32,566 nucleotides of DNA from Actinomycetota bacterium (GTDB taxonomy: Bacteria > Actinomycetota > Acidimicrobiia > Spongiisociales > UBA11373). The notes under the pieces were generated by a model, which was not told where the DNA came from, ran no database searches, and saw only the letters and a list, made by a program, of their open reading frames with translations. Of the stretch, positions 1 to 32,566 are shown one piece after another. The translations under genes and the position numbers were made by a program. The DNA is taken from assembly GCA_016870535.1 (NCBI GenBank), contig VGBK01000012.1, forward strand, positions 1-32,566, written 5' to 3'. The stretch's first letter is position 1. Every line of letters starts with the position of its first letter.

Positions 1-82
1 ACCACCACCCAGCCTCCCACCACCACAACCACCACCACAACCACCACCACCCAGCCCCCCACCACCACAACCACCACCACCG
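1..82 (+). repeat. In-frame imperfect repeat (about 42-nt period) encoding QPP-poly-Thr linker
   Basis: CAGCC[T/C]CCCACCACCACAACCACCACC occurs at about 10 and again at about 52; surrounding sequence is ACC/ACA triplets. Confidence 0.7.
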
Positions 83-567
83 TGCCACTCGGCGAGTGCC
101 TAGCCCCTTCCCCGATGCCTGCCGGGGTGACCCTCGATGGGCGCCTGGTGGACATCCACCGCTGGGCCACCGCCTTCGCCCGCAGCACCACCGCCGTGGG
201 CCGAACCCTGCGCAGCATCAACGATTTCTCCCCCGGCTGGGGAGGCCGTCAACCCATGGCGGCGGCGATCTACGACATGCAGACCGACCTCTTCTCGTTG
301 GCGACCCGGGTCGAGAGGGCCTTCATCGAAGACGGCGGTGCCTTCGCCCCCGGGCAGGGCTGGGACCTCCCCCCCGACCATCCCCTGGCTCCCCTGGCCG
401 AGCCCTGGGAAGGCATCCCTACCTTCCAGGCGGTGGTGCTACCCGCCTTCTTCCGTGCCGCCGGCCGGGGCGCCGCCCTGCGCATCTTCGAGGGCGGAGG
501 GGTCTGCGGCTTCGCCACTGCCTTCTCGGCTGCAGTCGACGCCGCCGTGGAACTGAGCACCCCATGA
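1..567 (+). CDS. Secreted/surface protein with Thr-rich linker, 5' end outside window (paralogue of next gene)
   Basis: Frame 1 is open from base 1 (TTTQPPTTTTTTTTTTTQPPTTTTTTTVPLGEC...) to TGA at 565-567. C-terminal domain aligns by eye with the next ORF (W.F..GWG.r.P...A.Y.MQ.DL..L..R.E; C near end). Confidence 0.75.
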   Translation, partial: TTTQPPTTTTTTTTTTTQPPTTTTTTTVPLGECLAPSPMPAGVTLDGRLVDIHRWATAFARSTTAVGRTLRSINDFSPGWGGRQPMAAAIYDMQTDLFSLATRVERAFIEDGGAFAPGQGWDLPPDHPLAPLAEPWEGIPTFQAVVLPAFFRAAGRGAALRIFEGGGVCGFATAFSAAVDAAVELSTP

Positions 568-1361
568 GCCGCCCCCACACCGAAGCGAGGAACAAGATGA
601 GACCGAGTCTGCTCCTTCCGCCGGCGGGGACGCCGCGCCGCCTGGCCCTGGCCATCGCCCTGCTGGGCCTGCTCGCTGCGTCGTGCGGCGCCGACGGCGG
701 CATCCCCGACCAGCCCGACCCGCGTTCCTTCACCGAGACCAGCGACGTGGTCTCCCTGGGCGCCGAAGGCGACACCTCGGGCACGGCTCCGGCCGAGTCC
801 ACGACCTCCGAGGCTACGACTCCCACCTCTCAGGACACCACCACGACTACCCCAGAGACGACCACCACCACGGTCGCCCCGGAGCCGTGCCCCCTGCCGC
901 AGGCCCTGCCCCGCGACTCCCGCTTCGGCCCCGACATGATGCGCCTCCACCGCGCCACCACCGCCTTTGCCGAGGGAGCCCGCCGCCTGGGCAGCTCCGT
1001 CGAGGCCGTGGGTGACTTCTCGCGCGGGTGGGGAGCGCGCGAGCCGGTGGCCTCGGCTCTGTACCGCATGCAGGCCGACCTCTACGGACTCGCGTTCCGG
1101 CTCGAGCAGGTCTACGCCGCCGCCGGCGCCACCTACTCCCCGGAGAGGGGCTGGGTCTTCCCCGACCCCGCCTACCCCCTGGCCACCCTGGCTGCGCCCT
1201 GGGGCGAAATCCCCGCCTTCCAGGCAGTGACCCTCACCGCCCTCTTCGAGGCGCGCGGGCCCCGGGCCGCCCGGGCCTTCTTCAAGGACGGCGAGGTGTG
1301 CCGCCTGGTGGCGGCCTTCTCGACGGCCATGGACCAGGCAGTGGCAGCCAGCAGCGGCTAG
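564..1361 (+). CDS. Putative lipoprotein with Thr-rich linker and uncharacterised C-terminal domain
   Basis: ATG at 564 overlaps upstream stop (ATGA); alternative ATG at 597. Hydrophobic signal ending LLAASC, then TTTTTPETTTTTV linker, then the domain shared with the upstream gene. Stop TAG at 1361. Confidence 0.75.
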   Translation: MSRPHTEARNKMRPSLLLPPAGTPRRLALAIALLGLLAASCGADGGIPDQPDPRSFTETSDVVSLGAEGDTSGTAPAESTTSEATTPTSQDTTTTTPETTTTTVAPEPCPLPQALPRDSRFGPDMMRLHRATTAFAEGARRLGSSVEAVGDFSRGWGAREPVASALYRMQADLYGLAFRLEQVYAAAGATYSPERGWVFPDPAYPLATLAAPWGEIPAFQAVTLTALFEARGPRAARAFFKDGEVCRLVAAFSTAMDQAVAASSG

Positions 1362-3567
1362 CCGGGAGCGAGGCGAAAGCCGCACCACCCTTTCCTGCTC
1401 CCAGGAGGATCACCACGTCCCCCTCCAGGTCGGTACGGCGCACCGCCGCCCCGGCCTCCTCCAGCGCGGCGATCACCTCGGGAGCGGGATGGCCGAAGCT
1501 GTTCGGGCCGACGCTGACGACCGCGAGCCCCGGAGCCGAGGCGGCCAGCCAGCGCAGGTCGCTGGTGGCCGCCCCCTGGTGAGGCACCTTGAGCACATCG
1601 GAGGGCAGCGGGCCGAGGTCGGCCTGGGCCACCGCCTCCACGTCTCCCGGCAGCAGCACGGTGGTCCCGGCCGCCGTCACCCGCAGCACCAGCGACGCGT
1701 CGTTCGGCGACTCATACCGCCGCACCGGCCCGAGCACGTCGAGGGTGAAGCATCCCACCCGGGCCTGCCATCCCACTCGCGGCACCTCCACCGGCACCCC
1801 GGCGGCGGCCATCTCGCCCAGCAGCGTTTCCACCGCCTCTCCTTCCCGGCCGCCGTGCCAGAGCCGGCCCACCGCGGCCCACCCCGTGATCCCCGCCAGG
1901 CCGGAGAGGTGGTCGGCATGGGGATGGCTGACCACCAGCAGGTCGATGCGCCGCACCCCGCGATCGAGGAGGGATCGGCGGAGGACGGCCGGGTCGGGGC
2001 CCCCATCGACCAGGATCACCTCTCCCGCCGGGCCCCACAGGAGTACGGCGTCCCCCTGTCCCACGTCGAGGAAGATCGCCTCGGGCCCCTCCGGCGGGCC
2101 CCCGCTGGGCAGCGTCACCGCGGCCACCGCCAGCGCACCACTCAGGGCCAGTACGGGGCGCAGCCCCGGCCGGGCGACCGACACGACGGCCGTCGCCCCC
2201 AGCACCACCACCCCGGCCCACCCCAGCTGCGGCAGGTCGCGCCCGAAGCGGGCCACGGACAGCACCCCATCGGCCAGGAGCAGCCCCACGCCGGTGAGCG
2301 GGGTCGCCCCGGTCACCACCCCGATCCCTCCCACGGAGGTCGCCGCTGCCACCAGCGGCGCGGCCACCACGTTCGTCAGAGGGGCGAAGAGCGGCACCGC
2401 CCCGAAGTGGACCAGCAGGAGGGGCGCCACCGCGGCCTGCGCCGACACCGTGGCGCCCAGGGCCACCCAGGCCCACCGGGGACGCCGGTGCCGCCACAGG
2501 CCGCCTCCGGCCAGCACCCCGGCGGTGGCCGCCACCGACAACTGGAATCCGGCATCCACGGCCAGCTCGCCCGACACCAGCAGGAGAGAGGTGACCGCGC
2601 CGCCCAGAGCGAACCATCCGTCGACCGCCCGGCCCACCAGGCGGCCGCCGAGCACCAGGGCGGCCATGGTGGCGGCCCGGACGACGGACGGCTCCCAGCG
2701 GGTGACCACCACGAACAGCGCCAGGCCCGCCAGGCCCAGCACCGCCCGCCGGCGCGGGCCCCAGCCCAGAGGCCCCGCCGCCAGCCACCAGGCGGCCAGG
2801 AACAGGGCCACGTTGCTGCCCGACACCGCGACGAAGTGGCTCAGCCCGGAGCGGCGCAGCGCCTCGGCGTCGCCATCGCTCAGGCCGCTCTCGTCCCCTA
2901 TGAGGAACCCGGCCAGCAGCGCCGCCGCCGGCCGCTCCCCGTATGCGTCCACCCCGGCCAGCACTCGGCGCCGCAGGAGGTTCCCCGTGGCAAACAGAGG
3001 ATCGGTCGCCGGGCCGAGACGCTCCACCCTCCGCGCCCGCACGGTCGCGGCCACCGGCCCCGAGCGGGTGAAGAAGCCCCCGGGGCGCAACGTTCCCTCC
3101 ACCGCTACCCGCTCGCCGGCGACGATGCCGGCCGCGGGACCGATGACCGCCAGGCGAGGGCCGCTCCAGGCCTGCCACCCCCCGGGCACCGCCAGGTGTC
3201 CGGGACGCAGCACGAACCGCTCCCCTTCGCGCTCCGGGACGGCATCGGTCGAGGCCACTCCGGCCGCCACCAGGCGGCCGGAGGGCAGCACCGCCGCCAG
3301 GACGGCCTGCTCGCGCCCGGCGGCCAGGGCCCCCGACACTCCCGCCGCCACCACCACCGCCGCCGCCGGGAGCCACCAACGCCGGCGGCGCCACCCGACG
3401 GCCGCTCCCGCCGCGGCGGCCAGCAGCGGCACGAGCAGCCAGAACCGCCTCCCGGCGGCGGCTCCCCCCCAAGCCAGTGCGGCGAGGGCGCAGGCTCCGG
3501 CGGAGGCGCCCGAGGGCAGCCGCAAGCCGGTCGCCCCGGCGCCCGCCGGCTCCGGGCCCGAGGCCAC
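1282..3567 (-). CDS. comEC: ComEC/Rec2 DNA internalisation channel with metallo-beta-lactamase domain
   Basis: Multi-TM protein with competence motif VAVSGSNVALF, then MBL domain DVGQGDAVLL...VDGGPD...SHPHADHLSGL. Confidence 0.92.
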   Translation of the reverse strand: MASGPEPAGAGATGLRLPSGASAGACALAALAWGGAAAGRRFWLLVPLLAAAAGAAVGWRRRRWWLPAAAVVVAAGVSGALAAGREQAVLAAVLPSGRLVAAGVASTDAVPEREGERFVLRPGHLAVPGGWQAWSGPRLAVIGPAAGIVAGERVAVEGTLRPGGFFTRSGPVAATVRARRVERLGPATDPLFATGNLLRRRVLAGVDAYGERPAAALLAGFLIGDESGLSDGDAEALRRSGLSHFVAVSGSNVALFLAAWWLAAGPLGWGPRRRAVLGLAGLALFVVVTRWEPSVVRAATMAALVLGGRLVGRAVDGWFALGGAVTSLLLVSGELAVDAGFQLSVAATAGVLAGGGLWRHRRPRWAWVALGATVSAQAAVAPLLLVHFGAVPLFAPLTNVVAAPLVAAATSVGGIGVVTGATPLTGVGLLLADGVLSVARFGRDLPQLGWAGVVVLGATAVVSVARPGLRPVLALSGALAVAAVTLPSGGPPEGPEAIFLDVGQGDAVLLWGPAGEVILVDGGPDPAVLRRSLLDRGVRRIDLLVVSHPHADHLSGLAGITGWAAVGRLWHGGREGEAVETLLGEMAAAGVPVEVPRVGWQARVGCFTLDVLGPVRRYESPNDASLVLRVTAAGTTVLLPGDVEAVAQADLGPLPSDVLKVPHQGAATSDLRWLAASAPGLAVVSVGPNSFGHPAPEVIAALEEAGAAVRRTDLEGDVVILLGAGKGGAAFASLPASRCWLPLPGPWPSRRPPPGGTPRRP

Positions 3568-3584
3568 GCCGGGTCGCGGCCGGT

Positions 3585-4124
3585 TCAGGGGACCAGCACC
3601 GCCTCGCGCAGGGCGGCCAGCTTCCCCTCACCGATGCCGGGCACCCCCAGCAGGTCCTCGACCACGGCGAAGGGGCCGTGCTCCGTGCGGTAGGCCACGA
3701 TGCGCGCCGCCAGCACCGGCCCTACCCCGGGCAGGGTCTCCAGTTCCTCGACGCCGGCCAGGTTGACCCGTACCCGCCCGTCGCTCCCCAACGCCTCGCC
3801 CCCACCCTCGGGCGACAAGGTGGGGACCAGCAGTTGCTGGCCGTCGGCCAGGGGAGCGGCCAGGTTCACCCGGCTCAGGTCGGCATCGGAGCGGGCCCCG
3901 CCGGCGGCGGCGATGGCCTCCCCGACCCGCGCCCCGGCGGCCACCCGCACCACCCCCGGAACCAGGACCGCCCCGGCGACGTGCACCGTGATGCTGCGGC
4001 CGCCGCCCGGGCCCGGGTCCACCACCAGGGGCGGCGCGGCCGGGGACCGCCCCGAGAACCAGACGCCGCCCGCGACGGCCACCGCCACCGCGGCGGCAGC
4101 AGCAGCCCACTGGCGACGATCCAA
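3585..4124 (-). CDS. comEA: ComEA DNA-binding competence protein (TM + SLBB + helix-hairpin-helix)
   Basis: N-terminal TM; VHVAGAVLVPGVVRV (SLBB-like); VNLAGVEELETLPGVGPVLAARIVAYR (HhH). Directly upstream of comEC. Confidence 0.9.
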   Translation of the reverse strand: MDRRQWAAAAAAVAVAVAGGVWFSGRSPAAPPLVVDPGPGGGRSITVHVAGAVLVPGVVRVAAGARVGEAIAAAGGARSDADLSRVNLAAPLADGQQLLVPTLSPEGGGEALGSDGRVRVNLAGVEELETLPGVGPVLAARIVAYRTEHGPFAVVEDLLGVPGIGEGKLAALREAVLVP

Positions 4125-4202
4125 GGCGGCTCCCGGACGACGAGCGCCTCTCCAACTACCACGAATCGGCGCCCCGCGGAAGGCCCCCGTGCCCTCGCCG
4201 TC

Positions 4203-4892
4203 TCAGGCGAGGAGCAGCGCCAGGACTCCCGCCAGATTGAACCCGAAGTGGACGCCGACGGCGAAGCTCAGGCGCCCGGTGGCGCGGACCATGGCGGCGA
4301 GCACCAGTCCCACCACGAAGAGGGCGGGCACGGCGGCAACGGCGTCGGGATCCAGCGCGAGGTGGGCCAGGGCGAAGGCGAGGGCCGAGATCAGCCCGCT
4401 CCACCCGGCCGAGAAGCGGTGCCGCAGAGCCCGCAGCAGGATCCCCCGAAAGACCAGTTCCTCGGCCACCGGGGCGAGCAGCACCGCCACGATCACCACC
4501 GCCGCGCGCGTCCCCCAGCCGACGGCCCCCTCGGCCACCCGGACGACGCTCTGCGACGGGGCTTCGATCCCCAGCAGTTGCAGCACCACGTAGGTGGCCC
4601 ACGACGCCGCCACCGCCAGGAAGACGCCCAGGAACGGGGCCAGCAGGTCGGATGAGGCCGGGCGCAGGCCCAGCGGCTCCCGGCCCGGCCGGCGCCGCAG
4701 CAGCGCCACCACCCCGATGGTGGCCAGGGTCTGGACCGCTCCGACCACGGCAAAGGCCTCGAAGGGAGTGACCCCTCCCCGCCAGACGGCCGCCGTGGCC
4801 GGGATGGAAGCGGCCAGGCCGGCGCCGAACGCGGCGACGGCATGCCGCACCCGCCACCGGCCGTCCCGCCCCCCGGCCGCCTCCGCCGTCAC
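4203..4892 (-). CDS. CPBP family intramembrane metalloprotease
   Basis: EELVFRGILLRALRHR, FALAHLALD and GVHFGFN motifs in a multi-TM protein. GTG start overlaps leuS stop (GTGA). Confidence 0.85.
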   Translation of the reverse strand: MTAEAAGGRDGRWRVRHAVAAFGAGLAASIPATAAVWRGGVTPFEAFAVVGAVQTLATIGVVALLRRRPGREPLGLRPASSDLLAPFLGVFLAVAASWATYVVLQLLGIEAPSQSVVRVAEGAVGWGTRAAVVIVAVLLAPVAEELVFRGILLRALRHRFSAGWSGLISALAFALAHLALDPDAVAAVPALFVVGLVLAAMVRATGRLSFAVGVHFGFNLAGVLALLLA

Positions 4893-7630
4893 GGCACCAC
4901 GATGTTGACCAGGTGCGGCAGGCGCACCACCACCCGCGTCGGTGCCGAGCCCTGCAGATAGGGAGCCACCTTCGCGGAGGCCAGGGCCCGCGCCCGGGCC
5001 TCCTCCTCACCGATGGCGGCCGACACGACGATGCGGTCACGCACCTTGCCGTTCACCTGCACCACCAGGGTCACCGTGTCCTCGGCGACCAGGGCGGGGT
5101 CGTATTCCGGCCAGGGAGCAAGCGCCACCGAGCCGGGGTGGCCCAGGCGCTCCCACAGCTCCTCACAGAGGTGCGGGGCGAAGGGAGCCAGCAGGCGCAC
5201 GAAGGCTTCGGCGACCCAGCGCGGTATCCGCTCCCGGCCGACCAGGGCGTTGTTCAGCTCGAAGAAGCGGGCCACCGCGGTGTTGAAGCGGAGCCCCTCC
5301 AGGTCGGCAGTGACCGCGGCGATGGTGCGATGGGTGAGGGCGGCCAGCTCGGGTTCCGGGAGATCCTCGCTCACCAGCAGCGCTCCCGTCTCGGGATGCA
5401 CCAGCGCCCGCCACAGGCGGAGCACGAACCGATGCACCCCCACGATGTCCCGGGTGGTCCAGGGCTTCGAGGCGTCCAGAGGCCCCATGAACATCTCGTA
5501 CAGCCGCAGCGTGTCCACCCCGTACCGGGCGAAGATCTCGTCGGGGCTCACCGAGTTCTTCAGCGACTTGCCCATCTTCCCGAAGCTGCGGACGACCGGG
5601 CGGCCCCGGTGGAGGTGCACCCCGGCGCGCTCCTCGACTTCGGCGGCGGCGACGTACACCCCGCGCTCGTCCTGGAAGGCGTCGGCCAGGATGTAGCCCT
5701 GGTTGAAGAGGCGCCCGAACGGCTCGGGGGTGGAGACGCGGCCGAGGTCGAAGAGCACCTTGTGCCAGAACCGGGCGTACAGCAGATGCAGGACGGCGTG
5801 CTCCACCCCACCCACATAGAGGTCGACGCCCCGGCCCGCCATCCAGTAGCGCTCCGCCTCGACCCCCACCAGGGCGGTCGCGTTGTGCGGGTCGCAGAAG
5901 CGCAGGTAGTACCAGCAGGACCCGGCCCACTGCGGCATGGTGTTCAGTTCGCGACCGTAGGCCACCCCGTCGCGCACCACCGTCTTCCACGCCTCCGGCG
6001 CCCGCCCCAGCGCCGGCTCGGGCTCGGCATCGTCGGCCAGGTCGGTGCGCGGCCGGTAGTCCTCGACCTCCGGCAGGAGCAGCGGGAGCTCATCGTCGCC
6101 CAGCGGGCGCAACTCGCCCCCGGGGCCGTGGAGGATGGGGATGGGCTCGCCCCAGTAGCGCTGCCGGCTGAACAGCCAGTCGCGCAGCTTGTAGGTGACG
6201 GCCCCCTGGCCGCTCCCCTGCTCCTCGAGCCAGGCGATCATCCGCGGCTTGGCTACGTCCACCAGCAGGCCGTTGAGGAACCCGCTGTTGATCGCCGGCC
6301 CGTCGCCGGTGTAGGCCTTGCCTTCCCACCCGTCGGGAGGCTGCACCGTGCGGATGATGGGAAGGCCGAAGACCTCGGCGAACTCCCAGTCGCGGTCGTC
6401 CTCTCCGGGGACCGCCATGATCGCCCCCGTGCCGTAGCCCATCAGGACGTAGTCCGCCAGGAAGACGGGGATGGGCGCGCCGCTGGCCGGGTTCAGGGCG
6501 TAGCCGCCGGTGAACACCCCGGTCTTCTCCCGGGCTTCCGCTTGCCGCTCCAACTCCGACCGTCCGGCCGCCCACCGCCGGTAGTCGTCCACCGCTTGCC
6601 GAGGAGCGACGGCCCCCCCGGTCCAGGAGGCAGGCGTCTCGGCCGGCCAGGTGTCGGGCACGATGGAATCCACCAGGGGGTGCTCGGGCGCCAGCACCAT
6701 GTAGGTGGCTCCGAAGAGGGTGTCGGGGCGGGTGGTGAACACCTCGATGACCGCATTGCGGCCCTCGACCGGGAAGAGCACCCGGGCCCCTTCGCTGCGC
6801 CCGATCCAGTTGCGCTGCATGGCCTTGATCGACTCCGGCCAGTCGACCAGGTCGAGGTCGTCGAGCAGGCGCTCGGCGTAGGCGGTGATGCGCAGCATCC
6901 ACTGGCGCAGGGGCCGGCGGTAGACGGGGAAGTCGCCGCGCTCGGAGCGGCCCTCCCGGGTGACTTCCTCGTTGGCCAGCACCGTCCCCAATCCGGGGCA
7001 CCAGTTGACCGGCACCTCATCGAGGTAGGCCAGGCGCCGGCCGTCGAGGTAGGCCCGACGCTCCGCCGGGGTGAGGTCGTCCCAAGCCCGGCCGTCGGCG
7101 AGGCGGGTGCCGGCCGCCAACTCGGCCTCCAGGTCGGCGATGGGCCGCGCCTTGCCCTGCTCCGGGTCGTACCAGGAGCCGAACAGGCGGAGGAAGATCC
7201 ACTGCGTCCAGCGGTAGTAGCCGGGGTCGGTGGTGGCGAAGGTGCGGTCCCAATCGTAAGAGAGGCCGAAGGCCCGCAGTTGGCGGGTGAAGGTGGCCAC
7301 GTTGCGCTCGGTGGTGATGCGGGGATGCACCCCCGTCTCCACGGCGTACTGCTCGGCGGGAAGGCCGAAGGCATCGAAGCCCATGGGGTGCAGGACCAGG
7401 CGGCCCTGCATGCGCTGGAAGCGGGAGTAGATGTCGGTGGCGATGTACCCCAGCGGATGCCCCACGTGGAGGCCCTCTCCGGAGGGGTAGGGGAACATGT
7501 CCAGGACGTAGAGCTTGGGGCGGGAGGAGTCGAAGCCCGGTTCACCGGGGTTGGGCACCCGGAAAGTCCCCTGCTCGGCCCAGCGGCGCTGCCACTTGGC
7601 CTCGATGGTGTGATGGTCGTACGCGCTCAT
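4889..7630 (-). CDS. leuS: Leucyl-tRNA synthetase
   Basis: MSAYDHHTIEAKWQRRWAEQGTF...PYPSGEGLHVGHPLGY...FGKMGKSLKNSVSPDEI. ATG at 7630. Confidence 0.96.
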   Translation of the reverse strand: MSAYDHHTIEAKWQRRWAEQGTFRVPNPGEPGFDSSRPKLYVLDMFPYPSGEGLHVGHPLGYIATDIYSRFQRMQGRLVLHPMGFDAFGLPAEQYAVETGVHPRITTERNVATFTRQLRAFGLSYDWDRTFATTDPGYYRWTQWIFLRLFGSWYDPEQGKARPIADLEAELAAGTRLADGRAWDDLTPAERRAYLDGRRLAYLDEVPVNWCPGLGTVLANEEVTREGRSERGDFPVYRRPLRQWMLRITAYAERLLDDLDLVDWPESIKAMQRNWIGRSEGARVLFPVEGRNAVIEVFTTRPDTLFGATYMVLAPEHPLVDSIVPDTWPAETPASWTGGAVAPRQAVDDYRRWAAGRSELERQAEAREKTGVFTGGYALNPASGAPIPVFLADYVLMGYGTGAIMAVPGEDDRDWEFAEVFGLPIIRTVQPPDGWEGKAYTGDGPAINSGFLNGLLVDVAKPRMIAWLEEQGSGQGAVTYKLRDWLFSRQRYWGEPIPILHGPGGELRPLGDDELPLLLPEVEDYRPRTDLADDAEPEPALGRAPEAWKTVVRDGVAYGRELNTMPQWAGSCWYYLRFCDPHNATALVGVEAERYWMAGRGVDLYVGGVEHAVLHLLYARFWHKVLFDLGRVSTPEPFGRLFNQGYILADAFQDERGVYVAAAEVEERAGVHLHRGRPVVRSFGKMGKSLKNSVSPDEIFARYGVDTLRLYEMFMGPLDASKPWTTRDIVGVHRFVLRLWRALVHPETGALLVSEDLPEPELAALTHRTIAAVTADLEGLRFNTAVARFFELNNALVGRERIPRWVAEAFVRLLAPFAPHLCEELWERLGHPGSVALAPWPEYDPALVAEDTVTLVVQVNGKVRDRIVVSAAIGEEEARARALASAKVAPYLQGSAPTRVVVRLPHLVNIVVP

Positions 7631-7811
7631 GCCGCTCTCGCCACGGGGAGCGGCAGCGTACCACCGGGCGTCCGGTGGCCTTCCGGGCGATCGGCGAGGA
7701 AAGGGCCCCGGCGCGCCTGGTACCATCTGCCGCCCCCCAGAAGGGACCGCCCGGAAGAGCCTGGAGGCCGCCGGTCGCCCCGACTGGTGCGCCCTCGGCA
7801 GGGAGGAACCG

Positions 7812-8822
7812 ATGGCGTCGGGCAAGATCACGATCTCCGAGGTGGCCCGCGAGGCCGGGGTCTCCATCGCCACCGTCTCCCGGGTGATGCAAGGTCGCCC
7901 CTCCGTCTCTCCCGATCTGGCCCGGCGCGTCCGGGAGGTGGCCCGCCATCTGGGCTACAGCCCCAGCCCGATGGCTCGCGGACTGGCAACGGGCTCCACC
8001 GGGATGGTGGGCATCCTGGTCCCGCAGTTGTCCAACCCGTACTTCCACGAACTCATCAAGGCAATTGGAGTTGGAGCCGACCACGACGGCTACCGCATGT
8101 TGGTTCTGGAGTCCGACGAGCGGGTGGCCGACGAGCCCGACCTGGCCGCCTCGCTCTACGCCCACGCCGACGGCGTGATCCTGTGCTCGCCGCGCATGGC
8201 CGACGACGACCTGGAACGCGTCACCTTGGGGCGGCCCCGCTTGCTCTGCGTGAATCGCATCGCCCGGGACGGGCAGCCCCCCGGGATCGCCTGCGACATG
8301 TTCTCGCCCATGCTGGACATCTGCCGGCTCCTGGCCACCCAGGGGCACCGCCGGGTGGTGTACTTTGCCGGGGCGCCCTACTCCTGGGTGAACGCCGAGC
8401 GGTGGCGGGCGGTGCAGCACTCCGCCGCCCTGGGCCTGGATCCCCTTCGGGTGCAGGCCGGGCCCTCCATCGACGCCGGCTACGCCGCCACCGATGCCGC
8501 CCTCGCCCTGTCCCCCACCGCGCTCATCGCGGCCAACGACCTGTGCGCCATCGGGGTGCTCACCCGGCTGCGCGAGGTGGGTCTCCAGGTGCCCCGCGAT
8601 GTCTCGCTGACCGGCTTCGACGACATCCCCTTCTCCCGCCACACCCTTCCGGCTCTGACCACCGCCCGCATCCCCCGTCTCGAGTTGGGCCGGCAGGTCT
8701 GGGCCATGATGCGTGCCGTCCTGGCCGACGAGGCTCCCCCCGCCCGGGTACTGGCCACCGCCGAGGTCGTGGTGCGCGACAGCACCGGGCCGGCGCCGGC
8801 CTCCGGGATCCGGTACCGGTAG
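7812..8822 (+). CDS. LacI/GalR family transcriptional regulator
   Basis: ITISEVAREAGVSIATVSRVMQGRPSVSPDLARRVREVARHLGYSPSPMARGL HTH, then periplasmic-binding-like domain (ANDLCAIGVL...DVSLTGFDDIPFS). Confidence 0.93.
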   Translation: MASGKITISEVAREAGVSIATVSRVMQGRPSVSPDLARRVREVARHLGYSPSPMARGLATGSTGMVGILVPQLSNPYFHELIKAIGVGADHDGYRMLVLESDERVADEPDLAASLYAHADGVILCSPRMADDDLERVTLGRPRLLCVNRIARDGQPPGIACDMFSPMLDICRLLATQGHRRVVYFAGAPYSWVNAERWRAVQHSAALGLDPLRVQAGPSIDAGYAATDAALALSPTALIAANDLCAIGVLTRLREVGLQVPRDVSLTGFDDIPFSRHTLPALTTARIPRLELGRQVWAMMRAVLADEAPPARVLATAEVVVRDSTGPAPASGIRYR

Positions 8823-8860
8823 GCTCCGGCCGATCGGACGGCATGCCGAGGGAGGGCAGC

Positions 8861-10333
8861 GTGGCGGCGAGCGACCGGAGCATCGGAGCGCCCATCCGCA
8901 GCAGCGAGGAGTACCTGGCCAGCCTGCGCGGCCGCCGTTTGACGGTCTACCTGTCCGGGAAGCGGGTCGAAGAGCCGGTGGACCATCCCGTGATCCGACC
9001 CTCCATCAACGCGGTAGCGGCCACCTACGACGCCGCCCCCGAGGACCTCGACCTGGCCACGGCGGAGTCGGGCCTCACCGGGGAACGGGTGAACCGCTTC
9101 CTGCACCTGGCGGGCAGCCCGGCCGACCTCGTGGCCCAGAGCCAGATGCAGCGGCGCCTGGGCCAACTCACCGGCACCTGTTTCCAACGGTGCGTGGGGA
9201 TGGATGCCATCAACGCCCTGTTCTCTCTGACCTTCGACGTCGACGCCGCCCGGGGGACGCCCTACCACACCCGGTTCGTCGCGTGGCTCGCCGCGGTGCA
9301 GAGGCAGAACCTGGTGGTGGGCGGAGCCATGACCGACGTCAAGGGCGACCGCAGCCAGAGCCCCGGGCAGCAGGCCGACCCCGATCTCTTCGTCCGGGTC
9401 GCGGAGCGGCGCCCCGACGGGGTCGTCCTGCGCGGGGCAAAAGCGCACCAGACCGGAGCGGTCAACTCCCACTGGCTCCTGGTCATGCCCGGGCTGCGCC
9501 TGCAACCGGAGGAGCACGACTACGCCGTGGCCTGCGCCGTCCCGGTGGCCGCCCCGGGCCTCACCTTCGTGCTCGGCCGCCAGTCGAGCGACTCGCGCAG
9601 CCTGGAGGGCGACCTCGATGTGGGCAACGCCCGCTTCGCCGGCCAGGAAGCCCTGGTGGTCTTCGACGACGTGTTCGTTCCCCACGAGCGCGTCTTCCTC
9701 GACGGGGAGACCGAGTTCGCCGCCGACCTGGTGGAGCGCTTCACCGCCTACCACCGCCGGTCCTATGTCTGCAAGGCGGGAGTAGGAGATGTGCTCATCG
9801 GAGCCGCCGCTCTCATCGCCGACTACCACGGGGTACCGGAGGCCTCGCACGTGCGGGACAAACTGGTCGAGATGGGTCACCTGAACGAGACCATCTACGC
9901 CACCGGGATCGCCGCCTCTCACCAGGGGCACCCCACCGCTGCCGGGAACTGGGAGCCGGATCACCTGCTGGCCAACGTGTGCAAGCAGCACGTGACCCGG
10001 TTCCCGTACGAGATCGCCCGCCTGGCGCAGGACCTGGCCGGTGGAGCAGTGGTCACCCTGCCCTCGGAGCAGGACCTCCACCACCCCGAGGTCGGGCCCC
10101 TGCTCGACAAGTACCTGCGGGGCCGTGCCGACGTCCCCACCGAGCACCGCTTCCGCGTGCTGCGCCTCATCGAGAACCTGACCCTGGGTCGCAACGCGGT
10201 GGGGTACCTGACCGAGTCGCTGCACGGCGCCGGATCGCCCCAGGCCCAGCGGGTAGTCATCCGGCGCCAGTTGGACCTGGAAGCCCGCAAGGCCCTGGCC
10301 CGCCGCCTGGCCGGGATACCGCCGGAGGGCTGA
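8861..10333 (+). CDS. 4-hydroxybutyryl-CoA dehydratase / vinylacetyl-CoA isomerase-like (AbfD/HpaB family)
   Basis: DHPVIRPSINAV, QLTGTCFQRCVGMDAINALF, GAMTDVKGDRSQSP, GAKAHQTGAVNSHW, YHRRSYVCKAGVGDVLIGAA, NVCKQHVTRFPYEIARLAQDLAGG, TESLHGAGSPQAQR match recalled AbfD motifs. GTG 8861 has GGAGGG upstream; ATG 8843 is the alternative start. Confidence 0.88.
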   Translation: MAASDRSIGAPIRSSEEYLASLRGRRLTVYLSGKRVEEPVDHPVIRPSINAVAATYDAAPEDLDLATAESGLTGERVNRFLHLAGSPADLVAQSQMQRRLGQLTGTCFQRCVGMDAINALFSLTFDVDAARGTPYHTRFVAWLAAVQRQNLVVGGAMTDVKGDRSQSPGQQADPDLFVRVAERRPDGVVLRGAKAHQTGAVNSHWLLVMPGLRLQPEEHDYAVACAVPVAAPGLTFVLGRQSSDSRSLEGDLDVGNARFAGQEALVVFDDVFVPHERVFLDGETEFAADLVERFTAYHRRSYVCKAGVGDVLIGAAALIADYHGVPEASHVRDKLVEMGHLNETIYATGIAASHQGHPTAAGNWEPDHLLANVCKQHVTRFPYEIARLAQDLAGGAVVTLPSEQDLHHPEVGPLLDKYLRGRADVPTEHRFRVLRLIENLTLGRNAVGYLTESLHGAGSPQAQRVVIRRQLDLEARKALARRLAGIPPEG

Positions 10334-10496
10334 GAGGCCGGTGCGCTGCTCCGGAGCGTGGCGCGGCGGGAGGGCGCCGCCGCAGGCGGTCGGAGCCGTC
10401 ACCCATGCGCAACCCTCGGCCGCTCAGGGGCCACGCCGCCGCTCACGGGGTGGGAGCACCCTGTCGGCCCATGGGGAAGCAGGCCGGCCTGCCCCA

Positions 10497-10516
10497 GCCC
10501 TCTCAGGGGAGAGGGC
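10497..10516. terminator. Hairpin between convergent genes, possible terminator
   Basis: GCCCTCTC-AGGG-GAGAGGGC, 8-bp perfect stem; no clear U-tract. Confidence 0.4.
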
Positions 10517-10579
10517 CGGCTCTTCCCCTCCGGCAGTCGGTCTCCCCTCTCGTGGTACCCGCCGCTACCGACGATCCGG

Positions 10580-11008
10580 CTACGGGTACTTGGCCTGCAA
10601 AGAGAGCTTCAGCGAACCCGTCTTGACGGTGTAGGTGTGCACCCGCAGCTCGCAGAAGTTGAACTTGCGGACGTCCAACTCGGTGATCGTCTTGGTGATC
10701 GGGGGCACCGCGGTGAAGGAGGCGCTCGCCGTCGTGTAATCCGAGCTGCCCTGGTTCCAGCAGGTGAGACTCCAGCTGCCGTACGTCTTGATCGGGTTGC
10801 TGGGCGCGGTGATGACGAACCGCAGCGCCTTCGGATTGAGCTTGGTGGTGCTCTGGATGGTAAGGCTGGGATTGCCGTACTTGTCGCGACCGACGGCGTT
10901 TCCGGTCCCGAACTGCTGCCAGTCCGTGAGCCCCACCGCCGCGCCCGACGACAGCAGCGCCAGCGTCAGGATGGCGCCCACGATCATCAGCCGACTCGAC
11001 CTTCGCAT
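10580..11008 (-). CDS. Small secreted protein of unknown function
   Basis: MRRSSRLMIVGAILTLALLSSGAAVG signal peptide; about 142 aa; two later Cys (LTCWN, NFCEL); beta-rich composition. Confidence 0.75.
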   Translation of the reverse strand: MRRSSRLMIVGAILTLALLSSGAAVGLTDWQQFGTGNAVGRDKYGNPSLTIQSTTKLNPKALRFVITAPSNPIKTYGSWSLTCWNQGSSDYTTASASFTAVPPITKTITELDVRKFNFCELRVHTYTVKTGSLKLSLQAKYP

Positions 11009-11247
11009 GACTCACCCCCGTCTTCCGATTCCCGCCCGAATGGGCGTCCTCTGTTACCTTACCTGGTGGCGATGGTGCGCGTCTGCCGGTCGTCCTCCGG
11101 CGACGACGTGCCACGGCGGCCAGGGCGATGGAAGACCCCTGACGTGCCGTTCTCTCAGCTCCTGTTCGGTGCGTCGAACACCGTTAGGCACCCCGATTGG
11201 CACCCTGAGGCGGCCGGCCCCCGTACCGTCGCTACCCCGGGAAGCAT

Positions 11248-11273
11248 GAAACCCCCGCCGGAGCAGGGGTTTC
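11248..11273 (-). terminator. Hairpin downstream of tRNA-Ala, possible terminator
   Basis: GAAACCCC ... GGGGTTTC, 8-bp perfect stem with 10-nt loop just 3' of the tRNA; no clear U-tract. Confidence 0.5.
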
Positions 11274-11279
11274 GTAGGG

Positions 11280-11352
11280 TGGAGCTGAGGGGATTTGAAC
11301 CCCTGACCCCTTGCATGCCATGCAAGTGCTCTGCCAGCTGAGCTACAGCCCC
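11280..11352 (-). tRNA. tRNA-Ala (anticodon GGC)
   Basis: Reverse strand GGGGCTGTAGCTCAGCTGGCAGAGCACTTGCATGGCATGCAAGGGGTCAGGGGTTCAAATCCCCTCAGCTCCA folds as a cloverleaf; anticodon loop ATGGCAT; CCA not encoded. Confidence 0.95.
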
Positions 11353-11365
11353 CAGACCGGCAGGC

Positions 11366-11371
11366 ATTGTA
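11366..11371 (-). promoter_or_regulatory. Candidate -10 element for tRNA-Ala
   Basis: TACAAT on the minus strand 13 nt upstream of the mature tRNA 5' end; no convincing -35. Confidence 0.4.
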
Positions 11372-11410
11372 TCAGTCGGTAGCCCCAGACCGCCCGGTCC
11401 CGGCGGCGGC

Positions 11411-11776
11411 TCAGGCCGGCGCTGCGGCCGGGTTGAAGTCGGTCCGCGGGGCATCTACCCACAGCCGCTCCAGGTCGTAGAAGCGGCGGGTGGGCTCGTC
11501 GAATAGGTGCACCACCACGTCCCCGTAGTCGAGCAGCACCCAGGTGGCATCATCGAGGCCCTCGCGCCGCAGGGGGCGCCGCCCGAGGTCGCGCAGGCGC
11601 TCCTCCACCACCTCAGCCAGCGTGGCCAGGTGCCGTCGCGAAGTCCCCGAGGCGATGACGAACACGTCGGTGATGACCAGCAGCGCCGACACGTCCAGGA
11701 GGACGATCCTCAGGCCCTTCTTGTCATCGATGGCGGCGGCCGCCGTCCGCGCTGCGGTCGTCGTTTCGGGATGCAG
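11411..11776 (-). CDS. rsfS: Ribosomal silencing factor RsfS (YbeB/Iojap)
   Basis: AAAAIDDKKGLRIVLLDVSALLVITDVFVIASGTSRRH...WVLLDYGDVVVHLFDEPTRRFYDLERLW. The canonical GTG (11692) would remove the conserved IDDKKG...LLD part; a CTG at 11776 sits 8 nt after GGGGAGG. Confidence 0.88.
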   Translation of the reverse strand: MHPETTTAARTAAAAIDDKKGLRIVLLDVSALLVITDVFVIASGTSRRHLATLAEVVEERLRDLGRRPLRREGLDDATWVLLDYGDVVVHLFDEPTRRFYDLERLWVDAPRTDFNPAAAPA

Positions 11777-11779
11777 GGC

Positions 11780-12994
11780 CTACGCCTCCCCGGCCGGGAT
11801 GTCCAGGCCCACGATGATACTGACTTCCACCCCCGGGGAGGGAGAGGCCTCCTCGAGGTACACCGCTCCCACCCCCACGATGCCGGCCACCCGGCGGGCG
11901 GCCTCCTGGGCCTCCGTCCCGTGAGCGACGACCAGCGTCGCGGCGTAGTCGAAGCGGTCGGCGTTGTCGGTGCGCACCACGCGGAAGCCGCGCCGCACCA
12001 CCGCCTCCGCCACCACCCGGGTGGCGCCGATCCTCCCGTTCCCGTTGAGGACCTCGACGCGGGGGCGTTCCCCGGAGAGCAAGAGCAGGTGGCCCAGCCG
12101 GGCCGCCACGAACTCCGCCTCTGCCCGGGAGGAGAGGGCCAAGGCCTCGCCGGCGGGGGTGGCCACCCGCTCCACCGGCAGCGCTCCCAGCGCCAGGTCG
12201 CCGGCCCCGGCCACCGCCGAGAGGAGATCGGCCGTCTCTTGTCCCCCGACGGGCAGACGGGCCGCCAGACGGCCGGCCGCGGTCGGATCGGCCGCGACGG
12301 CGTCGAGGAGGGCGCGCCAGGCCGCGCCCTGCCGCTGCAGCCACTCGAAAGCGTCACCGGTGCCCGCGGTCACCAGGAGAGTCTCCAGGGTCGAAGGAGA
12401 GACCTGCTGCCGCCCGGCCCCCAGCACCTGGACCGGCCCCCCGCTCTCGATGGTGAACAGCGCCACCGGCAGGTCGAGGGTCAGCGGACCGCTCACCGCC
12501 CGGGCCAGGTCGCCGGCGACCAGTGGCAAGATGAAGTCGACCCGCACTCCCAGCGCGTTGGTGACGGTGAGGGCGGCCAGGCCGGGGCCCTCGAAGGCCA
12601 GGGAGTCGCCCAGGGTGAAGTCCCCGTAACCCGGAATCACGACGGCCAGCCCCGGCGGCAGCAGGGTGAGGCTGAGCGCCCCATCTGGCGAGGCGGCCGC
12701 CAGGGCGAAGGCACAAGCGCCCGGCTCCTCGCCCAGCACGACGAGAACCGACCGCGAGCCGGGGATCACGACCCGCTCCACGGTGTCACCTTCCGGGACG
12801 GTGGCGGCGAGAGCCCGCAGCCGCGTGGCCCAGCCTTCCACAGTCTCCGCGGCGACGAGCCACTTCGCCGCCGCCCACGAACCGGCCTCGCCGAGGGAGC
12901 GGCGCCCCGCCCACCCGCCGACGGCCAGTGCTCCGAGAGCGACCGCGGCCACCGCCCACCACCACCTTGCCCGGCGGCGACTACCCGGAGGCAT
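11780..12994 (-). CDS. Envelope protein with divergent LCP-like region and LytR C-terminal domain
   Basis: N-terminal TM; C-terminal VEVLNGNGRIGATRVVAEAVVRRGFRVVRTDNADRFDYAATLVV resembles LytR_C. Sits between nadD and rsfS. Confidence 0.75.
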   Translation of the reverse strand: MPPGSRRRARWWWAVAAVALGALAVGGWAGRRSLGEAGSWAAAKWLVAAETVEGWATRLRALAATVPEGDTVERVVIPGSRSVLVVLGEEPGACAFALAAASPDGALSLTLLPPGLAVVIPGYGDFTLGDSLAFEGPGLAALTVTNALGVRVDFILPLVAGDLARAVSGPLTLDLPVALFTIESGGPVQVLGAGRQQVSPSTLETLLVTAGTGDAFEWLQRQGAAWRALLDAVAADPTAAGRLAARLPVGGQETADLLSAVAGAGDLALGALPVERVATPAGEALALSSRAEAEFVAARLGHLLLLSGERPRVEVLNGNGRIGATRVVAEAVVRRGFRVVRTDNADRFDYAATLVVAHGTEAQEAARRVAGIVGVGAVYLEEASPSPGVEVSIIVGLDIPAGEA

Positions 12995-13565
12995 ACATCC
13001 CGTGCGAGTCGATGTAGGCCGCCACCGGGTCGGGCACCAGGAAACGCAGGCTGAGGCCGGCCCGCCGCCGGGCGCGCAGCAGGGTCCCGCTCAGTTCGAG
13101 CCGCGGCGTCTGCAGCCAGTGCACCGCCCCGGCCGCCGCCTCGACCGCCTCCCGGCTCGTCCCGGGACGCTCCATGACGGCCAGCCGCGCCCTCTCCATC
13201 ACGGCGTCGGGACGGTGCCAGGTGGGGATGCCGGCGGCGGCGTCGGCTCCCAGGATCAGCACCAGATCCTCATCGCGGGCGAACGTGGCCAGCGTGTCGA
13301 CGGTGTAGGTCCAGCCGTCTCGAGCCACCTCGCGGTCGTCGGCGGCGAAGTAGCCCACACCGGCAACCGCCAGCCGCGTCATCTCCCACCGGTGCTCGGG
13401 GGCGCTCACTCCCCGCCCCGCCTTCTGCCAGGGCCGGCCGGCCGGCAGGAAGGTGATCACATCCAGGCCCAACTCGCGATAGGCCGACTCGCCGGCCACC
13501 AGGTGGGCGAGGTGCGGGGGATCGAAGGTGCCGCCCAGGATGCCGCGGCGCACGAGAGGAAGCAT
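12981..13565 (-). CDS. nadD: Nicotinate-nucleotide adenylyltransferase
   Basis: MLPLVRRGILGGTFDPPHLAHLVAGESAYRELGLDVITFLPAGRPWQK...LVLILGADAAAGIPTWHRPD...VPDPVAAYIDSHGMY. Confidence 0.94.
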   Translation of the reverse strand: MLPLVRRGILGGTFDPPHLAHLVAGESAYRELGLDVITFLPAGRPWQKAGRGVSAPEHRWEMTRLAVAGVGYFAADDREVARDGWTYTVDTLATFARDEDLVLILGADAAAGIPTWHRPDAVMERARLAVMERPGTSREAVEAAAGAVHWLQTPRLELSGTLLRARRRAGLSLRFLVPDPVAAYIDSHGMYASG

Positions 13566-14028
13566 AGGGCGACAGGGCCGGTGCGAGGCGCCCGGCGACC
13601 GCCGGGGGGCCCAGGCGGCACTCGAGCCAGCGCAGCGGGTCGGCGTACTGCTCCCCGATGCGCAGCGACAGGTGCAGCGCCTCGATCCCCCCATCGATGC
13701 CCGATGCCCCCACCGCCGTCCCGGCCACCAGAAACTGCCCCACGGCCACGCCCAGGGAGGAGAGATAGGAGTAGGAAGTGCGCACCTCCCCCCCGTGGTG
13801 CACCGTGACGCTCAGGCGCCCCGCCACCGGCCCGGCGAAGGTGACCACCCCGGCCGCCACCGCCGCCACGGGGGCGCCCGCCTCGGCCGCCAGGTCGACC
13901 CCCCAGTGGCCCGCGTACGGGCTCTGCGGGGCGAAAGTCCGGACGACAACGCCCGGCACGGGGCGGACCGGGGGGCAGGCCGCCGGAACCGGCCCGAGTA
14001 TCAGGGCGAGGGCGAGAACGTACAGCAT
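13270..14028 (-). CDS. M23-type (LytM-like) peptidase-fold protein, probably catalytically degenerate; 3' part overlaps nadD
   Basis: GHWGVDLAAEAGAPVAAVAAGVVTFAG...VTVHHGGEVRTSYSYLSSLGVAVGQ...IEALHLSLRIGEQYADPLRWL. After about 13555 the frame is the alternate frame of nadD (R/P/G-rich). Confidence 0.75.
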   Translation of the reverse strand: MLYVLALALILGPVPAACPPVRPVPGVVVRTFAPQSPYAGHWGVDLAAEAGAPVAAVAAGVVTFAGPVAGRLSVTVHHGGEVRTSYSYLSSLGVAVGQFLVAGTAVGASGIDGGIEALHLSLRIGEQYADPLRWLECRLGPPAVAGRLAPALSPYASSRAPRHPGRHLRSPAPRPPGGRRVGLSRVGPGCDHLPAGRPALAEGGAGSERPRAPVGDDAAGGCRCGLLRRRRPRGGSRRLDLHRRHAGHVRPR

Positions 14029-14142
14029 GTGTGAGCCCGCGCCCGCAGCACAACCTAGCGGGCCGGTGCGACCGGAACCAGGGAGGCATCCCCGGGGGGT
14101 CTGGCCTACGCCCGCTCGGGGTCGCCGCTTCCGGCCCGGCGG

Positions 14143-14577
14143 TCAGGCCGGGCCGACGCCGGCCTCGACCTCGCGGAGCAGGCCGAGGGCGAGGCGCCGC
14201 AGGTCGTCGGGCCGGAAGGGCTTGGTGATGAAGGCGTCGGCCCCGCCGCGCCCGGCACGCTCCCGGGTCTCTTCCTGCGAGTGGGCGGTGAGCACCAGAA
14301 CCTTCACCCGGCGGGTGCGCGGGTCGGCGCGCACGTGATCCAGCACCTCCCAGCCATCCATGTGCGGCAAGCCCACATCGAGGATCAGGAGGTCCGGCGG
14401 AGAGGCCAGGGCCGCCGCCAGTCCGGCCGGGCCGTCGGCGCGGGCCTCCACCTCCATCCCCGCCGGCCGCAGACAGACGGCGATGAGACGCTGGATGACC
14501 GCCGAATCCTCGACCACCAGCACCCGTTCCACCGGCACGCTCCTGCTCTCCACACGAACGGCAACCCCGCCGTTCAC
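14143..14577 (-). CDS. Single-domain (REC-only) response regulator
   Basis: VERVLVVEDSAVIQRLIAVCLRPAGMEVEARADG...DLLILDVGLPHMDGWEVL...VLVLTAHS...GADAFITKPF. Start may instead be GTG 14538. Confidence 0.9.
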   Translation of the reverse strand: MNGGVAVRVESRSVPVERVLVVEDSAVIQRLIAVCLRPAGMEVEARADGPAGLAAALASPPDLLILDVGLPHMDGWEVLDHVRADPRTRRVKVLVLTAHSQEETRERAGRGGADAFITKPFRPDDLRRLALGLLREVEAGVGPA

Positions 14578-14743
14578 CTAATCATCGTCAGGAGCGGTCG
14601 GCTGCTTGAGAGCGGAGCGCCCCCGCCCACGCCGCCACCCGGGGATTCGCCGGGACGAGCCTGCTGTCGGCCGCGAGTCCGTCGGCCCCGGCCCAAACCA
14701 GGCGCACGGACCGGGCTAAGGTGCCGGCGACCAAGGAGGGCAT

Positions 14744-15802
14744 GTGCGCGTTCTCCGGTGGAAGGCCATCCCGGCACTGGTCGTCGTGGCCCTGGCGGCG
14801 ACGGCCTGCGGCGGGGGCGGCGGTGCCGACGAAGGGAACTGGATCGTCGACCTGCTGGCCCGGGTCCCCGAGGGCGCGCACCGCGCGGCCGACGTCACCG
14901 TCGTCGACCTGACCGCGGCCGCCGCTGCGGCCGGCATCTCCGTCCCCGATCCCGGCGCCTCCGAGGACGAGATCGTCGACTACCTGGCCGGCCTGCCGCG
15001 CGACGCCCTCATCCCCGATCTCCTGCGGGACCCGTTCCCCGACTTCGACGCTCTCACCCGGGAGCTGGGCATCGACCCCGCTCTCGTGACTGCTGCGATC
15101 ACGGCGGGGACGCCTCCGGAGACCTACCAGGTCCTGCAGGGCGACTTCGATGCCGCCGCCATCGACCGGGCCGTGCGCACCGACCCCGTGTGGGCGGACC
15201 TCCTGACTGCGGCCGAGTACGAGGGCGTGCCGTACTTCGCCTGGGGCGACGACTTCGCGGTCGATGTCGGCCGCGTGACCCCCGCTCGCCGCCTGGGCCG
15301 GGGAGGCCGCCTCGCCGTCGACGACGGTCACCTGTACTGGGCGCCCTGGACGGCCGGCATGGAAGGGCTCATCGATGCCGGCGCCGGCACCGTGCCCACC
15401 CTCGCCGATGATGCGGCGCTCGCCCGGGTGGCCGGCGCCCTCGCCGGTGCCGGCGTCTACTCGGCGGTGCTGACCAACCGCGCTCTGCTCCAGGACGCCG
15501 CGGCCTCGGCTCTCGCCCTGGGGGCCGGGGGTGGCGGCGACGAGGCCGGGCCCTTCTGGGTGATAGCCGCGGTGCACGACGGCGCGGCGACCGCCGAGGC
15601 CGCCGCCGCCGAGGTGAGCCGCCTCCTCGCCGAGGGCGGGCCCGCCGCCACTCGCCAGCCGTGGTCGGAGCGCATCTCCGGCTTCGAGGTGACGGTGGAG
15701 GACGGCCTGATGCTGGCGATAGTCCGCTCCGCCGGTCCGGTTGGGGACTGGTGGCAGGCCTTCTCCACCCGCGATGCCATCATGCTGGCCGCCCAGGGCT
15801 GA
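14744..15802 (+). CDS. Putative lipoprotein of unknown function
   Basis: VVVALAATACGGGGG lipobox; AAGGAGG just upstream of GTG start; no recognised domain. Confidence 0.75.
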   Translation: MRVLRWKAIPALVVVALAATACGGGGGADEGNWIVDLLARVPEGAHRAADVTVVDLTAAAAAAGISVPDPGASEDEIVDYLAGLPRDALIPDLLRDPFPDFDALTRELGIDPALVTAAITAGTPPETYQVLQGDFDAAAIDRAVRTDPVWADLLTAAEYEGVPYFAWGDDFAVDVGRVTPARRLGRGGRLAVDDGHLYWAPWTAGMEGLIDAGAGTVPTLADDAALARVAGALAGAGVYSAVLTNRALLQDAAASALALGAGGGGDEAGPFWVIAAVHDGAATAEAAAAEVSRLLAEGGPAATRQPWSERISGFEVTVEDGLMLAIVRSAGPVGDWWQAFSTRDAIMLAAQG

Positions 15803-15851
15803 GCCGGGTGAGTCGGTAACCTCACCTCTCATCGCGAGGAGTCGGGGAGGA

Positions 15852-17309
15852 ATGGACCGAGCACCGGCGGACATCGGCCTGATCGGCCTGGCGGTGATGG
15901 GCCAGAACCTGGTGTTGAACCTGGACGATCACGGCTTCACGGTGGCGGTGTTCAACCGCACCGTCTCCCGGGTCGACGCCTTCCTGGCCGAGGCAGCGTC
16001 GGGCACCCGGGTGATCGGCACCCGGTCCCTGGAGGAGCTCGTCGCCGCCCTGCGGCCTCCCCGCCGGGTCTTCTTGCTGGTGCGGGCCGGCGCCGCAGTG
16101 GACGCCCTCATCGACGACCTGGTCCCTCTGCTCGACACGGGGGACATCATCATCGACGGAGGCAACTCCCACTACGCCGACACCATCCGCCGTACCAGCC
16201 GGGTCGAATCGGCCGGTCTGCTGTTCGTCGGCACCGGGGTGTCCGGCGGGGAGGAGGGGGCGCGCCGCGGCCCCTCGCTGATGCCGGGCGGGTCGGCGGC
16301 GGCCTGGCCCCACCTGCGGGACCTCTTCCGGGCGATCGCCGCCCGCACCCCCGACGGCGAGCCCTGCTGCGACTGGGTAGGAACCGATGGAGCGGGCCAC
16401 TACGTCAAGATGGTGCACAACGGCATCGAGTACGGCGACATGCAGCTCATCGCCGAGGCTTACCACCTGCTGCGCGACGGCCTCGGCCTCCCCAACGGCG
16501 AGATGCACCGCATCTTCGCCGACTGGAACCGGGGAGACCTGGACTCCTACCTCATCGAGATCACCCGCGACATCCTGGCGGGGCGCGACGGGGAGGGCCG
16601 CTACGTCCTCGACACCATCCTGGACGCCGCCGGTCAGAAGGGCACCGGCAAGTGGACCGTGCAGTCGGCCACCGATCTGGGCGTGCCCATGACCCTGGTG
16701 GCCGAAGCGGTCTTCGCCCGGGCCCTATCGGCCCTGAAAGAGGACCGCACCGCGGCGGCCGGGGTGCTCGGCGGCCCCGTGCCCGCCTTCTCCGGCGACC
16801 TTCCCGCCTTCGTCGAGGACGTGCGCCGGGCGGTCTACGCCGCCAAGATCGTCTCCTACGCCCAGGGGTTCATGCTGATGCGAAGCGCCGCCGACGAACA
16901 CGGCTGGGCGCTGGACTTCGGGGGCATCGCCGACATGTGGCGCGGCGGCTGCATCATCCGCAGCCGCTTCCTGGGAGACATCCGCGCCGCCTTCGCCCGG
17001 CACGCCGACCTGCCCAGCCTCCTCGTGGACGACTTCTTCCGCTCGGCCGTGGACCACTGCCAGCCCGGATGGCGGCGGGTGGTGGCTCGCGCCGCCGAAT
17101 GGGGCCTCCCCCTGCCGGCCATGGCATCGGCCCTCGCCTTCTTCGACGGGTACCGCTGTGCCCGGCTGCCCGCCAACCTCATTCAGGCGCAGCGCGACTA
17201 CTTCGGGGCCCACACCTACGAGCGGACCGACCGGCCCCGCGGCGAGTTCTTCCACACCGACTGGACGGGCCGCGGCGGGCCGGTCTCCTCGACCACCTAT
17301 AACGCCTGA
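15852..17309 (+). CDS. gnd: 6-phosphogluconate dehydrogenase, decarboxylating
   Basis: DIGLIGLAVMGQNLVLNLDDHGFTVAVFNRT...DGGNSHYADTIRR...GTGVSGGEEGARRGPSLMPGG...VKMVHNGIEYGDMQLIAEAY...GTGKWTVQSA. Confidence 0.96.
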   Translation: MDRAPADIGLIGLAVMGQNLVLNLDDHGFTVAVFNRTVSRVDAFLAEAASGTRVIGTRSLEELVAALRPPRRVFLLVRAGAAVDALIDDLVPLLDTGDIIIDGGNSHYADTIRRTSRVESAGLLFVGTGVSGGEEGARRGPSLMPGGSAAAWPHLRDLFRAIAARTPDGEPCCDWVGTDGAGHYVKMVHNGIEYGDMQLIAEAYHLLRDGLGLPNGEMHRIFADWNRGDLDSYLIEITRDILAGRDGEGRYVLDTILDAAGQKGTGKWTVQSATDLGVPMTLVAEAVFARALSALKEDRTAAAGVLGGPVPAFSGDLPAFVEDVRRAVYAAKIVSYAQGFMLMRSAADEHGWALDFGGIADMWRGGCIIRSRFLGDIRAAFARHADLPSLLVDDFFRSAVDHCQPGWRRVVARAAEWGLPLPAMASALAFFDGYRCARLPANLIQAQRDYFGAHTYERTDRPRGEFFHTDWTGRGGPVSSTTYNA

Positions 17310-17313
17310 CGGT

Positions 17314-18603
17314 TCAAACGGCCCCCTCGCCGTCCTTCCCTCCCTGCTCCGCCTCGTCCTGGAACTCGAAGACCAGATCCCCGATCTGCACCTCATCCCC
17401 GGGACGGGCACCCGCCCGACGCAGCGCCTCATCCACCCCGGCCCGGGTGAGCCGCCGGGCGGCGAAGTCGGCGGCGGCGGGCACGGTCAGATCGTCGAGG
17501 GCTACCGCCCGCTCCGCCGCCTTGCCCCGCACTACCCACCGCTCCCCTTCCCGGTGCACGCTGAAGCCGGGAGGCGCAGGCCGGTGGAGCAGGTAGCCCG
17601 GCCGCTCCGGGGCCTCCCGCACCGCCCGGTCGACCAGATCGGCTACGGCATGCATCAGGGCGGGGAGGCCGGCGCCGGTGACCGCCGACACCAGGTGCAC
17701 CTCGCCGTCCAGGGCCGCCGCAAGGGCGGCGGCCGCCTCCGCCGCGCCCGACAGGTCCGCCTTGTTCACCGCCACCAGCCGGGGCCGGGCGGCCAGTGCC
17801 GGGTCGTGGCGCCGCAACTCCTCCACCAGCACCCCGTGCTGGGCGGCCACGGGGACCTCCTGCAGAGGCGAAGGATCCAGGAGAAGCACCAGCGCCCGGG
17901 CCCTCTCGGCGTGACGCAGGAAGGCGTGGCCCAGGCCCCGCCCTTCGGCCGCCCCTGCCACCAGCCCGGGAATGTCGGCCAGCACGAACTGCCGCTCGTC
18001 GACCTCCACCACCCCCAGGTTCGGCTCCAGCGTGGTGAAGGGGTAGTCGGCCACCTTGGGCCGTGCCGCCGACACCCGAGCGATCAGCGTGCTCTTGCCG
18101 GCATTGGGGAACCCGATGATGGCGGCGTCGGCCAGCAGCTTGAGCTCGAAGGTGAATTCCGCCTCCTCGCCGTACTCCCCCTGCTCGGCGAAGGTGGGGG
18201 CCACATGCCGGGGGCCGGCCAGCGCGGCGTTACCCCGCCCCCCCCGGCCCCCCTCGACCAGCACCACCCGCGCCCCGGGCTCGGTGAGGTCGGCCAGCAC
18301 CACCCCGGCGGCGTCGCGCACCACCGTGCCCACCGGCACGCCGAGCACCAGGTCGGCTCCCTGCCGGCCGTGCTGCAGGTCGCCTCGACCGTGGGTGCCG
18401 TCTCCGGCGCGTCGGTGCGGGTGCCGCCGGTATTCGAGGAGAGTGGCCACCTCGGAGTCGGCCAGCACCACTATCGAGCCCCCCCTGCCCCCGGAGCCGC
18501 CCTCCGGGCGCCCGCGGGGCCGGCCCCGCTCCCGATGGAACGAGGCCACCCCGGCCCCGCCGTCACCGGCGCGCAGACGAACGATTGCTTCGTCGACGAA
18601 CAC
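17314..18603 (-). CDS. obg: GTPase Obg/CgtA
   Basis: MFVDEAIVRLRAGDGGAGVASFHRER...GFPNAGKSTLIARVSAARPKVADYPFTTLEPNLGVV plus C-terminal OCT-like domain. Confidence 0.96.
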   Translation of the reverse strand: MFVDEAIVRLRAGDGGAGVASFHRERGRPRGRPEGGSGGRGGSIVVLADSEVATLLEYRRHPHRRAGDGTHGRGDLQHGRQGADLVLGVPVGTVVRDAAGVVLADLTEPGARVVLVEGGRGGRGNAALAGPRHVAPTFAEQGEYGEEAEFTFELKLLADAAIIGFPNAGKSTLIARVSAARPKVADYPFTTLEPNLGVVEVDERQFVLADIPGLVAGAAEGRGLGHAFLRHAERARALVLLLDPSPLQEVPVAAQHGVLVEELRRHDPALAARPRLVAVNKADLSGAAEAAAALAAALDGEVHLVSAVTGAGLPALMHAVADLVDRAVREAPERPGYLLHRPAPPGFSVHREGERWVVRGKAAERAVALDDLTVPAAADFAARRLTRAGVDEALRRAGARPGDEVQIGDLVFEFQDEAEQGGKDGEGAV

Positions 18604-18625
18604 GGCCCTCCCGGGGCCTTAGGCG

Positions 18626-18880
18626 TCAGTCCTCGGGAACGACGCTGACCAGTCGGCGGCGGCGGCGCTGCCCGTAGGACACCCGGCCGCTCGCCGTGGC
18701 GAACAGCGTGTCGTCCCCGCCGCGGCCCACGTTGTCGCCGGGATGGATGCGGGTGCCGCGCTGGCGTACCAGGATGGCGCCGGACTTCACCTGCTGGCCG
18801 TCGAAGACCTTGGGGCCCAGGCGCTTGGCAGCCGACTCACGGCCGTTCTTGGTGGAACCTCCACCCTTGGTCTTCGACAT
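18626..18880 (-). CDS. rpmA: 50S ribosomal protein L27
   Basis: [61 protein letters not shown]. Confidence 0.96.
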
Positions 18881-19488
18881 CAGGACTCCTTCTTCGTGGT
18901 CGGCGCCTTGGGGGCTTTCGCTTTCGGGGATGCCGGCTTCGCCGCCGTCTTCTCGGCCGAGGCCGCCGCGGCAGGCTTCGCCCTGGACACCGCAGCGGGC
19001 TTCGGCTTGGACGTTGCGGCCGGCTTCGGCTTGGGCGTTGGGGCCGGCTTCGGCTTGGGCGCGGCGGCGGGCTTCGACTCGATGGTCGCGTCGGGCCGGG
19101 CGGCCGCCGCGTCGGCCCGCGGCGTCTCCGGCACCGCCGGGGCAGGCTTCTCGGCTGCGGGTTCCTTGCGCTGGGCCCCTTCGGGGCCCTCGATACGGGT
19201 CACTTCGAGAGCGGTGTAGCGCTGACGGTGCCCCATCTGGCGCCGGTACCCGGTCTTGGCCTTGTACTTGAAGACGTCCACCTTGGGGCCGGCCGAATCC
19301 CCCACCACCCGGGCGACTACCCGGGCTCCCTTCAGCACCTCGGGGCGGGAGAAGGCCGTCCCGGCATCGTCGACAACGAGCAGTGGGGTGAAGGTCACCT
19401 CACCCTCGACGCGCAGGTGCTCGACGTCGATGACGTCGCCTTCGCGCACCTTCGCCTGCTTGCCGCCGGTGCGGATGATCGCGTACAT
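18880..19488 (-). CDS. rplU: 50S ribosomal protein L21 with approx. 100-aa Ala/Lys/Pro-rich C-terminal extension
   Basis: [25 protein letters not shown]...[33 protein letters not shown], then low-complexity tail. Stop overlaps rpmA start (ATGA). Confidence 0.95.
18883..19185 (-). repeat. Low-complexity coding repeat (PKPKPA-type) in L21 tail
   Basis: [39 protein letters not shown] reiterates (G)CCGGCTTCGGCTTGG on + strand. Confidence 0.75.
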
Positions 19489-19568
19489 GGTTCGCAGCCC
19501 TTCGGGACGGGGGGACGCCACGGCATGTTAGCGTCGGCCCGGAGGCAGACGGCACACCGGGCGGTGGC

Positions 19569-21101
19569 CTACCCCTCTTCCTCTGCCATCCAGGGCACCG
19601 GCCCGCCCGAGGTGGCGGCCTCCTCGAAGAGGAGCACCCCTCGGCCCCCGCACTCGTCGCACACCCGCGAGAACGACTCCAGCAGGCCCTCGGACACGTT
19701 CTTGCGGGTCATCTCCACCAGGCCCAGGTGGGACACATCGAACACCTGGGTGCGGGTCTTGTCCCGGGCGAGGGCTTCCCGCAGGCGCTGCAGCACCGCC
19801 TCGCGGTTGCGGGCCACCTCCATGTCGATGAAGTCGATGACGATGATCCCCCCGATGTCCCGCAGCCGCAGTTGGTGGGCGATCTCCTCGGCCGCCTCGA
19901 GGTTGTTCTGCAGCACCGTCTCCTCGAGCGAGGAGTGGCCCACGAAGCGGCCGGTGTTGACGTCGACGACGGTGAGGGCCTCGGCACGGTCGATCACGAT
20001 GTGGCCGCCGCTGGGGAGCCACACCTTGCGGTCGAGAGCCTTGCGCAACTGGTCCTGGACGTGGAAGCGCTCGAACAACGGGGCCTCGTCGCCGTAGAAG
20101 TGGACCCGGGGCACCAGGTCGGGATCGGTGGCTTCCAGGTACTCCACCACCCCACGGTGGATCTCCGGATCATCGACCAGCATTCGCCGGAAGTCGCCGG
20201 TGAAGTGCTCCCGGACCACCCGGATGACCAGATCGGGCTCCTCGTGGAGCAGGCGCGGGGCGCCGCCCTCGGGGATCCGGGCGGTGATCTCTTCCCACGC
20301 CCGGCGCAGGCGCTCGACGTCGGCCCGCAGTTCGTCCTCGCCGGCCTGCTCGGCGGCGGTGCGCACGATGACACCGAAGCCTGCGGGGCTCAAGTCGGCC
20401 ACCACGCGGCGCAGACGCTCCCGCTCGGGGTCGGGCAGGCGCCGACTGATGCCGCGCACCTCGGAGTCCGGGGCCAGCACCAGGTACCGCCCCGGCAGGC
20501 TGACCTGGTTGGTGAGCCGCGCTCCCTTGCTTCCCATCGCGTCCTTGGTCACCTGCACCAGGATCTCGTCGCCCGCCTTCAGCGCCTTCTCGATGCGCGG
20601 GTGGCGGCCGCCGTTCGAGTGAGGGTCGGCCTGCACATCGCCGGCGTAGAGGACCCCGTTCTTGGCCTCCCCGAAGTCGACGAAGGCGGCCTCCATGCCG
20701 GGAAGGACGTTGCGCACCTTCCCCAGGTAGATGTTTCCGGCCAGGGACTTGCGGTCGCTCCGCGCCACGTAGTGCTCCACCAGGAGAGCCCCCTCCAGCA
20801 CCACGAGCTGGGTCTGGTGAGGCGTGCGGCGGATGAGCATCTGCTTGCGCTCGGTCTCCGGGACGGGAAGCACCACTTCGACGCGGGGGAGGTGGCGCGA
20901 CGCTCCTCTCTCACCGCGCGACGGGCGCGAGCGCACCGCACGGGCCGCCTTGGGACGCGGCTCGGGCGCCGGCGCTACCGCACGGACGCGACGGATCTCG
21001 ACGGTGCGCCGTCCGCGACGGCGCACCACCTTCTCTTCAACGGCCTGGTCGCCCACACCCTTGCGGACGACCTCGGGACGGCTCCGACGCAGCAAACCCA
21101 T
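19569..21101 (-). CDS. rng: Ribonuclease E/G family protein
   Basis: LVEHYVARSDRKSLAGNIYLGKVRNVLPGMEAAFVDFG...SGGHIVIDRAEALTVVDVNTGRF...GGIIVIDFIDM...CDECGGRG. Confidence 0.93.
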   Translation of the reverse strand: MGLLRRSRPEVVRKGVGDQAVEEKVVRRRGRRTVEIRRVRAVAPAPEPRPKAARAVRSRPSRGERGASRHLPRVEVVLPVPETERKQMLIRRTPHQTQLVVLEGALLVEHYVARSDRKSLAGNIYLGKVRNVLPGMEAAFVDFGEAKNGVLYAGDVQADPHSNGGRHPRIEKALKAGDEILVQVTKDAMGSKGARLTNQVSLPGRYLVLAPDSEVRGISRRLPDPERERLRRVVADLSPAGFGVIVRTAAEQAGEDELRADVERLRRAWEEITARIPEGGAPRLLHEEPDLVIRVVREHFTGDFRRMLVDDPEIHRGVVEYLEATDPDLVPRVHFYGDEAPLFERFHVQDQLRKALDRKVWLPSGGHIVIDRAEALTVVDVNTGRFVGHSSLEETVLQNNLEAAEEIAHQLRLRDIGGIIVIDFIDMEVARNREAVLQRLREALARDKTRTQVFDVSHLGLVEMTRKNVSEGLLESFSRVCDECGGRGVLLFEEAATSGGPVPWMAEEEG

Positions 21102-21184
21102 GGATGAACTCCTCCGGCGCCCGCCACAGGGGGCGCCCCTACCCGAATCTGATGTTGCCGACCCGGGAAGACGGAGCGCGACCG

Positions 21185-21209
21185 GGTGCGGCCGCCGTGC
21201 GGCCGCACC
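21185..21209 (-). other. Strong hairpin in the rng 5' leader
   Basis: GGTGCGGCCG-CCGTG-CGGCCGCACC: 10-bp perfect stem upstream of the rng ATG. Confidence 0.55.
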
Positions 21210-21403
21210 GGGCCCGGGGCCGGGGACGGGGGCCGGCGCCGGGAAGAGAAGCCGGGCTGAGGCACCGCTGGGCTCCGTTCGGTCCGGGTCGGATGCCGTC
21301 GGTCGGCCGATTCCCGCTCCGCCGCCGGCCGGGCGAGGTTACCACGGGGGGCCCCCAACCCGGCGCATGGCCGCCGGACGGGCGCCAGGGGCGGCCGCCC
21401 GGC

Positions 21404-21985
21404 TCAGAGGGCCAGACGCTCCTGCCGGAACTCCCCCGGGGTGTAGCAGTAGCGGCAACGCGCCTCGTACGCTCCCTCCGCGCCGAGGACGACCAACTCA
21501 TCGGAGGCGATGACCCTTTGGGTGAACATCCCTGCCCCCCCGCAACGGTGGCAGACGGCGAGGCTCTTGGTGACGTACTCGGCGCGGGTCATGAGCGTTG
21601 GGATGGGCTCGAAGGGCCGGCCCAGGTAATCGAGGTCCAGGCCGGCCACGATCACCCGCTTCCCCGCGGCGGCCAGCCACTCCACCACCTCAACCAGTCC
21701 CTCGTCGAAGAACTGCCCCTCGTCGATCCCCACCACCACCGTGCGCTCCTGCACCGCCCGCAGCAGGGTGGCGCTGTCGGGCACCGGCTCCGCAGCCACC
21801 GACAGGGCGCTGTGCGACACCACCTGAGCCTGGGAGTAGCGATCGTCGATCGCCGGCTTGAAGGTCTGGGTGGGGATCCGGGCGATCTGGTAGCGCACCA
21901 TGCGGCGAATCAGTTCTTCGCTCTTCCCGGAGAACATGGGGCCGCAGATCACCTCGACCCAGCCCCGGGAGTCGCGCCGATCCAT
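21404..21985 (-). CDS. tdk: Thymidine kinase
   Basis: VEVICGPMFSGKSEELIRRMVRYQIA...VVVGIDEGQFFDEG...VIVAGLDLDYLGRPFEPIPTLM...CHRCGG...CRYCY zinc motif. Confidence 0.95.
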   Translation of the reverse strand: MDRRDSRGWVEVICGPMFSGKSEELIRRMVRYQIARIPTQTFKPAIDDRYSQAQVVSHSALSVAAEPVPDSATLLRAVQERTVVVGIDEGQFFDEGLVEVVEWLAAAGKRVIVAGLDLDYLGRPFEPIPTLMTRAEYVTKSLAVCHRCGGAGMFTQRVIASDELVVLGAEGAYEARCRYCYTPGEFRQERLAL

Positions 21986-22026
21986 GAGCACAGCGTAGCC
22001 GCCCCCCTGCCCGCCCGGCCGGGCGC

Positions 22027-23184
22027 TCAGAGCAGGAAGCGCTCCCCCGGCACGGGAGAGCGGCGCAGCCACACGGCGTGCGCCATTCCCAGGGTGAGAG
22101 CCACCGCGCCGTAGAACGAGCCCCCGTAGCTCATCAGAGGGAGCGGCAGGCCGGTGACGGGCATCAGCCGCTGGGCCATGCCGACGTTGACGAACACGTG
22201 GAAGACGACCAGGGCCGCGGCGCCCACCGCCAGCAGGTACCCGAAGCGGTCGCGCGCCGCCGCCGCGGTCATCAGCAGCCGCCACACCACCAGCGCGAAG
22301 AGGCCGAGCACGACGGCCGAACCGGCGAAGCCCAACTGCTCGGCCACTGCGGTGAAGATGAAGTCGGTGCGCTGCGCCGGGACGAAGGCCCCGTTCGTCT
22401 GCAAGCCCTGGGAGAGACCGCGACCGAAGAGCCCGCCGCTGGCAATGGCGATCTGGCTCTGGGTCTGGTTGTAGTTCAGGGTCAGCTCGGCCTCGCCGGA
22501 GTTCAAGAACCCGGTGAGCCGGTCCAACTGGTAGTCCTTGAGGATGTCTACCTGGAAAGCGATCACCAGGGCGATCACCGCGCCGACCAGCAGCAGGATG
22601 ATGTGGCGCACCGAGGTCCCGGCCACGAAGAGCATGGCCAGCGCCACGAAGCCGAACACCAGCATGGTGCCGAGGTCGGGCTGCACGAAGATCAGGGCCG
22701 AAGGCACCGCCATCAGGGTGATGGTCTGCGCGATGCGCCGCCAGCCCAGCCGGCCCCCTTCCCCCGAGGACAGCAGCGCGGCCAGGGCCAGGATCATGGC
22801 CGGCTTGGCTACCTCGGCGGGCTGCAGGTCGATGGGGCCCAGCGGGATCCAGCGCTGCGCCCCGGAACGCATCGACCCGATGGGGGTCAGCACCAGCAGC
22901 AGGAGCAGCAGCGCCCCCCCGTAGGCATAGGGGGCCAACGCCTTCCACCGGCGATCGCTGAGCAGCGAGGCGGCGATGAAGACCACCACCCCGCCGGCCA
23001 TGTAGAAGGCCTGGCGCACCATGTCACCGCTCGGGTCCAGACCGGCGGCTTCGTTGCGCGGGGCGGTGACCGTGTAGATCATCAAGAGCCCCACCGCGCT
23101 CAGCACGGCGGCGGCTGCGGCCAGCAGGTAGTCGGGCCGGGAGAGACGCCGGCGGTGCGGCAGGGAGACGCCGGCGGCGGTCAT
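22027..23184 (-). CDS. rodA: Rod shape-determining protein RodA (SEDS family)
   Basis: QRWIPLGPIDLQPAEVAKPAMILALA...FVQPDLGTMLVF...QSQIAIASGGLFGRGL...FVPAQRTDFIFTAVAEQLGF...GLPLPLMSYGGS. Confidence 0.94.
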   Translation of the reverse strand: MTAAGVSLPHRRRLSRPDYLLAAAAAVLSAVGLLMIYTVTAPRNEAAGLDPSGDMVRQAFYMAGGVVVFIAASLLSDRRWKALAPYAYGGALLLLLLVLTPIGSMRSGAQRWIPLGPIDLQPAEVAKPAMILALAALLSSGEGGRLGWRRIAQTITLMAVPSALIFVQPDLGTMLVFGFVALAMLFVAGTSVRHIILLLVGAVIALVIAFQVDILKDYQLDRLTGFLNSGEAELTLNYNQTQSQIAIASGGLFGRGLSQGLQTNGAFVPAQRTDFIFTAVAEQLGFAGSAVVLGLFALVVWRLLMTAAAARDRFGYLLAVGAAALVVFHVFVNVGMAQRLMPVTGLPLPLMSYGGSFYGAVALTLGMAHAVWLRRSPVPGERFLL

Positions 23185-25328
23185 CAGTCGGTCTCCTCGC
23201 CGCCGCGGATGGCGCCCACCGGTTCGCCCAACAGGTACTGCAGGATGGCACGCGTCGTGGGCGCGGCGATCCGGCCGCCGGCCCCTCCCTCCTCGATGAC
23301 CACCGCCACCACGAACTGCGGGTCGTCGAGCGGCGCCACCCCGACGAACCAGGCGGTGTCGATCTCGGAGACTTCCTCCACCACCGCCCCGGGGAAGGCA
23401 TCGGGACGCTTGGCGGCGTAGGCTTCGGTGGCCCCGGTGATCTCACCCAGTTCGACCCGGCCGTCCGGCCCGGCCGCGTCGAACCGGGCCCGGACATCGG
23501 CGGCCGTCATCCCGACCAGGATCGCCAGGTTGGAGATGACCTCTTCCTCCCTCCAGGGCGGCACCCGACTGCGATCGACCACCAGCAGCCGGGTGGGAAG
23601 GCGGATCTGCGCCGTTCCGGTCTTGCCCCCCACCCGGTCCAGCGAGTCGCCGAAGTCCTGGAAAGCGGCGCGGGCGGTGCCCTTCGGCGATGCCACCACC
23701 CCGTGCAGGTCGGCGCGCAGGCTGGCGACGGTGGCCGGGGAGATGTCGATCTTCCGGACCACGCTGTTGACGTTGGTGAAGAGCGGCGCCCCCGCAGAAT
23801 CGCGGATCTCCAGCACTACCCGCGGCTGCCAGAGCGTGCCCCCGTTGACCAGGGCGGCGAAGGCGTTGGCCAGCTGCAGCGGGGTGCACACCATCGCTCC
23901 CTGGCCGATGGCTACGTTCATCAGGTCTCCGCCCGACCAGCCGCCCTTCGCCCGCACCAGGCCCGTCTGGTTCAACTGGTGGTACTGGAACCACTGCCGG
24001 TCGGGAACGATGCCGGCCTGCTCGAAGGGGAGGTCGACGCCGGTGCGCTCCCCGAAGCCCAGCGCACGCGCCCAGTCCTGCAACAGGTTCTCGCTCGAGG
24101 CGAGGTCGGGGTTCTGCGAGTTCTCCCAAATCTTCAGGGCGATGCCCCAGTAGTAGTTGTCCGAGGACACCTCCAGCGAGGTGTGGATGTTGATCAGGCC
24201 GTGAACCTTCCAGTCCTTCAGCAAGGGGGTGTTGGGGAACTGCAGGTCGCCGTCGGCGTAGAAGGAAGTGGGATCGGTGGGGTCGAGGAGGTGGGCGTAC
24301 TCGTCCTGCTCCACCGTCGGGTAGATCCCCTGCTCCAGGGCGAGGGTGTAGGGCACCACCTTGAAAGCCGAAGCCGGGGGATAGAGGCCCTGGATGGCAA
24401 AGTTGTTCAGCGCCGCCGTCCGCTGCAGGCGGGCCCACTCCTCCTCGCTGATGCGGCCGGTGGAGAAGAGGCTGGGGTCGTAAGCCGGAACCGAGGCCAG
24501 CGCCAGCACCGACCCGTTGCGCGGGTCCAGGACCACCGCCGCGGCGCGGATCGGCTGCTTGCCATCGCGGCGCGCCAACGACAGGCCATCGTAGAGCGCC
24601 CGTTCCACGAAGTCCTGTAGCTCCAGGTCGATGGAGGTGACCACGGTCCCCCCCGCCCGGGGCGGAACCTCGTCGATGATCCCCAGGATCTCACCGGCGG
24701 CGTTGACCCGGTAGGTGATCCGCCCGGGCGTCCCCCGCAGTTGACGGTCGTACTGCCTCTCGATGCCGAAGCGCCCCACCCGGTCCCGCGGGGTGATCTC
24801 GGGACGCTGCAGGTCCTCTTCGGCCGGGGCGCCGATGTAGCCGAGCACATGCGCCGCCGTCTCGCCCCGCGGGTAGACGCGCACCGGCACCGGCTCCACC
24901 ACCACGCCCGGGAAGTCCTCGATGCGCTCGAGGACGAAGACCGACGTCGCCTCGGAGACCTCCTCGCCGAGAGTGAAGCGGGCCCCCGGACCGGCCTCCT
25001 CGAAGCGAGCCCGCAGGTCGTCCGCCGGCACCCCGAGCAGAGCGGCCAGGTTGTTGATCAACCCCTCCTCCCGCTCCGCGGGCAGCAGCTTGCGATCCAC
25101 CACCAGTTGCCGGGTGGCCACCGTGCCCGCCAGCAGCTGCCGCCCCGTCCGGTCGAGGATGTCGCCGCGTGGGGCCTCGATGGTGACCACCCGTATCTGC
25201 TGCTGTTCGGCCACCTCGAGGGCCGACGCCAGGGTGGAGACCTGCAAATACCAGAGGCGCAGCAGGAGGACGGCGAAGAGGCCGGAGAAGATGGCTCCCA
25301 CCACCGCCAGGCGCCAGGCGCGTCTCAC
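23184..25328 (-). CDS. mrdA: Penicillin-binding protein 2 (class B transpeptidase) with internal duplication
   Basis: EAPRGDILDRTGRQLLAG...VYPRGETAAHVLGYIG...PPASAFKVVPY (SxxK), SSDNYYWG (SxN), VGGKTGTAQ (KTG), DTAWFVGVAPLDD. Confidence 0.94.
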   Translation of the reverse strand: MRRAWRLAVVGAIFSGLFAVLLLRLWYLQVSTLASALEVAEQQQIRVVTIEAPRGDILDRTGRQLLAGTVATRQLVVDRKLLPAEREEGLINNLAALLGVPADDLRARFEEAGPGARFTLGEEVSEATSVFVLERIEDFPGVVVEPVPVRVYPRGETAAHVLGYIGAPAEEDLQRPEITPRDRVGRFGIERQYDRQLRGTPGRITYRVNAAGEILGIIDEVPPRAGGTVVTSIDLELQDFVERALYDGLSLARRDGKQPIRAAAVVLDPRNGSVLALASVPAYDPSLFSTGRISEEEWARLQRTAALNNFAIQGLYPPASAFKVVPYTLALEQGIYPTVEQDEYAHLLDPTDPTSFYADGDLQFPNTPLLKDWKVHGLINIHTSLEVSSDNYYWGIALKIWENSQNPDLASSENLLQDWARALGFGERTGVDLPFEQAGIVPDRQWFQYHQLNQTGLVRAKGGWSGGDLMNVAIGQGAMVCTPLQLANAFAALVNGGTLWQPRVVLEIRDSAGAPLFTNVNSVVRKIDISPATVASLRADLHGVVASPKGTARAAFQDFGDSLDRVGGKTGTAQIRLPTRLLVVDRSRVPPWREEEVISNLAILVGMTAADVRARFDAAGPDGRVELGEITGATEAYAAKRPDAFPGAVVEEVSEIDTAWFVGVAPLDDPQFVVAVVIEEGGAGGRIAAPTTRAILQYLLGEPVGAIRGGEETD
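23370..23594 (-). repeat. Diverged second copy of PBP2 N-terminal segment, inserted after KTG motif
   Basis: TRLLVVDRSRVPPWREEEVISNLAILVGMTAADVRARFDAAGPDGRVELGEITGATEAYAAKRPDAFPGAVVEEV, about half identical to the copy at 24888-25115. Confidence 0.85.
24888..25115 (-). repeat. N-terminal copy of the PBP2 internal duplication
   Basis: TRQLVVDRKLLPAEREEGLINNLAALLGVPADDLRARFEEAGPGARFTLGEEVSEATSVFVLERIEDFPGVVVEPV. Confidence 0.85.
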
Positions 25329-25837
25329 CGGCCGATCCCCCGACGCCCGCCCCCCCGCTCTCCCAGGAGGCGGGTCGCCAAGGGCAGGACCAGCGGCGAC
25401 AGGACGGTGTTGTACACCGCGGGCAACAGCATCTTCCGCACCACCTGGGCGTCGGCGAGGGTCTGCTCCCCGAAGATCGTACCGAGAAGGGCGTACTGTG
25501 CCAGCGCGACGAGCGAGATCAGGAACACCCCGGGGATGAGCAGGGTGGCGTCATCCTCAAAGCGCCGCCGCAGCCGCACCGTCGCGTAGGCGACGCAAGT
25601 GAGCACCAGGGACCACAGGCCCAAGGCGGTCTCCGACAGCAAGTCGAGCAGCAACCCGGTGCAGAAACCCACCGCCAGCGACGGCACCTGCCCCAGGTGG
25701 CGGCTCACCGCCAGCGCCACCAGCAGAGCCAACGCGGGGGTGGCGCCGAAGGGCCGCAGCCGCACGAACAGGGTCGTCTGCAGGGCCACCCCGAGGATCA
25801 CGAGGGCGACGGCTACCGCCGTCCGGCGCCACTTCAC
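25325..25837 (-). CDS. mreD: Rod shape-determining protein MreD
   Basis: Small multi-TM protein (LALLVALAVSRHLGQVPSLAVGFCTGLLLDLLSETALGLWSLVLTCVAYA) between mreC and PBP2. Confidence 0.88.
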   Translation of the reverse strand: MKWRRTAVAVALVILGVALQTTLFVRLRPFGATPALALLVALAVSRHLGQVPSLAVGFCTGLLLDLLSETALGLWSLVLTCVAYATVRLRRRFEDDATLLIPGVFLISLVALAQYALLGTIFGEQTLADAQVVRKMLLPAVYNTVLSPLVLPLATRLLGERGGGRRGIGR

Positions 25838-26757
25838 GGGGTGAGAGTGGTCCCCGGCCCGGACCCGGTCGTGGTGGTCGTTTCGCGCGGAGGCTCGATG
25901 GGTTCCTCTCCCTCCTCTTCCGACGACCCGCCGCGATCACTGGTGAAGACCAGCACCTTCACGTAGTCCACCCGGGATAGCTCCGCCTCGGGTGTCGCCG
26001 TGGTGCGCAGCGAGAAGCCGACTTCGGCTCGCGCCGCCTCGGCTACCCGCGCCACCGGGATCCCGGCCGGGAAGCGGCCATCGGCGGTGACCAGCAGGTC
26101 GCCTTGCACGAGGGCGGCGTTGGTGTTGAACATCTCCAGTTGCATCGGGCCCCCGCCCCGACCGGTGAGAATGCCCGTCTCGCCGGTCCGTTCCACCCGC
26201 ACCGCCACCCGCATAGTGGGGTGGGTGATGAGGCGGAGGCGCGCCGTGGTGGCGGTGACCGCCACTACCCGGCCTACCAGCCCTCCCTCGTCGATCACCG
26301 GCATGTCGACGGTGATGCCCTGCCGCCGGCCCTTGTCGATCAGCCGGATGCCCTCGAAGTCGGACGGGCCCGTGGCCAGCACTCGCGCCACCACCGCGTC
26401 CAGTTCTCCCGGGGGCTCCACGGCCAGGATTGCCTCCAGTTCCTCAACACGGCGCTGCAGGCTCTCCGTCTCGGCGAGCCGTCTCTCGAGGTCGGCCACC
26501 TGCAACCGCAGCCGGCGGTTCTCGTCACGCAGCCCCACCATGTCGGAGATGCCCTCGAAGAACCCGACTACCGGCCGGGTGACGAAGGCGGCGGCCTTCT
26601 GCACCGGGGTGAAGGCGGCCTGCACCCCATCGCGGAGGATTCCTCCCAGACCGGCCCCCGACGCCCGCAGGTCCACGGTGATCAGCATCAGCGAGAGCAC
26701 GATCAGGCCCACGAACACTGCGGTGCTGCGCTCGACACGGGAAGGGCGCCACATCAA
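25834..26757 (-). CDS. mreC: Rod shape-determining protein MreC
   Basis: TM, coiled coil (ENRRLRLQVADLERRLAETESL), then ARVLATGPSDFEGIRLIDKGRRQGITVDMPVIDEGGLVGRVV; Thr-rich C-terminal tail. Confidence 0.92.
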   Translation of the reverse strand: MMWRPSRVERSTAVFVGLIVLSLMLITVDLRASGAGLGGILRDGVQAAFTPVQKAAAFVTRPVVGFFEGISDMVGLRDENRRLRLQVADLERRLAETESLQRRVEELEAILAVEPPGELDAVVARVLATGPSDFEGIRLIDKGRRQGITVDMPVIDEGGLVGRVVAVTATTARLRLITHPTMRVAVRVERTGETGILTGRGGGPMQLEMFNTNAALVQGDLLVTADGRFPAGIPVARVAEAARAEVGFSLRTTATPEAELSRVDYVKVLVFTSDRGGSSEEEGEEPIEPPRETTTTTGSGPGTTLTP

Positions 26758-26794
26758 TGGCCTCGCCGCGCCGCGCCGGCCCCGGCGGGCACGG

Positions 26795-27823
26795 CTACTC
26801 CTGGCCGGTGGTGGACAACACTTCCCGCAGCCGGTCGAACTCCTCGAGGCAGACCCCTGCCCCCAGGACCACGGTCTGCAGGGGACGGTCGGAGGTGATC
26901 ACGGGCGTCCCCGTCTCGCTGGCGATGCGCACGTCGAGGCCGCGCAGCAGCGCCCCGCCCCCGGTGACCATGATGCCCCGGGCCATGATGTCGGCGGCCA
27001 GTTCGGGCGGGGTCTTGTCGAGGCAGTACTTGACCGCGTCGACGACGGCTTGCACCGGCTCCTCGATGCCCTCCCGGACCTCCTGGGCGCTGACCACCAC
27101 CGTCTTGGGCAGGCCGGTGACCAGGTCCCGGCCGCGGATCTCCGCGCTCGGCTCGTCGGAGTAGGGCCAGGCCGACCCGATGGCCATCTTCAACTGCTCC
27201 GCGGTGCGATCGCCCAGGAGCAGGTTGTACTCCTTCTTGACGTAATCGATGACCGCCTCGTCGATCTCGTCGCCGGCGACCCGCACGCTGCGGGCCACGA
27301 CGATGCCTCCCAAGGCGATCACCGCCACCTCGGTGGTGCCGCCACCGATGTCCACCACCATGGAGGCGGTGGGCTCATGCACCGGAAGCCCGCACCCGAT
27401 GGCAGCCGCCATGGGCTCCTCGATGGTGTAGGCCCGGCGCGCCCCGGCGTGGTAGGCGGCTTCTTCCACGGCCCGTCGCTCCACCCCGGTGATACCGGAG
27501 GGCACTCCCACGATGATGCGCGGCCGGGCCCAGCGGCGCGGGGACACCTTCTTGATGAAGTAGCGCAGCATCCGCTCGGTGATGTCGAAGTCGGCGATCA
27601 CCCCATCGCGCAGCGGCCGGATCGCCTGAATGTGCGCCGGGGTGCGCCCGATCATGCGCTTGGCCTCGGAGCCTACGGCCAGCGCCCGGTGGCTCCGCGT
27701 GTCGATGGCCACCACCGAGGGCTCGTTGAGCACGATGCCCTGGCCGCGCACGTACACCAGGGTGTTGGCCGTGCCCAGATCGATGGCCATGTCGCGATTC
27801 GTGAGCGACGAGAAGCTCGTCAT
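26795..27823 (-). CDS. mreB: Rod shape-determining protein MreB
   Basis: MAIDLGTANTLVYVRGQGIVLNEPSVVAID...VVDIGGGTTEVAVIALGGIV...MVTGGGALLRGLD. Confidence 0.96.
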   Translation of the reverse strand: MTSFSSLTNRDMAIDLGTANTLVYVRGQGIVLNEPSVVAIDTRSHRALAVGSEAKRMIGRTPAHIQAIRPLRDGVIADFDITERMLRYFIKKVSPRRWARPRIIVGVPSGITGVERRAVEEAAYHAGARRAYTIEEPMAAAIGCGLPVHEPTASMVVDIGGGTTEVAVIALGGIVVARSVRVAGDEIDEAVIDYVKKEYNLLLGDRTAEQLKMAIGSAWPYSDEPSAEIRGRDLVTGLPKTVVVSAQEVREGIEEPVQAVVDAVKYCLDKTPPELAADIMARGIMVTGGGALLRGLDVRIASETGTPVITSDRPLQTVVLGAGVCLEEFDRLREVLSTTGQE

Positions 27824-27859
27824 AATCGCCCCCGTTGGGTTGTCCCGGAGTCTACCGCC

Positions 27860-28264
27860 TCAACCAAAGAACAGCCCGAGCTCCCGCGCCGCGCTGGCCG
27901 GCGAGTCGGAGCCGTGGACGATGTTCTCGGTGACGAGCAGCCCCAGATCCCCCCGAATGGTCCCCGGCGCCGCCTTCCTGGGATCGGTGACCCCCATGAG
28001 GGCCCGGACCACCTCGACGGACTCCTCTCCCTCCCATTCCATGGCCAGGACCGGGCCGCCGGTGATGAAGGCCTCCAGGTCGGGGTAGAAGTCCCGCTGG
28101 GTGTGCTCGGCGTAGTGGCGGGCCGCCAGGTCGGGGTCGATGGTGAGCATCCGAGCCCGGGTGAGGCGCAGCCCCTTGCGCTCCAGGCGGGAAACAACCT
28201 CTCCCACCAACCCGCGGCGCACTCCGTCGGGCTTCACCATCACGAACGTCCGCTGCACGGCCAC
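27860..28264 (-). CDS. ndk: Nucleoside diphosphate kinase
   Basis: [31 protein letters not shown]...[19 protein letters not shown]...[21 protein letters not shown]. Confidence 0.96.
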
Positions 28265-28333
28265 CGGCCCTCCTCACTCCACTGCGACGAAGCGCGATGG
28301 TACCGCCTGCCGGAGCGGATCCGCCTTCCCGGC

Positions 28334-29626
28334 TCAGCCGCCCGGACCCAGACCCAGGGCGGTCCGCGCCTCTCCCACCACGTAGAGGGACCCGGTTACC
28401 AGCACCGGGTCGTCGCCGGCCAGGGCGGCGGCCACCGCCTCGGCCACCGTCTCATGCTCCGTTACCGGCACGGGAGTCTCACCGGAGGCCAGCGCGGCCA
28501 CCTCGCCCGACGGCCGGGCCCGCGAGCTGCCGGCTGCTCGGGCGGTGTGGAACCCGGCGGCCGCCGGCGCCAGCAGCCGCAGCATGGCCGGGACGTCCTT
28601 GTCGGCCATCGCCCCGAAGACGACCGCCCACCGCCGGGTGGGGAACTCCTCAGCCAGGGCGGCGGCCAGGGCCCCGGTCCCCTCCGGGTTGTGTGCCCCG
28701 TCGAGCAGGACGAGAGGATCGCGCCGGACCACTTCCATGCGGCCGGGAGACCGGGCGGCCGCCGCCGCCTCGGCCACCGCCTGCGGGTCGAGCGCCCGGC
28801 CGAAGAAGGCCTCCACCGCGGCCACCGCCACCGCCAGGTTCACCATTTGGTGCCGGCCGTGCAGCGGCAAGCGGATCCCCGGGTAGGCCCGGTACACCCC
28901 TTCGAGGTCCGCCAGCCAGCCACCCACTGCGGGTCGGGCCTCGGCTACCGAGAAGTCCCGATCCCAGCACAACCAGGCCGAACCGGTGGCCGCCGCCCGC
29001 GCCCCCGCCACTTCGAGAGCCTCGGCAGGGAGGCGGCCGGTGACCAGCGTCCTCCCCGGTGCCAGGATGGCCGCCTTCTCCGCGGCGATGGCCGCCGTCG
29101 TGTCCCCGAGGTACTCGGTGTGCTCCAGAGAGATGGAGGTGATCACCGCCACCGCAGCGTCGAGGACGTTGGTGGCGTCCAGGCGTCCCCCCAGGCCCAC
29201 CTCCACCACTGCGGCGTCGACCGCCCGAGCGGCGAACCAGGCGAAAGCCGCCGCTGCCGTCAGTTCGAAGTAGGTGATGCCGTCGCCGGTACGCTCCTCC
29301 AGGGCGGCGGCGAAGGGCAGCACCTCCTCGAGAACCGGGCCTAGGTCCTCGGGCGCCATGGGCTCGCCCCCCACCTCAAAGCGCTCCTCCACCGTCTGCA
29401 GGTGCGGTGAGGTGAACAGGCCGGGGTTCAGGCCGTGGGCGGCCAGCAAGCCCGCCGCCAGGCGCGCCGTGGTGGTCTTGCCGTTGCTGCCGGCGATGTG
29501 GATCGAGGGATAGCCGCGCTGCGGGTCGCCCATCAGGGCGAGCAGGGCCCTGATCCGCTCCAGGCCCGGCTTCACTCCCCGGCCGATGTGCCGGTCCAGG
29601 CAAGCGAGGGCGGCGGCGTAGTCCGT
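28334..29626 (-). CDS. folC: Folylpolyglutamate / dihydrofolate synthase
   Basis: KPGLERIRALLALMGDPQRGYPSIHIAGSNGKTTTARLAAGLL...LLDGAHNPEG. Conserved-looking N-terminus DYAAALACLDRHIGRG lies upstream of the first canonical start (GTG 29575); candidate non-canonical ACG at 29626. Confidence 0.9.
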   Translation of the reverse strand, partial: TDYAAALACLDRHIGRGVKPGLERIRALLALMGDPQRGYPSIHIAGSNGKTTTARLAAGLLAAHGLNPGLFTSPHLQTVEERFEVGGEPMAPEDLGPVLEEVLPFAAALEERTGDGITYFELTAAAAFAWFAARAVDAAVVEVGLGGRLDATNVLDAAVAVITSISLEHTEYLGDTTAAIAAEKAAILAPGRTLVTGRLPAEALEVAGARAAATGSAWLCWDRDFSVAEARPAVGGWLADLEGVYRAYPGIRLPLHGRHQMVNLAVAVAAVEAFFGRALDPQAVAEAAAAARSPGRMEVVRRDPLVLLDGAHNPEGTGALAAALAEEFPTRRWAVVFGAMADKDVPAMLRLLAPAAAGFHTARAAGSSRARPSGEVAALASGETPVPVTEHETVAEAVAAALAGDDPVLVTGSLYVVGEARTALGLGPGG

Positions 29627-29629
29627 GCG

Positions 29630-32233
29630 CTACTCCAACGCCCGCAGCTGGGCACGCAGCTTCTCCAGGCGAGCCCCGGCCTCCGCCGCCCGGGCCTGCT
29701 CCTTCTCCACCACCGCTTCCGGGGCCCGCTGCCGGAACTCCGGGTTGGTGAGCTTGACCGTAGCCCTTTCCAGGACGGCCTCGGCGTCGGCCGCCGCCCG
29801 GCGCAGGCGCTCCCGCTCGGCAGAGGCGTCGGCTCCCGACAGAGCGGCGAACACTTCCACGGGCCCGGCGACGAGGCGGGTGTGCCCCTCGCCCGCCGGG
29901 GCGGACGCCGCCCAGGAGGGCGACACCGCCGCCAGGCTCGCCAACTGCTCCTGCCACCAGGGGGCGGCGACCCCTTCGGGGTCGTACACCGCCACCTCCA
30001 CGGGGTGCCGCGGGGGCAGGCCGTGCTCGGCCCGGAAGCGCCGAACGGCGGCGACCGTCTCCTGGAAGGCGGCGAAGTTGGCGGGACCCTGGAACTCCGG
30101 GGGGTTCGGCCAGGCGGCGGCGGCCACGAAGCCCTCCCCGACCAGGTGCGACCAGAGCTCCTCGGTCAGGAAGGGCATGATGGGGTGCAGCAGGGCCAGC
30201 AGGTCGCGCAGCACCACGCCCAGGGTGCGAGCCACCGTCCCCCCGTCCGCCTTACGCAGCGGGGCCTTGGCCAACTCCAGGAACCAGTCGCAGACCTCGG
30301 ACCAGGCGAAGCTGTAGAGCAGGCCGTAGGCCTCGTTCAGGCGGTAGCCGTCGAACGCTTCGTCGAAGCGGGCGGCCACCTCGTGGAGCCGGGAGAGGAT
30401 CCAGCGCTCCTCCGGCGAGGGGTCGCCGGGGTAGCCGCCGGCGGGCGGCACCCCCTCCGCCGCAGTGTGGCCCAGGGCGAAGCGCACCGCGTTCCAGAGC
30501 TTGTTGCCGAAGCGGCGGGCCGCTTCCACCTGCTCCACCTGGAAGGGCACCGTGTCGTGGCCCGGGACGGCGTTGAGCACCAAAGCCAGCCGCAGCGCGT
30601 CGGCGCCGTGCTCGGCCACCAGGTCGAGGGGGTCGACGGCGTTCCCCAGCGACTTGGACATCTTGCGCTTGTCCGGCGCCTGGATGAGCCCGTGGATGGC
30701 CACGTCGCCGAAGGGCGGGCCTCCGACGAAGTGGAGGCCCATCTGGATCATGCGCGCCACCCAGAAGTAGATGATGTCGTAAGCGGTGACCAGGACGGCG
30801 TTGGGGTAGAAGGCCCGCAGGTCGGGGTTGTCGTCGGGCCAGCCCAGGGTGGAGAAGGGCCAGAGGGCCGAAGAGAACCAGGTGTCGAGGACATCGTCCT
30901 CCCGGCGGAGGGCGGCAGACCCGCAGGCGCAGGCCGCCGGGTCTTCCAGGGCCACCGTGACCTCACCGCAGGCCCCGCAGTACCAGGCCGGGATGCGGTG
31001 CCCCCACCAGATCTGGCGAGAGATGGTCCAGTCGCGCAGGTTCTCCATCCAGAGGAGGTAATGCTTCTCCCAGCGCGTCGGCACGAAGCGCACCTCACCC
31101 CGCCGCACCGCTTCGATGGCCGGCTCCACCAGCGGCCGCACCTTCACGAACCACTGCTCCGAGAGGTAGGGCTCGACCATGGTGCCGCACCGGTAGCAGT
31201 GGCCCACGGCGTGGGCGTAGGGCTCGGTACGGCGCAGGGCACCCGCCGCGGCGAGCGCCTCCTTCACTGCCGTACGCGCGTCGAAGCGGTCCAGGCCGGC
31301 GAAGGACCCTCCGGCGGCGGTGACCACCGCCTCCTCATCGAGCACGGTGAGGGCAGGAAGGCCGGCCCGCTCGGCGATCTCGAAGTCGGCGGGGTCGTGC
31401 GCCGGGGTCACCTTCACCGCCCCGGTGCCGAAGGCGGGGTCGACCGCCGAGTCGCCGACCACGGGAATCTCCCGGCCCACCAACGGGAGGCGCAGGGTGC
31501 GCCCGATCTGCCCCCGGTAGCGCTCGTCGTCGGGGTGCACCGCCACCGCGGTGTCCCCGAGCATGGTCTCGGCCCGGGTGGTGGCCACTTCGATGCCTCC
31601 GGGACCATCGGTGAAGGGGTATTCGATGTAGACCAGCTCGCCGGTGACCTCCTCGTGCTCCACCTCGATGTCGCTCAGGGCGGTGTGGCAGCGCGGGCAC
31701 CAGTTGATGACCCGGCGGCCGCGATAGACGATTCCTTTCTCGTAAAGGCGCACGAACACGGTGCGCACCGCTCGGGAAAGCCCTTCGTCCATGGTGAAGC
31801 GCTCCCGGGTCCAGTCGCACGAGAACCCGAGGCGGCGCATCTGCTCGGCGATGCGGCCGCCGTGGTGCCGCTTCCACTCCCAGACTCGCTCGACGAACGC
31901 TTCCCGGCCCAGGTGGTGCCGGGTCAGGCCCTCGCCGGCCAGCTGCCGTTCCACCACGTTCTGGGTGGCGATGCCGGCGTGGTCGGTGCCGGGCACCCAG
32001 AGGGCGGCGTAGCCCTGCATCCTCTTGCGGCGAATGAGGGCGTCCTGGACGGCCATGTTGAGGGCATGGCCCATGTGCAGGGATCCGGTGACGTTGGGGG
32101 GCGGGATGACGATGCAGTAGGGCGGGCCGCCCGGGTTCTGCTCAGGACGGAAGACCCCGGCGGCCTCCCAGCGGGAGTACCAGTGAGCCTCGACCTGCTG
32201 CGGGTCGTACGCCGGGTCCATCGAGTCCTTCAC
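29630..32233 (-). CDS. valS: Valyl-tRNA synthetase
   Basis: YDPQQVEAHWYSRWEAAGVF...PPPNVTGSLHMGHALN...KRKMSKSLGNAVDPLDL; C-terminal coiled coil. GTG 32233 or ATG 32221 start; TAG stop at 29630. Confidence 0.96.
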   Translation of the reverse strand: MKDSMDPAYDPQQVEAHWYSRWEAAGVFRPEQNPGGPPYCIVIPPPNVTGSLHMGHALNMAVQDALIRRKRMQGYAALWVPGTDHAGIATQNVVERQLAGEGLTRHHLGREAFVERVWEWKRHHGGRIAEQMRRLGFSCDWTRERFTMDEGLSRAVRTVFVRLYEKGIVYRGRRVINWCPRCHTALSDIEVEHEEVTGELVYIEYPFTDGPGGIEVATTRAETMLGDTAVAVHPDDERYRGQIGRTLRLPLVGREIPVVGDSAVDPAFGTGAVKVTPAHDPADFEIAERAGLPALTVLDEEAVVTAAGGSFAGLDRFDARTAVKEALAAAGALRRTEPYAHAVGHCYRCGTMVEPYLSEQWFVKVRPLVEPAIEAVRRGEVRFVPTRWEKHYLLWMENLRDWTISRQIWWGHRIPAWYCGACGEVTVALEDPAACACGSAALRREDDVLDTWFSSALWPFSTLGWPDDNPDLRAFYPNAVLVTAYDIIYFWVARMIQMGLHFVGGPPFGDVAIHGLIQAPDKRKMSKSLGNAVDPLDLVAEHGADALRLALVLNAVPGHDTVPFQVEQVEAARRFGNKLWNAVRFALGHTAAEGVPPAGGYPGDPSPEERWILSRLHEVAARFDEAFDGYRLNEAYGLLYSFAWSEVCDWFLELAKAPLRKADGGTVARTLGVVLRDLLALLHPIMPFLTEELWSHLVGEGFVAAAAWPNPPEFQGPANFAAFQETVAAVRRFRAEHGLPPRHPVEVAVYDPEGVAAPWWQEQLASLAAVSPSWAASAPAGEGHTRLVAGPVEVFAALSGADASAERERLRRAAADAEAVLERATVKLTNPEFRQRAPEAVVEKEQARAAEAGARLEKLRAQLRALE

Positions 32234-32270
32234 CCATAGTGCCGGCCATCATAGGAGGCCGGAAAAGGAG

Positions 32271-32298
32271 GAAGGCCGGTGCTCGCACACCGGCCTTC
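32271..32298 (-). terminator. Intrinsic terminator/attenuator-like hairpin in valS leader
   Basis: Minus strand GAAGGCCGGTG-TGCGAG-CACCGGCCTTC (11-bp stem) followed by CTCCTTTTCC, between upstream gene and valS start. Confidence 0.6.
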
Positions 32299-32454
32299 AC
32301 CCCCCTCCTCGCCCCGGGCGGGGACCGACGCCCCGGGCGATGGCTTCCTCCGCGCAACCGCCGTCACCCTACGCCCGTGCTGTGGCCGTCTCAACCACTT
32401 TCCGTGGCGGCCGGGGATCATCTCGCCGGCGCACAGTGACTAGTGCTCTGACCA

Positions 32455-32472
32455 CAAACGTTCGCGCGTTTG
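32455..32472 (-). terminator. Small hairpin just after the partial CDS stop
   Basis: CAAACG-TTCGCG-CGTTTG stem 5 nt beyond the TGA of the right-edge ORF; no U-tract. Confidence 0.35.
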
Positions 32473-32476
32473 GTTG

Positions 32477-32566
32477 TCATGCGGCGTGGGTGCGGGGTCG
32501 TCCCCAGCGTTGTTGTCGTTCGGAGCGGACGCGGGCCCTTTCGCGACGTTGCGCTTCGAGGAGTTG
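32477..32566 (-). CDS. C-terminal end of a protein truncated by window edge, unknown
   Basis: ...QLLEAQRRERARVRSERQQRWGRPRTHAA* open to the window edge on the minus strand; basic, Arg-rich. Confidence 0.35.
   Translation of the reverse strand, partial: QLLEAQRRERARVRSERQQRWGRPRTHAA

Follow-up and report, generated by a model that had tools for sequence, protein, structure and literature searches.

The window, a stretch of 32,566 nucleotides from an uncultured actinobacterium that was analysed at its full length, contains a locus with the gene order mreB-mreC-mreD-PBP2-rodA, in which MreB, MreC, MreD and RodA are named by NCBIfam models. A thymidine-kinase-like sequence (CGPMFSGKSEELIRR) is found directly after rodA (21404-22027, minus strand) and is followed by a ribonuclease of the Rne/Rng family (TIGR00757) at 19569-21101. 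The PBP2 gene and its features are the following:

23184..25328, minus strand: PBP2/MrdA gene, 714 aa (ORF; TIGR03423; NCBIfam-named neighbours)
24888..25115, minus strand: original head subdomain of the pedestal, source of the copy, aa 72-147 (alignment, tree)
24360..24371, minus strand: SxxK active-site motif SAFK, aa 320-323 (sequence)
23601..23630, minus strand: strand beta3 with KTG, aa 567-576 (DSSP on AF2 model)
23370..23594, minus strand: inserted second head subdomain, aa 579-653, 75 residues (self-alignment, AF2, Foldseek)
23334..23363, minus strand: strand beta4, IDTAWFVGVA, aa 656-665 (DSSP on AF2 model)

The protein passes the cut-off of the NCBIfam MrdA model TIGR03423, with a score of 468.4 bits vs 455; the match covers residues 6-576, halts at the insert and picks up again at nt 23226-23372. 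Pfam recognises both the pedestal (PF03717, PBP_dimer, 3.7e-34) and the transpeptidase domain (PF00905, 3e-52). S320 and K323 of the SAFK motif are invariant across 64 aligned PBP2s, while SDN (aa 389-391) and KTG (aa 569-571) are present and undamaged; past the insert the reading frame is kept and beta4 (DTAWFVG), which is conserved in relatives, resumes in frame. The original prediction, which described SxxK, SxN, KTG and the following strand as intact and the enzyme as an elongasome transpeptidase, is borne out by the motifs, by the model score and by the adjoining mreBCD and rodA genes. Judged from its sequence, the protein is a class B PBP2/MrdA with intact transpeptidase motifs and predicted activity. 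Like the PBP2s of E. coli, A. baumannii, H. pylori and T. thermophilus, it consists of a pedestal (anchor, head and linker) and a transpeptidase domain, and its full-length model superposes on the best solved PBP2s with TMt of 0.86-0.88. It shares the SxxK/SxN/KTG motifs and the proximity to mreBCD and rodA with class B PBP2/MrdA proteins, but differs from those surveyed in its additional head subdomain, which separates beta3 from beta4.

Only one PBP2 of the window genome passes the MrdA cut-off and the mre-rodA operon is intact, so the enzyme is presumably in use. RodA, MreC and MreD have 82-86% identity between the two species of the genus and 56-67% identity to the family members compared; these partners look ordinary, and thus no matching change in them is seen.

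The positions first given for the insert and for the head, nt 23370-23594 and 24888-25115, proved exact when checked by ORF and alignment. In the self-alignment 40 of the 75 residues of the insert are identical to the protein's own head (53%), with one single-residue gap, as in the nearly end-to-end, about half-identical alignment reported originally; the BLOSUM62 local score is 180, while the best of 1000 shuffles reached 60 and their mean was 33.7. The FPG motif is also retained in the insert. In crystal structures the PBP2 pedestal is made of anchor, head and linker; in A. baumannii PBP2 the head corresponds to aa 78-165, and two long antiparallel strands join it to the linker (PMC9974482). 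Residues 72-147 of the window protein run from the first of these head-linker strands to the second, which indicates that the copying took in the complete head subdomain; indeed, the boundaries of the insert match those of the crystallographic head of A. baumannii PBP2 nearly exactly (PMC9974482). Together with the predicted fold, this agreement sustains the earlier proposal that a pedestal subdomain was duplicated into the beta3-beta4 loop.

Other sources and traces of the copying event were also considered. The second-best match of the insert in the genome is its own head, and no paralog appears that would point to an origin from another PBP. An apparent likeness in the DNA immediately upstream (GGCGAC..GACCGG), which might represent a trace of the breakpoint, is absent in the sister species, where GESLSQ replaces GDSLDR; since it is not common to the two species, it was taken as chance.

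Structure prediction points to a folded domain. The isolated insert, modelled by AF2 with 45 heads and the two inserts aligned as input, has a pLDDT of 92.8 and a beta-alpha-alpha-beta-alpha-beta arrangement, with the three-stranded sheet and three helices of the head fold. Because heads were included in the alignment, the prediction is informed by homology and indicates compatibility with the head fold, rather than being an independent proof of it. Foldseek searches with this model mostly returned class B PBPs, with probability 1.00, TMq of 0.64-0.73 and E-values of about 0.002-0.02, their modest level (0.002 upward) being due to the small size of the domain. The full-length protein, modelled from 64 sequences, 2 of which with the insert, gave a pLDDT of 93.3 and a pTM of 0.88, with about 93-97 for the block of the insert region; DSSP assigned near-continuous strands at 567-576/579-585 and 648-653/656-665. 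The insert is therefore predicted with high confidence to be a compact head fold placed atop an extended beta3-beta4 hairpin. The Foldseek search also revealed that ClpS adaptors (7d34, 4yjm, 9ayo) resemble the head subdomain fold of PBPs, with TM of about 0.66-0.70.

The insert is specific to a single lineage, one genus of uncultured actinobacteria, as far as the compared sequences indicate. Relatives were checked as originally suggested: the only other genome of the genus compared (G001) has the insert with identical junctions (TAQIRLP...E[IV]DTAWFVG) and diverged sequence, while the insert is absent from 12 of the 12 other species of the family and from 76 further PBP2s of the order. Whether all class B PBPs have a homologous segment at this site, a finding that the original prediction named as fatal to it, was examined in the order, the class and the phylum, with a negative result. 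The KTG-WFVG span was compared among 90 PBP2s of the order and has 18-34 residues in 86, 60 in two and 95-96 in two, the last being the two members of the genus; in 87 further PBP2-type proteins from across the phylum it has 17-27 residues in 86, the remaining one being empty in this region. Spans of 17-34 residues in the order and phylum rule out that the insert is an ordinary feature of class B PBPs. When a profile built from the insert and its flanking sequence was run against 395 genomes of the class, matches across the entire region were confined to the two genomes of the genus; elsewhere in the class the insert profile matched N-terminal heads alone (23 genomes). A search of contigs for the insert region returned only the sister species and a distant Clostridiales PBP.

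The length of the beta3-beta4 hairpin varies also within the family, since the two 60-residue spans belong to L011 and L013 of another genus (g8) and are unrelated to the head; they were rejected as older or related head copies, since neither resembles any other part of its own protein. A different extension is found in 13 PBP2s of family f2 of the order (L085, L088-L099), which have about 130-150 additional residues after the first helix of the transpeptidase domain, made up of an acidic low-complexity linker and, after it, a conserved portion bearing a GLPID-like motif and WCPVR. The two examples scanned matched nothing in Pfam, and none of the six tested is a self-copy, as they lack similarity to the rest of the protein.

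Phylogenetic analysis of heads and inserts placed the two inserts in one clade (support 97/90), which joins the genus's own two heads (88/92) and stands clear of the head sequences from every other genus. Two independent duplications are disfavoured, with p-AU of 0.033 when the insert of G001 was placed separately and of 0.050 in the same test for the window genome. The position of the insert clade inside the group of the genus heads, together with the lack of a better source PBP in the genome, indicates one copying event of the protein's own head; thus, on the available sequences, a single duplication on the stem of the genus is most likely.

The two copies have followed different paths since then. 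Between the two species the inserts have 41% identity, vs 74% for the heads and 76% for the whole protein, and the branches of the tree are about 0.75 for the inserts vs 0.08-0.23 for the heads, so that the inserts evolve at roughly three to nine times the rate of the heads. From the two insert sequences, a dN/dS of 0.49 was estimated for the insert (95% bootstrap interval 0.27-0.82), compared with 0.26 in the head and 0.16 over residues 3-71 and 148-400. The insert, as its sequences indicate, is evolving faster than the head, yet under purifying selection, dN/dS being significantly below 1. The 19 core columns, hydrophobic in nearly all heads, are kept in 19/19 and 18/19 cases in the two inserts, while other columns are hydrophobic in 17/62 and 22/62. 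Five residues are common to both inserts and differ from both heads, including a Trp (aa 592) that opens the first helix. The low dN/dS and the conserved core of the two sequences compared therefore suggest that the fold is kept while the surface drifts or adapts.

The architecture of PBP2 is highly conserved, and elongasome partners regulate PBP2 through its head subdomain; N. gonorrhoeae PBP2, for its part, is a PBP2 of the division type (FtsI/PenA). In H. pylori PBP2, the head binds MreC by a hydrophobic zipper that is shielded by the anchor (PMC5626683); the subdomain is the same as the one copied in the window protein, but the H. pylori head works in the pedestal with an anchor, while the window copy is found on the transpeptidase domain and has no anchor. 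The beta3-beta4 loop of N. gonorrhoeae PBP2 alternates between two states, one extended with low drug affinity and one inward with high affinity, and so sets how tightly drugs bind; this is the same loop that hosts the window insert, but it is mobile and has no inserted domain (PMC8503634). A large ordered beta3-beta4 insertion, like that of the window protein, is present in the PBP2 of Clostridioides difficile (7rcw), where a 'coiled-coil stretch' of about 110 residues (805-915) has been reported and called highly unusual, other published PBPs having about 5-20 residues at this position (PMC9334274); the same enzyme is insensitive to cephalosporins. The C. difficile insert is a coiled coil without known homology, while the window insert, at the same site, is a copy of the protein's own head with a predicted beta-alpha-alpha-beta-alpha-beta arrangement and not a coiled coil. 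The insertion site thus has a precedent, which somewhat lowers the novelty of the window insertion: a place known for rare large insertions is occupied here by a functional subdomain copied from within the same gene. Searches of the open-licence literature gave no PBP in which a head or pedestal subdomain is duplicated at beta3-beta4, an absence that is weak evidence.

The reading preferred here, to which a probability of about 0.5 is assigned, is that the head was duplicated once, in frame, and that the copy was kept as a folded accessory domain which gates the beta3-beta4 loop or docks a partner. The copy and its boundaries, its single origin, its predicted fold and its occurrence in two species are either demonstrated or well supported. 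In the ancestor of the genus, the gene segment for the head subdomain was most likely copied in frame into the stretch encoding the tip of that protein's own beta3-beta4 hairpin; since the head starts and ends on neighbouring antiparallel strands, these strands continue from beta3 and into beta4, leaving the transpeptidase fold undisturbed. The copy has since been retained as a folded domain under purifying selection, with a diverging surface. Placed at the rim of the active-site cleft, the accessory domain may hold the otherwise mobile beta3-beta4 loop as a long ordered hairpin, which should change the access of substrate strands and beta-lactams to the site, and it may also offer a docking face for a fast-evolving partner or a cell-wall strand. 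It probably no longer performs the conserved job of the first head; divergence has gone much further in the inserts than in the heads, which makes a repeat of the head's conserved binding role less likely. We infer the gating and docking steps by analogy with Neisseria PBP2 and from the predicted models. A more specific and rather unlikely form of the proposal is that binding of a partner (MreC, RodA or a lineage-specific protein) at the recently copied head directly gates crosslinking, bypassing the pedestal. Against the preferred reading, the three-to-nine-fold faster evolution of the insert fits weak constraint as well, and RodA, MreC and MreD are ordinary, with no matching change.

The main rival explanation is a tolerated, near-neutral insertion at a permissive surface hairpin, functionless and subject to selection only against misfolding, a possibility to be taken seriously even if it is held here with less than even confidence. 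The inserts have indeed only 41% identity where the heads have 74%, their dN/dS is higher (0.49), and the site also accepts the 60-residue spans of g8 and, in C. difficile PBP2, a coiled coil of 110 residues. However, dN/dS lies significantly under 1 and the core has stayed hydrophobic; five residues are common to both inserts and differ from both heads, and neither of the two known species has lost the insert, although they are separated by a dS of about 0.7.

An improbable alternative is that the insert is a second docking site for MreC (or RodA, or another PBP2 head), so that two MreC molecules are engaged or the enzyme dimerises. The H. pylori head supplies the hydrophobic zipper for MreC (PMC5626683), and the copy retains both the fold and the FPG motif; however, a conserved interface should have kept the copy head-like, yet the copies diverged far more than the heads. 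Furthermore, the second head is without the anchor strands that gate MreC binding, and MreC looks ordinary.

An adaptation to beta-lactams, in which the bulk of the insert would hold the beta3-beta4 loop outward and so reduce the affinity for the drug, is very improbable. An outward or extended loop does lower cephalosporin affinity in N. gonorrhoeae PBP2 (PMC8503634), and cephalosporin insensitivity is seen in C. difficile PBP2, another enzyme with a large insert at this site; however, the part of the C. difficile report that is available ties this insensitivity to an occluded active site and not to the insert (PMC9334274). Finally, an assembly error, chimaera or pseudogene, to which the fragmentation of the genome (322 contigs) might lend some credit, is refuted in practice, since a second species, sequenced in a separate assembly, has the insert with the same junctions in a form that diverged independently, the 53% identity between insert and head is not that of a collapsed repeat, and the reading frame is intact and under purifying selection; the original view that the insert is no assembly artefact therefore stands.

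Returning to the duplicated head as an accessory domain, the subdomain through which partners regulate PBP2 is here found also beside the catalytic cleft, at its rim, in an enzyme that is apparently the sole MrdA-type PBP2 of the cell and is still under selection. The beta3-beta4 hairpin is shown to accept a whole folded domain, which adds to C. difficile PBP2 another example, unrelated to it, and this suggests a design route to how the position of the loop or the docking of a partner may gate crosslinking. The insert also offers a clear-cut example of a domain duplicated within its gene and inserted elsewhere in it, with an origin dated to one genus.
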